64,000 nucleotides of DNA from an uncultured Rhodopila sp. (GTDB taxonomy: Bacteria > Pseudomonadota > Alphaproteobacteria > Acetobacterales > Acetobacteraceae): assembly GCF_903915725.1 (NCBI RefSeq), contig NZ_CAIWTY010000092.1:1-64000 (forward strand), read 5' to 3'. Under the pieces are notes generated by a model. The model saw only the letters and a list, made by a program, of their open reading frames with translations, was not told where the DNA came from and searched no databases. This document shows, in pieces, positions 1 to 64,000 of the stretch; position 1 is the stretch's first letter, and every line of letters starts with the position of its first letter. The translations under genes and the position numbers were made by a program.

Positions 1-1
1 A

Positions 2-38
2 AAGTCGTGGATGGCCGGCCTGCGCCGGCCATGACACA
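2..38. repeat. REP-like palindrome, single half
   Basis: Begins aagtcgtggatggccgg and ends ccggccatgacac, with a short loop, so it folds into one hairpin. It is one arm of the 94-bp doublets at 7862, 31767 and 60821. It lies at the window edge, so a left partner could exist outside. Confidence 0.85.
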
Positions 39-92
39 ACGGGGCCAACCTGCGACACAACGGCGCCAACCTGCGACACAAGGCCACCCCAC

Positions 93-1925
93 CTACCGCA
101 GCGGCAGCAGCCACGGCACCAGCAGGACCGTCACCACAAGCACCAGCAGCGTGAACGGCACCCCCACACGGAGGAAGTCGCCGAACCCGTAATTGCCCGG
201 TCCCACCACCAGCGTATTCACCGGTGAGGATATCGGCGTCATGAACGCTGCCGATGCTGCCAGCGCCACGGTCATCGCGAACGGATACGGGGACATCCCC
301 AGATCCTTGGCAACCGCCAGCGCGACCGGCGCCATCAGTACCGCCGTCCCGGTATTCGAAATGAACACGCTCAGCGCCGCGGTGACCGCGAACAGCGTAG
401 CCAGCACCAGGCGCGGCGTGGCGCCGCCGATGGTGGCAAGCAGCAGATTCGCAGCAAGATCGACTCCGCCAGTACGCTGCAACGCCACCGAGAACGGCAG
501 CATCCCCACGATCAGCACCAGGCTTTTCCAACTGATCGAACGATACGCGGCGCGAAAATCCACGCAGCCGGACAGCCCCATCAGCAGGCAGCCAATCAGC
601 GCGGCCTGCACGTTCGCAACCAGGCCGCTGACCATCAGCCCGACCGCCACCGCCAGCGCGGCCAGCGCATGCGGCGCCTTGTTCGCCGCCGGCGAGACGT
701 CGTCCAGCTCGGCGGGCAGGCTCAGCACGACGAAGTCGGCGGCATCGCCGCGCAGCCGCCTGATGTCCTGCCAGAAGCCGAACAGCAGCAACGCGTCGCC
801 GGCCTTCAGCTTTTCACTCAGCAACCCTTGTCCGTGCACCGCCCGTCCGCGCCGCAGGCCGATGACCGTCATGCCGAACGCCTCCCGCACGCGCGCCTTC
901 AGCACGGTCTGCCCGACCAGGACGGACTCGGGGGGCAGGATCACCTCCGCCATGCCGAGGTCCTGCGACCCGTCGGTGAAGTAGCTGCCGTCGCCAAGCG
1001 GCAGCGGCTCGGCGCCGAACCGCTGGCGAAGCGCCTCGATCCGGACATCCGGCGCCGGCACATCGACCAGCAGGATGTCGCCCGCGAGCAACTCGGTTCG
1101 TCCGGCCGGGCGGATCAGCTCGGTTGCGAATCCTCGGTTGCGCTCGACGGCCAGCACGTTCACCCCGGAGGCGCGGAGCGACAGGTCTTGCAGCCGTCGC
1201 CCGATCAGCGGCGAGCCGGGGGTGACGCGGAACCGGTAGGCGCGCCCGGCCAGCCCGTACTGCCCGATCCAGTCCCGCAGGCTCGGCCGCCGGCCGATGG
1301 AGGAAGGTTTGGCGGGCGCGGCGTTCAGCATCCGGCGGGCCACCAGCATATAGACAATGCCGAGGATCAGCACCGGCAGCCCGAACGGGGTGAAGCTGAA
1401 AAAGCCGAATCCGCGCAGGCCTTCCCGGATCAGCTCGGCATTCACCACCAGGTTCGGCGCGGTCGCGACCAGCGTCAGCATGCCGCTGATCAGCGCCGCC
1501 ACGCTGAGCGGCATCATCAGCCGGCCCGGCGCGGTTCCGGTGGTCTGCGCGACGCGCAGCACGACCGGAATGAAGATGGCAACGACGGCGGTGGAGCTCA
1601 TCAGCGCGCCCAGGCCGCCGACGGCCAGCATCAGCAGGATCATCAGACGGGTCTCGCTGCCGGCCGCCCGGGAACCGATCCAGTCGCCGAGGCGGCGGGC
1701 AACCCCGGTGCGCACCAGCCCCTCGCCGATGACGAACATGGCGGCGATCAGGACGATGTTCGGGTCGCTGAAGCCGGCCAGGGCTTCGCGCGGCGTGATG
1801 ACCCCGGTGAATGGCAGCGCGACGATCATGATCAGGGCGACGGCATCCATGCGGGGGCGGCCGGCGATGAACATGGCGACGGCCACGCTCAGCAGGAGCA
1901 AAACAATCGCCAGGTCGGTGTTCAT
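93..1925 (-). CDS. SLC13/DASS-family permease with two RCK_C (TrkA-C) domains
   Basis: Predicted inner-membrane secondary transporter of 610 residues, of the divalent anion:Na+ symporter type (sulfate or dicarboxylates). Hydrophobic helices fill residues 1-205 and 415-610. A soluble insert at about 215-400 has two repeats ending in GDILLVDVP and GDALLLFGF, the pattern of tandem RCK_C domains that bind small regulatory ligands. The SNTGTAVLMAP motif near residue 525 is the conserved SNT signature of the family, and a second one (SSTAVVAIF) sits near 110. The length is normal for the RCK-containing branch. It stands alone, and the gene to its right is transcribed divergently. Substrate cannot be told from sequence; sulfate is the usual guess for this branch. 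Confidence 0.9.
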   Translation of the reverse strand: MNTDLAIVLLLLSVAVAMFIAGRPRMDAVALIMIVALPFTGVITPREALAGFSDPNIVLIAAMFVIGEGLVRTGVARRLGDWIGSRAAGSETRLMILLMLAVGGLGALMSSTAVVAIFIPVVLRVAQTTGTAPGRLMMPLSVAALISGMLTLVATAPNLVVNAELIREGLRGFGFFSFTPFGLPVLILGIVYMLVARRMLNAAPAKPSSIGRRPSLRDWIGQYGLAGRAYRFRVTPGSPLIGRRLQDLSLRASGVNVLAVERNRGFATELIRPAGRTELLAGDILLVDVPAPDVRIEALRQRFGAEPLPLGDGSYFTDGSQDLGMAEVILPPESVLVGQTVLKARVREAFGMTVIGLRRGRAVHGQGLLSEKLKAGDALLLFGFWQDIRRLRGDAADFVVLSLPAELDDVSPAANKAPHALAALAVAVGLMVSGLVANVQAALIGCLLMGLSGCVDFRAAYRSISWKSLVLIVGMLPFSVALQRTGGVDLAANLLLATIGGATPRLVLATLFAVTAALSVFISNTGTAVLMAPVALAVAKDLGMSPYPFAMTVALAASAAFMTPISSPVNTLVVGPGNYGFGDFLRVGVPFTLLVLVVTVLLVPWLLPLR

Positions 1926-2165
1926 CAGCCAGGTCCGGAGGTGTGCTCGGCAGGCTAAAACATTTCCCCGCTTACCGGAATCGCTGCCAACGGGAGCGCC
2001 ACAACCGGCGTTCCGCCCCGCCTGCGCCTTCGATGGCCCGCGCCTGCCATGATTTCAGGCACATGACAGCTTCGCCATCAGGCGGTTTGCACGGCGGCGA
2101 ATCCCGGCTAGACTGGCCTCTCGATTTCGTGGCCTTCTGAGGCGTTTGAGACAAGGAAACCCCAA

Positions 2166-2468
2166 TTGCCCGATCCTGAACTCGAACGGCTGGAGGCGTC
2201 GGCCTCGACAATCGTCCGGCGCGCGTATGAATTGGGCTGGAGCGATGCTCTGAAACAGGTGGTGGTAGAGCTGAACGCCCGCAATCCCGGTTCTGAACGA
2301 CTTGAACTCGCGCCATTCGCCGAATCGCCCGCGCTGCCCGTGGCTGAAGTGCCGCCTCCGCCGGAGGCTGCGGTCCCGCCCGAGCCGCTGCCTGAACCCG
2401 AGCCAGAGCCGGAGTTCAAGCCGTTGAAGAAACCGGCAAAGCCATGGTGGGCACGACTCGGCCGGTAG
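2166..2468 (+). CDS. Small hypothetical protein, Pro/Glu-rich tail
   Basis: Predicted 100-residue protein starting at TTG, eight bases after a purine-rich AAGGAAA. The N-terminal half (residues 1-45) looks helical and globular, with an ELGWSDALKQ segment. Residues 55-88 are a Pro/Glu-rich linker, and the end is basic and aromatic (KPWWARLGR). There is no signal peptide or membrane segment. I do not recognise the family. The next gene (2551) also has a Pro-rich low-complexity tail, and the pair could be co-transcribed. The composition fits a real gene, but the TTG start is tentative. Confidence 0.55.
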   Translation: MPDPELERLEASASTIVRRAYELGWSDALKQVVVELNARNPGSERLELAPFAESPALPVAEVPPPPEAAVPPEPLPEPEPEPEFKPLKKPAKPWWARLGR

Positions 2469-2550
2469 ACCCTATACATATGCCCTTCGAGGGCGCGTTG
2501 CGCCGGCCCGTCGAGCAATCGCCGGCCGGGAAACGACACAGGAGTTCGAT

Positions 2551-3204
2551 ATGACACTCGCCGATCGGCTGATTGATCTCAATCGTTGGTATGAAGGGCT
2601 GCCGGATGGACGGCGGGTCTTCGTCTACCCCGCGGTCCTGGTGGCTGCCGGTTTCGTCAACACGCGTTTGACCGGCTCGCCGATCGGCTGGGTGTCCGTG
2701 TCCGCGCTGTTGGCATTGGTTGCGGCCCGCAGGTCGTATGTCTCGGGTTGGCTCGCGTCCGGGGTGCCGGCCGGCGGACCGGCTTCGGACACGCCGCATC
2801 GTGCGGTGGCCGCGACCGCGGCGCCGGCCGCCGTAGCGAAACCCGAGCCGGTTCGGCCTGCTCCGGTTGCTGTACCGCCCGCGGCGCCTGTCGTCCAGGT
2901 TGTGGCTGAGCGCAAGCCGGTCGAGCCGCCGGTGCCTGCCCAGGCGGCCGCGATCAAGCCGGCACCCGCGCCGGTGGCCGCTCAGCCGATGGCTCGTGCG
3001 GTTCCGGAAAAGGTGGCGCCGGTGCAGGAGGCTGCTGTGGCCAAGCCGGTCGCCAGGGTTGAGGCAGCGACCGCAACTCCGCCTTCGCCGCCGCCGGCTC
3101 CGGAGAGTCAGGCAAAGGGCGGAAAGCATGCCAATCCCTCCGGTGGCCGCAAGAACGAGGGGAAATCCGGCAAGCGCAAGCCCGGCGACAAGCATCCGCA
3201 CTGA
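2551..3204 (+). CDS. Hypothetical protein, short hydrophobic N-terminus and Ala/Pro-rich tail
   Basis: 217-residue predicted protein with a good Shine-Dalgarno (aggag) upstream of ATG. Residues 1-25 are polar, including RWYEGLPDGRR. Two hydrophobic stretches follow (about 24-38 and 46-60), enough for a membrane hairpin. From about residue 70 to the end it is Ala/Pro/Val repeats (PAPVA-type), closing with a very basic Lys/Gly tail. That resembles a periplasm- or wall-spanning linker of TonB/TolA style, but no recognisable C-terminal domain is present. The function is unknown. Confidence 0.6.
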   Translation: MTLADRLIDLNRWYEGLPDGRRVFVYPAVLVAAGFVNTRLTGSPIGWVSVSALLALVAARRSYVSGWLASGVPAGGPASDTPHRAVAATAAPAAVAKPEPVRPAPVAVPPAAPVVQVVAERKPVEPPVPAQAAAIKPAPAPVAAQPMARAVPEKVAPVQEAAVAKPVARVEAATATPPSPPPAPESQAKGGKHANPSGGRKNEGKSGKRKPGDKHPH

Positions 3205-3286
3205 CACCGGCTTTGGTCATTATCCTCCCGGATCAGGTCCGGAGAGGATGATGACGCGGAGGGAAGACTAACCCGTGCCGCTTGTC

Positions 3287-3520
3287 CTAACCGCGCGGGT
3301 TGGGGCGTTGGTCCAGGACGGAGGAATAGGGCGGGTAGGCGGGCGCGTAGCCAGGCTGCCGGGTATAGTCCGGCGGCGAAGGTGAAGCGGCCAACGAATC
3401 GAAGAAATTATCCATCTGCCGGATCGGGAAGGTCTGGTTCACCGGAGCATGCGGGTCCGATGTGCAATCGGCGAGGGATGCGCACACGACCAAAAAAAGG
3501 CGGCTCCAATACCGGCTCAT
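3287..3520 (-). CDS. Small secreted or lipoprotein-like hypothetical protein
   Basis: 77 residues, with a good ribosome-binding site (ggggag, 6 bases before ATG). The N-terminus is basic then hydrophobic (RLFLVVCASLADC). The LADC could be a lipobox, but Asp at -1 is unusual, so it may be a normal or uncleaved export signal. The mature part is short, polar and Pro/Tyr-rich. The family is not recognised. It is transcribed away from the methyltransferase-like gene at 3732. Confidence 0.5.
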   Translation of the reverse strand: MSRYWSRLFLVVCASLADCTSDPHAPVNQTFPIRQMDNFFDSLAASPSPPDYTRQPGYAPAYPPYSSVLDQRPNPRG

Positions 3521-3731
3521 CGCAAGCTCCCCGAGGTGCGGATGCGGGCGTCAGCTATGGGTAAACGATGCGGGATGGCTGGGCGGAGCGTGTTCCATCC
3601 GCTTGATGAATTCACATCAGCGTGAACGCCTGGCGGCGGTTCCTATCAGAGCAGGAACAGTCCGCAAGTGACACCACCTTGGCGCCCGGTCTATCATCGG
3701 TTCCTATCGTACCGATGGGATGGAGACGATC

Positions 3732-4658
3732 ATGCGCAGGCCGGCCAGCCTAGCGGCGGAACTTCAGGGGTTTTCGACCCGGGTGCTCGGCCTGATCGGA
3801 GCCGGGCAGCCGGTGAAGATCCAGGTCGGGTTCGGCTGGACGCCGGCGCCGGGCTTCATCAACCTCGACATCTTTCCTTTGCTTGAGGAAAACGATCACC
3901 GCTTCGACGATGTCGATGTCTTCTTTTTTCCGTATGCCGATATGCCGTGGCCGATCCCGGCGGATAGTGTGGATTTTGTTTTTCATGAGGATTTTATTGA
4001 GCATATCAGTCAGAAGCAGCAGGTTTGCTTCCTTGCCGAAACGTTACGTGTTCTTAAGGATGGCGGCTGGCACCGGGTCAGCACGCCCTGCCTGAACGCC
4101 TCGATGCGGCGGCACTCGCAGTTCGAAGACGGAATGGCAGGCGTCTACACCGGCGAATGGGACAACTGGGAGCATGTCAGCCTGTTCACCCGCCAATCGC
4201 TGGAGGAAATGGCGAAGCTGGTGGGTTATCGCGACGTCGTTTTCAACCTGAAAAACCACGGCGTATCCCCGCATGATCGGCATCAGGATGTGCGCCCCGA
4301 ACTCGACCGCGACGAGCTGTTCGGCAATATCTTCGCCGATTTGCTGAAACTTACCCGGCCGGCGAATTCAACGCGCAGTCTGGAGGCGATGCTCGGATTG
4401 TTCGACGAGGCATTTTACGTGGCCTCGAACAGCGACGTGGCCGAGGGCGTTCGGGCCGGCTGGCTGGTTTCGGGGCGTGACCATTACATGCGTTACGGGT
4501 TCAAGGAGGGGCGGCAGCCGTTCGCGCTTGATCCGGTGTGGTATGCCGCGCAATACCCGCTGGCCCGGATGGAGGTCTTCCACGGCAACTACACCGATTT
4601 CAGCCACCATTACGTCGCTGTCGGCAAGGCGCGCGGGTATCGCCCCACGCCGGGGTGA
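3732..4658 (+). CDS. Class I SAM-dependent methyltransferase-like protein with C-terminal YxASNSDV module
   Basis: 308 residues from the second ATG, chosen because GGAG lies 6 bases before it; an ATG 12 bases upstream is also open. Residues about 30-170 show the Methyltransf_11 layout: VGFGWTPAPGFINLDI near the SAM-binding start, DSVDFVFHEDFIEHIS as the motif after strand 4, then ETLRVLKDGGWHRVSTP. The glycine loop of motif I is replaced by GFGWTPAPG, a feature of methyltransferase-like proteins in polysaccharide loci. Residues about 225-290 hold a separate module (FYVASNSDVAEG, HYMRYGFKEGR, LDPVWYAAQYP) that resembles repeats seen at the ends of large glycosyltransferases. The substrate is unknown. 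Confidence 0.65.
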   Translation: MRRPASLAAELQGFSTRVLGLIGAGQPVKIQVGFGWTPAPGFINLDIFPLLEENDHRFDDVDVFFFPYADMPWPIPADSVDFVFHEDFIEHISQKQQVCFLAETLRVLKDGGWHRVSTPCLNASMRRHSQFEDGMAGVYTGEWDNWEHVSLFTRQSLEEMAKLVGYRDVVFNLKNHGVSPHDRHQDVRPELDRDELFGNIFADLLKLTRPANSTRSLEAMLGLFDEAFYVASNSDVAEGVRAGWLVSGRDHYMRYGFKEGRQPFALDPVWYAAQYPLARMEVFHGNYTDFSHHYVAVGKARGYRPTPG

Positions 4659-4668
4659 GGATCAGGCA

Positions 4669-4706
4669 AAGTCGTGGATGGCCGGACTAAATCCGGCCAT
4701 GACACA
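4669..4706. repeat. REP-like palindrome, single half
   Basis: 38 bases, from aagtcgtggatggccgg to ccggccatgacaca, forming one hairpin. It sits between the convergent methyltransferase-like gene and uvrA, where it could act as a bidirectional transcript end. Confidence 0.85.
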
Positions 4707-4745
4707 CTATAAACAGCTCGTGCCGGACGCGGACCAGCCGAGGCA

Positions 4746-7607
4746 TCAAGCCCGTTTCCGCCGCGTCTTCGGTGCTTCCACCACCGGCAACAGCGGCGCC
4801 AGAAACCGCCCCGTGTAGCTCTCCGGATTCGCCACGATATCCTCCGGCGTACCTTCCGCAACGATCCGGCCTCCGCCGTCCCCGCCCTCGGGGCCGAGAT
4901 CCAGGATCCAGTCGGCGGTTTTGATGACCTCCAGATTATGCTCGATCACCACAACGGTGTTGCCCTGGTCCACCAGCGCATGCAGCACTTCCAGCAGTTT
5001 GCGCACATCCTCGAAATGCAGCCCGGTGGTCGGCTCATCCAGGATGTACAGCGTCCGCCCGGTCGCCCGGCGCGCCAGTTCCTTCGACAGCTTGATTCGT
5101 TGCGCTTCTCCGCCCGATAGAGTCGTCGCCTGCTGGCCGAGCGCGATATAGCCGAGCCCGACCTGCTGCAGGATTTTCAGGCGATCATGGATGCGCGGCT
5201 GGGCGCTGAAGTAGGGCACGGCTTCGTCCACCGTCATCGCCAGTACTTCGGCGATCGACTTGTCGCGGAACTTGATCTCCAACGTTTCCCGATTGTAGCG
5301 CTTGCCCTTGCACGTGTCGCAGGTGACATAGACATCCGGCAGGAAGTGCATCTCGATCTTCAGCAGCCCGTCGCCCTGGCACGCCTCGCAGCGGCCGCCC
5401 TTGACGTTGAAGCTGAACCGCCCGGGCTTGTAGCCGCGCGCCCGCGCCTCCGGCAGTTCCGCGAACCAGTCGCGTATCGGCGCGAACAGGTCTGTATAGG
5501 TCGCCGGGTTGGACCGGGGGGTGCGGCCGATGGGCGACTGGTCGATGTCGATGATCTTGTCGAGCTGGTCCAGTCCCTCGATCCGGTCGTGCGGAGACGG
5601 CACCAGTCCCGCGCCCATCAGCCGGCGCGCCGCGGCCTTATATAAAGTATCCACCACCAGCGTGGACTTGCCGCCGCCGGAGACGCCGGTGACGCAGGTC
5701 AGCGTGCCCAACGGGAACCCGGCGACGATATTCTTGAGGTTGTTGCCGCGCGCGCCGACGACCTGCAGCAGACGATCCTTCTGCGCCGGGCGGCGCATCG
5801 GCGGCACCGGGATCTGGCGGCGGCCGGAGAGGTAGTCGCCGGTCAGCGATTTCGGGTTGGCTGCGACCTCGGCCGGCGTTCCTTCGGCAACCACATACCC
5901 GCCATTGACCCCGGCCGCCGGGCCCATGTCGATCAGGTGGTCCGCGGCGCGGATCGCGTCCTCATCATGTTCCACCACCAGCACCGTGTTGCCGAGGTCG
6001 CGCAGCCGCCGCAGTGTCCCCAGCAGGCGTTCATTGTCGCGCTGGTGCAGGCCGATGGAGGGTTCGTCCAGCACGTACAGCACCCCGGTCAGGCCGGAAC
6101 CGATTTGCGACGCCAGGCGGATGCGCTGCGATTCGCCGCCGGACAACGTCGCGGAGCCGCGCGCCAAGGTCAGATAATCCAGCCCGACATCGACCAGGAA
6201 GCGCAGGCGATCGACGATTTCGCGCAGGATGCGGGCGGCGATCTCCTGCCGCTGCTGCGTCAGTTGCGGCAGCACCGCGCCGAACCAGTCCAGCGCCAGC
6301 TTGATCGACAGCTCCGACGCTTCCGAGATGTTCTTGCCGGCGACGCGGACGGACAAAGCCTCGGGCTTCAGCCGGGCGCCGTTGCATACCGCACAGGGCT
6401 TTTCCGCCTGGTAGCGGGACATTTCCTCGCGCACCCAGGCGCTGTCGGTTTCCTGCCAACGGCGTTGCAGGTTGCGGATGACGCCCTCGAACGGCTTGGT
6501 CACCGTGTAGCTGCGGACGCCGTCCTTGTAGGTGAAGGCAATCGCCTCATCCCCGGTGCCGTGCAGAATGGCGTGCTGAACATCCACCGGCAGGTCGCGC
6601 CACGGCGTCTTGGTGGTCTGGTGATAGTGCCGCGCCAGGCTTTGCAGCGTTTGGTCGTAATACGGCGATTGCGATCCGGTCCACGGCGCGACGGCGCCAT
6701 CCGCCAGCCCGGCGCGGTCGTCCGGAACCACCAGATCGGGGTCGAAAAAGGTCTCCACCCCCAATCCGTCGCAGGCCGGACAAGCCCCATGGGGCGAGTT
6801 GAAGCTGAACAGCCGCGGCTCGATCTCCTCGATAGTGAAACCGCTGACCGGGCAGGCGAAGCGGGAGGAGAACGTGGTGATCTCGCGCGTGTCGGCGTTC
6901 TCCGCGTAGACGACGCCGTCGGACAGGCCGAGCGCGGTCTCGAAACTGTCGGCGAGGCGGGTTTCGATGCCCTCGCGGACGGCGATGCGGTCGACGACGG
7001 CCTCGATCTCGTGCTTGGTCTTGCGGTTCAGCGCCGGGACTTCGCCGATTTCGTACAGCGTGCCGTCCACCTTGACCCGGGTGAAGCCGCGCCGCTGCAA
7101 TTCGCCCAGCTCCTTGCGGTATTCCCCCTTGCGGTCGCGCACCACGGGGGCGAGCAGCAGCAGCCGCGTGCCGTCCGGCATCGCCATCACCCGGTCCACC
7201 ATCTGCGACACCGTCTGCGCTTCGATGGGCAGACCGGTGGCGGGCGAGTAGGGGACGCCGACTCGCGCCCACAGCAGGCGCATGTAGTCGTGGATTTCGG
7301 TGACCGTGCCGACGGTGGAGCGGGGGTTTTTCGAGGTGGTCTTTTGCTCGATGGAGATCGCCGGGGACAGGCCGTCGATGCTGTCCACGTCCGGCTTGCC
7401 CATCAGCTCAAGAAACTGGCGGGCATAGGCGGAGAGCGATTCGACATAGCGGCGCTGCCCCTCGGCGTAGATGGTATCGAACGCCAGCGAGGATTTGCCG
7501 GAGCCGGACAGGCCGGTGAGCACCGTCAGCGAGTCGCGCGGGATGATGACGTCGATATTTTTGAGGTTATGTTCCCGCGCGCCGCGCACGTGGATGGAGC
7601 CGGCCAT
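4746..7607 (-). CDS. uvrA: Excinuclease ABC subunit A
   Basis: 953-residue DNA damage sensor of nucleotide excision repair; with UvrB it scans DNA and loads the incision complex. The two ABC ATPase halves are visible. The first Walker A is GLSGSGKSS at residues 32-40 and the second is GVSGGGKST near 645. Each half has an ABC signature ([18 protein letters not shown]) followed by a Walker B with LDEP. Zinc-ligand pairs CPACDGLG and [16 protein letters not shown] are intact. The length is typical. The start is supported by a complete N-terminal [16 protein letters not shown] perfect SOS box lies about 36-50 bases upstream, so damage induction through LexA is likely. Confidence 0.98.
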
Positions 7608-7642
7608 CGATGTTGATATCCCCGAGGGTCAGGTGGTGATCT

Positions 7643-7657
7643 GTTCTACGGATGTTC
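7643..7657. promoter_or_regulatory. LexA (SOS) box upstream of uvrA
   Basis: The sequence GTTC-tacggat-GTTC matches exactly the alphaproteobacterial direct-repeat LexA operator (GTTC-N7-GTTC). It sits 36-50 bases before the uvrA start codon. uvrA is a classical SOS gene, so the match is unlikely to be chance. Confidence 0.85.
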
Positions 7658-7770
7658 CGTGAATTTGACTACAGCTTTTCGCCCGCGGGCAGCGCTGTCC
7701 TTGCTATGTGGACGTGGCCGGGGGGTTGCGCCAGGGGTGAGATACGGGGTGTGTCGCGGTCTGCGATGCG

Positions 7771-7842
7771 GCGGTGGGTCGCGGTCCGCGATACGCGGTG
7801 GGTCGCGGTCCGCGATACGCGGTGGCACGCAGTCTGCGGTAG
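7771..7842. repeat. 24-bp tandem repeat
   Basis: About three units of gcggtgggtcgcggtccgcg plus atac, exact for two and degenerate for the third, with related degenerate sequence on both sides (7741-7860). No open frame of interest runs through it. It is part of the repeat-filled gap 7608-8243, which holds no gene that I can support. Confidence 0.75.
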
Positions 7843-7861
7843 GACGGTAGCACGCAGTCTA

Positions 7862-7955
7862 TGTGTCATGGCCGGACTTGGTCCGGCCATCCACGACTTT
7901 GGTTGGTTCGGCACCGCAAGTCGTGGATGGCCGGGACAAGCCCGGCCATGACACA
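7862..7955. repeat. REPIN-like doublet, 94 bp
   Basis: Two inverted copies of the 38-base palindrome separated by 18 bases. The left arm starts tgtgtcatggccgg and ends ccatccacgactt; the right arm is its reverse complement. Left and right loops differ, so each arm also folds alone. The length equals that of the copies at 31767 and 60821. Confidence 0.88.
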
Positions 7956-8210
7956 AATGCAGCGGCCCGTGACTGACACCCTATGTTAGCGCCTGGGGGA
8001 CAATCCCGGCCATGACACAAATGCAGCGGCCCGTGACTGACACCCTATGTTAGCGCCTGGGGGACAAGCCCGGCCATGACACAAATGCAGCGGCCCGTGA
8101 CTGACACCCTATGTTAGCGCCTGGGGGACAAGCCCGGCCATGATACAAACGCAGCGGCCCGTGACACGCACCTTATGTTAGCGCCTATGGGCCAAGCCCG
8201 GCCATGACAC
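7948..8210. repeat. 64-bp tandem repeat, four units plus partial
   Basis: Each unit starts atgacacaaatgcagcggcc and continues through gtgactgacaccctatgttag to ggacaagcccggcc. Unit starts are 7948, 8012, 8076 and 8140, with a partial one at 8204. The first three are nearly identical and the fourth has drifted. Every unit begins with the right end of the REP palindrome, so the array probably grew from the doublet at 7862. Confidence 0.9.
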
Positions 8211-8243
8211 GGCGGCAACGACCGTGCCCCGCCCCCCTCCGCC

Positions 8244-8630
8244 CTACCGCCGCCCCGGTTCACCCACCTCCAGCAGCCGGTCGGGCGTGAGCTGCTCCAG
8301 CGTCAGCGTCTCGCCGCCCGGGCTGACGATCATGATCTGCACGTTATACTGTATGGTCAGTTGCTTGCTCTGCTCGATCAGCGCCTCGGCTTTCCGCCGC
8401 TTGCGGATGCGATCGGCGATATCGCCAACCGCCAGCACGGCGCCGGGGACGGCCAGGATCACCGCGGCCAACGCGAGCGGATCGATGACCTTGCGGGCCG
8501 TCTCCGGCACATCGGAGGCTGCGATCTGCGTCACGAGTCCCGCTTCGTGCCCCTCGTTCAGCAGCGGCGTCAGCCGGGCCGCCGCCGCCTGAGCATGCGT
8601 GCCGCTGATGACAATCCGCACATCGTCCAT
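8244..8630 (-). CDS. Small membrane protein resembling effector-associated constant component (EACC1-like)
   Basis: 128 residues just downstream of the CHAT gene (27 bases apart, same strand). It starts with a short beta-like VRIVISG and a helical part. One hydrophobic helix (about 51-70, PLALAAVILAVPGAVLAVGD) and a basic RIRKRRK follow. The C-terminal strand region reads IMIVSPGGETLTLEQLTPD. This order (VRI strand, helix, central membrane helix, basic turn, terminal strands with a G.TLTL pattern) is like the EACC1 small proteins described beside NTPase-effector conflict systems. I recall that family from memory and the similarity is only visual. It may be the membrane or sensor partner of the CHAT protein. 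Confidence 0.6.
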   Translation of the reverse strand: MDDVRIVISGTHAQAAAARLTPLLNEGHEAGLVTQIAASDVPETARKVIDPLALAAVILAVPGAVLAVGDIADRIRKRRKAEALIEQSKQLTIQYNVQIMIVSPGGETLTLEQLTPDRLLEVGEPGRR

Positions 8631-8657
8631 CGCATAATCCTTCGCTGTTGCAGCGTT

Positions 8658-11600
8658 TCAATTCAAGCCGGCGATGATCTGCTCCACCGCCGCTGCGTCC
8701 GCGACCCGCCCGAGTTTGCGAAAGGCGGCCGCGCTCTGCCCAAGCACAGCGGCGGCTTCGGCCTTCATGCCCGCCGCGGCGAGGATCTGGCCCAAGGTCG
8801 CGCCGACCGCCGCGATGCCATCTGCCCGGCCGAGTTTCAGCAGAAGAGGCCAGGCTTGCGCCAACCGCGGCAACGCCTGATCGATTTGGTCCCGCGCGAG
8901 TTCAATTTGCGCGATGTCCCATAGCGTTGACGCAGTGCCGTTAATGTCCCCCATGCGTTCGTGGGTCGCGAGCCGCTCCACCTGCAGTTTCAGCGCTTCA
9001 TCGACGTTGCCTGCTTGTGCCAAAAGCTGCGCGATCTTGCCCTGCGCGACCGCGATCTCGCGCATATCGCCCAGCCTTGTGTAGACCGGCAGCGTCTCCT
9101 CACGGTGGATGCGCAGCGCCTCGTCCAGCTCGCCGCGGGCCTCCAGGATGTCGGCGATCTTGCCCTGCGTGACCGCGACCGAGCGCACATCGCCCAGCCT
9201 TGTGTAGACCGGCAGCGTCTCCTCACGGCGGATGCGCAGCGCCTCGTCCAGCGCGCCGCGGGCCTGCAGGATGTCGGCGATCTTGCCCTGCGTGACCGCG
9301 ACCGAGCGCACATCGCCCAGCCTTGTGTAGACCGGCAGCTCCTCCTCACGGCGGATGCGCAGCGCCTCGTCCAGCTCGCCGCGGGCCTGCCGGATGTCGG
9401 CGATCCGGCCCTGCGTGAGCGCGACCGAGCGCACATCGCCCAGCCTTGTGTAGACCGGCAGCCTCTCCTCACGGTGGATGCGCAGCGCCTCGTCCAGCTC
9501 GCCGCGGGCCTGCAGGATGTCGGCGATCTTGGTCTGCGTGAGCGCGACCGAGCGCACATCGCCCAGCCTTGTGTAGACAGGCAGCTCCTCCTCACGGCGG
9601 ATGCGCAGCGCCTCGTCCAGCTCGCCGCGGGCCTGCAGGATGTCGGCGATCCGGCCGCGCGCCACCGCCAACTGACGGTCGTTGCCTCGTTTGCGCTGAA
9701 GCGCGCACAACCGCTCGAACGTCGCCAGTGCCGGCTGGATCAGGCCGGTGGCCTCTTGGTGGTTGCCCAGGGCGAACAGGAAGTTGCTGAGCTGACCGGG
9801 ATCGAGTTCGTGCTCGGCCTCGGCCAGCCGCGCCTCCCCCTTGGCCAGCATCGCCGCGGCCGCTTCGCCCTCGCCGATCGTACGCAGCGCCTCGCCGGTC
9901 CAGGACAGCAGCCGCAGCGATGGCAGCATCCCCAAACGCTCGAGCAGCGCCGCGGAGGCCTGCCCGAGCGAAGCCGCGTCCTTCACCTGCCGCTCCTGCA
10001 ACCCGCGCACCGCGTCGGCTGCGCAGGTGTCAACAACCTCGCCGTTGCCGGCCGCCAGGCCGAGGCGTGTCAGCAGGATGTCGGTGCTGTAGGGCCGGGA
10101 CTTCGACCCCGACACCCCGCCCCAGGCCGCGAACAAGGCTGGCAGGGCGATCACGGCCAGATCGGCCTGTTCCGCCTCCGTCAGCGGCGGCAGCCGTCCC
10201 GCCGGTAGGCCGTTCACCGCCAGCGCCGTGACCGCGTGATCCACCACGTCCTCGAACGGTTCCAGCAGACCGAGATCGGACAGGTGTTCGGCGGACCCGC
10301 CGATGGCCGCGGCCAGGGTCTCGATCACCGCCGCCGGCACCGGGATATCGAACAGCAGCGCCGCCCGCAGCAGGTCCCGGCCGGCCGGGGTGGCCTGCGC
10401 CAGCAACTCGTCCACCGCCAGGTTCTGCAGGAACTGGCGCACCTGCTCATCGTCAGGCAGGCTGCCGCCCTCCAGATAGGCCGTCATCTGATCGAGCACC
10501 GCCGCCGCCCGGTCCAATCCCACCGCCGGGCGCAGCACGAGACGATCGCCGATCAGGTCCTGCAGGCCGGGATTGCCGCGGGCGAGGCTTTCAGCGCGCC
10601 GCAGCAGCGGCAGCCGGGCGGCCAGGGCGGCATCGTCCAGGCGGGCGGCCGCCGCGGGCCGGGTCCGTGCCGCGGCCACCTGACGCAGGCTGAGCTTGCG
10701 CTGCGCCCCCGCAGCGAAGCGCGACAGCGGCCGTTCATGCAGGCGATCGGTCAGCTCTTCGCCGTTGTCATCCCGCAAGGTGAACGGGAACCGGCTGGTC
10801 AGTATCAGCCGGCTCTCGCTCAAGGCCGGGTCAAAGGCCCGCAGCACCGCCTGCAACACCGGCCGTTCCGCGGCCCTAACCCGATGCCGCCCCCCGTCAG
10901 GGTCGGCTTGCAGGATGCGTTCCAGGTCATCGATCAGCAGCAGCACGGGCTTGTCCCCGGCTTCGGCCTCACGGCATGGCCCCGCCAGAAGGTCGATCAG
11001 CAGCGCCTCCAGCGCCGCCGGGTTTTCCCGCACCGCGGCGCGGCGCTCGGCCAGCATCTGCCGCGCCGGGGCATGGGCTTTCAGCGCGTCCGCCAGGGCG
11101 TCGATCACGCTCAGGCTGTCGTAGTCGCCATAGACCACGGCCAGTTGCAGGTCGGGCCGGCGGTTGCTGATTCGCGCCGCCAGGCTCGACTTGCCGACGC
11201 GCCCCAGGCCGTGCAGCAGCAGGCCCGCCCGGTCGCCATCGGCCAGCAGCCGCAGCGCGGTTTGCAGTTCGCGCCGCCGGCCGACGAACATCGCCGGTTC
11301 GGCCACCGCCAGCGCGTCATCCTTCTTGCGCGCCAGGATCAGCTTCTGGCCATGATCCGGCGGCAGCAAAGATCGCCGCCGCGTGCCGCCGATGACCGCG
11401 CCGCCGCCCTCGGGGCCCAGCCAGACCCGCGCCAAATGCCAGTCCCGTTGCAGCGCATCCCGCGCCGACGCTAATTGCGCATCCAGGCCGGGTGGGGTGT
11501 CACCTGCGAAGTCCTTGCCGCCGGACGTTCCGCCGCCGGGCTGATGGCCGAGCAGCAGGGCCCGGCGGGCGCCCGCCGCGGCCTCCGTCACGGATTGCCG

Positions 11601-12521
11601 CCGCGCCAGTCCGTCATACAGGACGTGAGCGAAGGCCGTGGCCGCGACGTCCGCCACCGAGCCGTCCCACCCGAGCACCGCGGGAAATCCCGCCCGGATC
11701 AGCGAACCGGCGAGCGTGTCCGGCGCGGCCGCGCCGCCGCCGGCCGCCGCGGTCAGGCAGGCGGAGAGGAACAGCAGCCGCGGCGTGTAGGGACGCAGGG
11801 TGCTCAGCAGGTCCGCCGCCGGAGTCGGCCGCGCGGCTCCGGTCGCCTGCTCCATCATCAGCACCGGAAGCGGCGTTGCGGTCTCGTTTTCCTTCCAGGC
11901 GTTGTGGCCGTGGCAGGAGAGGTGCAGCACCGGTGGCGGAGGATGTAACGCGGCGAGCCGGCGGCCGAGTTCCTCCGGATCGCCGCTGTCCTCCACCAGA
12001 AGGTCGAGGTTTTGCCGCGCCGCGGTCAGGATCGCGGTCTCCTCGGCTTCATAGTCGAGTTCGGTTGCGCCGCGCGGTGCCGCGGCCATGAACGCCACCG
12101 CGAGGCGGTAGTCATCGAAAGGCGCGGGGTCGCAGGGCGATCCAAGCCGCCGCGCCGGGGCGAAGCGCAGCGTTGCGTCCGCGGCGAGAAAGCCGGTTTC
12201 GTCGGCGAGCAGTTCCCACGGCGCGTGCAAAACGGCCCGGGCGGAGTCGTCCAGCGGCGCCGGGGCGCGGACTTCGAACAGGAAGGGCGGCTGCAGCGCG
12301 GCGCGGAGCGTTGCCAGCCAGCTTCCCTCCCCATCCAGCCAGCAGTACAGGTCGCGGCCGAGACCCGGCAGCTTCGCCGCGTCCGGCTGTTCGCGCAGCG
12401 CCGCGTAACGGCTGGCGATGGCGGCGAGCGGTGCGGCGTCCAGCGTCCGCCGCTTGTCGAAGCGCGCGGCAGGGCAGAGCAGAGAAACGAACGTGCCGTC
12501 TATGGTCAGAACGACCTGCAT
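8658..12521 (-). CDS. CHAT protease - STAND-type NTPase - TPR protein
   Basis: 1287 residues. Residues about 90-330 form a CHAT (caspase-like) domain with an apparently intact dyad: His204 in LHLSCHGH and Cys255 in LFLSACLT. Residues about 410-700 hold a P-loop NTPase: the entry FVGRRRELQ, Walker A GLGRVGKSS (438-446) and Walker B PVLLLIDDLERIL near 525-537, which suggests a STAND/NACHT-like switch ATPase. Residues about 880-1270 are TPR-type helical repeats, five of them nearly identical 41-residue units (about 949-1153). This sensor-switch-protease order is typical of bacterial NLR-like defence or regulated-death proteins. No export signal is seen. It is followed by the small membrane protein at 8244. 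What triggers or is cut by it cannot be told. Confidence 0.85.
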   Translation of the reverse strand: MQVVLTIDGTFVSLLCPAARFDKRRTLDAAPLAAIASRYAALREQPDAAKLPGLGRDLYCWLDGEGSWLATLRAALQPPFLFEVRAPAPLDDSARAVLHAPWELLADETGFLAADATLRFAPARRLGSPCDPAPFDDYRLAVAFMAAAPRGATELDYEAEETAILTAARQNLDLLVEDSGDPEELGRRLAALHPPPPVLHLSCHGHNAWKENETATPLPVLMMEQATGAARPTPAADLLSTLRPYTPRLLFLSACLTAAAGGGAAAPDTLAGSLIRAGFPAVLGWDGSVADVAATAFAHVLYDGLARRQSVTEAAAGARRALLLGHQPGGGTSGGKDFAGDTPPGLDAQLASARDALQRDWHLARVWLGPEGGGAVIGGTRRRSLLPPDHGQKLILARKKDDALAVAEPAMFVGRRRELQTALRLLADGDRAGLLLHGLGRVGKSSLAARISNRRPDLQLAVVYGDYDSLSVIDALADALKAHAPARQMLAERRAAVRENPAALEALLIDLLAGPCREAEAGDKPVLLLIDDLERILQADPDGGRHRVRAAERPVLQAVLRAFDPALSESRLILTSRFPFTLRDDNGEELTDRLHERPLSRFAAGAQRKLSLRQVAAARTRPAAAARLDDAALAARLPLLRRAESLARGNPGLQDLIGDRLVLRPAVGLDRAAAVLDQMTAYLEGGSLPDDEQVRQFLQNLAVDELLAQATPAGRDLLRAALLFDIPVPAAVIETLAAAIGGSAEHLSDLGLLEPFEDVVDHAVTALAVNGLPAGRLPPLTEAEQADLAVIALPALFAAWGGVSGSKSRPYSTDILLTRLGLAAGNGEVVDTCAADAVRGLQERQVKDAASLGQASAALLERLGMLPSLRLLSWTGEALRTIGEGEAAAAMLAKGEARLAEAEHELDPGQLSNFLFALGNHQEATGLIQPALATFERLCALQRKRGNDRQLAVARGRIADILQARGELDEALRIRREEELPVYTRLGDVRSVALTQTKIADILQARGELDEALRIHREERLPVYTRLGDVRSVALTQGRIADIRQARGELDEALRIRREEELPVYTRLGDVRSVAVTQGKIADILQARGALDEALRIRREETLPVYTRLGDVRSVAVTQGKIADILEARGELDEALRIHREETLPVYTRLGDMREIAVAQGKIAQLLAQAGNVDEALKLQVERLATHERMGDINGTASTLWDIAQIELARDQIDQALPRLAQAWPLLLKLGRADGIAAVGATLGQILAAAGMKAEAAAVLGQSAAAFRKLGRVADAAAVEQIIAGLN
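9063..9677 (-). repeat. 123-bp near-identical tandem repeats inside the CHAT-NTPase-TPR gene
   Basis: Five units start at 9063, 9186, 9309, 9432 and 9555, spaced exactly 123 bases (41 codons). They encode the TPR unit LDEALRIRREE...YTRLGDVRSVA. Units differ at only a few bases, far less than normal for TPR repeats, so the array expanded recently or is homogenised by recombination. Period 123 keeps the reading frame, so unit number can change freely. Confidence 0.92.
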
Positions 12522-12705
12522 AACCAGACGAAGCCTCCGGCCCCATTGGGGTGGACATCACAGGTGCACCATTGCACGAATGTTTCGGGACGTTTAGCCC
12601 CGGGACATGGAAATCGGCGAAGGTTTGGTGCCGTTTCGGGCAATGTCGATCGCGGCGGTCATCCAACTGAAGCTGGTGGGCTCCTGCGTGAAGCCCCCAC
12701 TCGTA

Positions 12706-13311
12706 TCACCGTCCAGCCCTCCGCTTGCCGGGCGCCCGGGGTTCGGCCTGCCGCCCGAGATGCTTCACCTCCTCATACCGCTCGAGAAACAGCGCATAGG
12801 CGCGATCCGGCCCGACCGGGTCGATCGTCTGCGGCACCGGCTCCGGCAGATGCCCCCACTCCATCCAGGCCGGCGGCAGCAGGTCACGCAGTTCCGTCGC
12901 CATGCAGACCAGATCCGCATGCTTGACCGCCGCCAAATCCCCGCGAAACCCGAAACGCCGTTCCAACGCCCGTTTGATCGGCTCCAGCCGCGCCTTCAGA
13001 TGGTCACGGCCGATGAGAACCTTCACGACCGAGACGATATCCCCGGTGATCGCCTCATCGGCATCGTGCAGCAGGCCGGCAAGCGCCAGTGGAGCCGGCA
13101 CCAGCCGCGAGACCATGATGCTGTGCTCGGCCACCGAATAGAACGTCCGCGTCGCGCCCGCCCAGCGCGGCTGATACGCCAGCGCCCGCGCAACGTCCTC
13201 GATCGGCATGCCGGTTGCGTCAGGGGCTTTTAGATCCAGCATGAAACCGGACGCCATCAGCATCACGGTCAGGCCATCGGGCTTCACCAGCAGGTCCGGT
13301 TGGTCCGTCAT
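12706..13311 (-). CDS. HD-domain phosphohydrolase (YfbR/YfdR-like)
   Basis: 201 residues with the HD metal-site pattern: His in SVAEHS near residue 60, HD in LAGLLHDADEA near 83, and Asp in KHADLVC near 130. Such proteins remove phosphate from nucleotides (5'-deoxynucleotidase type), but the substrate is not shown by sequence. The C-terminus is basic and probably unstructured. A gap of 184 bases separates it from the CHAT gene downstream. The region 13312-13428 before its start holds an SOS box that could serve either this gene or the 13429 gene on the other strand. Confidence 0.75.
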   Translation of the reverse strand: MTDQPDLLVKPDGLTVMLMASGFMLDLKAPDATGMPIEDVARALAYQPRWAGATRTFYSVAEHSIMVSRLVPAPLALAGLLHDADEAITGDIVSVVKVLIGRDHLKARLEPIKRALERRFGFRGDLAAVKHADLVCMATELRDLLPPAWMEWGHLPEPVPQTIDPVGPDRAYALFLERYEEVKHLGRQAEPRAPGKRRAGR

Positions 13312-13389
13312 CGCTGGACGGCATCCTTTTTGCGCACTGACATCGATCGATGATGAGCGCCGTCGTCACGGGAGATCAAGCTCGCTTAT

Positions 13390-13404
13390 GTTCTTGATAT
13401 GTTC
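13390..13404. promoter_or_regulatory. LexA (SOS) box between the HD gene and the 65-aa gene
   Basis: GTTC-ttgatat-GTTC, an exact GTTC-N7-GTTC direct repeat. It ends 24 bases before the ATG at 13429 on the plus strand and lies about 80 bases before the start of the HD gene on the minus strand. The spacing best fits control of the plus-strand transcript, which could read on into ssb. Confidence 0.75.
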
Positions 13405-13428
13405 GATCACTCGGTCTAGCTTTCAACG

Positions 13429-13626
13429 ATGTTCGATGACGCCCCCGCACCGATAGACGATGCCGAGCTGGAGGCGGTGCTGACGGCTGCCCTGCGATCA
13501 TCAAGCGGCCAACTGACCCGGTCCACGGAATGCTGGATGGCGACAATCGCGGCGCGTCATCTGGTGGATCAGCTCGCGCTGGCCGGCCTTACGGTCGTCC
13601 GCCTCGCCCAACGGCGGTTGACCTGA
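13429..13626 (+). CDS. 65-aa hypothetical protein behind an SOS box
   Basis: 65 residues: an acidic start (DDAPAPIDDAE), then a helical stretch (LEAVLTAALR) and a hydrophobic helix region (MATIAARHLVDQLALAGL), with a short basic end. No domain is recognised, and the upstream Shine-Dalgarno is weak. What makes it credible is the perfect LexA box just before its start. It could be an SOS-induced regulator or toxin-like peptide, or not a gene at all. ssb follows 114 bases later on the same strand. Confidence 0.4.
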   Translation: MFDDAPAPIDDAELEAVLTAALRSSSGQLTRSTECWMATIAARHLVDQLALAGLTVVRLAQRRLT

Positions 13627-13739
13627 TACCGGGGCCGCCGCGGGCCAAAAAAACCGGCGGATGGTAAGGAGTTCTTAACCATGTGGCCCGTATGACGGAT
13701 TTGGGCTAGATTTCCGAGTCTCTGAGAAGGAATGGTTCG

Positions 13740-14288
13740 ATGGCAGGCAGCGTCAACAAGGTGATCCTGGTGGGAAACCTGGGCAAGGACCCGGAGGTCC
13801 GCTCCACCCAGGATGGCAGCAAGATCGTCAACCTCACCTTGGCGACCAGCGAGACGTGGAACGACCGCGCCTCCGGGGAGCGTAAGGAAAAGACCGAATG
13901 GCACCGCATCGTCATTTTTAACGACCGCGTCGCTGACGTGGCCGAACGGTTCCTGAAGAAGGGCGCCAAGATCTACGTCGAAGGGTCGCTGCAGACCCGC
14001 AAATGGACCGACCAGCAGGGGCAGGAACGTTACACGACGGAGGTCGTCATCGGCCGGTTCAACGGCCAGCTGACCATGCTGGATACGCGGTCGGGCGGCG
14101 GCGAAGGCGGCTATGGCGGCGGTCCCGACGCGGGCGCCACCCCGGGCGGCGGCTATTCCGCCCCGCGCGAAAGGGCGGCGAGCGGCCCGGCCCGGCCGAG
14201 CGGCGGGGCGGCGAGAAGCGGCGGGGCAGGCGGTCCGTCCTGGGATGCGCCGAAGGGCGGCGATCTGGATGACGAGATTCCGTTCTAG
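13740..14288 (+). CDS. ssb: Single-stranded DNA-binding protein
   Basis: 182 residues. It coats single-stranded DNA in replication, recombination and repair. Residues 1-112 are the OB fold, beginning [19 protein letters not shown] and including WHRIVIF and [12 protein letters not shown] Gly-rich linker follows (about 118-172), and the acidic tail ends DDEIPF, the partner-binding tip that recruits repair proteins. Length is normal. It has its own gap upstream (13627-13739). Confidence 0.97.
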
Positions 14289-14390
14289 CCCGCCCATTTC
14301 TTAGCAAAACGCGGTTCGAGCAGGGCCGGGCGCCGCGTCCCGGACCTAAGTCGCGGGAGGCGCGGCATCCGGGCCGCGCCTTCGCCACTA

Positions 14391-15698
14391 TCAAGCCGCC
14401 GAACCCGCCGCGCCCGGCAACCCCGCCCCGGCGGGAAGATGCCCGACGCCCTCATCCGGCTTGCGCGCCAGAATGAACACCACGGCCGCGCCGAGCAGAT
14501 CGAACACCGCCAGCACCGCGAACAGCGGCCCATACCCCACCTGAGATACCATCACGCCGAACAGCGCGGTGAACGCCGCCGCGCCGAGATACCCCATCAT
14601 CCCGCCCAAGCCGGTCGCCGTCGCCACCTCGTTTTTGCCGAAAACGTCCGACGTCACCGAGTAAAGCCCGCCCGACAAGGTCTGGTGCGCGAAGCCGCCG
14701 ACGCACAGCAAGGCGATCGCCGCATAAGGGCTGGCGACCAACCCGACGCAGGCCGGTCCGATCATGCATAAAGCGCCGGTCAGCACGACCAGTTTCCGGG
14801 ATGTCAGCCAGGACACGTTGAACGTCTTCACAAAGATCGGGCTCAGGTAGCCGCCCAGCACGCAACCGATATCGGCGGCCAGGAACGGCAGCCAGGCGAA
14901 CAGCGCGATCTCCTTGAGGTTCATGTGCCGCTCGGTCATCATGTAGAGCGGAATCCAGGCGTTGAACGTCTGCCACGCCGGCTCCGACAGGATGCGCGGG
15001 ATCCCGATCGACCAGAAGTTGCGGCTGGCCAGGATCTCGGTCCAGCGCAGCTTGCGCGCATTCGGGTCGCTGTATTGCGCTTCCTGGCCGGAGACGATGT
15101 AGTCCCGCTCCTCGGCGGAGAGAAATTTCTGGTCGCGCGGATGCTTGTAGAACAGCATCCATAGCGCTGTCCAAACGATGCCAAGGCCGCCAACGATCAG
15201 GAACGCCCATTGCCAGCGCCCCTGAAGGATTGCCCAGACCACCAGCGGCGGGGCCAGCACAGCGCCAATCGACGACCCGATATTGAACCAGCCGATGCCA
15301 ACCGATCGTTCCTTCGCCGGGAACCACTCGGTGGTGGCTTTCACGCCGGCCGGGATCCCCGCCGCTTCGGTCAGCCCAAGCACGCCGCGCAGCGCCGCAA
15401 GGCTCTGCCACCCCGTCGCGAACGCCGCAGCGGCGCAGGCAACCGACCAAGCCAGGGCGAAGACGGCAAAGCCGATCTTGGTGCCGACAACATCGAGTAC
15501 GTGCCCGGCGACAGGCTGCATGAACGCATAGCAAAGCTGCCAGGCAACGACGATGTGGGAGTATTCCTCGGTGCCGAAATGCAAATCCTTCATCATTGCC
15601 GGAGCGGCAACCGACAACGTATTCCGCGCGAGGTAATTGACGATCAGGCCGGCTGTCACCAGGCCGACCATCCACCATCGGACTCCTTTGATCTTCAT
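14391..15698 (-). CDS. MFS transporter, anion:cation symporter (ACS) family
   Basis: 435 residues with about 12 hydrophobic helices in two blocks. The opening RWWMVGLVTAGLIVNYLARNTLSVAAPAM and the loop FGWSIGFA-type motif replaced by FNIGSSIGAVLAPPL place it in the ACS family, which carries hexuronates, phthalate or other organic anions. A strong RBS (gggggat) precedes ATG. A soluble loop near residues 195-235 (LSAEERDYIVSGQEAQ) is typical of the family. It is next to an oxidoreductase on the same strand, so they may be co-expressed. The substrate is not deducible. Confidence 0.85.
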   Translation of the reverse strand: MKIKGVRWWMVGLVTAGLIVNYLARNTLSVAAPAMMKDLHFGTEEYSHIVVAWQLCYAFMQPVAGHVLDVVGTKIGFAVFALAWSVACAAAAFATGWQSLAALRGVLGLTEAAGIPAGVKATTEWFPAKERSVGIGWFNIGSSIGAVLAPPLVVWAILQGRWQWAFLIVGGLGIVWTALWMLFYKHPRDQKFLSAEERDYIVSGQEAQYSDPNARKLRWTEILASRNFWSIGIPRILSEPAWQTFNAWIPLYMMTERHMNLKEIALFAWLPFLAADIGCVLGGYLSPIFVKTFNVSWLTSRKLVVLTGALCMIGPACVGLVASPYAAIALLCVGGFAHQTLSGGLYSVTSDVFGKNEVATATGLGGMMGYLGAAAFTALFGVMVSQVGYGPLFAVLAVFDLLGAAVVFILARKPDEGVGHLPAGAGLPGAAGSAA

Positions 15699-15851
15699 CG
15701 TATCCCCCTGTTGTTGTGGTCTTTCGCAGACTGCCGTTACTGCCGGGATCGATCTCCGTCCAAGCCAAACGCGGCATCGTTCGATCCAATCGATGGATCG
15801 TTTTCGCGGTCCGGCCGATCGGCTGGCGCCGTTATGCGCAGACGATCCGCG

Positions 15852-16871
15852 TCAGGCGGCGAAACCCTCCAGCACGATCTTGCCCCGCGCCTGCCCGCTC
15901 TCGATCAGTGCATGCGCCCGCTTCAAATTCGCCGCGCCGATCGGCCCGAAATTCTCGCCGATGGTGGTCCGCAAGGTGCCTTCATCCACCAGCCGCGCCA
16001 CCTCGTTCAACAGAACGCCCTGGGCGCCCATGTCGGCGGTGTGGAACATCGGGCGGGTGAACATCAGCTCCCAGTGCACCGACACGCTCTTGCGCTTGAA
16101 CGGCATGATATCGAGCGTTACCGGGTCGTCGATCAGCCCGAACCGCCCCTGCGGCGCGATCAGCTCGACGATTTCGGCCAGATGCCGATCGGTGTTGGTG
16201 GTGGAGAATACAAACCCCGGCGCGCCGATGCCAAGCGCGGCGACCTGCTCCGCCAGTGGCCGGCTGTGGTCGATGACATGGTGCGCGCCGAGCGCCCGCA
16301 CCCAGTCCCGCGTCTCCGGCCGGGAAGCCGTGGCGATGACGGTCAGGCCGGCAAGCTGGCGGGCAAGCTGGATTGCTACCGAAGCCACGCCGCCGGCACC
16401 GCCGATGATCAGGATCGCCTCCGCGGCACCTGGCACCTTCTGCCGCACGTTCAGCCGGTCGAACAATGCTTCCCACGCGGTGATCGCGGTCAGCGGCAGG
16501 GCGGCGGCCTGCGCCCAGTCCAGCGACTTCGGCTTGCGGCCGACGATGCGCTCATCGACAAGATGCAGCTCGGCGTTGGTGCCCTGGCGGGTGATGTCGC
16601 CGGCATAGAAGACGGTGTCGCCGGGCTGGAACAGCGTGGCGTCCGGGCCGGTCGCAACCACGGTGCCGGAGGCATCGTAACCGAGGATCTTCCAGTCTCC
16701 GGCCTCCGGCTTTGCGCGCCGCCGAACTTTGGTATCGACCGGATTGACCGACACGGCCTGGATCTGCACCAGCAGGTCCCGGCCGGCCGCCACCGGCTTC
16801 GGCCGCTGGATATCGACCAGCGCATCGGCGGCATCGATCGCGAGGGAGTCCTGATAGCCCACGGCACGCAT
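15852..16871 (-). CDS. Zinc-type alcohol dehydrogenase-family oxidoreductase (quinone oxidoreductase-like)
   Basis: 339 residues from the ATG at 16871, chosen because GGAGG stands 7 bases before it. It begins MRAVGYQDS and has the medium-chain dehydrogenase layout: the N-terminal GroES fold with VSVNPVDTKVRRR, then a Rossmann segment with GGAGGVASVAIQLARQL near 150. The catalytic-zinc cysteine and histidine set of alcohol dehydrogenases is absent, as in the ZADH/quinone oxidoreductase branch that uses NADPH. It may reduce alkenals or quinones. It lies downstream of the MFS gene with a short gap of 153 bases that shows no feature. Confidence 0.8.
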   Translation of the reverse strand: MRAVGYQDSLAIDAADALVDIQRPKPVAAGRDLLVQIQAVSVNPVDTKVRRRAKPEAGDWKILGYDASGTVVATGPDATLFQPGDTVFYAGDITRQGTNAELHLVDERIVGRKPKSLDWAQAAALPLTAITAWEALFDRLNVRQKVPGAAEAILIIGGAGGVASVAIQLARQLAGLTVIATASRPETRDWVRALGAHHVIDHSRPLAEQVAALGIGAPGFVFSTTNTDRHLAEIVELIAPQGRFGLIDDPVTLDIMPFKRKSVSVHWELMFTRPMFHTADMGAQGVLLNEVARLVDEGTLRTTIGENFGPIGAANLKRAHALIESGQARGKIVLEGFAA

Positions 16872-16947
16872 CGCGTTACCTCCGTTCCTGCTGTCCACAG
16901 CAATGACGCCCCGCCCAGCCGGGCGCAAGTCTGCCGGCGCAGCGCCG

Positions 16948-19068
16948 TCACGGACGCGGCGTCAGGCTCGCCAGTTGTTTTTCAGCCGTTGCCAGCCACG
17001 CCGCCTGCTTGTCGGTCAGTTTTGTCCGCGAAGCAGTCTCATGCAGGGAGGCAACAATAAGCCTCCAGCGGCGCAGCGCATCGTCATCATGGATCGCGAG
17101 CCGCCAATTCGTCAGCAGCGCATCCTGCCGCCACGCCGTATTCGCCGGATCGGACTGGATCAGATGTTCCAGGATCGGCAAGGCATCGCGATACGATTGC
17201 AGGCCGCGAAGGTCGCCGCGACTTAACAAGGCATCGCCAATGCCGTTCAGGATAACCGCCAGATCATGCTGCCAACCCGGATTATCCGGCTCGGCCTGTG
17301 CCAGTCTTTCCGTGATACGTTTGGCATCGTTGAGAAAATCCAGACCCGCCGGCATCTCGCCCTGGGCCGCCAGGGCGGTGCCGAAATTCTCGTAGGCATC
17401 GCGCAGCTCGCTTTGCCGCCCCGCATCAACGGGTTCGGCCGCGGCCAAGGCTTCGGCACGCGACAGGCCCGCCCGGAAAGCATTCGCCGCCTCCGCCCGG
17501 TCCCCCCGCGCATAGAGGGTCGTCCCGACCGTTTCGTACGCCAGGTAAAGGTCATGCTGCCAAACCGCATTGCCCGGCTCCGCCTTTGAGAGGTGGTCGA
17601 AGATGGCCAGCGCATCGCGATCCGATTTCAGCGCATCGATGCCTTCGCCTCTGGCGGCATGGACCGCGCCGACTTTGACCAGCGAAGCCGCCAGGTCGTG
17701 CAGCAATAGCGGATTGTTCCGGTCCGCCTGAACAAGCCGATCGGCAATCGACAAGGCTGCGTTGTAGGACTCCAGCGCGCCTGCCGAATCCTCCCCGGCG
17801 AGCAACGCGTCTCCGGCCTTTATCAGCGACCCGGCAAGGTCGCGCTGACGCTGGATGTCGGCGGGGGCGGATCGAGCAAGCTGCTCCCTGATCGCCGTGG
17901 CGGTGCGGTAGGACATCAACGCTTCCGCCTTTCCGCCCGCCGCCAGCCTGGCATCCCCGGACTTTTCATGACACAGCGCGAGCTGCATCTGCCACCTGAC
18001 ATCATTCCGCTGAGACGTGGCCAGACGAACGGCGATTTCCAGGGCATCGTCGTAGACAGCCAATGCCCCGGCCGGATCTTTCCGGGCGGCCAGTACATCG
18101 CCAACCTTTGTCAACAGGATCGCGACGGTGGCTTCGCGCTCGGGGTTGCCTGGATCGGATCGGGCCAGAACCTTGGCGATCACCAGGCCTTCGCGGTAGG
18201 CCTTCAATGCTTCGGCCAGGTCGCCCTGAGCACCAAGCACGTTGCCGCCCTGCTGGTATGCGACCGATAGCGCGCGTTGCCACTCCGCATCGTCCGGGTT
18301 CGATTGCCGCTGTTGCTCGCCGATTGCCAGGGCATCCAGGTAGAATTTCTGAGCTTCGGGGAATTCGCCACGCTGCTCGCGGATATCGCCGAGGCCAAGC
18401 CCTGCCCTGAACCGGTTCCAAGGCTGCCCTTCGCCGGTGAGCAGCAGGAGGACGCGGCGAAAACGCCTCTCGGCCTCGCCCGATTGGCCCTGCTGCAACA
18501 TGATCCAGCCGCCGCCAAGCAGGCCCTCGATGTCATCCGGATCAATCTCGACCGCATGCGCGTCGGCGGCGAGGGCTTGTTGCGGTGTGGGCGCGATCAC
18601 GCCCAGGATGTGCAAGGCCATAATGGCGTCGCTGCGATCCTGTCGCGCGCCGGTTGCGCTGTCCTCGCCGACGGCGTGCAACAGCCGGATCGCCGCATCG
18701 AACTTGCCGTTCCGCAGCAGCCCGAAAGCCATCGGCAACCGTTCGTCGCCGGCGACAGCCTCGGCGGCCTTTGTCGTTCCAGGTGCGGGCCGCATCCACA
18801 GCCTGGCGGCGAACTGCCGTTGTACACCGGCTATCGCCGTGAGGAAGGCCGCGGAATCGGGCTGGTCCGCGAGCCGGACGATGCTTTTCAGGCGTACGGG
18901 GGCTGGCGTATCGGTCTGCGGCGTCCGATCGCCGGTCGTGAAGCGCATATAGAACCATGCCAACGCGCCGGCTGTCGCGATCGCCAAAATAATCCCGAGA
19001 GCCATCCGGTAACGTACTCGCATCAAGTGCGACGTCGTGATCACGGCACGGCCGATCGGCGACGCCAT
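16948..19068 (-). CDS. Membrane-anchored TPR-repeat protein
   Basis: 706 residues. An N-terminal hydrophobic helix (about 22-42, MALGIILAIATAGALAWFY) probably anchors it in the inner membrane. The rest is a long row of roughly 48-residue helical repeats with the pattern DLAGSLIKAGDALLAGEDSAGALESY, close to TPR motifs. It has no enzymatic domain. Such proteins scaffold protein complexes. The start is uncertain: M1 overlaps a weak GGAA and another ATG lies 45 bases on. No obvious operon partner; the previous gene ends 76 bases away. Confidence 0.7.
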   Translation of the reverse strand: MASPIGRAVITTSHLMRVRYRMALGIILAIATAGALAWFYMRFTTGDRTPQTDTPAPVRLKSIVRLADQPDSAAFLTAIAGVQRQFAARLWMRPAPGTTKAAEAVAGDERLPMAFGLLRNGKFDAAIRLLHAVGEDSATGARQDRSDAIMALHILGVIAPTPQQALAADAHAVEIDPDDIEGLLGGGWIMLQQGQSGEAERRFRRVLLLLTGEGQPWNRFRAGLGLGDIREQRGEFPEAQKFYLDALAIGEQQRQSNPDDAEWQRALSVAYQQGGNVLGAQGDLAEALKAYREGLVIAKVLARSDPGNPEREATVAILLTKVGDVLAARKDPAGALAVYDDALEIAVRLATSQRNDVRWQMQLALCHEKSGDARLAAGGKAEALMSYRTATAIREQLARSAPADIQRQRDLAGSLIKAGDALLAGEDSAGALESYNAALSIADRLVQADRNNPLLLHDLAASLVKVGAVHAARGEGIDALKSDRDALAIFDHLSKAEPGNAVWQHDLYLAYETVGTTLYARGDRAEAANAFRAGLSRAEALAAAEPVDAGRQSELRDAYENFGTALAAQGEMPAGLDFLNDAKRITERLAQAEPDNPGWQHDLAVILNGIGDALLSRGDLRGLQSYRDALPILEHLIQSDPANTAWRQDALLTNWRLAIHDDDALRRWRLIVASLHETASRTKLTDKQAAWLATAEKQLASLTPRP

Positions 19069-19172
19069 TTCCGGCGGCAGGCTGCGAAAAGGGACGGCGA
19101 TTTCATACGAGACACGTTATAACCTTGACTGGTCACCGGTTCCAATAGCTGCGCGCTCCCGCAAATCTTAGG

Positions 19173-19256
19173 CTTCCCAGCGGGGCTTCCCAGCGGGGCT
19201 TCCCAGCGGGGCTTCCCAGCGGGGCTTCCCAGCGGGGCTTCCCAGCGGGGCTTCCC
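19173..19256. repeat. 13-bp minisatellite
   Basis: Six exact units of cttcccagcgggg and a truncated seventh in the gap between the TPR gene and the hypothetical gene at 19333. Period 13 is not a multiple of three, so it is unlikely to be coding. Confidence 0.9.
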
Positions 19257-19332
19257 GAGGTGCTTCCGTCGAAAAAGCTTGAAAGTTTCGCGGCTACCCG
19301 GTAAGAACAAAGAACGAACAAACGGAACCGCG

Positions 19333-19683
19333 ATGACCGACCATCCGCTCAACACCTCAACGGACCCGAACCGTGTCTCCATTCGCGCCGTGCTTGCACA
19401 AGACCGCGAAGACGTGACGCAGGCCCTGGCGCTGGCCGGGATCGCCGATCCCGTCGCCATCCCCGTGCAAGCCGGTGTGGCGGGAGGCTTTCTCGGCGAC
19501 GGCATCACGCCGAATCTGATCGGCATTCTCGAACCCGATGACGCGGATGATGACGGTCGAGAAGGCGCCCCCGAAATGGCGCTGGCGCCTGCCGAAGCCC
19601 GGCCCGCGCAGTCGGAGACCGTCATGCCGGCGCCGGAGCACGGCATGCAGGCGCTCGCTCCGGTGCGCAAACGCCGGCCATAG
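19333..19683 (+). CDS. Hypothetical protein, 116 aa
   Basis: Begins ATGACCGACCATCCG after a weak cggaac. Residues 15-60 are helical and mildly hydrophobic (VLAQDREDVTQALALAGI), followed by acidic and Ala/Pro-rich low-complexity sequence and a basic end (VRKRRP). No domain or membrane segment is recognised. The frame continues 54 bases upstream to another ATG inside the repeat-adjacent DNA. It is read away from the TPR gene. Confidence 0.4.
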   Translation: MTDHPLNTSTDPNRVSIRAVLAQDREDVTQALALAGIADPVAIPVQAGVAGGFLGDGITPNLIGILEPDDADDDGREGAPEMALAPAEARPAQSETVMPAPEHGMQALAPVRKRRP

Positions 19684-19725
19684 CCGCACGCACACAGGGC
19701 CGGCAGCGGGGCCGGCCTGCACGGG

Positions 19726-20130
19726 TTAAGACAGTTGCAACACCATCAACAGCTTAAGGTCGGAGGTTGGAACAAAATTCCGGGCGGGTTCGGAACGTTC
19801 CCCCGCCGGCCATTCGATCATGCCGGCTGACGGATTTCCGTCCGCTCCGATGATCGCCATTCCGACCGGTGTGTCGATGGGCACCTCCGGCACCGGGAAC
19901 GCGACGCGAAGGATCACAGGCGCCGTGCCATCGTGCCGCATCTCGTAGCGGACCTGTATCCAGCCCGGCGAAAGGGTCAACTCCTCCCACTGCATGGCGA
20001 TCACATCCGTCTTGACCATGACCAGGCTGCCGGCGGCGAGTTCCGATGCGGAGTCATTGGCAAAGCAGGACGAGGAAAATGTGGCGACGGCGGCGGCGAT
20101 ACAGAGTGCCAGCGAAAAAATTGTGCACAT
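19726..20130 (-). CDS. Truncated DUF4424-like exported protein
   Basis: 134 residues from the ATG at 20130. A clear signal peptide (CTIFSLALCIAAAVATFSSS then CFA-ND) is followed by NDSASELAAGSLVMVKTD and ISP-like segment TLSPGWIQVRYEMRHDG, then VAFPVPEV. That order matches the start of DUF4424 proteins as I know them (NDSSAEL..GGLV, VRYRF, AFPLP). The family usually has more than 300 residues, and this one stops after about 110 mature residues. It may be a decayed gene or a short variant. Downstream of nusB on the same strand. Confidence 0.6.
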   Translation of the reverse strand: MCTIFSLALCIAAAVATFSSSCFANDSASELAAGSLVMVKTDVIAMQWEELTLSPGWIQVRYEMRHDGTAPVILRVAFPVPEVPIDTPVGMAIIGADGNPSAGMIEWPAGERSEPARNFVPTSDLKLLMVLQLS

Positions 20131-20146
20131 GTCCGTATCCCGTCCC

Positions 20147-20219
20147 CGCCGACTCTTAACTTCGTGGCCAGGCTTATCGTCACGGCAAGACGGGCCATAA
20201 CGCCCGGGACGAGTCGGCG
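20147..20219. repeat. 73-bp imperfect inverted repeat between nusB and the DUF4424-like gene
   Basis: cgccgactc at the left end pairs with gagtcggcg at the right end, with further weak pairing inside (cgtggcca / ggccat). It starts right after the nusB stop codon and ends before the next gene's start. It could act as a transcript end or an mRNA stabiliser. Confidence 0.4.
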
Positions 20220-20696
20220 CTAGAACTCCTCCGTCCGCACCCCCCGCGCGACCCTGTCGAGCACCGCATTCGCCAGCCCCGGTTCCGGACCGGAAAAGAA
20301 CCCGCGCGCGATGTCCAGATATTCGTTGATCACCACCTTCGCCGGTGGTCCTTCCGTCATCGTCAGTTCCGCCACGCCGGCCCGGATCAGCGCCCGCAGC
20401 ACCGGATCGAGCCGGGCCAACGGCCAATCGTCCGGAAGCGCATCGGACACCAGCGGATCGATGGCGTCCTGCCGACGCACCGCCTCACGCACCACGCGGG
20501 CGAACAGCGGCACTTCGGCATCCGGGATGCGTCCGTCCTCGAACCCGTCCTGGCCGGCGAGGTCGCCCAACCGGTGCTTGACGAACTGGTCGATCACCGT
20601 TTCCGGGTTGTCGCCGGCCTGCTCGGCCTGGAACAATGCCTGCACGGCAGCAACCCGCGACGCGGTACGCGTCCGGGTTTTCGGAGGACGAGCCAT
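20220..20696 (-). CDS. nusB: Transcription antitermination factor NusB
   Basis: 158 residues. NusB joins NusE and boxA RNA to help RNA polymerase read through rRNA operons. The start MARPPKTRTRTASRVAAVQALFQ shows the conserved R-A-AVQALFQ opening, and the middle contains RLDPVLRALIRAGVAELTM and KVVINEYLDIARGF, both core motifs. It overlaps ribH by one base (TGATG-style junction). nusB after ribH is the common order in alphaproteobacteria. It reads from the riboflavin operon. Confidence 0.96.
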   Translation of the reverse strand: MARPPKTRTRTASRVAAVQALFQAEQAGDNPETVIDQFVKHRLGDLAGQDGFEDGRIPDAEVPLFARVVREAVRRQDAIDPLVSDALPDDWPLARLDPVLRALIRAGVAELTMTEGPPAKVVINEYLDIARGFFSGPEPGLANAVLDRVARGVRTEEF

Positions 20697-21178
20697 CAGG
20701 CGGCGCCGAGCCGGCGGGCGATGTTGATTTGCAGCAGCGCGGCGGCGGCCGCCTCGGCCCCTTTGTTGTGGCCGTCCTGTCCCGATCGCGCCTCCGCCTG
20801 AGCGACGGTGTCGCAGGTCAGCAACCCGGTGCCGAGGCAGATGCCGAATTGCAGCGCGACGCCTAAGATCCCGTCCATCGATGCCCGGCAGATGAAGTCG
20901 TAATGGTCGGTTTCGCCCTTGACGATGCAGCCCAGCGCCACGAACCCATCGAACCGGCGGGAGCCGCGCAACGCGATGCGGATCGCCTGCGCCAGTTCAT
21001 AAGCGCCGGCAACGTCCACCACCTCCGACGTCGCGCCCGCTTCGCCCAGAATCCGTTGCGCACCAATGGTCAGCCCTTCGACCACGGCGCGGTAATAGGG
21101 CGCGCGCACGATCAGCAGATGCGGCGACGGCCCCTCCACCCGCGGCGCTGCGGGCAGTTCGGCGTCCTGCGTACTCAT
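20696..21178 (-). CDS. ribH: 6,7-dimethyl-8-ribityllumazine synthase
   Basis: 160 residues. It joins the ribityl-uracil intermediate with 3,4-dihydroxy-2-butanone-4-phosphate to form lumazine, the penultimate step of riboflavin synthesis. Motifs seen are VDVAGAYELAQAIRIAL (substrate pocket), GFVALGCIVKGETDHYDFIC with the catalytic His, and GLLTCDTVAQAEAR. Its start overlaps the ribBA stop by four bases (ATGA). Length is usual. Confidence 0.97.
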   Translation of the reverse strand: MSTQDAELPAAPRVEGPSPHLLIVRAPYYRAVVEGLTIGAQRILGEAGATSEVVDVAGAYELAQAIRIALRGSRRFDGFVALGCIVKGETDHYDFICRASMDGILGVALQFGICLGTGLLTCDTVAQAEARSGQDGHNKGAEAAAAALLQINIARRLGAA

Positions 21179-22329
21179 CCTTGATAATCCGTTCCTACAA
21201 TATTCGGGATCGGCCGCTGCTCGACGATATTCAAGCCATAGCCTTCAAGTCCGATCACCGTGCGGCGGCGGTTGGTGAGAAGGACCATGTTCTTGACCCC
21301 CAGGTCCAGCAGGATCTGCGCGCCGATGCCATAATCCCGTAGCTCCCGCGTCGGCCCTGGCGCAGCCGAACCGAGCATGCGGACGCGCTCGGCCAGCGCC
21401 GTCGGCCGGTGCTCGCGGATCAGCACGACGATCCCGCGCCCGGCCTTGGCGATCATGTGCATCGCATTGTGCACGGCGATCCAGTGCGGCGAGCCGGTCA
21501 TGTCGTCCAGCAGATCCACCGCGTGCATGCGCACCATGATCGGCTCGACACCGCTGACATCGCCTTTGATCAGTGCCAGGTGCTCCTGGTATTCAACGGT
21601 ATTGGCGTAGACCACCGCACGCCAGTCGCCGCCGGCGGGATGCTGGTATGCCCCTTCCTCGACCCGCCGCACCAGCCGCTCCGTCAGCCGCCGGTGCGCG
21701 ATCAGATCGGCGATCGTGCCAAGCTTCAGGTTGTGGTGCTGCGCGAAGGTCACGAGGTCCGGCAGCCGCGCCATCGTGCCGTCGTCGTTCATGATCTCGC
21801 AGATCACCGCCGCCGGGGTCAGGCCAGCCTTGCGGGCGATATCCACTGACGCCTCGGTATGCCCGGCCCGCACCAGCGTGCCGCCTTCGCGCGCCATCAG
21901 CGGAAAGACATGCCCCGGCGTGGTGATATCGTCGCGCGTGCTGTCGGAATTGATCGCCACCGCGACCGTCCTCGCCCGGTCCGCGGCGGAGATGCCGGTC
22001 GTGACGCCCTCACGGGCCTCGATCGACACGGTGAACGCGGTCTGGTGGCGCGTGCCGTTCTGCTGGCTCATCAGCGGCAGCCCGAGTTTCTCGACGCGCT
22101 TGCGGGTCAGCGCCAGGCAGATCAGCCCGCGCGCATGCCGGGCCATGAAGTTGATCGCGTCCGGCGTGGCGAACTGCGCGGGGACGACAAGATCGCCCTC
22201 GTTTTCACGGTCCTCGTCATCGACCAGGATGAACATCCGGCCGTTGCGAGCTTCCTCGATGATCTCATCGGCCGACGAAATGTATTGCGACCATTCGCCG
22301 CTGACGAACTTGTCGTGCAGGTTTTCCAT
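21175..22329 (-). CDS. ribBA: RibBA-type protein: DHBP synthase with degenerate GTP cyclohydrolase II domain
   Basis: 384 residues. Residues about 1-215 are 3,4-dihydroxy-2-butanone-4-phosphate synthase: LVDDEDRENEGDLV near 35-48 and GHVFPLMAREGGTLVRAGHTEASVDI hold its catalytic acids, and the domain looks intact. Residues about 220-384 have the GTP cyclohydrolase II fold (VRMHAVDL, HNAMHMIAKAGRGIVVLIRE). The three zinc cysteines of active GCHII (C-x10-C-x-C) are missing: the segment reads MHAVDLLDDMTGSPHWIAVHNA. The second domain is therefore probably inactive for GTP opening, so a separate ribA is expected elsewhere. Start ATG overlaps ribE's stop by one base. Confidence 0.92.
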   Translation of the reverse strand: MENLHDKFVSGEWSQYISSADEIIEEARNGRMFILVDDEDRENEGDLVVPAQFATPDAINFMARHARGLICLALTRKRVEKLGLPLMSQQNGTRHQTAFTVSIEAREGVTTGISAADRARTVAVAINSDSTRDDITTPGHVFPLMAREGGTLVRAGHTEASVDIARKAGLTPAAVICEIMNDDGTMARLPDLVTFAQHHNLKLGTIADLIAHRRLTERLVRRVEEGAYQHPAGGDWRAVVYANTVEYQEHLALIKGDVSGVEPIMVRMHAVDLLDDMTGSPHWIAVHNAMHMIAKAGRGIVVLIREHRPTALAERVRMLGSAAPGPTRELRDYGIGAQILLDLGVKNMVLLTNRRRTVIGLEGYGLNIVEQRPIPNIVGTDYQG

Positions 22330-22934
22330 CAGGCGGTCTCCGCCAGCCGGGCGACGTAGCGCGCGAGCGTGTCGATCTCGATATTGACCGGATCGCCCGG
22401 CTTCAAGGTGCCGAAGCCGGTGACCGAGGCGGTATGCGGGATGATGTTCACCCCGAAGGTATCGCCCGCGACTTCGTTCACCGTCAACGACACGCCGTCG
22501 ATCGCAACGCTGCCCTTCACGGCGATGAAGCGCGACAGCGCGGCCGGAACGCGAAAAACCCAGCGCGTCGAGGCGTTTTCCGGCGTCGCCGAAACCGCCT
22601 GTCCGACGCCATCGACATGACCCGAAACAAGATGGCCGCCAAGCTCGTCGCCCAGCCGCAGCGACCGCTCCAGGTTCACCCGCGATCCGATGTCCCATGA
22701 CCCCAACTTGGTGTGGGCCAGCGTCTCGGCCGACGCATCGACGGCGAACCAGTCGGCGCCGAGATCCACGACCGTCAGGCAGCAGCCCGAACAGGCGATG
22801 GAGGCGCCGAGGCCGACAGGCGGTTCGGCGATAAACGCCACCGGGGTGTCGATCAGAAGCCGCATGTCCTTGCCGGCTCCAATGGGTTCGATCGCGCGGA
22901 CGGTGCCAAGCGCGCTTATGATGCCGGTAAACAT
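22329..22934 (-). CDS. ribE: Riboflavin synthase, alpha chain type
   Basis: 201 residues from MFTGIIS. It dismutates two lumazine molecules to riboflavin and the ribityl-uracil. It has two Lum_binding halves with the paired SGCCLTVVDLGADWFAVDAS / GVSLTVNEVAGDTFGVNII repeats. The start is fixed by the universal MFTGII. The gene overlaps ribD by 19 bases and ribBA by one, so translation is likely coupled. Confidence 0.97.
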   Translation of the reverse strand: MFTGIISALGTVRAIEPIGAGKDMRLLIDTPVAFIAEPPVGLGASIACSGCCLTVVDLGADWFAVDASAETLAHTKLGSWDIGSRVNLERSLRLGDELGGHLVSGHVDGVGQAVSATPENASTRWVFRVPAALSRFIAVKGSVAIDGVSLTVNEVAGDTFGVNIIPHTASVTGFGTLKPGDPVNIEIDTLARYVARLAETA

Positions 22935-24031
22935 GGGGATTGCCTCGAATACTCGCTTAACATGTCGTTTTCGATGGAAGTGACGCAATGCCGCCGGAAG
23001 CGCGGCATGCGGTCAAGTGTCTCGATACCGAACGCCTGCACCGCTGGCCAGCCATCGCCGCCCATGATCGCCGGGGCATGGAACCACGCGATGCGGTCCA
23101 CCAGATCGGCCCGCAGCAGCGCGGCGGCAAGCTGGCCCCCGCCTTCCACCAGCACGCGGGTCAGCCCCGCGGCGCCGAGCGCCTGAAACGCGGCGGTCAG
23201 GTCGACGCCGGCCGAGGCCCCCGGGACGTCGATCAACGTGGCGCCGAGGTCGCTGAACGCCGTCCGCCGCGCCGGATCGGTGCCCTCGCGCACCAGGAAC
23301 CACACCGGGATGTCGGCGGCGGTGCCGGCGAGCCGGGAGGTCAGCGGCGTGCGCAGGTGGCTGTCGGCGACGATGCGGACGACCGGCGTCGGGCGAAAGC
23401 CGGGGATGCGGCAAGTCAGGTCGGGATTGTCGGCCAGGATCGTGCCAACGCCGACCATGACGGCGTCGTGGCGCCCGCGCAGGGCGTGGGCGAGGCGGCG
23501 TGCCGGCGTGCCGGTGATCCACTGGCTCTCGCCGGCGCGTGTCGCGATGCGGCCGTCAAGGGTGGAGGCCAGCTTTAGCGTCACCATCGGGCGGCCGAGC
23601 GTGACGCGCGTCGAGAAGCCGAGCAGGAGCTCGTTGGCCTCGGCTTCCAGCAGGCCGGTTTCGACGGCGATTCCGGCACCGCGCAGTTTCTCCAGTCCCA
23701 GGCCGTCCACGCGCGGGTCGGGATCGCCGGTCGCGATGACGATTCGGGCAATGCCGGCGGCGATCAGCGCGTCGGTGCACGGCGGGGAGCGGCCCCAGTG
23801 GCAGCAGGGTTCCAACGTGACATAGGCGGTCGCACCTTTGGCGAGGTCCCCCGCTACGGCCAGCGCGACGGGTTCCGCGTGCGGCCGGCCGCCGGGGGCG
23901 GTGTTGCCGCGGCCGACGACCCGCCCGTCACGGACGAGAACGCAGCCGACGGAGGGGTTGGGCCAGGTCGTCCCCAGCCCGCGGCGGGCCAGCGCGAGAG
24001 CCGCCTGCATGTGGGGGAGATCGGCTTTCAT
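22916..24031 (-). CDS. ribD: Bifunctional riboflavin deaminase/reductase
   Basis: 371 residues starting MKADLPHM (24031), chosen over an upstream ATG because the GEA-like N-terminus begins there. The N-terminal deaminase has the zinc set: HAEPVAL and PCCHWGRSPPC, so it deaminates the pyrimidine. The C-terminal reductase shows TLKLASTLDGRIA and LVEGGGQLAAALLRADLVD. Length and domain order are normal for RibD. It is the first gene of ribD-ribE-ribBA-ribH-nusB; the 439 bases before it hold repeats and no visible riboswitch. Confidence 0.95.
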   Translation of the reverse strand: MKADLPHMQAALALARRGLGTTWPNPSVGCVLVRDGRVVGRGNTAPGGRPHAEPVALAVAGDLAKGATAYVTLEPCCHWGRSPPCTDALIAAGIARIVIATGDPDPRVDGLGLEKLRGAGIAVETGLLEAEANELLLGFSTRVTLGRPMVTLKLASTLDGRIATRAGESQWITGTPARRLAHALRGRHDAVMVGVGTILADNPDLTCRIPGFRPTPVVRIVADSHLRTPLTSRLAGTAADIPVWFLVREGTDPARRTAFSDLGATLIDVPGASAGVDLTAAFQALGAAGLTRVLVEGGGQLAAALLRADLVDRIAWFHAPAIMGGDGWPAVQAFGIETLDRMPRFRRHCVTSIENDMLSEYSRQSPCLPAS

Positions 24032-24079
24032 GCCATCCGTGCGGGGCGCGAACCGGGGGCGCCGGTGTCCGGACAAAGA

Positions 24080-24390
24080 CCGCGTTTCGACGCAGAGTTC
24101 GCAGAGCGGGGCGCAGAGTCCGCAGAGTAAGCGGCTTCACAAGCCGCGGCGTCTGCATCCGGCGATATCGGACCGCGCACAAATCGGCCCCTGCGCACGG
24201 TCGTACCATGCATCATGGCGGGCGCAAGCCCGCCATCCACGTCTCGGTTTCTACAAGAAAAGACCTGGCGGCCGAGTTTCGCCGGCATAACGGGGCGGCA
24301 ACGACAGAGCCTCGATCCCACCTCCGGTTGATCCACGACCATCTCTGCGCACTCTGCGCCCCGCTCTGCGAACTCTGCGTCGAAACGCGG
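24080..24390. repeat. 48-bp inverted repeat pair flanking 215 bases
   Basis: Left arm 24080-24127 (ccgcgtttcgacgcagagtt, continuing gcagagcgg...) and right arm 24343-24390 are near-perfect inverted copies with about one or two differences. The arms are made of repeated gcagag/ctctgcg blocks. They sit in the 439-base gap between nrdR and ribD. A single REP half (24211-24241) lies in the loop. I see no gene in this gap. Confidence 0.85.
24211..24241. repeat. REP-like palindrome, single half
   Basis: catcatggcgggcgcaagcc continuing to cgccatccacg: the left half of the doublet family with base changes in the stem, so a diverged copy. It lies in the loop between the two arms at 24080 and 24343. 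Confidence 0.7.
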
Positions 24391-24470
24391 AGGCAAACCC
24401 AAACGGCTACCCTGAAGCGGAGGCACGCCAAACCCGAAGGCCAGCCACCCCGTTGGGAAATGCCCCACCA

Positions 24471-24935
24471 TTATTCCTCAGGCGCCGCCGGAGCCAAACC
24501 GCCGACAAACTCCTCAAAATCCTTCGCCTCGCGGAAATTCCGGTACACGCTGGCGAACCGGACATACGCGACCTTGTCCAGTTCCTTCAGCGTGTCCATC
24601 ACCAGCTCCCCGATCTGCTTGCTGGGGATGTCGCTATCTCCCGAAGCCTCCAACTGCCGCACCACCGAATTGACGATCCGCTCGATACGCTCCTCCTGGA
24701 TCGGCCGCTTGCGCATCGAAATCCGGATCGAGCGCGCCAGCTTGTCGCGGTCGAACGGCACCCGCCGCCCATCGGCCTTCACCACGGTCAGTTCGCGCAA
24801 CTGCACCCGCTCGATCGTGGTGAATCGCTGGCCGCAATTGCCGCAAAAGCGGCGCCGCCGGATGGCGCCGTTATCCTCGGTCGGGCGGCTGTCCTTCACC
24901 TGGGTGTCGTCGAAACCGCAGAACGGGCAGCGCAT
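24471..24935 (-). CDS. nrdR: Transcriptional repressor NrdR
   Basis: 154 residues. NrdR binds NrdR-boxes and represses ribonucleotide reductase genes depending on ATP/dATP. The zinc ribbon is C3-x2-C6 and C31-x2-C34 ([16 protein letters not shown]), followed by an ATP-cone ([22 protein letters not shown]). Length is exact for the family. It lies 6 bases after glyA's stop codon on the same strand, so the two are co-transcribed, as is usual in alphaproteobacteria. The rpiB gene often found between them is absent. Confidence 0.97.
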
Positions 24936-24941
24936 GGCGGT

Positions 24942-26246
24942 TTAGCGCAGCGGATAGAGCGGGAAGCGCGAGCACAGCGCCTGCACCCGGGCGCCGACAT
25001 CCTGCTCCACCGCGGTGTTGGACCCGTCATTGGACTGACCGAGACCCTCCAGGACCTCATTGATCAGCAGACCAATATAGCGAAACTCTTCCACGCCGAA
25101 GCCGCGCGTGGTGCCGGCCGGAGAGCCCAGCCGGATGCCGGAGGTGACCGCCGGTTTCTCCGGATCGAACGGGATAGCGTTCTTGTTGGCCGTCATGTGG
25201 GCGCGTTCCAGGCTCGCCTCGGCCGCCTTGCCGGTGACGCGCTTGGGGCGCAGGTCCACCAGCATCAGGTGGCTGTCGGTGCCGCCGCTGACGATGTCCA
25301 CGCCCTTTTCCTTCAGCGTCTCGGCCAGGACGCGGGCGTTGTCCTGCACCGCCTTCTGGTAGACCTTGAACTCCGGCCGCAGCGCTTCCCCGAAGGCCGC
25401 CGCCTTGCCGGCGATGACATGCATCAGCGGGCCGCCTTGCAGGCCGGGGAAAACGGCGGAGTTGATCTTCTTGCCGATGTCCAGGTCGTTGCTCAGCACC
25501 ATGCCGCCGCGCGGACCGCGCAGGGTCTTGTGCGTGGTCGTGGTGACGATATGCGCGTGCGGCAGCGGGCTGGGGAACAGCCCGGCCGCGACCAGGCCGG
25601 CGAAATGCGCCATATCGACCATGAAATACGCGCCGACCTCGTCCGCGACCTTGCGAATCCGGGGGAAGTCGATGAAGCGCGGATAGGCCGACCCGCCGGC
25701 GATGATCAGTTTGGGCTTCTCCGCCCGCGCCAGGCGCTCAAGTTCGTCATAGTCCAGCAGGCCATCTTCCTTGCGGACGCCATACTGCACCGCCTGGAAC
25801 CACTTGCCGGACTGGTTCGGCGCCGCGCCATGCGTCAGATGTCCGCCGGCCGCCAGGCTCATGCCCAGGATCGTGTCGCCGGGCTGCAGCAGCGCGAAGA
25901 ACACCGCCTGGTTGGCCTGAGCACCGGAATGCGGCTGCACGTTGGCGAATGCGCAGCCGAACAATTGCTTGGCGCGGTCGATCGCCAGGGTCTCCGCCAC
26001 GTCCACATAGACGCAGCCGCCGTAGTAGCGGCGGCCGGGATAGCCCTCGGCATATTTGTTGGTAAGGACAGAACCCTGCGCTTCGAGCACGGCGGCGGAG
26101 ACGATGTTCTCCGAGGCGATCAGCTCGATGCCGTCCTGCTGACGGTGGAGCTCGTTGCGAATGGCGGCGGCCAGTTCCGGATCGGTTTCCGCCAGGGGGG
26201 CGGAGAAGAAGCGCTCGGTGCTGGCGATGGCGGTTTGCTGGATCAT
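24942..26246 (-). CDS. glyA: Serine hydroxymethyltransferase
   Basis: 434 residues from ATG at 26246 ([17 protein letters not shown]). It converts serine and tetrahydrofolate to glycine and methylene-THF with PLP. The [18 protein letters not shown] and [10 protein letters not shown] motifs carry the substrate and Schiff-base lysine sites; the latter is [10 protein letters not shown]-terminal signature [15 protein letters not shown] is present. Length is normal. The long upstream extension of the frame to 26606 is not conserved and overlaps the divergent tsaE, so it is not used. Promoters for glyA and tsaE must share 26247-26357. Confidence 0.97.
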
Positions 26247-26357
26247 CGGTTTCCACGCTGTCGGTGTGTGGCGTTCCTGTAGCATGGGCAGGGAGACCGA
26301 CAAACCGGAAGTGATAGGCAGTTGTGTGCGACTCGCACGGTGAGGCAAATAAGCACA

Positions 26358-26930
26358 ATGTCCGGTCTTGCCAAACGCATCGTGGCCCTGCCAAGCCTTT
26401 CGGCGACCGAGGCGCTCGCGGCCGGGATCGCGGCCATGGCGCGGGCAGGGGACTGTATCCTGCTGGAGGGGCCGCTGGGCGCCGGCAAGACCGCCTTCGC
26501 CCGGGCCTTCCTGCGCGCCGCGGCGGACGATCCGGCGCTGGAGGTGCCCAGCCCGTCGTTCACCCTGGTGCAGAGCTACGAGACGAAAATCGGTCTGGTG
26601 TTTCATTATGATCTGTGGCGGCTCGATGGGTCCGCTTCCCTGACCGAACTCGATTGGGAAGACGCTCTCGACGCCATCGTCCTGGTGGAATGGCCCGATC
26701 GGCTCGGCAACCTGCGGCCGGAGACGGCATTGACGATCCAGTTTGAGACTGGGGATGGAGATGTACGGGAGGCGGCGCTGACCGGATGGGACGGACGGCT
26801 GCCTGCCTCGTTTTCGTCATGGCCCGGCTTGTCCGGGCCACCAATACCCGCACCTGCCGCGACAGGTGGCCCGGACAACACCCCGGACAAGCCGGGGCAG
26901 GGCCCTGACGGTGGCGCGGCGGCGGCATGA
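26358..26930 (+). CDS. tsaE: tRNA t6A biosynthesis ATPase TsaE with a repeat-derived C-terminal tail
   Basis: 190 residues. TsaE is the ATPase partner of TsaBD in threonylcarbamoyl-adenosine formation on tRNA. Walker [11 protein letters not shown] is at residues 38-47, followed by [11 protein letters not shown] and the HYDLWRL motif; DWEDALD near 100 fits Walker-B-like chemistry. The family averages about 150 residues. The last 38 or so residues here ([26 protein letters not shown]) come from an inserted palindromic repeat, and have no counterpart in the family. The alternative start at 26322 gives 12 extra residues. Overlaps amgK by four bases. Confidence 0.93.
26817..26905 (+). repeat. REP-family palindrome inside tsaE (3' end)
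   Basis: Left arm tcatggcccggcttgtccgg plus gccacc, right arm ggtggcccggacaa followed by a duplicated caccccggacaa and gccggggcagg. The reading frame gives SWPGLSGPP, the same phase as in the addB copy at 30691. The right arm is disturbed by the internal duplication. Confidence 0.8.
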
Positions 26931-27919
26931 CCCGGGATGACCGCATCGCCATCTTTCTCGCCCGCAACGGCTACGCACCGGGCGACGCGGAACCCCTCGC
27001 GCAGGACGCCAGCTTCCGCCGTTATTTGCGTATCCGCGGTCCCCGTCCCGCCGTCCTGATGGACGCGCCGCCGCCCGAGGATGTCCGGCCGTTCCTGCGC
27101 ATCGCCGCCCATCTCCTTGGAATTGGCCTGTCCGTTCCGCGCATTACCGACGCCGACGAGATCAACGGCTTGGTCCTGGAGGAAGACCTCGGCGACGACC
27201 TGCTGTCCGTTACGCTCGACCGGGGCGACGACCCCGACCCGTTGCTGGATGCCGCCGTGGATGCATTGACCGTCCTGCAACGTGCTGCGCCGCCCGCCGG
27301 GCTTCCGGCCTGGGGCGTCGCCGCAATGGCCGCGACCGCGATCGGCACGCTGTTCGACTGGTGGTGGCCGGCGCGCTTCGGAGACCCGGCACCTCAGGCC
27401 GCCCGTGACGAGCTCGCGGTGGCTTTGGCCGACATGCTCGAACCCGTCGCGGCCGGGCCGGTTTGCATGGTTCACCGCGACTACTTCGCCGGCAATCTGC
27501 TGTGGCTGCCGCATCGCTCCGGCCCGCTGCGTGCCGGGATCATCGACTTCCAGGGCGCCGCGCTCGGCCATCCGGCCTATGATCTGGTTTCCCTGCTGCA
27601 AGACGCGCGCCGCGACATCCCGCCACTGTCTCAGCAACGCGCCCTGGACCGCTATCTGGCTGCCCGGCCGGAGTTGAATGCGAACGCGTTCCGTGCCGCA
27701 TTTGCCGCATGTGCCGCACAACGGCATCTCCGGGTCGCCTGCCAGTGGGTAAGGCTTGCCCTGCGCGACGCCCGGCCGCAATACCTCGCCTACGGGCCGC
27801 GGACTTGGCGCCTGCTGGATGACTCGTTGCGCCACCCTGCCGCCGCGCCGCTCGCCCGCGCCTTGAACCATTGGATACCGGCCGCGCTGCGCGGCAACCC
27901 CCCGGGACTCGATCCATGA
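26927..27919 (+). CDS. amgK: Sugar kinase AmgK-like, aminoglycoside phosphotransferase fold
   Basis: 330 residues. Members phosphorylate N-acetylmuramate/N-acetylglucosamine at the anomeric carbon, feeding peptidoglycan recycling. The kinase loop VCMVHRDYFAGNLLW (catalytic Asp) and the metal-binding GIIDFQGAALGHPAYDL are clear. N-lobe motif LAQDASFRRYLRI is intact. The next gene is the matching nucleotidyltransferase MurU, which gives the kinase assignment most of its weight. The start overlaps tsaE by four bases (ATGA) and the end overlaps murU. Confidence 0.85.
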   Translation: MTRDDRIAIFLARNGYAPGDAEPLAQDASFRRYLRIRGPRPAVLMDAPPPEDVRPFLRIAAHLLGIGLSVPRITDADEINGLVLEEDLGDDLLSVTLDRGDDPDPLLDAAVDALTVLQRAAPPAGLPAWGVAAMAATAIGTLFDWWWPARFGDPAPQAARDELAVALADMLEPVAAGPVCMVHRDYFAGNLLWLPHRSGPLRAGIIDFQGAALGHPAYDLVSLLQDARRDIPPLSQQRALDRYLAARPELNANAFRAAFAACAAQRHLRVACQWVRLALRDARPQYLAYGPRTWRLLDDSLRHPAAAPLARALNHWIPAALRGNPPGLDP

Positions 27920-28659
27920 CTTTCGCTCCGCATTCCGCCATGGTCCTTGCCGCCGGCTTCGGCACCCGCATGCGGCCGTTGACTGACAATACCGCCAAGC
28001 CGCTGGTGAAACTGGGGGGGCGAACCCTGCTGGACTATGCGCTCGATCATTTGGTGGTGGCGGGCGTCGAGATGGTCGCGGTCAACGCGCACTGGCAGGC
28101 CGACGCCGTCGCGGCGCATCTGGCGAGCAGGCCCACCCCGCCGCGGACGCTGCTGCTGCGTGAGGAGCATCTGCTGGACACCGGCGGCGGCGTGCGCGCG
28201 GCGCTTCCGCTGCTCGGCGACGATCCGTTCTTTGTCCTCAATGGCGATGCGTTCTGGCTGAACGGGCCGATACTGACGTTGCAGCGCCTCGCGGCGGCGT
28301 TCGATGACACGGTGGATGCCGTACTGCTGCTGCAACGGACGGCCTATGTGCATGCCGATGTCGGTTATGGCGACTTTGCCCTCGACAAGTGGGGCAAGCC
28401 GAGACGGCGGCGGGAACGCGAGGTGGTGCCTTATATCTTCGCCGGCGTGCAGCTTATCCGTCCCCGGCTGCTGGCCGGGATGCCGGATGGCGCCTTCAGC
28501 ATGAACCGCGCCTGGGACGCCGCCCTGGCGGCTGACCGCGTGCGCGGCGTTGTGCATGACGGCATCTGGTTTCACCTCTCCACCCCGGCCGATCTGGCGG
28601 AGGCCGAGCAGATCCTGGAGGCCAGTGTCACCGGGGATGCGCGCTGGCCGTGGCGCTGA
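27916..28659 (+). CDS. murU: N-acetylmuramate 1-phosphate uridylyltransferase MurU
   Basis: 247 residues. It makes UDP-MurNAc from MurNAc-1-phosphate, the second step after AmgK in cell-wall recycling. The nucleotidyltransferase signature MVLAAGFGTRMRPLTDNTAKPL opens the protein, with the Asp-containing FFVLNGDAFW near 110. The start overlaps amgK's stop (ATGA); length is standard. AddB's GTG start is inside this gene's end, so the coupling is tight. Substrate by family and neighbourhood, not by residue proof. Confidence 0.87.
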   Translation: MTFAPHSAMVLAAGFGTRMRPLTDNTAKPLVKLGGRTLLDYALDHLVVAGVEMVAVNAHWQADAVAAHLASRPTPPRTLLLREEHLLDTGGGVRAALPLLGDDPFFVLNGDAFWLNGPILTLQRLAAAFDDTVDAVLLLQRTAYVHADVGYGDFALDKWGKPRRRREREVVPYIFAGVQLIRPRLLAGMPDGAFSMNRAWDAALAADRVRGVVHDGIWFHLSTPADLAEAEQILEASVTGDARWPWR

Positions 28660-31600
28660 ACCTCTTTACGGTTCCCCCGAACGTCCCGTTTCTCGACGCG
28701 CTGGCGAGCGGCTGGCTTGCGCGCGGCGACGACCCCCTGCTCGTCAGTCGCGGCCTCATTCTCCTTCCCACCCGCCGATCGGCCAGGGGATTGGCGGAGG
28801 CGTTTTTAAGAGTGCGGGATGGGCGGCCGATGCTGCTGCCGCGCATCACCGCGCTGGGCGCGCTGGATGAGGCGCCGCTGGCACTGACCGGGGCGCTCGA
28901 TCTGCCTCCGGCGGTGGAACCGATGCAGCGGCTGGCGGCGCTGTCCACTCTGATCCTGGCGATGGATGGCGCGGGCGGGGCGCCGCGTTCGGCGGACGGT
29001 GCCTGGCTGCTCGCCCGCGAACTGGCGTCGCTGATGGATGAGGCGGAGCGCGCCGGCATCGATCTGGCGCAGCGCCTGCCCGATGCGGCCGAACCGGACT
29101 TCGCCGAGCATTGGGCGAAGACGCTGAAATTCCTGCATATCGTGACGGCGTTCTGGCCGGCGTGGCTGGCGCAGCACGGCGTGATGAACCCGGCGGCGCG
29201 GCAGGTGGCCCTGCTGCGGGCTCAGGCGGCGGCCTGGGAGAACGATCTGCCGGATTATCCGGTGCTGATCGCCGGCACGACGGCGGGGATCCCGGCGGTC
29301 GCGCGGCTGCTGCGCGTTGTGGCGCGCCTGCCGTTGGGCCAGGTGGTGCTGCCCCAGTTGGATACCGGGATGTCCGATGAGGCCTGGGCGGCGCTGGAAC
29401 CGTCGCACGCCCAGGCTGGCTTGGCTCGGCTGCTGGCGGACCTGGATGCAACGCGCGGCGATGTGCGGGTGTGGGAGAGCGGCGCCTCGGCGGCGGTTCC
29501 CGCAACGCGGTTCCCGCTGTTGTCTCGGGTATTGCTCCCCGCCGCCGCGCTGCACGACTGGCTGGAGCGCGGACCGGTCTCGCTGGAGGGGCTGTCGCGG
29601 CTCAATGCGGCGGATCAGCAGCAGGAGGCGCAGGCCATCGCGCTGGTGCTGCGGGAGGCGCTGGAAACGCCCGGGGCGCGGGCTGCCTTGGTGACTCCGG
29701 ACCGCGACCTCTCCGGACGGGTAGCGGCGGCGCTGCTGCGCTTCGGCATCGTCGCCGACGACAGCGCGGGCGAGCCACTGGCCGATACACCGCCTGCCGT
29801 GTTCATACGCCTGCTGGTGCGGGCGGTGGCCGAGGAACTGGCGCCGGTCGCGCTTCTGGCGCTGCTGAAGCATCCGCTGGCGGCGGCGGGTCTATCCCCC
29901 GTTGCCTGCCGCGAAGCGGCCCGGACGCTGGAGACACTGTGCCTGCGCGGACCAAGGCCGATGCCGGGCATCGCCGGGCTGCGCATCGCGGTTGACCGGG
30001 AGGCGGGAGCGGCCTCCGCCACGGCGGCGTTCCTGTCACGAATAGAAACCTGCCTGGAGCCGGCGTTGCGGTTCGACTCGGCGATGGAGATTGCCCCGGC
30101 CGAGGCGCTGGCCGCGGTGATCGAGGCAGCCGAGCGGCTGGCGGCGACGGCCGAAACCGAGGGCCCCGCCCGGCTTTGGGCGGCGGAGGAAGGCGAGGCC
30201 CTGGCCACCCGGCTGGCCGAATTGCAGTCGGCGGTGGCGATCATGCCCGATTTGCAGCGGCGGGTATTGCCCGGCCTGCTGGACGCCGTGCTGGCGGGTG
30301 AGGTGGTGCGCAGCCGCCGGGCCTTGCGAGGATGCGGCGGGTTCGAGCATCCGCGGATTTTCATCTGGGGCCTGCTGGAGGCTCGGCTGCAATCGGCCGA
30401 TGTGGTGGTGTTGGGCGGGTTGGCGGAGTCGATCTGGCCGCCAATGGCCGAACCGGGACCCTGGCTATCGCGTCCTATGCGGACTCGCGTGGGTCTGCCG
30501 GCACCGGAGGAGGCGGTGGGGCAGGCGGCGCATGACTTCCTCGCCGCGTGCTGCGCGGCGCCGAGGGTGGTGCTGTCCTGTCCGGTGCGCCGCGACAACG
30601 CCCCGGCGGTGCCGGCGCGCTGGCTGACGCGGTTTGACATGTTTCTGGCGGGGCGGGTCGTTGGTGTCGTGGCATCTGCGTCCACTTCCCCCACGTCATG
30701 GCCCGGCTTGTCCGGGCCACCTGTAGCGGCAGGTGCGGCGACAGGTGGCCCGGACAAGCCGGGCCATGACGTGGTTGCAGGTCTTCCCACCCACCCCGCC
30801 GCCGCATGGGCACGCGCGATGGACCTCCCCGCCGGCCCGCCGAACCCGGTCCGGCCCCCTCGGCCCTGCCCGCCGGTAAACCGCCGCCCCCGCCGCCTAA
30901 GTGTCACCGCGATCGAGACCTGGCTGCGCGACCCCTACGCCATCCACGCCCGCCACATCCTGAAGCTGGAAGCGCTGCGCCCGCTCGAAGAAGAGACGGA
31001 CGCCTCCGACTACGGCTCGCTGGTGCATGACGGCTTGCACCGCTTCCTCTGTGCCCATGGCGCCGCCTGGCCGGCCGATGCGGCGCAGGAATTGCGCCTC
31101 GCGATGGCGCGCGCTCTGGCCGAGGCGCAACTTCGTCAGGCCCTGCAAGCCTGGTGGACGCCCAGGCTGGAGCGGATCGCCGACTGGGTCGCCGAAACCG
31201 AAGCCGCCCGCCGGGCGCTGCGCCGGCCCGTCGCGATAGCGCCCGAGGCAAAAGGTGCAATCGAACTGCTCCGTCCCGGCGGGATGTTCCGGCTGACCGG
31301 CCGGGCCGACAGGATTGAGCAGTACAGCGACGGGACGCTGTCGATCCAGGACTACAAGACCGGCGCGCCGCCGACACAGCAGGACGTCGATGCCGGCCTG
31401 GCGCCGCAGCTTCTGCTCGAGGCCGCGATGGCGGCGCAGGGCGGGTTTGGCGCTGAACTCGCCGGGCAGACGGCGGAGTTGCTGTATTGGCATCTGTCGG
31501 GCGGCCTCGACCCCGGCCGCGCGATGCCGCTGTTCAAGAAGAACCCCGGAGACATCCAGGCCGCCGTGCAGGATGCAAGGGAGCGGCTGTGCGCGCTGAT

Positions 31601-31730
31601 CGACTCGTTCGACCAGCCCGGCCGCGCCTACCTGTCGCGTCCCAACCCGGGGTTGGCGCCACGGTTTTCCGACTATGGGCAACTTGCCCGGGTGGCGGAA
31701 TGGTCCGCCGCGGGAGATGGCGATGAGTGA
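28650..31730 (+). CDS. addB: Double-strand break repair protein AddB carrying an in-frame palindrome insert
   Basis: 1026 residues. AddB is the second subunit of the AddAB helicase-nuclease that processes double-strand ends to load RecA. Residues 1-660 are the inactivated helicase-like part; residues about 740-1000 hold the PD-(D/E)XK nuclease core, with GRADRIE and LSIQDYKTG (catalytic Asp and Lys) and QLLLEA. Start GTG overlaps murU's end. Between the two parts, residues about 681-708 are encoded by an 84-base perfect inverted repeat (30691-30774), which gives [13 protein letters not shown] and TGGPDKPG. This looks like a tolerated linker insertion. addA lies 170 bases downstream, with a REPIN between. 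Confidence 0.93.
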   Translation: MALNLFTVPPNVPFLDALASGWLARGDDPLLVSRGLILLPTRRSARGLAEAFLRVRDGRPMLLPRITALGALDEAPLALTGALDLPPAVEPMQRLAALSTLILAMDGAGGAPRSADGAWLLARELASLMDEAERAGIDLAQRLPDAAEPDFAEHWAKTLKFLHIVTAFWPAWLAQHGVMNPAARQVALLRAQAAAWENDLPDYPVLIAGTTAGIPAVARLLRVVARLPLGQVVLPQLDTGMSDEAWAALEPSHAQAGLARLLADLDATRGDVRVWESGASAAVPATRFPLLSRVLLPAAALHDWLERGPVSLEGLSRLNAADQQQEAQAIALVLREALETPGARAALVTPDRDLSGRVAAALLRFGIVADDSAGEPLADTPPAVFIRLLVRAVAEELAPVALLALLKHPLAAAGLSPVACREAARTLETLCLRGPRPMPGIAGLRIAVDREAGAASATAAFLSRIETCLEPALRFDSAMEIAPAEALAAVIEAAERLAATAETEGPARLWAAEEGEALATRLAELQSAVAIMPDLQRRVLPGLLDAVLAGEVVRSRRALRGCGGFEHPRIFIWGLLEARLQSADVVVLGGLAESIWPPMAEPGPWLSRPMRTRVGLPAPEEAVGQAAHDFLAACCAAPRVVLSCPVRRDNAPAVPARWLTRFDMFLAGRVVGVVASASTSPTSWPGLSGPPVAAGAATGGPDKPGHDVVAGLPTHPAAAWARAMDLPAGPPNPVRPPRPCPPVNRRPRRLSVTAIETWLRDPYAIHARHILKLEALRPLEEETDASDYGSLVHDGLHRFLCAHGAAWPADAAQELRLAMARALAEAQLRQALQAWWTPRLERIADWVAETEAARRALRRPVAIAPEAKGAIELLRPGGMFRLTGRADRIEQYSDGTLSIQDYKTGAPPTQQDVDAGLAPQLLLEAAMAAQGGFGAELAGQTAELLYWHLSGGLDPGRAMPLFKKNPGDIQAAVQDARERLCALIDSFDQPGRAYLSRPNPGLAPRFSDYGQLARVAEWSAAGDGDE
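30691..30774 (+). repeat. 84-bp perfect inverted repeat inside addB
   Basis: 34-base arms, 30691-30724 and 30741-30774, are exact reverse complements with a 16-base loop. The arm starts ccacgtcatggcccggc and is the diverged sister of the intergenic tgtgtcatggccgg repeat. Its total length is a multiple of three and has no stop, so the addB frame is preserved. Confidence 0.95.
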
Positions 31731-31766
31731 GACCAGTTCCCGCGCGCCTTTGCCGCGCCCGCGTAC

Positions 31767-31860
31767 TGTGTCATGGCCGGGCTTGTCCCGGCCATCCACG
31801 ACTTACGGGGCGGGTCGCGGCAAAGTCGTGGATGGCCGGACCAAGTCCGGCCATGACACA
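31767..31860. repeat. REPIN-like doublet, 94 bp
   Basis: Two inverted 38-base palindromes with 18 bases between, same size and arm ends as at 7862 and 60821 (tgtgtcatggccgg... and aagtcgtggatggccgg). It sits between addB and addA and may explain why these normally touching genes are 170 bases apart. Confidence 0.92.
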
Positions 31861-31900
31861 TGGGACGAAGCCGCGCCCGCCTCGATAAAGCGGCACCCGC

Positions 31901-34900
31901 ATGGCTGAAACCGCCCGCGACCGCGCCAACCGCGAACAGCTTGCCGCCTCCGATCCCGCGGTGTCCGCCTTCGTTGCTGCCTCCGCCGGCTCCGGTAAGA
32001 CCAAGCTGCTGACCGACCGCCTGCTCCGCCTGATGCTGAGCGGCGCGGCGCCGGAGCGCATCCAGTGCCTGACCTTCACCAAGGCGGCGGCGGCGGAAAT
32101 GTCGCTGCGGCTGCAGAAGACCCTCGGCCGCTGGGTAACGATGTCCCCGGACAAGCTGGCAAAAGCCCTGCGAGACCTCCAGGTCGATCCCACGGAGGAA
32201 GCCTGCCGGTCCGCGCGCGCGCTGTTCGCCAAAGTGCTTGATCTTCCCGGCGGCATGCGCATCGGCACCATCCACGCCTTCAGCCAGTCGCTGCTGCGCC
32301 GCTTCCCGCTGGAAGCCGCGATCTCCCCGCATTTCGAACTGGCCGACGACCGCGACGCCGAGACCGCGATGACCGAGGCGCGGGAAGCCATGCTGGCCAA
32401 CGCCGCCGCCCCGGCCATGCTCCGCGCGCTGCGCACCCTGGCCGGCCTGTCCTCGGCGGAACAGTTCGGGCGGCACGTCAGGACGTTGCAAACCGATCGC
32501 CAGCGCCTTGCGGCTGCGTTGCAGCTCGGCGACGACCTGGAACGGGCGCAGCGCCGGGTGCTCGGCGTCACTGCCCCCGACGAAGCAACCCTAGTGGCCG
32601 ATGCGGTGACCTGGCTGGGCGAGGGCGCCCTGCGCGACGCGGCCGGGATCGTCCAGCGGAACGGCTCGAAGGCCGTGGCCGAACGCGCCGCCGCCATCCT
32701 CGACTGGCTGTCCCAGCCCGTCGATGCGCGGGCGGCCCATTGGCCGGAGTGGCGCGGGCTGTTCCTGAACGCCTCGGGCGAGATCCGCGGCGACACCGCC
32801 CTGGTCAACAAGGTGCTGGCCGCCGGGCGGCCGGAACTGCTCGACCGCTTCAAGGAGGAAGCCGCCCGCATCCTGGCGGTCGATGATTCATGCCGCGCGC
32901 TGCGACTCGCCGCGGTGTCCAACGCGCTGGCGACACTGGCCGGGCCGGTGGTCAGCGGGTACACTCAGCGCAAAGAAGCGGCCGGACTGCTGGACTATGA
33001 CGACCTGATCGACCGCACCCGCACGCTGCTGTTCGACCCGGGCGCGGCCTGGGTACTCTATAAATTGGATGGCGGCCTGGACCATTTGCTGCTCGACGAG
33101 GTGCAGGACACCGCGCCGCAGCAATGGCGCATCGCGCACGCTCTGACGGAAGAGTTCTTTGCCGGCGCCGGCGCGCGCGATCGCATCCGCACGGTGTTCG
33201 CCGTCGGCGACCGCAAGCAGTCGATCTACTCGTTCCAGGGTGCGGACGCGGCGGAATTCGATCGCTCGCACGATCAGCTTGCAAAGCGGGTTAGGACCTC
33301 CGGCCAGGTGTTCCGCGATGTCGGGCTGGACGTGTCGTTCCGCTCCACCGGGCCAGTGCTGCAACTTGTGGACGCGGTATTCGCGGACCCGCTCGCCCGG
33401 CCGGGCGTCGTCGCGGACGGCGAGACCCTCACGCACTACGCCGATCGGCTGTTGCACGCGGGGGGCGTGGAGTTCTGGCCGCTGGCGCCGCTGGCGGAGG
33501 AGCCTGCGCACGCGCCCTGGACGGTACCCGAGCAAAATCAGGCGCAGACCTCCGCCCGGCAATTGCTGGCGGACACACTGGCGGCGTGGATCGGCTCGCA
33601 GACCGACGGCTCGGTGATGCTGGAGAGCAAAAACCGGCCGCTGGCCGCCGGCGACGTGCTGATCCTGGTGCGGCGGCGCGACGCGTTCGCCCGCGCGCTG
33701 GTGCGGGCGCTGAAATTCCGCGGCGTGCCGGTGGCGGGGCTGGACCGGATGGTGCTGACCGATCAGCCCGCGGTGCAGGATCTGATGGCACTGGCGGACG
33801 CGCTGCTGCTGCCCTCGGATGACCTGACATTCGGCTGCCTGCTGACCAGCCCGCTCGGCGGCCTGACCGATGACGAGCTGATGGATCTGGCGATCGATCG
33901 CCCGGGTTCGCTGTGGGACGCCCTGCGCAGCCGCGCCGGGGAACGCCCGTCCTGGGCACGGGCGGCGGTGTTCTTCACGCAATTGCTCGGGCGCGTGGAC
34001 TACGTCTCGCCCTACGCGCTGTTCGCCGAGGCGCTGGGTCCGCTCGGCGGCCGGGCGCGGCTGTTCGCGCGACTCGGGCCGGAGGCGGCGGAACCCGTCG
34101 ATGAACTGCTGAACGCAGCCCTGACCTTCGCCGCCCGCCACCCGCCGTCCTTGCAGGGCTTCCTGCACTGGCTCCGTCAATCCGGAGCGGAGGTGAAGCG
34201 GGAGGCCGAGGCGGCCGGTAACCTGGTGCGAATCATGACCGTGCACGGCGCCAAGGGGCTGCAGGCGCCGCTGGTGGTGGTGCCGGATACCTCCGCGCTG
34301 CCGATGGATGACGGCGCGATCGTCTGGGCCGAGGATAAGGCGACCGGCCGCGAGGTCCCGCTCTGGGCGCCGCGCAAGGAGTTCCGCTGCGGCTCGCTGG
34401 ACCAGTTGCGCGCCGCCGGGCGGCAGCGGCAGATGGAGGAGCACAACCGGCTGCTCTACGTCGCCCTGACCCGCGCCGAGGATCGCCTGCTGATTTGCGG
34501 CTGGCAGACGCGCGCGCAGGCAAAGGACGAATGCTGGCACAGCCTGGTCCGCCGCGGGTTCGAAGCCCTGGGCGCGGATCGGGAAGCCTTCGGCCTGTGG
34601 GACGGCGACGTGATGTGGCTGCGCTCGCCGCAGGCCGTCCCGGCCGAACCCGCCCTCGCCGCAACTCAGGCCGACCATGCCGCTTCCATGCCGTCCTGGA
34701 TCGGCGCCGCGCCGCTTTGGCAGCCGAACCCGCCGCCACCGGAGCCGCCGCGGCCCGTGCCGCTGGCGCCAAGCCGCCCGGAGGGGGCGGAAATGGGACC
34801 GGTGCCAGCGGCCGACTCGCCGCTGGCGGAGCGGGATGCCGGCGGCAACCGGTTCCGCCGCGGCCAGTTGATCCATGCGCTCTTGCAGCATCTGCCAGCG

Positions 34901-35362
34901 ATCCCGGCGGAAAAGCGGGCGGAGGCGGCGTTGCGGTTCCTGGACAAGCCCGGCAATGGCCTGGTCGATGGAGAGCCGGCGAAAATTGTGAGCGAAGTGC
35001 TGGCTGTGATGGCGCATCCGGCGCTTGCGGCCGTGTTCGGACCGGATAGCCGGGCGGAGGTGCCATTGACCGGTGTGATCGGAGACTCGATCGTCGGCGG
35101 TCTGGTCGATCGTCTGGTGGTGTTGCCTGATCAGGTGATGGTGGTGGATTTCAAGACCAACCGGCGAACGCCCTCAAGCGTGGAGCACACGCCGGTGCTG
35201 TATCTGCGGCAGATGGCGTCCTATCGCGCGGTGTTGCGGGCGATCTTTCCCGGCCGTGCGGTTTGCTGCGCTTTGATATGGACGCGGGAGGCCAAGGTGG
35301 CGATCCTGCCGCATGCGATGCTCGATTCGCATGCTCCCGGTCATGCGACAGACGCTGCTTGA
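31901..35362 (+). CDS. addA: Double-strand break repair helicase-nuclease AddA
   Basis: 1153 residues. AddA is the UvrD/Rep-type motor and second nuclease of AddAB. Walker A AASAGSGKTK lies near residue 27-36, followed by CLTFTKAAAAEM (motif Ia), LLLDEVQDTAPQQWRI (motif II DEVQD) and VMTVHGAKGLQAPLV-type motif V read as RIMTVHGAKGLQAP. The C-terminal nuclease has VMVVDFKTNRR with the Asp-Lys pair. The length is typical for the alphaproteobacterial branch. It starts at ATG with good context after a REPIN gap, and ends close to trxA. Confidence 0.96.
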   Translation: MAETARDRANREQLAASDPAVSAFVAASAGSGKTKLLTDRLLRLMLSGAAPERIQCLTFTKAAAAEMSLRLQKTLGRWVTMSPDKLAKALRDLQVDPTEEACRSARALFAKVLDLPGGMRIGTIHAFSQSLLRRFPLEAAISPHFELADDRDAETAMTEAREAMLANAAAPAMLRALRTLAGLSSAEQFGRHVRTLQTDRQRLAAALQLGDDLERAQRRVLGVTAPDEATLVADAVTWLGEGALRDAAGIVQRNGSKAVAERAAAILDWLSQPVDARAAHWPEWRGLFLNASGEIRGDTALVNKVLAAGRPELLDRFKEEAARILAVDDSCRALRLAAVSNALATLAGPVVSGYTQRKEAAGLLDYDDLIDRTRTLLFDPGAAWVLYKLDGGLDHLLLDEVQDTAPQQWRIAHALTEEFFAGAGARDRIRTVFAVGDRKQSIYSFQGADAAEFDRSHDQLAKRVRTSGQVFRDVGLDVSFRSTGPVLQLVDAVFADPLARPGVVADGETLTHYADRLLHAGGVEFWPLAPLAEEPAHAPWTVPEQNQAQTSARQLLADTLAAWIGSQTDGSVMLESKNRPLAAGDVLILVRRRDAFARALVRALKFRGVPVAGLDRMVLTDQPAVQDLMALADALLLPSDDLTFGCLLTSPLGGLTDDELMDLAIDRPGSLWDALRSRAGERPSWARAAVFFTQLLGRVDYVSPYALFAEALGPLGGRARLFARLGPEAAEPVDELLNAALTFAARHPPSLQGFLHWLRQSGAEVKREAEAAGNLVRIMTVHGAKGLQAPLVVVPDTSALPMDDGAIVWAEDKATGREVPLWAPRKEFRCGSLDQLRAAGRQRQMEEHNRLLYVALTRAEDRLLICGWQTRAQAKDECWHSLVRRGFEALGADREAFGLWDGDVMWLRSPQAVPAEPALAATQADHAASMPSWIGAAPLWQPNPPPPEPPRPVPLAPSRPEGAEMGPVPAADSPLAERDAGGNRFRRGQLIHALLQHLPAIPAEKRAEAALRFLDKPGNGLVDGEPAKIVSEVLAVMAHPALAAVFGPDSRAEVPLTGVIGDSIVGGLVDRLVVLPDQVMVVDFKTNRRTPSSVEHTPVLYLRQMASYRAVLRAIFPGRAVCCALIWTREAKVAILPHAMLDSHAPGHATDAA

Positions 35363-35417
35363 CCGCATCCGGCATCGATCCCACCTTTCGCCCAACCGAC
35401 ATCTGAAGGTCTGACAA

Positions 35418-35750
35418 ATGAGCGCAAATACGGTTCCCGTGACGGATGCCAGTTTCGCCGCCGACGTTATTGAAGCCAGCAAGGCCGGCCCGGTGCTGGT
35501 GGATTTCTGGGCGGAGTGGTGCGGGCCTTGCAAGCAGATCGCTCCGTTCCTTGATGAATTGGCGGGCGAGTTCGCCGGCAAAGTGACGGTGGCGAAGGTC
35601 GATATCGACAACAACCCAACCTCGCCGAACCAATACGGCGTACGCGGCATCCCGACCTTGCTGCTGTTCAAAGACGGGAAGGTGGCCGCCACCCAGGTGG
35701 GTGCGGTGCCGAAGGGCAAGCTGAAGGATTGGATCGCCGGCAACATCTGA
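35418..35750 (+). CDS. trxA: Thioredoxin 1
   Basis: 110 residues. The dithiol motif WCGPCKQI has its cysteines at 35 and 38, in the standard fold ([13 protein letters not shown], then [25 protein letters not shown] with the cis-proline). It reduces disulfides in ribonucleotide reductase and other proteins. It follows addA as in many alphaproteobacteria. A strong terminator begins about 20 bases after the stop codon. Confidence 0.97.
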
Positions 35751-35770
35751 CCCGGCCGATGCAGTGATAC

Positions 35771-35802
35771 CCCGGCGCCGGGAAACCAGCGCCGGGTTTT
35801 TT
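35771..35802 (+). terminator. Rho-independent terminator after trxA
   Basis: Stem cccggcgc / gcgccggg (35771-35778 and 35789-35796) with a 10-base loop and a run of T at 35797-35802. The end of the addAB-trxA transcript. Confidence 0.9.
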
Positions 35803-35950
35803 ATGTTCGTAGCACCGGGCCTCGGGGACGCTCCGGGCTGTGATACCAACCGGCGTTGACTTTGATCGGTCGGAAGGGCGCCGGTATCGTCAAGGCGGTC
35901 ACAGGCCCCATCGGCGTTAAAATAGTGCCGCGGCGGCTGCGTTGGTCCCC

Positions 35951-36036
35951 CGTCATGGTGCGCGGAGGCGCGCCATCCACGCCTTGCGGTGCGGGTTTAG
36001 GCAAAGGCGTGGATGCCGACCTCCGTCGGCATGACG
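35951..36036. repeat. Diverged REPIN-like doublet
   Basis: Left cgtcatggtgcgcggaggcg to ccacgcctt and right aaggcgtggatgccgacctc to catgacg are inverted halves with the same end pattern as the 94-bp doublets but a different stem core, as expected from an old copy. Confidence 0.7.
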
Positions 36037-36238
36037 TGGCGGCTGCGCCCGAGAACCAACGTCATCGCCGGTTGGTAGAAGATGCCTGTTCCACAACGGC
36101 GAACCGGGTTCCCGCACCGCGCTGCCCGGCGGCGCGGCGGCCCGTCATGTTGCTAAAGTTTAATTCCATGGCCATGGGCAGGATTTCACCTATTGACAAC
36201 GAGCCGCGCGACTGTCACCAATCGTTGACGATCAGCGG

Positions 36239-36256
36239 TGTCAATCAGGACTGACA
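36239..36256. promoter_or_regulatory. PpsR/CrtJ-type site upstream of pucBA copy 1
   Basis: Exact TGTC-N10-GACA (TGT-N12-ACA). A near match with one mismatch (TGT-N12-ACG) lies 26 bases upstream at 36213-36230, giving the paired-site layout on which PpsR dimers act cooperatively. They lie about 200 bases before pucB. PpsR represses photosynthesis genes in aerobic light in related bacteria. Confidence 0.6.
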
Positions 36257-36454
36257 CCTCAAAGATCGGCGGAGATAGAGCGTGTTTGCAACCAGTTCGT
36301 ACTCGGCCGGCTCAGCCTGAAGCCGTCCAGGGACCGGGACAGAACGCGTCAGAAATGGGCGGTCATTGATATGCGGGCCGAATTGACCGTCACATAATAC
36401 CCACGTGCGGGTAGCACGATTTGGTTTCAGGTCCCCAAACGGAGGTTGTTTCTA

Positions 36455-36610
36455 ATGGCTGACGATCCCAACAAGGTATGGCCGACCGGCCTTACCATTG
36501 CCGAGTCCGAAGAGCTGCACAAGCATGTCATCGATGGCACCCGCGTTTTCGGGCTGCTGGCCATCGTGGCGCACCTGCTCGCCTTCGTTTATTCCCCCTG
36601 GCTGCACTAA
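36455..36610 (+). CDS. pucB: LH2 antenna beta subunit, copy 1
   Basis: 51 residues, [20 protein letters not shown] then a membrane helix. His40 in [15 protein letters not shown] is the bacteriochlorophyll ligand, and PWL is the conserved end. A second His (22, LHKHV) is where the B800 site lies in LH2. The RBS ggagg stands 12 bases before ATG. It is followed 14 bases later by the alpha gene. It is one of two near-identical copies; the other starts at 37424. Confidence 0.93.
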
Positions 36611-36624
36611 GAGGGTAGCGAACC

Positions 36625-36822
36625 ATGAACCAAGGTAGACTCTGGACCGTCGTCAGCCCGAGCGTTGGCCTGCCGCTGTTCCTCGCCGCCGTCGCTATCG
36701 TGTCGGTTGTGATCCATCTCGCCCTGCTGACCCACACCACGTGGCTCCCGGGCTACTACAATGGCAAGGCGAAGGCCGCGGCTCTGGTCGTGCCGGCGCA
36801 GCAGTTCGTCCTTCCGGCGTAA
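36625..36822 (+). CDS. pucA: LH2 antenna alpha subunit, copy 1
   Basis: 65 residues. [10 protein letters not shown] is the classical LH2 alpha start (MNQGKIWTVVNP in other species), rather than the LH1 type. His31 in [14 protein letters not shown] is the bacteriochlorophyll ligand, with the H-bonding aromatic region HTTWLPGYY following. The C-terminal tail is longer than in well-known LH2 ([11 protein letters not shown]). The second copy at 37593 differs at a few positions. A strong terminator follows. Confidence 0.93.
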
Positions 36823-36860
36823 TCGCTTTCCTGAAGCGGTTTCGTTACTGGCGACGGAAG

Positions 36861-36891
36861 GGGTCGGGATCCCATGGTCCCGACCCTTTTT
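36861..36891 (+). terminator. Rho-independent terminator after pucBA copy 1
   Basis: Stem GGGTCGGGA / TCCCGACCC (36861-36869, 36878-36886), 8-base loop and T-run. It isolates this antenna transcript from what follows, so high antenna expression does not run into later genes. Confidence 0.9.
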
Positions 36892-37052
36892 CGATTCTAT
36901 GCACTACTGACACGCCGTGATGGCTTGGGTTGTCAGGGCTCCGGCTTCTTCCGCGTATGACGATAGGCGGCCCGGACCTGCCGAGCCAAGACGGTTAGGG
37001 GAAAGCGCCGGCTCGCCCGCCGGCCGCCGCATGGACAATCTGTCATGTGCGC

Positions 37053-37092
37053 TGTAAATCCCGGTTGACAATCGGCTTAGTCAACCTAAACT
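37053..37092 (+). promoter_or_regulatory. Duplicated bchC promoter with PpsR-type site
   Basis: Exact TGT-N12-ACA at 37053-37070. Its last bases are also a TTGACA -35 (37065-37070); TAAACT 16 bases later (37087-37092) could be the -10. The same layout precedes bchC (39358). A 7-bp hairpin CCCGGCC-5 nt-GGCCGGG (37116-37134) lies right before the RBS taggagg. Confidence 0.65.
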
Positions 37093-37148
37093 GACAGCCA
37101 TAAACAGGGGTGACGCCCGGCCCAACCGGCCGGGTAGGAGGTGCCGGG

Positions 37149-37340
37149 ATGGAAGCCTGTGCTATGGTGCTGATGACGCCCGAAGACCTCTCGGTGCGTC
37201 GCCTGGAAGCTGCGGTCGCGGCCACGGGCATCGATTTCATCGGTATCGGCGCCGGCAAACAAGGCTCCTCTGGCCAGGCTGCACGCCACCGTGTCCAGTC
37301 CAACCAGCGGTGGAATGCGCCAGAAATGAGCGGTCATTGA
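37149..37340 (+). pseudogene. bchC: Truncated bchC remnant between the two pucBA copies
   Basis: 63-codon frame starting MEACAMVLMTPEDLSVRR, against [18 protein letters not shown] of bchC at 39450, with the same RBS taggaggtgccggg. After residue 18 it diverges by a small deletion but the DNA still aligns with codons 34-55 of bchC (catcga.. gctcctctgg / cttctctgg). It breaks off in the leader of pucBA copy 2. It lacks the cofactor-binding domain, so it cannot be an enzyme. It is the trace of a tandem duplication of this region. Confidence 0.85.
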
Positions 37341-37423
37341 TATGCGGGCCGGCTTGACCGCCACGTATTGTCCGCTCGCGGGCAGTACGAAATCCTATCA
37401 GGTCCCATTTGGAGGTTATTGGA

Positions 37424-37579
37424 ATGAGTGACGATCCCAACAAGGTATGGCCGACCGGCCTGACCATCGCCGAGTCCGAAGAGCTTCACAAACACGTCAT
37501 CGATGGCACCCGCGTTTTCGGGCTGATCGCCATCGTGGCCCATCTGCTCGCCTTCGTTTATTCACCCTGGCTGCACTAA
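37424..37579 (+). CDS. pucB: LH2 antenna beta subunit, copy 2
   Basis: 51 residues, differing from copy 1 at position 2 (Ser for Ala) and at Ile for Leu in [13 protein letters not shown]. His40 and PWL are intact, so it should still bind bacteriochlorophyll. RBS ggagg before ATG. It is 13 bases from the second alpha gene. Confidence 0.93.
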
Positions 37580-37592
37580 GGGGTAGCGAATC

Positions 37593-37787
37593 ATGAACCA
37601 AGGTAGACTCTGGACCGTCGTGAACCCGAGCATCGGGCTCCCGCTGTTCCTCGCCGCTGTCGCGATCACCTCGGTGATCATCCATCTGGCGCTGCTGACC
37701 CACACCACGTGGCTGCCGGCCTACTACAATGGCAAGGCTCACGCCGCCCTTGTGGTCCCGGCTCAGACGCTCGTACTTCCGGCGTAA
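37593..37787 (+). CDS. pucA: LH2 antenna alpha subunit, copy 2
   Basis: 64 residues. [15 protein letters not shown] is closer to the textbook LH2 alpha start than copy 1. His31 remains ([14 protein letters not shown]). The tail is one residue shorter ([11 protein letters not shown]). Its differences with copy 1 are conservative, so both are probably functional. Mixed rings are possible but not shown. Confidence 0.93.
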
Positions 37788-37825
37788 TCGCTCTTTTAAG
37801 CGATTTCATGTCGAAGTGACGGAAC

Positions 37826-37856
37826 GGGGTCGGGAACAATGCTCCCGACCCCTTTT
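37826..37856 (+). terminator. Rho-independent terminator after pucBA copy 2
   Basis: Perfect 10-bp stem GGGGTCGGGA / TCCCGACCCC (37826-37835, 37843-37852) with a 7-base loop and TTTT. Same type as the terminator after copy 1, so the pair was duplicated with it. pucC starts 63 bases further on, so its transcription depends on read-through or its own start. Confidence 0.9.
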
Positions 37857-37918
37857 CGTATTGGAACTCGCACGCGGCATTTAACCACGCGGGCATTGAA
37901 CCCGGGAACGATTTAAAC

Positions 37919-39325
37919 ATGAACGTTATCAGCCAAAAACTGATGCGGACCTGGATCAGGCTGGGCCCGCGTTTCCTGCCTTTCGCCGACGCCGCGACTC
38001 CGGAACTGCCGCTGTCGAGGCTGTTGCGCCTGTCGCTGTTTCAGGTCTCCGTCGGCATGGCCCTGGTGCTGCTGATCGGCACGTTGAACCGGGTGATGAT
38101 TGTCGAGCTCGGCGTGCCGGTCTCGCTGGTCGCAATTATGATTTCGCTCCCGCTTATTTTCGCCCCGTTCCGCGCACTGATCGGGTTCCGCTCCGATATT
38201 CACGTTTCCGCGCTGGGATGGCGGCGCGTGCCTTTTATTTGGAAGGGCACCATGGTGCAGTTCGGCGGGCTGGCGATCATGCCGTTCGCCCTGCTGGTGC
38301 TCTCCGGCGGCGGCAACTCCAAAGAATGGCCCCTGTGGATCGGCGATGCCGGCGCGGCGCTGGCCTTCCTGCTGGTCGGAGCCGGTTTGCACACGGTGCA
38401 GACCGTCGGCCTCGCTTTGGCAACCGATCTCGCACCCGCCGAGTCGCGGCCGAAGGTCGTCGGCCTGATGTATGTGATGCTGCTGTTCGGCATGATCGCC
38501 AGCGCGCTGATCTTTGGCGCCCTGCTGGTCGATTTCACCGCCGCGCGGCTGATCCAGGTGATCCAGGGCTGCGCCATCGCCACGGTGGCGCTGAACGTCG
38601 TCGCCCTGTGGAAGCAGGAAACCCGCCACAGCATACAGAACCGGCCCAACCGCGTGGCGCCGACTTTCCGCCAGGCTTGGGACAGTTTCACGGAAAACAG
38701 CCGGGCGATTCGCCGACTCGTGGCCGTTGGCCTGGGCACCATGGCGTTCAGCATGGAGGACGTGCTGCTGGAGCCGTATGGCGGCCAGGTGCTGCACCTG
38801 ACGGTCAGTTCCACCACCAAGCTGACGGCAACGCTGGCGGTGGGTGGTCTGCTCGGCTTCGCCCTGGCCTCCCGCGTGCTCAGCCGCGGCTTCGATCCCT
38901 TCCGCATGGCGACCTATGGCGCGCTGATCGGGATTCCGGCCTTCCTGGCGGTGATCATGGCCGCACCCACCAGCTCGGTCTTCCTGTTCGGCGCCGGCAC
39001 CGCCCTGATCGGCTTCGGCGCCGGCCTGTTCGGCCACGGCACCCTGACCGCCACCATGCAGAACGCCACCGCCGAGCAGACCGGCCTCGCGCTGGGCGCC
39101 TGGGGCGCGGTGCAGGCCACCGCGGCAGGCATCGCGGTGGCGCTGGGCGGCATCATCCGCGACGTGATCGCCGCCCTGGTGCCGAATTATCATCCGGAAC
39201 AGGGCATCGGCTACACCGCCGTCTACTCGCTGGAGGTGCTGCTGCTGCTCGCCACGCTGGTGACCATGATGCCGCTGCTGCGGCGCGGCAGCCCGGCTCC
39301 GGCCGAGTCCCTTGCGCACTCCTGA
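37919..39325 (+). CDS. pucC: PucC-family antenna assembly permease-like protein
   Basis: 468 residues with about 12 membrane helices of the BCD/PucC branch of the MFS fold. It helps insert bacteriochlorophyll into LH1 and LH2 antenna proteins. The opening FLPFADAATPELPLSRLLRLSLFQVSVGMALVLLIG and the phrase LNRVMIVELGVPVSLVAIM are typical; so is GFRSDIHVSALGWRRVPFIW. The last third is hydrophobic and ends before a short polar tail. It stands right after the antenna genes, which favours PucC over the close relative LhaA. Length is normal. Confidence 0.92.
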   Translation: MNVISQKLMRTWIRLGPRFLPFADAATPELPLSRLLRLSLFQVSVGMALVLLIGTLNRVMIVELGVPVSLVAIMISLPLIFAPFRALIGFRSDIHVSALGWRRVPFIWKGTMVQFGGLAIMPFALLVLSGGGNSKEWPLWIGDAGAALAFLLVGAGLHTVQTVGLALATDLAPAESRPKVVGLMYVMLLFGMIASALIFGALLVDFTAARLIQVIQGCAIATVALNVVALWKQETRHSIQNRPNRVAPTFRQAWDSFTENSRAIRRLVAVGLGTMAFSMEDVLLEPYGGQVLHLTVSSTTKLTATLAVGGLLGFALASRVLSRGFDPFRMATYGALIGIPAFLAVIMAAPTSSVFLFGAGTALIGFGAGLFGHGTLTATMQNATAEQTGLALGAWGAVQATAAGIAVALGGIIRDVIAALVPNYHPEQGIGYTAVYSLEVLLLLATLVTMMPLLRRGSPAPAESLAHS

Positions 39326-39357
39326 ACCGGCCATACGGGAGGTGGGCTGTCGCCATG

Positions 39358-39397
39358 TGTAAATGCCGGTTGACAATCATGACAGTCAATTTAGGCT
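39358..39397 (+). promoter_or_regulatory. PpsR/CrtJ-type site and candidate promoter of bchC
   Basis: Exact TGT-N12-ACA at 39358-39375. Its end is also TTGACA (39370-39375) as a -35; TAGGCT at 39392-39397 with a 16-base spacer could be the -10. Repressor and polymerase would compete. Hairpin CCCGACC-5 nt-GGTCGGG (39417-39435) follows, just before taggagg. Confidence 0.65.
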
Positions 39398-39449
39398 TAC
39401 ACCTAACGGGAGAAAGCCCGACCAAGGCGGTCGGGTAGGAGGTGCCGGG

Positions 39450-40385
39450 ATGGAAGCCTTAGCTGTCGTGCTGAATAACCCCGAAAGCCTCTCGGTGCGC
39501 CGCATCTCCCTGACGCCACCCGGCGACATGGACGTGGTGGTGGACATCGACTGGAGCGGGATCAGCACGGGCACCGAACGGCTTCTCTGGCAGGGGCGCA
39601 TGCCCCCGTTTCCCGGCCTCGGCTATCCTCTGGTTCCCGGCTACGAGTCCGTCGGCCGCATCGTCGCCGCCGGCCCGGACCATAAGGCCCGCATCGGCGA
39701 GACCGTCTACGTGCCCGGCGCGACCTGCTACGGCGATATTCGCGGCCTGTTCGGAGGGGCATCCTCCCGGGTCGTCATACCGGCCGCCAAGGCGGTGACG
39801 ATTGATCCCGCCTTGGGCGAAAAGGGTGTCCTGATTGCTCTCGCCGCGACCGCGCAACATGCGATCGTGGGTCCCGTGCTCCCTGACCTGATTGTAGGAC
39901 ATGGAGTCGTCGGGCGACTGGTAGCGCGGCTTGTGCTGGCGGCCGGCGGTGCCCCGCCGGTGGTGTGGGAAACCAATCCCCAACGCACAGGCGGCGCCAC
40001 CGGTTACGACGTGAAGCGGCCGGACGAGGACAGCCGCCGCGACTACCGCTGCATCTGCGATGCCAGCGGCGATCCGAACCTGCTCGACACGCTGATCATG
40101 CGCCTTGCCGCCGGCGGCGAAATCGTTCTCGCCGGCTTCTACGCCGATCGGCTGTCGTTCGCGTTCCCGATGGCGTTTATCAAACGGGCGAAATTCCGCA
40201 TCGCCGCGGAATGGCAGCCGGCGGACCTGGAGACGGTGCGTGAACTCATCACTAACGGAAAACTTTCTCTCGATGGACTGATTACACATCACATGGACGC
40301 CGTTCAGGCGGATCTGGCTTATCGAACCGCTTTCGGCGACTCGACCTGCCTTAAAATGATTCTGGATTGGAGGACGCATTCATGA
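39450..40385 (+). CDS. bchC: 3-hydroxyethyl bacteriochlorophyllide a dehydrogenase
   Basis: 311 residues. BchC oxidises the 3-hydroxyethyl group to acetyl on the bacteriochlorophyllide ring. It has an MDR fold but with an N-terminus unlike alcohol dehydrogenases: [32 protein letters not shown] is the family hallmark. RBS taggagg 7 bases before ATG. It overlaps bchX by four bases (ATGA), so the operon is bchCXYZ-puf as in other purple bacteria. Crt genes normally next to it are not in this window. PpsR-type site upstream. Confidence 0.94.
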
Positions 40386-41374
40386 ACGCACCATTTGACG
40401 CCGCCGCAGCTCAGCTCCGTGCCGAGGCCGCCATCGAACCCGACGCGGTTTCCACCGGCCCGGTGAAGAAAGAAACCCAGATCATTGCCATTTACGGCAA
40501 GGGCGGCATCGGCAAGAGTTTTACGCTCGCGAACCTGTCCTACATGATGGCGCAGCAGGGCAAGCGCGTGCTGCTGATTGGCTGCGACCCGAAAAGCGAC
40601 ACCACGTCGTTGTTGTTCGGCGGCAGAAGCTGCCCGACCATTATCGAAACCTCCTCCAAGAAGAAGGCCGCCGGTGAGGCGGTCAAAATCGGCGACGTCT
40701 GCTTCAAGCGCGACGGCGTCTTCGCCATGGAACTGGGCGGCCCGGAAGTCGGCCGCGGCTGCGGTGGACGCGGCATCATCCATGGCTTCGAATTGCTGGA
40801 GAAACTCGGCTTCCACGAGTGGGGTTTTGACTATGTGCTGCTGGACTTCCTCGGCGACGTGGTTTGCGGCGGCTTCGGCCTGCCGATCGCCCGGGACATG
40901 TGCCAGAAGGTGATTGTCGTGGGGTCGAATGACCTGCAGTCGCTGTATGTGGCGAACAACGTCTGCTCCGCGGTTGATTACTTCCGCAAACTGGGCGGCA
41001 ATGTCGGCGTCGCCGGCATGGTCATCAACAAGGACGACGGCACCGGCGAAGCACAGGCTTTCGCGGCGGCCGCCGGCATCCCCGTTCTGTCCGCCATTCC
41101 GGCGGATGACGACATCCGCCGCAAGAGCGCCAATTACGAGATCATCGGCAAGCCGGGCGGCCAGTGGGCGTCGGTGTTCGAGAAACTCGCCGAACAGGTA
41201 GCCATTGCACCGCCGGTGCGTCCGAATCCGCTGACACATGACAAGCTGCTGGGTCTGTTCGCAGGCGATGCGGTCGGGCGCGACGTCGTGCTGGACCCGG
41301 CGACGCTGGACGACATGTGCGCCGCCACGTTGCTGGAAAAGCCGTCCCTCGAAGTGATCTACGAAGGGTCATAA
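40382..41374 (+). CDS. bchX: Chlorophyllide reductase iron protein, subunit X
   Basis: 330 residues. BchX is the ATP-driven electron donor of chlorophyllide a reductase, related to nitrogenase NifH. P-loop YGKGGIGKS spans residues 38-46. The [4Fe-4S] cysteines shared by the dimer are C127 (GRGCGGRG) and C162 (VVCGGFG). The start ATG overlaps bchC's stop, with ggagg 13 bases upstream. Length is typical. Confidence 0.97.
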
Positions 41375-41375
41375 G

Positions 41376-42875
41376 ATGGACGGGTCGATCATTCCTCCCG
41401 AGACCGGATCAGGCTGTCACGGCGGCCGTGAAACCATGGTCGAAGCGGCGCGCGCCGCCGGCAAGAGCGAGTCGCTGGATCAGTTGATGAAAGACTATCC
41501 GCGCGGTCCGCATGACCAGCCGCAGTCGATGTGCCCGGCCTTCGGGGCATTGCGAGTCGGTCTGCGCATGCGCCGCACGGCGACGATCCTGTCCGGCTCC
41601 GCCTGTTGCGTTTACGGGCTGACCTTCACTTCGCATTTTTATGGCGCGAAGCGGACCGTCGGCTACGTGCCGTTCAACTCCGAAACACTGGTGCGCGGGC
41701 AGCTTTACGAGGACATCCGCAACGCGGTGTACGAAACCGCGAAGCCGGCCGATTATGACACGGTCGTTGTGATCAACCTGTGCGTCCCGACCGCTTCGGG
41801 CGTGCCGCTCGATCGCCTGCCGAAAGTCATCGACGGCGTGCGGATCATCGGCATCGACGTTCCCGGTTTCGGTGTGCCGACGCACGCCGAGGCGAAGGAC
41901 GTGCTGGCGGGCGCGATGCTGCGTTACGCCAGATTGGAAGCCGAGGCCGGTCCGGTGCTGCGTCCGCGGACGCAAGTCGATCTTCCGACCGTCACGTTGA
42001 TTGGTGAACTGTTCCCGGTCGATCCGGTCGGAGTCGGGGCGTTGCTGGCCCCGATGGGGTTGGCCGTCGGACCGCAGGTGCCGTCACGCGAATGGCGCGA
42101 CCTGTATGGAGCGCTGGATTGCGCCGTCGTCGGCGCGGTTCATCCGTTCTACACCGCATCGATTCGCGAGATGGTTGCCGCCGGCCGTCCGGTTGTCGGT
42201 TCGGGTCCGGTCGGGGTCGAGGGCACCGACGCCTGGCTATCCGCCATCGGCAAGGCGGCGAACGTGTCGGCCGACAAGATCGACGCGTCGAAAGCCAAGT
42301 TCCTGCCGGCGATTCGCGCAGCGCTGGAAGCCAATCCGATCTCCGCGCGGATCACCGTTTCGGGCTACGAAGGCTCGGAATTGCTGGTCGCGCGGTTGCT
42401 GATGGAGGCCGGTGCCTCGGTGCCGTATGTCGGCACCGCCTGTCCGAAGACGGAATGGAGCGATCCGGACCGTGTTTGGCTGGAAGCGCACGGCACGCAT
42501 GTTCAATACCGCGCCTCCCTGGAACAAGACCTGGCGGCGATGAAGGACGTGAAGCCCGACCTCGCGCTCGGCACCACGCCTTTGGTGCAGGAAGCGAAAT
42601 CCCTCGGCATTCCCGCACTTTACTTCACCAACATGGTGTCGGCCCGTCCGCTGTTCGGACCCGCCGGTGCCGGCGCCCTGGCGGCGATCGTTGCCGCCCA
42701 GACAAAAGGCAAGGAGCGCTTCGGCCGCATGGTCAGCTTCTTCGACGGAGTCGGCAAAGGCGAAACCGCCGGCTACGGCTGGAAGGAAATCCCGAAGGAC
42801 CCGCCGGGTTCGAAGGAGCGCTACAGGAAGGCGCGCGAGGCGAAAGCCAAGGCCAGTTCAGCGGTGGGGACCTGA
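41376..42875 (+). CDS. bchY: Chlorophyllide reductase subunit Y
   Basis: 499 residues. With BchZ it forms the catalytic tetramer that reduces the C7=C8 bond of chlorophyllide a. GSGCHGGRET near residue 11 is the BchY opening. Candidate cluster cysteines are at 53 (SMCPAFG), 77-78 (SACCVYG) and 136 (NLCVPTAS). Start ATG lies one base after bchX's stop. Length is normal. Confidence 0.97.
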   Translation: MDGSIIPPETGSGCHGGRETMVEAARAAGKSESLDQLMKDYPRGPHDQPQSMCPAFGALRVGLRMRRTATILSGSACCVYGLTFTSHFYGAKRTVGYVPFNSETLVRGQLYEDIRNAVYETAKPADYDTVVVINLCVPTASGVPLDRLPKVIDGVRIIGIDVPGFGVPTHAEAKDVLAGAMLRYARLEAEAGPVLRPRTQVDLPTVTLIGELFPVDPVGVGALLAPMGLAVGPQVPSREWRDLYGALDCAVVGAVHPFYTASIREMVAAGRPVVGSGPVGVEGTDAWLSAIGKAANVSADKIDASKAKFLPAIRAALEANPISARITVSGYEGSELLVARLLMEAGASVPYVGTACPKTEWSDPDRVWLEAHGTHVQYRASLEQDLAAMKDVKPDLALGTTPLVQEAKSLGIPALYFTNMVSARPLFGPAGAGALAAIVAAQTKGKERFGRMVSFFDGVGKGETAGYGWKEIPKDPPGSKERYRKAREAKAKASSAVGT

Positions 42876-42878
42876 GAC

Positions 42879-44327
42879 ATGCTCGTTCTTGATCATGACA
42901 GGGCCGGCGGATACTGGGGTGCGGTCTACGCCTTTACCGCCATTCGCGGTTTGCGGGTGATCATCGATGGTCCGGTAGGTTGCGAAAACCTGCCGGTCAC
43001 GGCTGTGCTTCACTATACTGATGCATTGCCGCCGCATGAATTGCCGGTGGTCGTCACCGGGTTGTCCGAAGAAGAGCTGTCGCGTAACGGCACGGAAGCA
43101 TCAATGCGCCGCGCCGCCGCGACACAAGATCCCGACATGCCCGCCGTCGTCGTCACCGGCAGTATCGCAGAAATGATCGGCGGTGGTGTGACTCCGGAAG
43201 GATCGAACCTTTTGCGGTTCGTTCCCCGGACAATCGACGAAGACCAGTGGCAGGCCGCCGATCGGGCGATCAATTGGTTGTGGACGGAGTTCGGTGCGAA
43301 ACGGTCCAAGCCGAAGCCCCGGGCGGCGCGCGCGGAAGGCCAGAAGCCGCGCGTCAACATCATCGGCCCGATATACGGCACCTTCAACATGCCGTCCGAC
43401 GTGGCGGAAATCCGCCGCCTGGTCGAGGGAATCGGCTGCGAAATCAACCTGGTCTTTCCGCTGGGTTCGCATATCGACGATGTGCAGAAGTTGCCCGATG
43501 CGGACGTCAACATCTGCATGTATCGTGAATTCGGCCGCAAGCTATGCGAAGAGCTCGACCGGCCGTATCTGCAGGCGCCCATCGGCCTGTTCGCAACAAC
43601 GAATTTTCTGCGCAAGCTCGGCGAACTGACGGGAATCGATCCCGAGCCGTTCATCGAGAAGGAAAAACATACGACCATCAAGCCGCTCTGGGACCTGTGG
43701 CGTAGCGTGACGCAGGACTTTTTTGCCACGGCATCGTTTGCCGTTGTGGCGACGGACACGTACGCGCGCGGTCTGCGGCGGTTTTTGGAAGACGAAATGG
43801 GGATTCCGTGCACCTTTGCGGTTTCCCGCTCCGCTGGCGTGAAGCCTGATAATGCTGCGGTGCGGAACCTGGTGCGAACAAAGACGCCTCTCGTCATTTT
43901 TGGCTCGTACAACGAGAGAATGTATATAGCGGAAATCGGAAATCGTAGTATGTATATTCCGTCATCTTTCCCCGGCGCGATAATAAGGCGCGCAACAGGT
44001 ACACCTTTCATGGGTTATGCGGGCGCAACCTATGTCATTCAAGAATACTGCAATGCCCTGTTCGACGCGTTGTTCAACATATTGCCTCTCGGCACTGACT
44101 TGGATAAGGTAGAAGCGACCCCTGCGCGGCTTTCGGCAAGCTGCCCTTGGGACGAGGATGCCCAGCAAGTCTTCGACGAATACCTGGAGACCGAACCGTT
44201 TCTGGTCCGGATTTCAGCGGCCAAGCGCTTGCGCGACCGCATTGAGCGGAACGTGCATCAGGCCGGTGAAGACCGCGTTACCATTGACCGCGTTACGCAA
44301 GCACTGGCCGAAAGGCAGTTCGCGTGA
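42879..44327 (+). CDS. bchZ: Chlorophyllide reductase subunit Z
   Basis: 482 residues. It is the partner of BchY in the catalytic core. [24 protein letters not shown] opens the protein; C35 in [11 protein letters not shown] is the cluster cysteine contributed by BchZ. The start lies 3 bases after bchY. The bases around 43840-44110 are visibly richer in A/T than the rest of the operon (gtatatagcgg, gtatgtatatt), but the protein reads on normally ([13 protein letters not shown]). Confidence 0.96.
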
Positions 44328-44465
44328 CCGTACGGTTGCCGCTCCAAACACGAATTCCGCCGGGGCACCGCGCGGGATGGGCACCGTGGCCCGCTTCCCA
44401 CGGCAATCCCAGTCGCGCGGGATGGGCGCGACAAAGGCCGACAGGCCGTTTCGGAGAGTAACCTT

Positions 44466-44696
44466 ATGGCTATTACCCCAGGAGGACCCTCGGTAACAGG
44501 GTTGACGGAGGCAGAAGCTAAGGAGTTCCACGGGATCTTCATCACCAGCTTCATCGTCTTCACGGTTATCGCTATCGTTGCGCATCTGCTGGCTTGGCAG
44601 TGGCGTCCCTGGCTGCCCAGCGTGAACGGCTATACCACTTCGTGGTTGAATGATGCCGGCACGATGGTGGCCCACACCATTTCGCAGCTCGTCTAG
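44466..44696 (+). CDS. pufB: LH1 antenna beta subunit
   Basis: 76 residues. [17 protein letters not shown] and then [15 protein letters not shown] with His40 as the bacteriochlorophyll ligand are the LH1 beta pattern. It has a tail of about 25 residues after PWL, much longer than usual (most LH1 beta end near PWL+3 to +8). The tail ([18 protein letters not shown]) looks amphipathic. The gap 44328-44465 before it shows no pufQ. Confidence 0.94.
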
Positions 44697-44708
44697 GAGG
44701 AAGCGAAC

Positions 44709-44891
44709 ATGTGGAGAATTTGGCTGCTATTCGATCCGAGGCGTATTCTTGTCGCCCTGGGCGTATTCCTGTTCGTGCTTGCTCTGCTGATCCACTTCAT
44801 TCTGCTGAGCACCGATCGGTTCAACTGGCTCGACGGCTCGCATCATCCGGTGGCGGCGCAGAACGCACCTCTGCCTGCGACCGTGAAGTAG
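44709..44891 (+). CDS. pufA: LH1 antenna alpha subunit
   Basis: 60 residues. [41 protein letters not shown] is the LH1 alpha helix with His29. RBS aggagg 7 bases before ATG, and only 12 bases from pufB. A hairpin follows in the 105 bases before pufL. Confidence 0.95.
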
Positions 44892-44910
44892 TACTGCCTC
44901 AACGGGGTAG

Positions 44911-44940
44911 CGGACGGGGCTTCGACTTAGGCCTCGTCCG
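44911..44940 (+). promoter_or_regulatory. pufA-pufL intercistronic hairpin
   Basis: cggacggggc (44911-44920) pairs with gcctcgtccg (44931-44940), one mismatch, 10-base loop and no T-run. In other purple bacteria such a hairpin protects pufBA mRNA and sets the higher LH1-to-reaction-centre ratio; same role is inferred here. Confidence 0.7.
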
Positions 44941-44996
44941 GTATTCCTCTCTGTCCTTGCGTATGACGGCCTGAAGGTCGACGGGAGAACCTGGCG

Positions 44997-45824
44997 ATGG
45001 CTATGCTCAGTTTTGAACCCAAATACCGGACCCGCGGAGGGACCCTGATCGGCGGCGACCTGTTCGACTTTTGGGTGGGGCCGCTCTGGGTTGGGTTTTT
45101 TGGGGTAACGACGCTTTTCTGTGCAACCCTTGGCACTTTGTTGATTGTCTGGGCCGCCGCTATCGGCCCAACCTGGAACATCTGGCGCATCAATATCGCG
45201 CCACCCGATATCAGCTACGGACTCGCATTCGCGCCGCTCGCGGAAGGCGGTCTGTGGCAGCTCATCACGGCATGCGCCCTGGGCGCATTCGTTTCCTGGG
45301 CGCTGCGGCAGGTTGAAATCGCCCGCAAGCTCGGCATGGGGCTGCATATCCCCTTCGCCTTCAGCTTCGCGGTGCTTGCTTATTTCACTCTTGTCGTGAT
45401 TCGCCCCGTTCTGATGGGTGCATGGGGCTACGGCTTCCCCTACGGAATCCTCAGCCATCTGGATTGGGTGTCCAACACCGGCTACCAGTACCTGCACTTC
45501 CACTACAATCCCGCCCACATGATCGCGATCAGCTTCTTCTTCACCAACGCCCTCGCGCTGGCGCTGCACGGCTCGTTGATCCTGTCGGCTGCCAATCCCC
45601 CCAAGGGTGAGGTGGTAAAGGGTGCGGAGCAGGAAAACGGCTACTTCCGCGACACAGTCGGTTATTCGATCGGGACGCTCGGCATTCATCGCCTGGGCCT
45701 GTTCCTGGCGATCTCCGCCGCGTTCTTCAGTGCCGTTTGTATCGTCATCAGCGGTCCGTTCTGGACCCGCGGCTGGCCGGAGTGGTGGGGCTGGTGGCTC
45801 AACCTTCCGATCTGGGCGCATTGA
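44997..45824 (+). CDS. pufL: Photosynthetic reaction centre L subunit
   Basis: 275 residues with five membrane helices. It binds half of the special pair, an accessory bacteriochlorophyll, a bacteriopheophytin and QA/QB electron path. The ligand histidines are in [24 protein letters not shown] and [10 protein letters not shown], together with the QB-side HRLGLF. Starts [20 protein letters not shown], which is the family opening. Length is normal. Confidence 0.98.
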
Positions 45825-45845
45825 TCCGGGAACGGGGAGGGTATC

Positions 45846-46826
45846 ATGCCAGAGTTTCAAAACGTATTTACCCGGGTCCAGGTCAAAGGACCGTCCCATA
45901 TCGGCGTAGAGTTGCCGAGAGGGAGTTGGGAGCGCACCGGTAAGCCATTCCATCTTTACTTGCTGGGTCTGATCGGTGACGCCCAGATCGGGCCGATCTA
46001 CCTCGGGTTCAGCGGAATCGCTTCGGCTATCTGCGGTTTCATTGCCTTCGAGATCATCGGTCTGAACTTCCTGGCCTCGGTCAACTGGAGCCCGGCGCAG
46101 TTCGTCCGCCAGTTGTTCTGGCTGGGGCTCGAACCGCCGGCGCCGGCCTACGGCCTGCACATTCCACCGCTCGCCGAAGGCGGCTGGTGGGGCATTGCCG
46201 GCTTCTTCCTGACCGCGTCCATCCTGCTCTGGTGGGTGCGGATGTATCGCCGGGCCGCCGCACTTGGTCTCGGCTCGCACACCTCCTGGGCGTTCGCTTC
46301 CGCCATCTGGCTGTATCTGGTGCTGGGCTTCATCCGCCCGCTCCTGATGGGCTGCTGGTGCGAATCCGTTCCGTTCGGCATCTTCCCGCACCTGGACTGG
46401 ACCGCAGCCTTCTCACTTCGCTACGGCAACCTGTTCTACAACCCGTTCCACATGCTCTCGATCGCGTTCCTGTATGGTTCGGCCGTGATCTTCGCCATGC
46501 ACGGCGGAACGGTGCTCGCGACCACTCGCTTCGGCAGTGAGCGCGAAGTCGAACAGATCGTCGATCGCGGCACGGCGGGTGAGCGCGCTGCTCTGTTCTG
46601 GCGCTGGACGATGGGCTTCAACGCCACGTTCGAATCCATCCATCGCTGGGGCTGGTGGTTCGCGGTGCTGGTCACGCTGACCGGCGGCATCGGGATCCTG
46701 CTCACCGGCACGGTTGTCGACAACTGGTATCTCTGGGGTGTCAAGCACGGCATCGCCGCGCCCTGGCCCAACGTTTTCCCGCATGTTGTTGACCCCGCCA
46801 CGCTCGCTACGGGAGTTGGCAAATGA
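45846..46826 (+). CDS. pufM: Photosynthetic reaction centre M subunit
   Basis: 326 residues, five helices. It carries the other half of the special pair and the QA site, and shares the non-haem iron. Ligand histidines appear in [24 protein letters not shown] and [20 protein letters not shown] holds an iron ligand. Start 21 bases after pufL, start of pufC overlaps its end by four bases. Confidence 0.98.
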
Positions 46827-47845
46827 ACACGCCCATACAAGCGGCTCTCGCCGCGGTTGGCGCCGCGGTGGTGGTCGTCGGAGGAATGCTTCTGGCGGTC
46901 ACCGAACGGCCGCCGATAGACGGCATCCAGCGCGGCTACCGCGGTCTCGGGTTGGTGCAGCTCTACAACCCGCGCTTCCTGGCAGAGAAAGAGGCGGAGA
47001 ATGTCATCCCCGCCTCACTGCCCAGGCTTCCCGCGGCCGGCGCCAAGGCTGGTGTCGTCTATAAGAACGTTCAGGTGTTGAAGGATGTCAGCGTCGGCAA
47101 CTTCACCCGCCTGATGGCCTCGATGTCGAACTGGGTAGCGCCGCAGGTTGGCTGCGCTTACTGCCACGACGTCAACAACATGGCATCCGATGCGCTTTAC
47201 ACCAAGGTGGTGGCGCGGCGGATGATCCAGATGGTCCAGCACATCAACAGTGACTGGAAGACCCACGTCGCCGAAACCGGCGTCGTCTGCTACACCTGCC
47301 ACCGCGGCAACCCGGTGCCGAAGAACATCTGGTTCGCCGATCCGGGTCCGGAAGGCACGCCTGGCTACACTCCCGCGGTTGGGAAGAACCATCCCGCGAC
47401 CGTGGCCGGTATCACTGCGCTGCCGCTGGACCCGTTCACGCCGTTCCTGCAAGGCGACACCAACATCCGCGTCCAGGGTCCGGAAGCTCTGCCAGGGTGG
47501 AACAACAGTTCCATCAAGCAGACCGAATGGACCTATTCGCTGATGATGAACTTCTCCCAGTCGCTGGGCGTGAACTGCGACTACTGCCATAACACCCGTG
47601 CGTTCCGCGATTGGGACCAAAGCCCACCGCAACGTGCGACCGCCTGGTATGGCATCCGGATGGCTCGCGACATCAACAACAACTACCTCGGGCCTCTGGC
47701 ACCGGTGTTCCCGGCGTCGCGTCTCGGGCCGTTGGGCGATGGGCCGAAGGTCTACTGCGCCACCTGCCACAACGGCGTCTACAAGCCGCTGTTCGGGATC
47801 AGCATGGCGAAGGACTTCCCGGAATTGACGACGGTGTCGAAGTAG
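46823..47845 (+). CDS. pufC: Reaction-centre tetraheme cytochrome c
   Basis: 340 residues. PufC re-reduces the oxidised special pair from the periplasmic side. All four haem motifs are complete: C111-x2-C114-H115, C156-x2-C159-H160, C252-x2-C255-H256 and C312-x2-C315-H316. The N-terminus is a single hydrophobic helix (about 7-26) with no lipobox cysteine, so it seems membrane-anchored by the helix rather than by lipid. Starts inside pufM's stop (ATGA). Confidence 0.97.
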
Positions 47846-47909
47846 GGCTTATCCCGCCCTACGGACTTTCCCCGAGGGTCCGCGGACCCGAGGGTTGCTG
47901 CCAGACCTT

Positions 47910-47951
47910 CAGACAGGCTTCAGGACGGGAAACCGTTCTGAAGCCTGTCTG
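47910..47951 (+). promoter_or_regulatory. Long hairpin after pufC
   Basis: A 14-bp perfect stem: cagacaggcttcag (47910-47923) with ctgaagcctgtctg (47938-47951), 14-base loop, no T-run. It may mark the end of the puf messenger or protect its 3' end. It lies between pufC and the two-haem cytochrome gene. Confidence 0.65.
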
Positions 47952-48018
47952 CTGGAAAACCGGCACGGTATGCTGTATGCCGTGTCACGAATGGATATGT
48001 GGATCGGAGCTGAGCTGA

Positions 48019-48996
48019 ATGGACTCGATGGAGTTTAACAAGGTCATTGCGGCGGTGCTCGTCCCCGGCATTGCCTTCTTTTTATTCGGATCGATTGGCG
48101 TCAATCTGGTCCGCGAGGAGCCTTTGGAAAAAAGCGCGATCCAGATTGCGACCCCGCAGCCGGCCGCTCCGGCCGCCAAGCAGGCTGAGGCCGCGCTTCC
48201 CGCCATCGCGCCGTTGCTGGCGAAGGCCGATCCGGCCGCGGGTGAGGCGTACGCGAAGAAGGTGTGCGGCATTTGCCATACCTTTACCGAGGGCGGCAAA
48301 GCCATAGTCGGTCCGAACCTCTATAACGTCGTCGGTGGCCCGCACGCGCACATGCAAGGCTTCGATTACTCGAACGCCCTCAAGAGCAAGACGGGTCCCT
48401 GGACCTTTGCCGAGCTGAACGAATGGCTGCATAAGCCGAGCGCCTATGCCCCCGGCACCCGGATGGGCTTCGCCGGCATCGCCGACGACCAGGAACGCGC
48501 CAACGTCATCGACTATCTGCGTACCCTGTCGCCGAACCCGGAACCGCTGCCGAACCCGGCCGAGGCTCCGGCCGCCGCTGCTCCGGCAGCGCCCGGCGCC
48601 ACGGCTGCCGCGCCGGCTGCCCCCGCCGAACCGCCGATCGGCGCGCTGCTGGCATCCGCGGATCCTGCGAAGGGTGAGGCGGATACCAAGAAGGTCGGCT
48701 GCGTCGCCTGCCATACGTTCAATGAAGGCGGCAAGGCGGGTCTCGGGCCGAACCTTTACGGTGTCGTCGGCGCGCCGCACGGGCATATGGAAGGGTTCAA
48801 CTACTCGGCCGCGCTCAAGAGCCATGAGGGTCCTTGGACCTACGATGAGTTGAACAAGTGGCTGACGAAGCCCGCCGCCTATGCTCCGGGCACGAAGATG
48901 ACATTTGCCGGGGTGAAGGATCCCAAGGACCGGGCCGACATCATCGCTTACCTGCGGAGTCTGGCAGCGAACCCGCAGCAGCTTCCGGCAGAGTAA
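48019..48996 (+). CDS. Membrane-anchored two-haem cytochrome c (tandem class I, cy/CycM-like)
   Basis: 325 residues: an N-terminal hydrophobic anchor (about 9-30, VIAAVLVPGIAFFLFGSIG) without clear cleavage, an Ala/Pro linker, and two class I cytochrome domains. Domain 1 (about 65-172) has C83-x2-C86-H87 and domain 2 (about 208-322) has C228-x2-C231-H232. Each ends with PGTRM or PGTKM carrying the Met axial ligand. The two domains are clearly duplicates of each other. It follows pufC, so it may carry electrons from cytochrome bc1 to PufC in place of a soluble c2. Family by similarity to CycM/cytochrome cy. Confidence 0.88.
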   Translation: MDSMEFNKVIAAVLVPGIAFFLFGSIGVNLVREEPLEKSAIQIATPQPAAPAAKQAEAALPAIAPLLAKADPAAGEAYAKKVCGICHTFTEGGKAIVGPNLYNVVGGPHAHMQGFDYSNALKSKTGPWTFAELNEWLHKPSAYAPGTRMGFAGIADDQERANVIDYLRTLSPNPEPLPNPAEAPAAAAPAAPGATAAAPAAPAEPPIGALLASADPAKGEADTKKVGCVACHTFNEGGKAGLGPNLYGVVGAPHGHMEGFNYSAALKSHEGPWTYDELNKWLTKPAAYAPGTKMTFAGVKDPKDRADIIAYLRSLAANPQQLPAE

Positions 48997-49743
48997 ACGG
49001 CTCGCGGGGCGGCTGGCCCGGCCGGCCGCCCTTCCCGCCCGCCTGCGTCCGGCATTGCACCGGCCGGCGTTGACTATGACTTTTCGGCTGCGCCTTCCCG
49101 TCATGCCGGCGGAGCATGCCCCGGCGAAGGCCGGTGTCGGCATCGACGCCCATTGCTGATACGAACAAGGGCGTGGCTCGCGGGCCTGCGCCCGCCATGA
49201 CGAACAAAGCCGCTTGCGCGAACGGGCCACTCCCGCCGGCAATTGGCTGCCGGACGTTACGCCGCCTGGTGCCCGCCCCGGCGATCCCGCTCCGCCACCA
49301 GCGCATGCACCCGAGGCAGCAGCTCCCGCCCACCGGAGGCGCGCAGGCCGATAGGGTCTAAAGTTTCGACGAACCTGTACGCCGGCGGCACCGAGCGGCA
49401 CCAGCAACGATCCGGTACGCGGCGTGGCCTCATCGTACGCGCCCAGACCAGTCCCCGAGGGAGGCCCGGCGAGCCGGTCGAGTAGATCTTATGGTTGGTG
49501 TTCCGCCAGCCATCGGCGGTGCGCCGCGGGATGGTGTCGGGCGCGGGCGGAACAGCGGCCCGATCCGCTAACCCGTGCATCATCGCCGTGCCTTTTCGTG
49601 ACGTTGGCCACGGACCGATAGCCGGGACTGCAAAGATATCCTTGCCATTGCGGGAAACGAAGCGGCACGACAATCCCCCACCGGAGCCCCCTCCAGGTGG
49701 ATCGCTTCGCCGTTCCGCTGCCCGTGAAGGTGGAAAAACAGCT
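48997..49743. other. Gap of 747 bases without a supported gene, with a diverged REP doublet
   Basis: Right after the cytochrome gene. 49097-49205 holds REP-family halves: the right one (49168-49205, aagggcgtggctcgcgggcc to cgccatgacg) keeps the end pattern and the left one is rearranged. Open frames around 49424-49845 show no coding character. The rest (49210-49743) is unassigned. Confidence 0.6.
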
Positions 49744-49905
49744 TCAGATGAGCCAGCAGGGCACCATCAGCCAGGCCTGGCTATCCTCGTCGTCAAAAGC
49801 CGATTCCAACCGGGGATACTCGCCCGCGGGGGTCAGGGCGAATAGCACCAGCATGAACAGCACGACGATATCGGCCAGGGCGTAGAGGATGATTTCAGGC
49901 GGCAT
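49744..49905 (-). CDS. Small single-helix membrane protein
   Basis: 53 residues from ATG at 49905 with an excellent RBS (ggaggt, 6 bases before). One membrane helix (about 5-27, IILYALADIVVLFMLVLFAL) and an acidic C-terminal (ESAFDDEDS) with WLMVPCW at the end. No family recognised. It is read away from the ABC importer, with a 270-base A/T-richer gap between them where both promoters must be. Confidence 0.6.
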   Translation of the reverse strand: MPPEIILYALADIVVLFMLVLFALTPAGEYPRLESAFDDEDSQAWLMVPCWLI

Positions 49906-50177
49906 GATGCACCTCCAGGCGCGGGCGCCTGCGCCCGCATCGCGAAACCGATCCAAGCCGATATGATTAAACGCGTCAATAGTGTTATTCGTATTTAAGC
50001 ACGCCAACCCCGTGTGGAAAAGTTCCACCAGAGCGTGGTGCGTTTGCCGCTGACGGCAACCAACCATGCCATCTGCGTGATTAATATCCGTCTGCGCATA
50101 TCGACGCGTTTTGCACATTGAACACGTGCCAAAAACGTGGATAATGCCCATCCGCTCCGCCTTCAGGGATCTTTTCG

Positions 50178-51272
50178 ATGACGCTTCGCTTCGCCGCCAT
50201 CCTGCTCGGCCTGCTGCTCTGGGCGGCGCCGTCCCGCGCCGAACCGCTGGTGATTCGCCTCGGCGTTCCCAGCATCGGCGTCGACAACCGCCAGTTTGCC
50301 GGCGGCTCAATCGTCGGCACCGCGCATGCCACGCACGCCATCGAGCAGGAATTCGCCAACGACCCCGATATCAAAGTGGAGTGGACCTTCTTCCGTGGCG
50401 CCGGGCCGGCTTTGAACGAGTCGCTGGCCGCCGGGCACCTCGATTTCGCCGCCGGCCTCGGCGACCTGCCCGCCATCGTCGGCCGCGCCAACGGCCTGAA
50501 GACCAAATGGCTGCTGACCGATACCGTCCGCGTCACCATCTACCTCGCCGTGCGGCCGGATTCCGGTATCCGCAAGGTCGAGGACCTCGCCGGCCACAAG
50601 CTGTCGCAGTTCAAGGGCACCAATCTCCAGCTTGCCATCGACCGGGTGCTGGCGGCGCACGGCCTGAGCGAAAAGAACGCCCGCTTCGTCAACCTGGACT
50701 TTGCCAACGCGCTCGCCGCGCTGACCTCGGGCGACGTCGACGGATCGTTCGGCAGCGTCGAGCTGTTCAACCTGCAAAAGCGCGGGGTCGTCTCGATCAT
50801 CTATGGCACCAAGGGCGACGACCCGACCTTCGGCCGCAACTCCGCCATCTACGTCACCGAAGCGTTCGAGCAGGCGCATCCCGAAATCGTCCAGCGCGTC
50901 GTCAACGCCTTCGTCAGGGCCGCAAGATGGGCGGCCGACGAGAAGAACCGCGATGCGGAGTTCGAACTTTGGGCGAAGACCGGCATCCCCGCTGAAAGCT
51001 TCGCGGCGGACTTCGAGAACGAGGCGCTGGCGAACCGGCTGGACCCGCTGATCGACGATTATGTGCTCGCCCGCTACAAGGACCAGGCGCTGCGGGTGCG
51101 CGACTACGGCCTGCTCCGCAAGGACGTCGATGTCGATGGCTGGGCCGAGCGGAAATACCTGGATCACGCTCTGGCGGAACAGCATCTGGAGCATTTCTGG
51201 TCCACCTATGACACCGCAGGCAAGAAGCTGACCAAAGGCGAGGTCGAAGCCACCGGAGCGGTTACCCATTGA
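50178..51272 (+). CDS. ABC importer substrate-binding protein (SsuA/NrtA/TauA-like)
   Basis: 364 residues, exported: MTLRFAAILLGLLLWAAPSRA-EP. It has the NMT1/SsuA layout: LVIRLGVPSIG, AIEQEFANDPDIKVEWTFF, GPALNESLAAGHLDFAAGLGDLPAIVGR, and VTIYLAVRPDSGIRKVEDLAGHKL. Such proteins bind sulfonates, nitrate, bicarbonate, or thiamine precursors. Which one is not fixed by sequence. Stop overlaps the TTG start of the permease. Confidence 0.88.
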   Translation: MTLRFAAILLGLLLWAAPSRAEPLVIRLGVPSIGVDNRQFAGGSIVGTAHATHAIEQEFANDPDIKVEWTFFRGAGPALNESLAAGHLDFAAGLGDLPAIVGRANGLKTKWLLTDTVRVTIYLAVRPDSGIRKVEDLAGHKLSQFKGTNLQLAIDRVLAAHGLSEKNARFVNLDFANALAALTSGDVDGSFGSVELFNLQKRGVVSIIYGTKGDDPTFGRNSAIYVTEAFEQAHPEIVQRVVNAFVRAARWAADEKNRDAEFELWAKTGIPAESFAADFENEALANRLDPLIDDYVLARYKDQALRVRDYGLLRKDVDVDGWAERKYLDHALAEQHLEHFWSTYDTAGKKLTKGEVEATGAVTH

Positions 51273-52039
51273 CGATCCGGCGGGCCGTATCGCGGGCCAT
51301 TGCCGGCATCGCGATGCCGCTGCTGCTGCTGGCCGCCTGGAGCTTGATCGCCCGCGAGGGCTGGCTGCCCGATCAGATCCTGCCTGCGCCTGGTGTCGTT
51401 CTGGCGACGCTGAAGGAATTCATCGCCAGCGGGGACCTGCAGGACGCCACGCTGATCAGCCTGGAACGGGTCGCCAAGGGATTTGCCGCGGGCGCCGTCG
51501 CGGGCCTTGGCTTCGGCGCCGCCATCGGGCTGTCGCCGAGGCTGAACCGCCTGTTCGGCCCCACTTTCCTCGGCCTGGCGCAGGTCCCGCTGCTCGCGTG
51601 GATGCCGGTGCTGATCCTGCTTGTCGGAATCGATGAGGGGCTGAAGGTGATCCTGATTGGCATCGCCACCTTCATCCCGGTGGTGCTGAACGTGGCACAG
51701 GGTTTTCGAGATGTGCCGCCGGCGCTGCGCGAAGTCGGCGCGGTGCTGCTGTTCGATCCGTGGTCGATGCTGACGCAGATCGTCCTGCCCGCCGCGGTGC
51801 CCTCGATCTTCACCGGCCTGCGCGAGGGTCTCGCCAATGCCTGGCAGACGGTCATCGCGGTCGAAGTGTTCGCCTCGTCCGAGGGGCTGGGCTACCTGAT
51901 GGCCTGGGGCCGCCAACTGTTCCAGCTCGATCTCGTGCTGGCGGTGGTCGTCGTGCTGGGGGTGATTGGCTTCGCGCTGAACTGGGGCCTTGCCCGGCTG
52001 GAGCGGCGGCTGGACCGCTGGCAGGTGCGCCCGGCATGA
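51269..52039 (+). CDS. ABC importer permease 1
   Basis: 256 residues, six helices. The EAA-like loop sits near residue 155 (EVGAVLLFDPWSMLTQIVLPAAVPSIFTGLREGLANAW), typical for SsuC/TauC permeases. TTG start overlapping the previous stop; the overlap is TTGA. Confidence 0.9.
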   Translation: MTIRRAVSRAIAGIAMPLLLLAAWSLIAREGWLPDQILPAPGVVLATLKEFIASGDLQDATLISLERVAKGFAAGAVAGLGFGAAIGLSPRLNRLFGPTFLGLAQVPLLAWMPVLILLVGIDEGLKVILIGIATFIPVVLNVAQGFRDVPPALREVGAVLLFDPWSMLTQIVLPAAVPSIFTGLREGLANAWQTVIAVEVFASSEGLGYLMAWGRQLFQLDLVLAVVVVLGVIGFALNWGLARLERRLDRWQVRPA

Positions 52040-52782
52040 AACGGGTTCTGCCCCTGCTGGTGCCGCTCGTCGCGCTGGCGGTGTGGGAAGCGGCCGCGCG
52101 CCTGTCGCACGTGTCGCACGAACTGCTGCCGCCGCCGGAGAAGGTCGCGTACCGCCTGTGGGACGGATTCGCGCATGGCGGCATGACGGGCGATCTTGCC
52201 GCCAGCCTGCTGCGGGAACTTTCCGGTTTTGTCATCGGTGCTACCGGCGGCGTGGCACTCGGCCTGCTGTTGGGCTTGTCGCGCCCGGCCTGCCGGTTGC
52301 TCGGTCCGCTGTTCCTCGGCTACCGGCAGGTGGCGCTGTTCGCCTGGGTGCCGCTGCTGTCGATGTGGTTCGGGGGCGGGGAGCAAGGGAAAGTCGCCTT
52401 CATCGCCCTGGCGGCGATGGCGCCGTCCGCGGTCAACACGTGGCGCGGCACCAGCGCGCTGCCGCACAGCTATATCGAATTGTCCCGGGTGCTGATGTTC
52501 CGGCCGTTGGATTACGTCCGGTTCGTCGCTCTGCCAGGTGCGCTGCCGGCGATCCTGACCGGATTGCGCAGCTCGCTGATCGCCGCCTGGCTCGCCACCG
52601 TCGGCGCCGAATTGTTCCTCGACGTCGCCCCCGGGCTGGGCGGACGGATGAACGAGGGGCGGGAGACCTTCCAGATGGACCTGGTGCTCGCCTCCGTCGT
52701 GCTGCTGGGCCTGCTGGGGCTGACCTTCAGCCGGCTTGCGGTGGCGGCGGAGAAATCTCTGCTGAAACGGAGGGCGGCCTGA
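52036..52782 (+). CDS. ABC importer permease 2
   Basis: 248 residues, six helices, clearly related to permease 1: ELSRVLMFRPLDYVRFVALPGALPAILTGLRSSLIAAW is its EAA-like loop. ATG overlaps the previous stop (ATGA). Two different permeases in one operon would make a heterodimer; most SsuC-type importers have one. Confidence 0.9.
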   Translation: MKRVLPLLVPLVALAVWEAAARLSHVSHELLPPPEKVAYRLWDGFAHGGMTGDLAASLLRELSGFVIGATGGVALGLLLGLSRPACRLLGPLFLGYRQVALFAWVPLLSMWFGGGEQGKVAFIALAAMAPSAVNTWRGTSALPHSYIELSRVLMFRPLDYVRFVALPGALPAILTGLRSSLIAAWLATVGAELFLDVAPGLGGRMNEGRETFQMDLVLASVVLLGLLGLTFSRLAVAAEKSLLKRRAA

Positions 52783-53567
52783 TGTTTGCGCTTGAGATCA
52801 CCGGGGTGGACAGGACGTTCCATGTCGCCGGCAAGCCTGTTCCGGCGCTGCGGGACATTTCTCTGTCCATCCGCGAAGGGGAATTCGTTGCTATTGTCGG
52901 CGGCTCCGGCTGCGGCAAATCGACGCTGCTGCGCCTGATCCTCGGGCTCGACCGTCCTGACAGGGGCGAGGTCCGCGTCGGCGGTCAGCCCGTGCGCGGC
53001 CCCGGCCTGGATCGCGGCATCGTTTTCCAGGAGCACCGGCTGCTGCCCTGGCTGACGGCGGAAACCAATGTTGCCGCCGCGCTGCGGCGGAGCGGGTTAG
53101 ATTCGGCCCAGCGACGGCAGCGGGTGGCGGAGTATCTGGACCTTGTCGGCCTGACCGCATTCGCGAAGGCGTGGCCAGCGCAGTTGTCCGGCGGCATGGC
53201 GCAGCGCGTCGCCATCGCCCGGGCGTTGGTCAACCGGCCGCGGTTCCTGCTGCTGGATGAGCCGCTCGGCGCGCTGGATGCGCTGACCCGGCTGCGGCTG
53301 CAGGCGGAGCTGGCGCGGATCGTCCGGCATGGCGGCACCACCGCCCTGCTGGTCACGCACGACGTCGACGAAGCGGTCTTCCTGGCCGATCGGCTGGTGG
53401 TGATGCAGCCGCATCCGGGGCGGATATCGGATGTGCTGACGGTGGACCCGGCGGCGCGGCGCGACCGGTCGTCGGCGGTGTTCCTGCGGGTGCGGGACAA
53501 GGTGCTGGGGATGCTGGGGGTGGAGACCGAGGCGGTCAGGGCGGGAGCTTACGAAACGGCGGCGTAA
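52782..53567 (+). CDS. ABC importer ATP-binding subunit
   Basis: 261 residues. Walker A GGSGCGKST near residue 40-48, Q-loop IVFQEHRLLPW, signature LSGGMAQR, Walker B FLLLDEPLGALD, and H-loop LLVTHDVDEA. Start overlaps the stop of permease 2 by one base, so the four genes are one operon. It is the SsuB/TauB type by these motifs. Confidence 0.95.
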   Translation: MFALEITGVDRTFHVAGKPVPALRDISLSIREGEFVAIVGGSGCGKSTLLRLILGLDRPDRGEVRVGGQPVRGPGLDRGIVFQEHRLLPWLTAETNVAAALRRSGLDSAQRRQRVAEYLDLVGLTAFAKAWPAQLSGGMAQRVAIARALVNRPRFLLLDEPLGALDALTRLRLQAELARIVRHGGTTALLVTHDVDEAVFLADRLVVMQPHPGRISDVLTVDPAARRDRSSAVFLRVRDKVLGMLGVETEAVRAGAYETAA

Positions 53568-54082
53568 CGCCGGTTTGCTCGTGGCTGGGACGTGTTTCCG
53601 AGTTTAATTATCCCGTATCCATCCACGGCAAATGGCATGGCGCCAGCTATCGGTTATTCACGATCTACCGCTGTAACAATCCCCGCTCTCACAAGCCGGA
53701 ATTTGAAGCGCCGTTCGCGCGCCTGGACTACGCCGGCGGAAATCGATTTGACCTGCTTCGGCACCGGCACACGGGCCAATGGCTCCGCATGTTTAGATGC
53801 GCTCCGCTCGCCGGAGCGTTGCGTCTGATCGAAACCCGGGAGTATTTCTTCCCGCGCCGATCGGCTTCGGGTGTCGCTTTGGCTGGATGACGTTGGGTGG
53901 CCGGCTTGTAGGCAACAAAGCCGTTTGTAGGCAAGCATAAGGGAAACACAAATGAACACGAATGAACACAAATAGATGGGCCACGGCTGGCGTTACGTCG
54001 GATGGCACGATTTATTTGTGTTCATTCGTGTTCATTTGCGTTTCAATTTACTTGCCTAGACAAAACGATGCTGTTCCTCATC
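53568..54082. other. Gap of 515 bases without a supported gene, with a 31-bp inverted repeat
   Basis: 53944-53974 (aaacacaaatgaacacgaat continuing gaacacaaata) and 54013-54043 are reverse complements with one mismatch, loop 38 bases. This part is unusually A/T-rich for the window and resembles repeats of the aatgaacacgaatgaac kind seen in other bacteria. Nothing else supported. Confidence 0.7.
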
Positions 54083-54832
54083 CTAATTCCGCACGTCGAT
54101 CCACTCATCCGTAAACGGCCGGTGCCGGAACGTCGCCCAGACGAAGTTCATCGAATAGCGCATGCCGATCTTCATGACTCCTTCCTCCAGTAACCGCCGC
54201 CCGGAGGACAGCGCGGGAAGCCCGAAGGTGAACTTCACCGCACCGACAGTGTTCAACCGCCGCGCCAGGTCCGTATCTTCACCGTAAAAGCTGAACTTCG
54301 GGTTGAATCCGCCAATCTCCTCCAACGCCGATCGGCGGACGACGAAATTGCCGCCTTGCAGCATGGAGCCGACACGCAGCACGAAGCGGTTCAGCATGTA
54401 GAACCCGTAGCCCATGACATAGAACGCCCGCACCGCCGCGCGGGTCCGCCTTGGCACGTCGTAATAGATGTACGGACCGCTCAGCGCGACCAGGTTCGGA
54501 TGCCGGCGGAACTCCTCCAGCACGCGGTTCAGCCAGCCCTGCGTGACGATCGTGTCCGCATCGACGTTGGCGACCAGTTCCCCGGTGGCCCGCTGGTACC
54601 CGGCTTTGCGCGCCTGCACCAACCCCTTGACCGGTTCATCGACGACGATAACCTCGGGAAACGAAGCCGCCACGTCACCAGTACCGTCGGTGCTGGCGTT
54701 GTTCACCACGATCACCTCGGCCGTGCAGCCGCACTGCTTGATCTCCGCGATGATGGCCGAGAGATTCCGCGTCAGCGTCTTCTCCTCGTTATAGGCCGGC
54801 ACCACGAAGCTGATCATCACTGGGTCGCTCAT
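54083..54832 (-). CDS. Glycosyltransferase family 2
   Basis: 249 residues from MSDPVMISFVVPAYNEE, overlapping the stop of the GT4 gene by four bases. It has the GT-A layout: FVVPAYNEEKTL, NNASTDGT, the DXD-like NVDADTIV and GGNFVVRRSALEEIGGF, then FYGEDTDLARRL. The acceptor is unknown. Together with GT4 and DedA it may build an envelope or lipid-linked glycan. Confidence 0.9.
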   Translation of the reverse strand: MSDPVMISFVVPAYNEEKTLTRNLSAIIAEIKQCGCTAEVIVVNNASTDGTGDVAASFPEVIVVDEPVKGLVQARKAGYQRATGELVANVDADTIVTQGWLNRVLEEFRRHPNLVALSGPYIYYDVPRRTRAAVRAFYVMGYGFYMLNRFVLRVGSMLQGGNFVVRRSALEEIGGFNPKFSFYGEDTDLARRLNTVGAVKFTFGLPALSSGRRLLEEGVMKIGMRYSMNFVWATFRHRPFTDEWIDVRN

Positions 54833-56013
54833 GCGGCAACACTCCCTTGGAGCACCGAACGGTAGAGCGTCTCCCACTCATCGGTGACTGTTTCGATAGC
54901 AAATTTTTGGGCCGACGCCCTGCCGCCCGAGCCCAGCCGCAGCCGCTGCTCCGGCGCCGCCAGCAGGTCCTCCAGCACCCGGGCCAGCGCCGCCGGATCG
55001 TCCGGATCGACGAGTATCCCGTTGCCGGGACCGACAAACTCCGGCAGCGCCCGCGTCGCCGCGGCTACCACCGGCACGCCCGAGGCCATCGCCTGGAGCA
55101 GAACCATGCTCTGGGTTTCACTTGTGCTCATCATCGCGAAGGTGTCACTTATTTGTAATAATTGAGCCAGGTTCTTTTGCGGCAGCGTCCCCATGAACCT
55201 GACCGTCCCGTCGATTCCCAGATCGGCCGCCAGCGTACGCAGTAACGGTTCATGCGAACCGTGTCCAGCGATTGCCAGTTCAGTAACGACGCCGCGGTGC
55301 CGCAGCGCCGCCACCGCGTGCAGCAGCACCTCGATGTTCTTCTCCGGCCCGAGGCGGCCGGCATAGGTGATCGTCGGCCCGGACAGCCCGAACCGCGCAC
55401 GCAACGCGTCGCGCTCATTCGCCGGAAGCGGCGTGAACAGGCCGGTATCGATCGGGTTCGACACCACGCCATGCGGGCGGCGCAGCCTGGCCAGGCCGAG
55501 TTCCTCGAACACCGACCGCGACGGCGCCGTGACATAGGCACAATGGTTATAGAACCATGTGACATAAGCGGCCGCCCGCGCCACGCTGACCGGCATATGG
55601 CCGCGGAAGCCGGCAACCGTGGTGTGATTGGTGCCGATCACGGGTATCTTTAAGAAACGTCCGTTCAGCAAGGCCTCCAGGCCGATGCCGAAGAACGAGT
55701 GCACATGAATAACGTCCGGCCGCGCCTTTTTCGCCATCGCCGCCGGACCCATGGGAGAAGGCAAAGCGGCGCGGGACTGGCGGGTCGAACTGGGGAAGGG
55801 CAGGGACGGGCGGCGGCGCACCCGCACGCCATCACCCAGATCGCGCTCGCGCACCGGCGCGCCAACACGGCGGTAGTCCGAGGCGCCGTAGGCCGGGGCG
55901 TAAATGTCCACCTGATAGCCGCGCCGCCCGAGCGCGCGGCTGATGGTGGCGATCGAGTCCTGGATGCCGCCCAGCTCGGGGAAGAAGTAATCGGTGAACA
56001 TGGCAATTCTCAC
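54829..56013 (-). CDS. Glycosyltransferase family 4
   Basis: 394 residues, GT-B fold: FTDYFFPELGGIQDSIATIS at the start, VIHVHSFFGIGLEALL, TNHTTVAGFRGH, then TYAGRLGPEKNIEVLL and SETQSMVLLQAMASGVPVVAA with the donor-binding glutamates. It overlaps GT2 and the DedA gene by four bases at each end, so they are translated together. Related to mannosyl/glucosyltransferases acting on lipids, exact sugar not clear. Confidence 0.9.
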   Translation of the reverse strand: MRIAMFTDYFFPELGGIQDSIATISRALGRRGYQVDIYAPAYGASDYRRVGAPVRERDLGDGVRVRRRPSLPFPSSTRQSRAALPSPMGPAAMAKKARPDVIHVHSFFGIGLEALLNGRFLKIPVIGTNHTTVAGFRGHMPVSVARAAAYVTWFYNHCAYVTAPSRSVFEELGLARLRRPHGVVSNPIDTGLFTPLPANERDALRARFGLSGPTITYAGRLGPEKNIEVLLHAVAALRHRGVVTELAIAGHGSHEPLLRTLAADLGIDGTVRFMGTLPQKNLAQLLQISDTFAMMSTSETQSMVLLQAMASGVPVVAAATRALPEFVGPGNGILVDPDDPAALARVLEDLLAAPEQRLRLGSGGRASAQKFAIETVTDEWETLYRSVLQGSVAA

Positions 56014-56576
56014 AGGCGGGCCCTCAACAGTTGGGCCCGGCGAAGGATCAGCGCGACCGCGGATACCCCCGCGATGCCGAGTAAAGCCGAACCAAGCACG
56101 GCATGCCGCTCAAAGAGCCCGATATGGTTTCCGGCGAAATAGCCGAACGCGAACAGCGCGCCGCTCTTCGGCACCGTGGCCAGCAGGTTGACGAACAGGA
56201 AGTGCGGAATGGGCAGGCGCAACATGCCGCTGGCGACAAGAACGACGCAGCCGATGGCATGAGTCCATTTGCCAACCAGCAGCATCTTGGTGGAATGCTG
56301 CTTCAGGTCGCGCTGGAACTCCGGCGAGAACGCCTCACCTAAACCGAGCCGCCGGCTCAGGCCGGAGAGCGGCGTCACCCCGGAGCGTCCGATCCAGTAA
56401 TAGATAAGGTCGCCGATAAGGTCGCCGCACACCAGCAGCACCATTGCCAGCGTGCAGCCGACATAGCCCTGCGACGCCAGCAAGCCCGTCACCGCCGACA
56501 CGGCTGGCCCCTCCACGACCGACAGCGGCAAAATCAGCACGGCGCCGTAGGCGATCAGGAAACCGTCGAGTGTCAC
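56010..56576 (-). CDS. DedA/VTT-family membrane protein
   Basis: 188 residues, using the GTG at 56576 (MTLDGFLIAYGAVLI). Helices plus the signature GDLIGDLIYYWIGRSG and KMLLVGKWTHAIGC..LVASGMLRLPIPHFLFVNLLATVPKSG match the VTT (SNARE-assoc) domain. These proteins are linked to undecaprenyl-phosphate or other lipid flipping. The acidic residue and Arg typical of the family are in the expected loop (GKWTH rather than GRF), so specificity may differ. Gene start is 7 bases after the DUF6134 stop. Confidence 0.8.
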   Translation of the reverse strand: MTLDGFLIAYGAVLILPLSVVEGPAVSAVTGLLASQGYVGCTLAMVLLVCGDLIGDLIYYWIGRSGVTPLSGLSRRLGLGEAFSPEFQRDLKQHSTKMLLVGKWTHAIGCVVLVASGMLRLPIPHFLFVNLLATVPKSGALFAFGYFAGNHIGLFERHAVLGSALLGIAGVSAVALILRRAQLLRARL

Positions 56577-56583
56577 GAAAGTT

Positions 56584-57375
56584 TCACAGACGTTCGTAAC
56601 GCACGGTGGAACCGTCCGCCGCCGTGTAGGCAAGGCTCGCCCAGGTGCCGGTGCGGTCGTACCAGAGTTCCACATCGAACGCGCCGCTGATGACATAATG
56701 GTCCGCGACGGCGGGGGCGCCGGACGCCGTCGGAATCGTTTCTGCTGTGCGTTCGGTCACTTTCGGCCGCAGCAGCACGCCATCCTCAAGGCTGATCATC
56801 GGCCCGGCAAGCGCGCGCTTGTCCCAATAGCTGGTGGTGCCCGCGGGCTCCGGCGCGATGTAGCGTTGGGTCTGGCTGCCGAGCACCACCAGGCCTTCAT
56901 TGGTGCGCTGCGCGCTGGCCCATTGGTGGCGGCCGTTCTTGTCGGTTTCGGCGCTCAGTCCGGTCAGCGTCTCCCCCAGCCAGGTTTCAGTCGCCTGATG
57001 CGTATACCGAACGATCGGCAGGGACAGCAGCGTCACAACGGCGTCCACGGTCACCCGAACGGTGAGCGAGTTGCCGCGAGGCTCGAAGGTCACACTGTGG
57101 CGGCCGATCTCGTCGCCGTGCCGAATAATGCGGAAGGCGAGACGGTCGCTGCGAGGAACTGGCAGTGCAGCCACCGCGTTTCGTGCGGCGGCCATCGCCG
57201 CGGTGAACAGCATGGTCCGGCGGCCGATCACCCTTGCGGTTTGGCGGCTTGCCGGTGGCGGCGGGCTGGCTCGACACACGGTTTCATTCGGCACTGCTTC
57301 ATCGCCAACTCCGAACCCGGGGGAAAGACTCGGGCAACCTGATTCGGCCGGCGTCATAGCAGTTTTATATGACAC
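56584..57375 (-). CDS. DUF6134-family exported protein
   Basis: 263 residues if the GTG at 57375 is used; an ATG 7 codons on is as likely. A twin-arginine-type signal lies internally (IGRRTMLFTAAMAAARNAVAALP, about 50-72). The mature part LAFRIIRHGDEIGRHSVTFEP, TVRVTVDAV, and YTHQATETWLGETLTGLSAETDKNG is the pattern of DUF6134 proteins. The role is unknown. It sits just upstream of DedA and may belong to the envelope group. Confidence 0.65.
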   Translation of the reverse strand: MSYKTAMTPAESGCPSLSPGFGVGDEAVPNETVCRASPPPPASRQTARVIGRRTMLFTAAMAAARNAVAALPVPRSDRLAFRIIRHGDEIGRHSVTFEPRGNSLTVRVTVDAVVTLLSLPIVRYTHQATETWLGETLTGLSAETDKNGRHQWASAQRTNEGLVVLGSQTQRYIAPEPAGTTSYWDKRALAGPMISLEDGVLLRPKVTERTAETIPTASGAPAVADHYVISGAFDVELWYDRTGTWASLAYTAADGSTVRYERL

Positions 57376-57472
57376 TGGAATGACAGCGCGGTCGATTATC
57401 GTTTCTGCACTGCGATTGGGGCGGTCAGCAGGGTTCCGCCTTGGGCGGGGGAAGCGAGCTCAAGCCGCCCGC

Positions 57473-58660
57473 TCAGTCCGTCACCGCCGCGTAGACGAGA
57501 TCACGGAACAACACCCGGTAGTAATCCCGCTGCAGCGGCGCCTGGATCATCAGCACCGCGAACAGCCGCTCGGCCGGATCGACCCAGAACGTCGTCCCCG
57601 CCGCGCCGCCCCAGAAGTAGTTGCCAACCGATCCCGGGAATGGCGCCAGCCCGGCATGCGTGCGCACCGCGAACCCCAGCCCGAACCCGTGCCCCGGCGG
57701 CACCAGATCGGCTGGCCGCGGAATACCGGCGCCGAGATGATCCGCCGTCATCAGCTCCACCGTCTTGCGCCCCAGCAGCCGCACCGGCCCGAGCCGCCCG
57801 TTGCCCAGCAACATCGCCAGGAATCGCGCATAGTCCGTGGCGGTGGAGACCATGCCGCCGCCGCCGGATTCGAACATCGCCGGGCGGCGGACATCGAGCA
57901 GCGTCACGTCCTGCCCGCCGTCCGGGTCCTTGGCGAAGGGTTCGGCGATGCGCCGCTGGTCCTCCTCCGGCACATGAAACCCGGTGTCGGTCATGCCCAG
58001 CGGCGCCAGGATGCGCTCCGCCAGGAACGCGCCGAGGGTCTGGCCGGACACCACCTCCACCAGCCGCCCGAGCACGTCGGTGGATCGGCTGTATTCCCAG
58101 GCTGTTCCCGGCTGATGCAGCAGAGGCAGCTTCGCCAGCGCCTCCGCCTGGTCCGCATTGGTCTGCTTCAGCCGCGCCACGCGCGCCTGTGCGTAAGCCT
58201 TGTGTATCGGCGTGTCGCCGCGAAACTCATAGGTCAGGCCGGAGGTATGGCGCAGCAGGTCCTGCACCGTTATCGGCGCCCGGACGGGGGTCAGTTCGTA
58301 GCTATCGCCGCCGGCCACGCCGACGGCGGCGGCGTTGAAGGCGGGGATATATTGGCCGACAGGATCGGTCAGCAGCAGCCGGCCTTCCTCCCACAGCATC
58401 ATCGCGGCCACCGAGACGATCGCCTTGGTCATCGAGTAGATGCGGAAGATCGCGTTGGCGGTCATCGGCTCGCCGGAGGCCGGGTCGAGGCGGCCAAAGC
58501 TTTCGTGATAAGCGACCTTACCGTGCCGGGCGACCAGCGCGACCGCTCCGGGTATATGGCCGGCGGCGACCCGCTCCTCCAGCGCTTTCGACAGGCGATG
58601 GAGCGCGGCGGGGTTCAGTCCGACGTCCTCGGGCTTGGCTGTCGGCAGGGCTGCGGTCAT
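57473..58660 (-). CDS. Serine hydrolase, beta-lactamase/EstB-like
   Basis: 395 residues with a class C beta-lactamase fold: S76-M-T-K79 (IYSMTKAIV) holds the nucleophile Ser and Lys, and WEYSRSTDVL has the second-motif Tyr. Other blocks (HTSGLTYEF, FGLGFAVRTH) are common to carboxylesterases of family VIII. No export signal, so a cytoplasmic esterase is more likely than an antibiotic-resistance enzyme. It lies divergent from phaC. Confidence 0.88.
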   Translation of the reverse strand: MTAALPTAKPEDVGLNPAALHRLSKALEERVAAGHIPGAVALVARHGKVAYHESFGRLDPASGEPMTANAIFRIYSMTKAIVSVAAMMLWEEGRLLLTDPVGQYIPAFNAAAVGVAGGDSYELTPVRAPITVQDLLRHTSGLTYEFRGDTPIHKAYAQARVARLKQTNADQAEALAKLPLLHQPGTAWEYSRSTDVLGRLVEVVSGQTLGAFLAERILAPLGMTDTGFHVPEEDQRRIAEPFAKDPDGGQDVTLLDVRRPAMFESGGGGMVSTATDYARFLAMLLGNGRLGPVRLLGRKTVELMTADHLGAGIPRPADLVPPGHGFGLGFAVRTHAGLAPFPGSVGNYFWGGAAGTTFWVDPAERLFAVLMIQAPLQRDYYRVLFRDLVYAAVTD

Positions 58661-58830
58661 CGTGGCGGTCCTTGTGCGGGCTGGGCGCGCAGTATCGCCG
58701 GAGCCGGGTGTGGATCAAGCTTGGCCGCGTCAATGAGATCGAGGACGCCAGTATCCAGCCCGGCGCAAAACCTGTAACCCGTCTCATCGGGACCGCACCC
58801 GACACCCGGCCAGAAGGAAGGAAACCGACC

Positions 58831-60756
58831 ATGAACGACAAAACCCCGTCCCCGCCAGCCGGCACCGCCGAAGCCGCCGACTCCGTGCTCAGCCTTTGGA
58901 ACTCCTGGATGGAAGCCGCGTCCGGCTCCACCGAGGCCTGGAGCAAGAGCCTGAGCACCCCGGGTTCGCAGCTGTTTCAGACCGCGCCGGACGCCGCCGC
59001 CGGCAATCTGCTCGCCGCCGGGGTTCAGCAGCTCAACAAGCTTATCGGCTCCAACCAGGCGCTGCACGCGCTTGACCAGGTGTGGAACGCCAACCCGCTG
59101 CGCGAGGTGGTCCCGGTTGACTGGGCCGAGATTGCACGCGCGCTGCGCATCGTCTGGCTGCGCACGCTGCGCGATCCCGCCAAGGCCCTGACCGCGGCCG
59201 TGGATCTGAACACGCGGGTATTTACCGCCGCGGCCGGGGCATGGGCCGAGGCCGCTCAGCGCTTTTGGGGTGGGGCGGCCGACGCCAAGCCCGCACACGT
59301 GTCCGACAAGCGGTTCGCCGCACCGGAGTGGCAGGCCAACCCGGCCTACCGCACGCTCAAGGAGCTCTACACGCTCGCATCCGACTGGCTGCTGAAGCAG
59401 AGCGAAACCGGCAATCCGGACGACCCGGAGGAGGTGCGGCTGAATTTTCATCTCCGCCAGTTCATCGATGCGATGAGCCCGTCGCTGCTGCTGCTGTCCA
59501 ACCCGGAGGCGCTGCGCCGGGCGATGGAAACCGGCGGTGGCAGCCTGGCCGACGGCGCCCGCAACCTGCTGCACGACATCAAGGAGGGGCGGCTGAGCAT
59601 GGTGGACGCCACCGCCTTCGCGCCTGGCCGCAACTTGGCGATGACTCCGGGCAAGGTGGTGCTGCGCAACAAGCTGATCGAGCTGATCCAGTATTCGCCG
59701 ACGACGGACACGGTGCACCAGGTGCCGCTGCTGATCGTGCCGCCGTGGATCAACAAATACTACATCCTCGACATGCAGCAGAAGAACAGCTTCGTGCGCT
59801 ACCTCGTGGCGCAGGGGTTCACGGTGTTCATCGTGTCCTGGAAGAACCCGGACGCCTCGATGGACGCCACGACGATCGAGGACTACATGGATCTCGGCCC
59901 GCTGGCGGCCAGCGACGCGATCCGCCAGATCAGCGGCAGCGAAACCCTGAATGTCATGGGCTACTGCATCGGCGGCACCCTGATGGCGATGACCCTGGCC
60001 TGGCTGGCGAAGAAGGGCGACACCCGATTTGGCTCCGCCACGTTCATGGTGTCGTTGCAGGACTTCTCCAAAGTCGGCGACACCGCGGTGTTTCTCGGCG
60101 ATACCGCGATCGACTTCGTCGAGCAGCAGATGCTGGAGCGTGGCTATCTGGACAGCCGCGAGATGTCCAACATGTTCAATTTGCTGCGGTCGAACGACCT
60201 GATCTGGTCGAACGTGGTCAACAACTACCTGCTGGGGCAGAAACCGCCGGCCTTCGACCTGCTGTACTGGAACAGCGACGGCACCCGCATGACCCGCACG
60301 GCGCATAGTTGGTACCTGCACAATACCTATGTGGAGAACAACCTTATCAAGCCGGGCAAGGTCGAGGTGAAAGGCGAGGCGCTCGATCTGGGGCAGATCA
60401 AGCTCGATGCCTATGCGGTGGGCGCGGAGAAGGACCACATCGTGCCGTGGGAGTCGGCGTGGCGGATCACCCAGTTGTTCGGCGGCAAGGTGCGCTATGT
60501 GCTGGCCTCCAGCGGCCATATCGCGGGGATTATCAACCCGCCCGGCGGCAAGGGCACCCACTGGATCAACGAGGCAAAGACCGAGACGCCGGAGGAGTGG
60601 CGCAAAACCAGCGCGGTGCATGACGGCAGTTGGTGGAACGACTGGGCGCGCTGGCTGGGCGACCATTCCGGCGGCCGGGTCGCCCCGCCGCCGCTGGGTG
60701 GCAACGCGCATCCGCCGCTGGATGACGCGCCGGGGCGCTACGTGCTGGAGAAGTAG
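58831..60756 (+). CDS. phaC: Class I polyhydroxyalkanoate synthase
   Basis: 641 residues from ATG at 58831, chosen for the preceding aaggaagg. It polymerises 3-hydroxyacyl-CoA into storage granules. The PhaC box GYCIGG carries Cys379; a catalytic Asp (AEKDHIVPW) and His (SSGHIAGI) are in place. Length and N-terminal domain fit class I. The longer frame upstream to 58672 lacks an RBS. The right neighbours, a GntP-type permease and a CoA-transferase, point the same way to short hydroxy acids. Confidence 0.96.
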   Translation: MNDKTPSPPAGTAEAADSVLSLWNSWMEAASGSTEAWSKSLSTPGSQLFQTAPDAAAGNLLAAGVQQLNKLIGSNQALHALDQVWNANPLREVVPVDWAEIARALRIVWLRTLRDPAKALTAAVDLNTRVFTAAAGAWAEAAQRFWGGAADAKPAHVSDKRFAAPEWQANPAYRTLKELYTLASDWLLKQSETGNPDDPEEVRLNFHLRQFIDAMSPSLLLLSNPEALRRAMETGGGSLADGARNLLHDIKEGRLSMVDATAFAPGRNLAMTPGKVVLRNKLIELIQYSPTTDTVHQVPLLIVPPWINKYYILDMQQKNSFVRYLVAQGFTVFIVSWKNPDASMDATTIEDYMDLGPLAASDAIRQISGSETLNVMGYCIGGTLMAMTLAWLAKKGDTRFGSATFMVSLQDFSKVGDTAVFLGDTAIDFVEQQMLERGYLDSREMSNMFNLLRSNDLIWSNVVNNYLLGQKPPAFDLLYWNSDGTRMTRTAHSWYLHNTYVENNLIKPGKVEVKGEALDLGQIKLDAYAVGAEKDHIVPWESAWRITQLFGGKVRYVLASSGHIAGIINPPGGKGTHWINEAKTETPEEWRKTSAVHDGSWWNDWARWLGDHSGGRVAPPPLGGNAHPPLDDAPGRYVLEK

Positions 60757-60820
60757 GCGCGGGCGGGGCCGCCGCCTCGACCCTCCGTGCCGACCAGTTG
60801 TGTCATGCGTGTCGTCCCGT

Positions 60821-60914
60821 TGTGTCATGGCCGGGCTTGTCCCGGCCATCCACGACTTTGCCCGATCCGGCACCGCAAGTCGTGGATAGCCGGACTAAAT
60901 CCGGCCATGACACT
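60821..60914. repeat. REPIN-like doublet, 94 bp
   Basis: tgtgtcatggccgg on the left and ccggccatgacac on the right, with arms ccatccacgacttt / aagtcgtgg. Same length as at 7862 and 31767. It lies in the gap 60757-61084, which has nothing else that I can support. Confidence 0.9.
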
Positions 60915-61084
60915 TTTGCAACGGCCGTGCCGCGCCGCCATGTGAAGCGCCGCCGGGTGCCTTCCATCACACCAAAAATGCTTTGACCGTATCGTCATGA
61001 CGTCTATCAATGCGTCATGGCGGCAGCCGGTGCAGGCTCGCTGTTGAACCAAGTGGGAATCCACCTGCCTCCGGGGAAACGTGC

Positions 61085-62476
61085 ATGAGCTTCATCGTCT
61101 GTATTGCCGCATTATGCTTCCTGATGCTGGCCGCCTATCGCGGCTTCAGCGTCATCATCTTCGCGCCCATCGCGGCCCTTCTCGCCGTGCTGGTCACCGA
61201 GCCGTCCTCCGTCCTGCCGGTCTACAGCGGCCTGTTCATGGACAAGATGGTGGTCTTCGTAAAACTCTACTTCCCGGTGTTCCTGCTCGGCGCGATCTTC
61301 GGCAAGGTGGTCGAACTGTCCGGCTTCTCGCGATCGATCGTCGCCGCGACGATCCGCCTGGTCGGGCGGGAGCGGGCGGTGCTGGCCATCGTCATCGTCT
61401 GCGCGCTGCTGACCTATGGCGGCGTGTCGCTGTTCGTCGTGGTGTTTGCCGTCTACCCGTTCGCGGCCGAGGCGTTCCGGCTCGGCGGCCTGCCGAAGCG
61501 GCTGATCCCGGGAACCATCGCGCTCGGCGCCTTCACCTTCACCATGGACGCGCTGCCCGGCACGCCGCAAATCCAGAACATCATCCCGGCGGCCTTCTTC
61601 AAGACCAACGCCTGGTCGGCGCCCTGGCTCGGCCTGATTGGCGCCATCTACATCGCCATCATCGGCCTCGCCTACCTGACCTGGCGCCTGCGCCAGGCCG
61701 CCGCCGCCGGTGAGGGTTATGGCGAGAACCATACCCAGGAACCGGAGCCGGTCGATGAGGAAGACCTGCCGAATCCCTGGGTCGCGCTGCTGCCGCTGGT
61801 GGTGGTGGGCGTGATGAACCTGGTGTTCACCTATGCACTGCCGAGGTTGTACGGGCCGACATACAGCGTGACGCTGGCCGGTCTGGCGCAGCCGCTGACC
61901 GGTCCGGTGCCGGCGAACGTGGCGATCTGGGCGGTGGAACTGGCGTTGCTGGCCGGTATCCTGACGGTCATCGCGACCGCTTTCCGGGCGGTGTCGCGCC
62001 GCTTCGCCGAGGGCAGCAAACTGGCCGTGGCCGGTGCCCTGCTGGCCTCGATCAACACCGCGACGGAATATGGCTTCGGCTCGGTCATCGCCGCGCTGCC
62101 CGGGTTCATCGCCATCCGGGATGCGCTGACGGCGATCCCCAACCCGCTGATCAACGAGGCGATCAGCGTTACCACCCTGGCCGGGATCACCGGCTCCGCC
62201 TCCGGCGGCATGTCGATCGCGCTGGCGGCGATGTCGGGGCAGTTCATCGCCGCCGCCAACGCAGCCGGGATACCGCTGGATGTGCTGCACCGGGTGGCTG
62301 CGATGGCCTCCGGCGGCATGGACACGCTGCCGCATAACGGCGCGGTGATCACCTTGCTGGCGGTCACCGGGTTGACTCACCGGACGTCGTACAAGGACAT
62401 TTTCGCGCTGACCTGCATCAAGACGTCCGCGGTCTTTGTCGTGATCGCAGTCTACTACCTGACCGGCATCGTATAG
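61085..62476 (+). CDS. GntP-family permease
   Basis: 463 residues from ATG at 61085. About 12-13 helices with the GntP/Gnt-type signature [16 protein letters not shown] in the last quarter and [21 protein letters not shown] in the first third. The family carries gluconate or 3-hydroxybutyrate-like acids. Together with phaC and the CoA-transferase, hydroxybutyrate or a related short acid is a fair guess. RBS ggggaaa. The next gene begins 14 bases after its stop. Confidence 0.9.
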
Positions 62477-62489
62477 GCGGACATGCACC

Positions 62490-64000
62490 ATGCCCCATCA
62501 CGCGGTCCACCCGTTCCTGCAATCGCTGCGGACCGCGCATAGCGGCAAGGTCGTCCCGGCACGCGACGCGGTCCGCCTTATCGGCGACGGCGACACCGTG
62601 GCGACCGGCGGCTTCATCGGCACCGGCTTCGCCGAGGGCATCGCCGTGGCGCTGGAAGAACTCTACCTCGACGAAGACGAATCGCATTTCCGCTCGCACG
62701 GCAAGCCGCGCAACCTGACCCTGGTCTATGCCGCCGGGCAGGGCGACGGGAAGCACCGCGGGCTGAACCATTTCGGCCATGAGGGCCTGGTGCGCCGGGT
62801 CATCGGTGGCCACTGGGGCCTCGCACCGAAATTGCAGGCGCTGGCCATCGCCAACAAGATCGAGGGCTACAACCTGCCGCAGGGCGTGATCACCCACCTG
62901 TTTCGCGACATCGCCGCGCATCGCCCGGCGCACCTGACCACCGTCGGCCTCGGCACCTTCGTCGATCCGCGCAACGGCGGCGGCAAGATCAACAGTTGCA
63001 CCACCGAGGATTTGGTCGAGCTGATCACCATCCACGGGCAGGAGGCGCTGCTCTACAAGTGCTTCCCGATCGATGTCGGCATTATCCGCGGCACCACGGC
63101 GGACACGCTCGGCAACATCACCATGGAGCGCGAGGCACTGACGCTTGAGGCGCTGGCCATCGCCATGGCGGCGCATAACTCCGGCGGCGTGGTGATCGCC
63201 CAGGTCGAGCGGCTGGCCGAAGCCGGCAGCCTGCATCCGCGGCAGGTGAAGATCCCCGGCATCATGGTCGATTGCGTCGTGGTGGCGGAGAAGCCCGAGC
63301 ATCACGGCCAGACTTTCGTCACCGTCTACAACCCGGCCTATACGGGCGAGACCCGCGCCCCGATGGGCTCGCTGCCGCCGATGCCAATGAGCGAGCGCAA
63401 GATCATCGCCCGCCGCGCCGCGCTGGAACTGGCGCCGAACAGCGTGGTCAACCTCGGCATCGGCATGCCGGAGGGCGTCGCCGCGGTGGCCAATGAGGAG
63501 CATGTCATCGACCTGATCACCCTGACCACCGAACCCGGCTCCATCGGCGGCGTGCCGGCGGGCGGGCTGGATTTCGGCGCCGCGGTGAACAACCAGGCGG
63601 TAATCGATCAGCCCTACCAGTTCGACTTCTACGACGGCGGCGGGCTCGACCTGGCCTTCCTCGGATTGGCCGAAACCGATGCCGCTGGCAACGTCAACGT
63701 CAGCAAGTTCGGGCCGAAGCTGGCCGGGGCAGGGGGGTTCATCAACATCAGCCAGAACGCCAAGAAGGTGGTGTTCGTCGGCACCTTCGAAGCCGGCGGC
63801 CATAAGCCGGCGATCGAGGACGGCAAGCTGGTGCTGCGCGGCCACGGCACCGGCTACAAGTTCGTGCAGGAGGTCGAGCACCGCACCTTCAGCGGCACCT
63901 ACGCCGCGCAGCGCGGCCATCCGGTGCTATATATCACCGAACGCTGCGTCTTCCGGCTGACGCCGGAGGGGCTGGAATTGACGGAAATCGCCCCCGGCGT
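62490..64000 (+). CDS. CoA-transferase (acetate/propionate type), C-terminus outside the window
   Basis: At least 503 residues, frame open at the window edge. It starts MPHHAVHPF at 62490, 13 bases after the permease stop. The two class I CoA-transferase halves are seen: [24 protein letters not shown] in the first, and [17 protein letters not shown] with the catalytic Glu348 in [14 protein letters not shown] in the second. It moves CoA between acetate, propionate or acetoacetate and acyl-CoA, so it could activate the acid brought in by the permease. The family usually has about 520-660 residues, so most of it is present. Confidence 0.92.

Follow-up and report, generated by a model that had tools for sequence, protein, structure and literature searches.

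The window, a 64-kb stretch of DNA from a Rhodopila genome (G000), carries REP dimers between genes and also within two genes, tsaE and addB (Table 1). AddAB is the counterpart of RecBCD. The copies in tsaE and addB both translate as SWPGLSGPP...GGPD and add about 26 aa to AddB (78 bp) and 32 aa to TsaE (96 bp); sequence and translation confirm the proposal of the sequence-only reading that one palindromic repeat is read in the same phase in both genes. The inverted repeat in addB, described there as a perfect 84-base repeat with 34-base arms, indeed pairs perfectly along both of its 34-nt outer segments, with no pairing in the middle 16 nt, and 78 of its 84 positions are symmetric. Together with its flanks it folds at –88.9 kcal/mol, compared to –41.5 ± 3.5 kcal/mol for shuffled sequences. 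The tsaE copy has an exact left arm and is not a perfect palindrome, because its right unit is of a longer subtype that exceeds the right unit of the 78-bp form by 18 bp.

Table 1 Host genes and REP elements in the 64-kb window
Feature	Position	Strand	Description
tsaE	26358..26930	+	190 aa; TsaE domain residues 12-133; REP peptide from about 154
REP dimer in tsaE, C-terminal tail	26815..26910	.	96 bp = 32 codons
addB	28650..31730	+	1026 aa, alphaproteobacterial AddB equivalog
AddB parts			REP-core residues about 682-708, then PD-(D/E)XK nuclease domain 749-982
REP dimer in addB, outer inverted repeat	30691..30774	.	84 bp
addB REP core CGTCA...TGACG	30694-30771		78 bp = 26 codons
addB REP unit arms	30699-30719 + 30746-30766		26-bp spacer between 26-nt arms
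Intergenic sister-type (TGTC) REP dimer, addB-addA gap	31767..31860	.	
Intergenic sister-type REP dimer	7862..7955	.	followed by 64-bp tandem array built on right end
Intergenic sister-type REP dimer	60821..60913	.	
Single sister-type REP unit	4659..4706	.	

The consensus of the tsaE/addB type is CGTC-A-TGGCCCGG-CTTGT-CCGGGCCA-CCT; in the head-to-head dimer, ~26 bp of spacer separate this unit from its mirror image. Most of the copies listed read CGTCATGG...CCATGACG, with the CGTC tag at one end, beyond the stem. The stem is 8 bp long, but the A of its AT start lies opposite a C, which leaves the T-A pair alone intact. The loop, CTTGT, has 5 nt and falls inside the 4–5 nt range for CGTC-tagged REPs, and the unpaired tail is CCT. 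CGTC REPs are described by Di Nocera et al. 2013 (PMC3733652) as having a CGTC (or TGTC, CCTC) tag, a stem of 8–9 bp with an AT start, a loop of 4–5 nt and mostly a CCA tail. Since the wording there is “most”, CCA is not strictly defining and we regard CCT as a deviation. A sister type in the window, TGTC-ATGGCCGGG-CTTGT-CCCGGCCAT-CCA with variants, has the full AT stem start and the CCA tail. An Rfam search of the repeat gave only matches below the gathering score, which we take as hairpin fits, and membership of a known RNA family was rejected.

Alignment with relatives identifies the segments in tsaE and addB as inserts: most of the relatives examined are without them, and the homologues free of the repeat also lack the segments, the opposite of the outcome that the sequence-only reading had named as a refutation. 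The AddB insert is absent from all 24 parsed loci of other genera (28 looked at), and among the AddB matches listed for genomes of the family, the majority of split alignments are interrupted near residues 666-672 / 710-712. In G125, whose AddB is 92% identical, the addB linker is near-empty and tsaE retains a deletion scar, CGTC-GGGCCATGACG alone. Our tree places G000 and G125 as sisters among the genomes it includes (support 91); outside the G000/G125/G119 group most of its nodes have weak support (28–74), and G119 was entered by its left part alone. The addB dimer is carried by four Rhodopila species (G000, G119, G099 and R. globiformis); the same site holds the sister type in G106, degenerate remains in G117 and a different linker in G116. 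The automatic classes count up to 3 mismatches as CGTC type; two copies classed in this way, that in tsaE of R. globiformis and that at the site in G099 which was matched to L076:8001, belong to the sister type on reading of their sequences. The intergenic site between addB and addA (31767) has no dimer in R. globiformis or G099, and in G125 it holds a different type. The use of the same sites by different REP types in related species was less expected.

The 22-nt arm has 116+97 matches in the G000 genome at up to 3 mismatches, compared to 1+0 for a reversed control. A Pro/Gly-rich peptide in a GC-rich genome could suggest shared low-complexity coding sequence that merely resembles the repeat, but these arm matches, together with the lack of the insert in other-genus AddB and in most homologues examined, refute such a chance origin and leave it a negligible probability. 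Paired elements account for 65 of the 83 sampled G000 copies, which are mainly head-to-head dimers. The claim that the same repeat occurs between genes stands for the genome, where the CGTC type is also intergenic, but not for the palindromes of the window (7862, 31767, 60821 and the half element at 4659), which are of the sister type. The G000 copies lie between 49 tandem, 21 convergent and 5 divergent gene pairs, and their median distance is 57 bp for 3′ ends (91) and 104 bp for 5′ ends (59); the pattern is less clear in R. globiformis (25 tandem, 17 convergent and 9 divergent; 240 bp to 3′ and 350 bp to 5′ ends). Genes exclude the repeat. In the sampled parts of four genomes, in-gene copies make up 4 of 83 in G000, 5 of 58 in G101, 3 of 35 in G099 and 7 of 48 in G119, compared to coding fractions of 84%, 76%, 87% and 83%, respectively. 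Genes were called with our own caller, its coding potential seeded with genes of the window, most of which had been named by family match. With so few of the G000 copies in genes despite this coding fraction, the suggestion that the repeat is a general source of domain linkers is not supported.

Copies inside genes appear to be constrained in length and frame. In-gene paired cores have a length that is a multiple of three in 4/4 cases in G000 and 4/4 in G119, compared to 27/61 and 20/27 outside genes, and in 2/4 and 1/3 cases in the mixed genomes G101 and G099. Few sites stand behind this length rule. Intergenic copies of the 78-bp class, taken in both orientations, are open in the SW frame in 104 of 108 readings, in HG in 56 and in VM in 5. 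Over all length classes in G000, however, SW is not the most open frame (SW 55, HG 86 and VM 16 of 122), and the frame rule is therefore valid only jointly with the length rule. When the length of a copy is in frame, stops within its arms and spacer block the other frames, so that almost no frame but SW is consistently open. The phase shared by tsaE and addB is thus weak evidence and by itself no sign of selection on the peptide; we rejected that argument because the frame is nearly forced at in-frame lengths.

A family match was obtained for 8 host types, and in every one of them the inserts lie outside the domain stretches shown. In TsaE the match extends to residue 133 with Pfam and to 143 with NCBIfam, and the insert starts at about 154. 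Of the two options in the sequence-only reading, that the repeat replaces or extends the tsaE tail, extension is what we find, and no domain is replaced. The full-length AddB model TIGR02786 spans the insert. An FmdB-like host was named from matches to TIGR03129 below its cut-off (104.5 and 123.9 vs 327.8 bits). The family scan covered the in-gene hosts except for the shortest three (127, 130 and 154 aa), which are doubtful. The other in-gene hosts in these genomes are unrelated enzymes; HypF also carries an insert in R. globiformis. A phmmer search of the PDB found no AddB homologue, and AlphaFold models from five sequences each were too poor to serve as evidence (mean pLDDT 45.5 for TsaE and 35.0 for AddB). 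The earlier view of a mobile-looking, multi-copy hairpin, tolerated as additional peptide that lies between domains or past their ends, is supported. The very stable addB hairpin could instead truncate or destabilize the message in decaying genes, leaving the in-gene copies not usefully translated. This is highly improbable, as the downstream codons are coding-like and conserved: the AddB nuclease domain beyond the insert is intact, Pfam-positive and in the same frame, and immediately after the insert addB is 76–78% identical at the DNA level in G099 and R. globiformis, with no stop in frame.

The addB arms are identical (52/52 nt) in G000, G099 and R. globiformis, and third-position identity within the insert is 0.91 and 0.95, compared to 0.59 and 0.67 elsewhere. 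That the arms stay identical though the addB genes have diverged was less expected. Such conservation exceeds that of a neutral passenger inherited vertically, and recent insertion, conversion or selection at the DNA level is needed. Selection might keep the inserts if the peptide or the hairpin tunes AddAB (and TsaE), for instance by altering recombination. The recurrence of the dimer, or of its sister type or remains, at the addB site of several species would fit, as would the REPs in recBCD and other repair genes described in PMC3733652, with two Xanthomonas recB genes carrying them at about the same site and a speculated effect on recombination. We nevertheless consider this explanation unlikely: the DNA is conserved at silent sites as well and not the peptide alone, G125 has nearly lost the insert, G116 has a different linker, and the remaining hosts are unrelated enzymes.

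How the dimers spread was approached through the Y1_Tnp family (PF01797), which the transposase search covered and which has no match in G000. Y1_Tnp is present in 5 of 33 genomes of the genus and in 1 of the 8 with at least 50 arm matches, and no CGTC-type arm was found in six loci of 2–3.4 kb around these genes. Mobilization by a RAYT thus has no support in this genome and was rejected. No target-site duplication was found at the inserts, whose flanking linkers are too diverged for the boundary to be placed to the base. In the sister pair, G000 has 163 arm matches vs 9 in G125.

CGTC REPs as described in PMC3733652 are mainly head-to-head dimers with spacers of 20–100 bp and no dedicated transposase, mostly intergenic near 3′ ends with tandem or convergent neighbours, and present inside some genes, including recBCD and repair genes. 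The Rhodopila type shares the tag, 8-bp stem, 5-nt loop, dimeric arrangement, sites near 3′ ends between tandem or convergent genes, lack of a dedicated transposase, some copies in repair genes and an alphaproteobacterial host. It differs in the CCT tail, the broken first AT pair (A opposite C) and its host family, as the Acetobacteraceae are reported in that paper to be without CGTC repeats; its main text makes no mention of AddB. The Rickettsia palindromic elements, offered earlier as an analogy, are apt, since PMC3733652 places RPE-4 and RPE-6 among the CGTC REPs. Like the Rhodopila copies, they are palindromes read in frame inside conserved proteins, but as described in PMC2229807 the RPEs are Rickettsia-specific, of other sequence and longer (105–146 bp vs 78–96 bp), and in Rhodopila the in-gene copies are a small minority. 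Bradyrhizobium Br-REP1 and Br-REP2 (PMC5082802) are also alphaproteobacterial, near 3′ ends and variable in copy number among relatives, but differ in sequence, and the sites described for them in that paper are intergenic. The GTAG REPs borne by RAYTs are likewise short palindromes, often in head-to-head pairs, but have a GTAG rather than a CGTC tag, and no Y1/RAYT transposase was found in G000.

Very probably, these are head-to-head CGTC-REP dimers that copied themselves across the genome and survive within genes as tolerated in-frame passengers. They would have reached a hundred or more places in G000, mostly intergenic and near gene ends. Survival inside a gene would require a net length divisible by three (78 or 96 bp), a stop-free frame, usually SWPGLSGPP...GGPDKPGHD, and a site in a linker or tail, here the pre-nuclease linker of AddB and the tail of TsaE. 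Most likely, the peptide encoded by the REP is carried along neutrally and in-frame deletions can remove it. Copy number, the status as inserts, the frame rule, the depletion in genes and the position outside named domain stretches are shown by the data; this neutrality, the mechanism of mobility and the order of gain and loss we infer. A bolder and more tentative extension is that the addB linker, the tsaE tail and the fmdB-like linker may be standing docking sites, where whole CGTC-REP cassettes are replaced over time, by re-insertion or by copies coming from other loci, while the gene frame is kept. It is suggested by the variation of the same gene site among Rhodopila species (CGTC type, sister type, scar or nothing) and by arms that are identical to the genome-wide form even though the gene around them differs by a fifth. 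If true, docking sites would imply concerted in-frame REP turnover inside protein genes without a known transposase.

CGTC REPs and their in-gene copies are already published (PMC3733652); what is new is a Rhodopila member in a family reported there to be without them. This extends in-frame CGTC REPs to the Acetobacteraceae and adds AddB to the repair genes that carry them. The stops in the arms and spacer at in-frame lengths provide a simple cause for the single main reading frame of a protein-coding palindrome, and the G000/G125 sister pair offers a natural comparison for the spread of CGTC REPs without a transposase.

The repeat inside tsaE and addB is a CGTC-tagged REP dimer. In the aligned copies one unit of this addB type consists of CGTC, A, TGGCCCGG, a CTTGT loop, CCGGGCCA and CCT, and two units stand face to face, mirrored over a spacer of ~26 bp. 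As the sequence-only reading had it, SWPGLSGPP...GGPD is read from both segments in the gene frame. RNA folding energies are –88.9 kcal/mol (z –13.6) for the addB copy and –61.4 kcal/mol (z –4.8) for the tsaE copy. With up to three mismatches allowed, the 22-nt arm is matched 116 times on the forward and 97 times on the reverse strand of the 6.7-Mb source genome (G000), compared to 1 and 0 for a reversed control. A 956-kb sample, composed of the window and stretches fetched around exact-arm copies and therefore biased to young copies, contains 83 elements, 65 of them paired. Two further palindrome types are present in the window. The sister type carries a TGTC tag; the third has the same general build, and in the source genome and its relatives some of its sites hold the addB type in another species. 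Rfam matches to mir-5882, mir-m21-1 and MIR439 on the palindromes (31769-31858, 30701-30764) fell below threshold with E-values down to 6e-7, a warning that low Rfam E-values on such palindromes reflect hairpin fit rather than homology.

Repeat features in the window and a host gene in R. globiformis
Feature	Position	Description
REP dimer in addB	30691-30774	Inverted repeat; perfect 34-nt outer arms, 16-nt imperfect centre
REP dimer in tsaE	26815-26910	Left arm exact; right unit 18 bp longer than usual
Sister-type palindromes, intergenic	7862, 31767, 60821; half at 4659	TGTC tag, 9-bp stem, CCA tail
Third palindrome type	24213-24260, 35951, 49153-49200	CGTCATGG ... CCATCCACG
Sister-type dimer with array	7862-8252	Continues into 64-bp tandem array; every unit contains the right REP end
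Tandem repeat	8908-9791	Six overlapping 269-nt copies, 123-bp spacing; period 41 codons
13-mer tandem	19158-19261	GGCTTCCCAGCGG, ~six copies
Direct copies	36342-36789, 37313-37757	~970 bp apart, 79-92% identity, three blocks
Related stretches	39358-39503	Related to the direct copies
Inverted repeat	53943-54044	35 nt, 94% complementary, 32-nt gap; visibly AT-rich vs 66% GC window
HypF gene, R. globiformis	L188:3654-6113	Double REP insert, ~46 residues, between zinc finger and YrdC domain

Named relatives place the window in Rhodopila, Acetobacteraceae. The arm is matched with up to two mismatches in 9 of 100 family genomes, the source genome included, and some of these matches are of the sister type. 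Within the genus 20 of 33 genomes have a match with at most one mismatch, and 8 of 33 have at least 50. R. globiformis carries 508 matches, the compared genomes G119 and G099 carry 386 and 223, and the source genome 163, but G125 only 9.

The suggested check, whether the segments are missing in relatives, comes out positive for AddB. The stretch from the ARWL motif to LSVT is short in all 24 parsed loci out of 28 from other genera (L104 among them, whose match begins earlier and which was read by eye). Among the family matches listed, AddB alignments mostly break at this site; one from another genus (G066, 46% identity) aligns through it. Within the comparison set the linker contains the addB-type repeat with exact arms in the source genome, G099, R. 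globiformis and G119, where both contigs end inside the repeat. It holds a sister-type copy in G106, a degenerate copy in G117 and other sequence in G116, is near-empty in G125, and is empty in G104, G109 and a proteobacterial MAG not named Rhodopila (L146).

The tsaE tail carries the addB type in the source genome and in G119, where an in-frame 21-bp tandem array has grown from the repeat's end; the array at 7862-8252 also involves an end of this kind, and it looks as though tandem repeats can start from REP ends. The tail has the sister type in R. globiformis, a single unit in G106, and no repeat in G099, G104, G109 and others. G125 retains just CGTC followed by GGGCCATGACG, which we read as a putative in-frame deletion scar. 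A third host, an FmdB-like gene named from a below-cut-off match, has the addB type in the source genome and G119; in G125 it carries one sister-type unit in a different frame, while G116 and G106 have no repeat there. These comparisons show that the repeat segment in addB and tsaE is an insert. Separately, tsaE of G118 (locus L163) is open in frame into the next gene, a phosphotransferase, over 507 codons; a weak REP half with four mismatches (peptide KPGHDDE) lies close to where the two genes meet, and this may be a gene fusion linked to a REP.

The common frame in the two genes, noted earlier, is largely explained by the element itself. Among intergenic copies of the 78-bp class, counted in both orientations and summed over four genomes, the SWPGLSGPP frame stays open in 104 of 108 readings, compared to 56 for HGPACPGHL and 5 for VMARLV, so a gene-preserving in-frame copy will usually be read as SWPGLSGPP. 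Over all length classes in the source genome these frames are open in 55, 86 and 16 of 122, differing because one-base-longer copies switch frame inside; such copies would frameshift a host gene. Elements overlap called genes in 19 of 224 cases in the four genomes, 14 of them beginning in the SWPGLSGPP frame, or 8 of 13 distinct sites once the recurring hosts addB, tsaE and the FmdB-like gene are merged. Sites that depart from this frame are L042 in the source genome (HGPAC frame), L218 in G099 and three short, weak ORFs. Paired in-gene cores have a length divisible by three in 4/4 cases in the source genome (others 27/61) and 4/4 in G119 (others 20/27). The counts are mixed in R. globiformis (2/4, others 9/46) and G099 (1/3, others 2/19), where C-terminal copies and doubtful short ORFs are part of the in-gene sets.

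Genes exclude the addB-type repeat. In-gene copies number 4 of 83 in the source genome, 5 of 58 in R. globiformis, 3 of 35 in G099 and 7 of 48 in G119, with 76 to 87% coding DNA (binomial P < 1e-23 in each; coding fraction and overlap from our own gene caller). None of the eight host types with a family match has the insert inside a domain stretch shown for it. They are TsaE, AddB (where the insert is outside the Pfam nuclease domain, although the model of full-length AddB covers it), HypF, an MBOAT/DltB-like protein, a D-glutamate-cyclase-like protein, a CO-dehydrogenase/CoxG fusion, a TPR protein and the FmdB-like protein (below-cut-off match). The family scan, which covered hosts other than three short ORFs, gave no match for L239 and L227:9634-10701.

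No Y1/RAYT transposase was found in the source genome; one occurs in 5 of 33 genus genomes, among them only 1 of the 8 with high copy number. The addB-type arm is absent from the six 2-3.4 kb loci surrounding these genes, three of which have one or two isolated CGTCATGG-like 8-mers. This agrees with the absence of a dedicated CGTC REP transposase described in PMC3733652. There, CGTC REPs are defined, Rickettsia RPE-4 and RPE-6 are classed among them, copies inside genes are described for numerous repair genes, recBCD among them, two Xanthomonas recB genes have a REP at about the same site, and CGTC REPs are reported absent from Acetobacteraceae. Other papers summarise RPE in proteins (PMC2229807), describe Bradyrhizobium REPs (PMC5082802) and give 1,369 REPs, as detected with a general tool, for the Acetobacteraceae species Lichenicola cladoniae (PMC12306157), so REP-like palindromes in this family are already in print. 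A literature search, assessed from titles and the first lines of abstracts and mostly outside subscription journals, gave no title on the addB-type repeat in Rhodopila, AddB or TsaE. The in-gene repeat is a real, well-observed feature of a known kind; the host family and genes are new.

An AddB tree with the linker removed pairs the source genome with G125 (91), joins them with G119 (100) and, less surely, with R. globiformis (74). Under this topology it is simpler for G125 to have lost the repeat at three sites than for the source genome and G119 to have gained it separately. Simple inheritance is counted against by the tsaE copies: that of the source genome is a longer subtype, present at four other G119 loci with up to three mismatches, whereas G119's own is the short form. 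Every pair among the source genome, G099 and R. globiformis shares identical 26-nt arms in addB (52 of 52 positions) with differing spacers, and third positions at same-residue codons agree at 0.91 and 0.95 within the repeat compared to 0.59 and 0.67 outside. This implies that the common part is DNA including silent sites, not the peptide alone. Any one of three processes could produce this likeness: a recent insertion, copying from other loci, or selection acting on the hairpin.

Site reuse was followed at orthologous sites outside genes among the fetched loci, a small sample from partial genomes. Of six site pairs between the source genome and G119, four carry the addB type in both species, one of them degenerate; the other two have a different CGTC-tagged palindrome in one species. 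Both pairs with G099 hold a different type; with R. globiformis one is a different type and one is empty. At the sister-type site 31767, G099 and R. globiformis have no palindrome and G125 has yet another type. Turnover of repeats at fixed sites within genes is the part that deserves follow-up.
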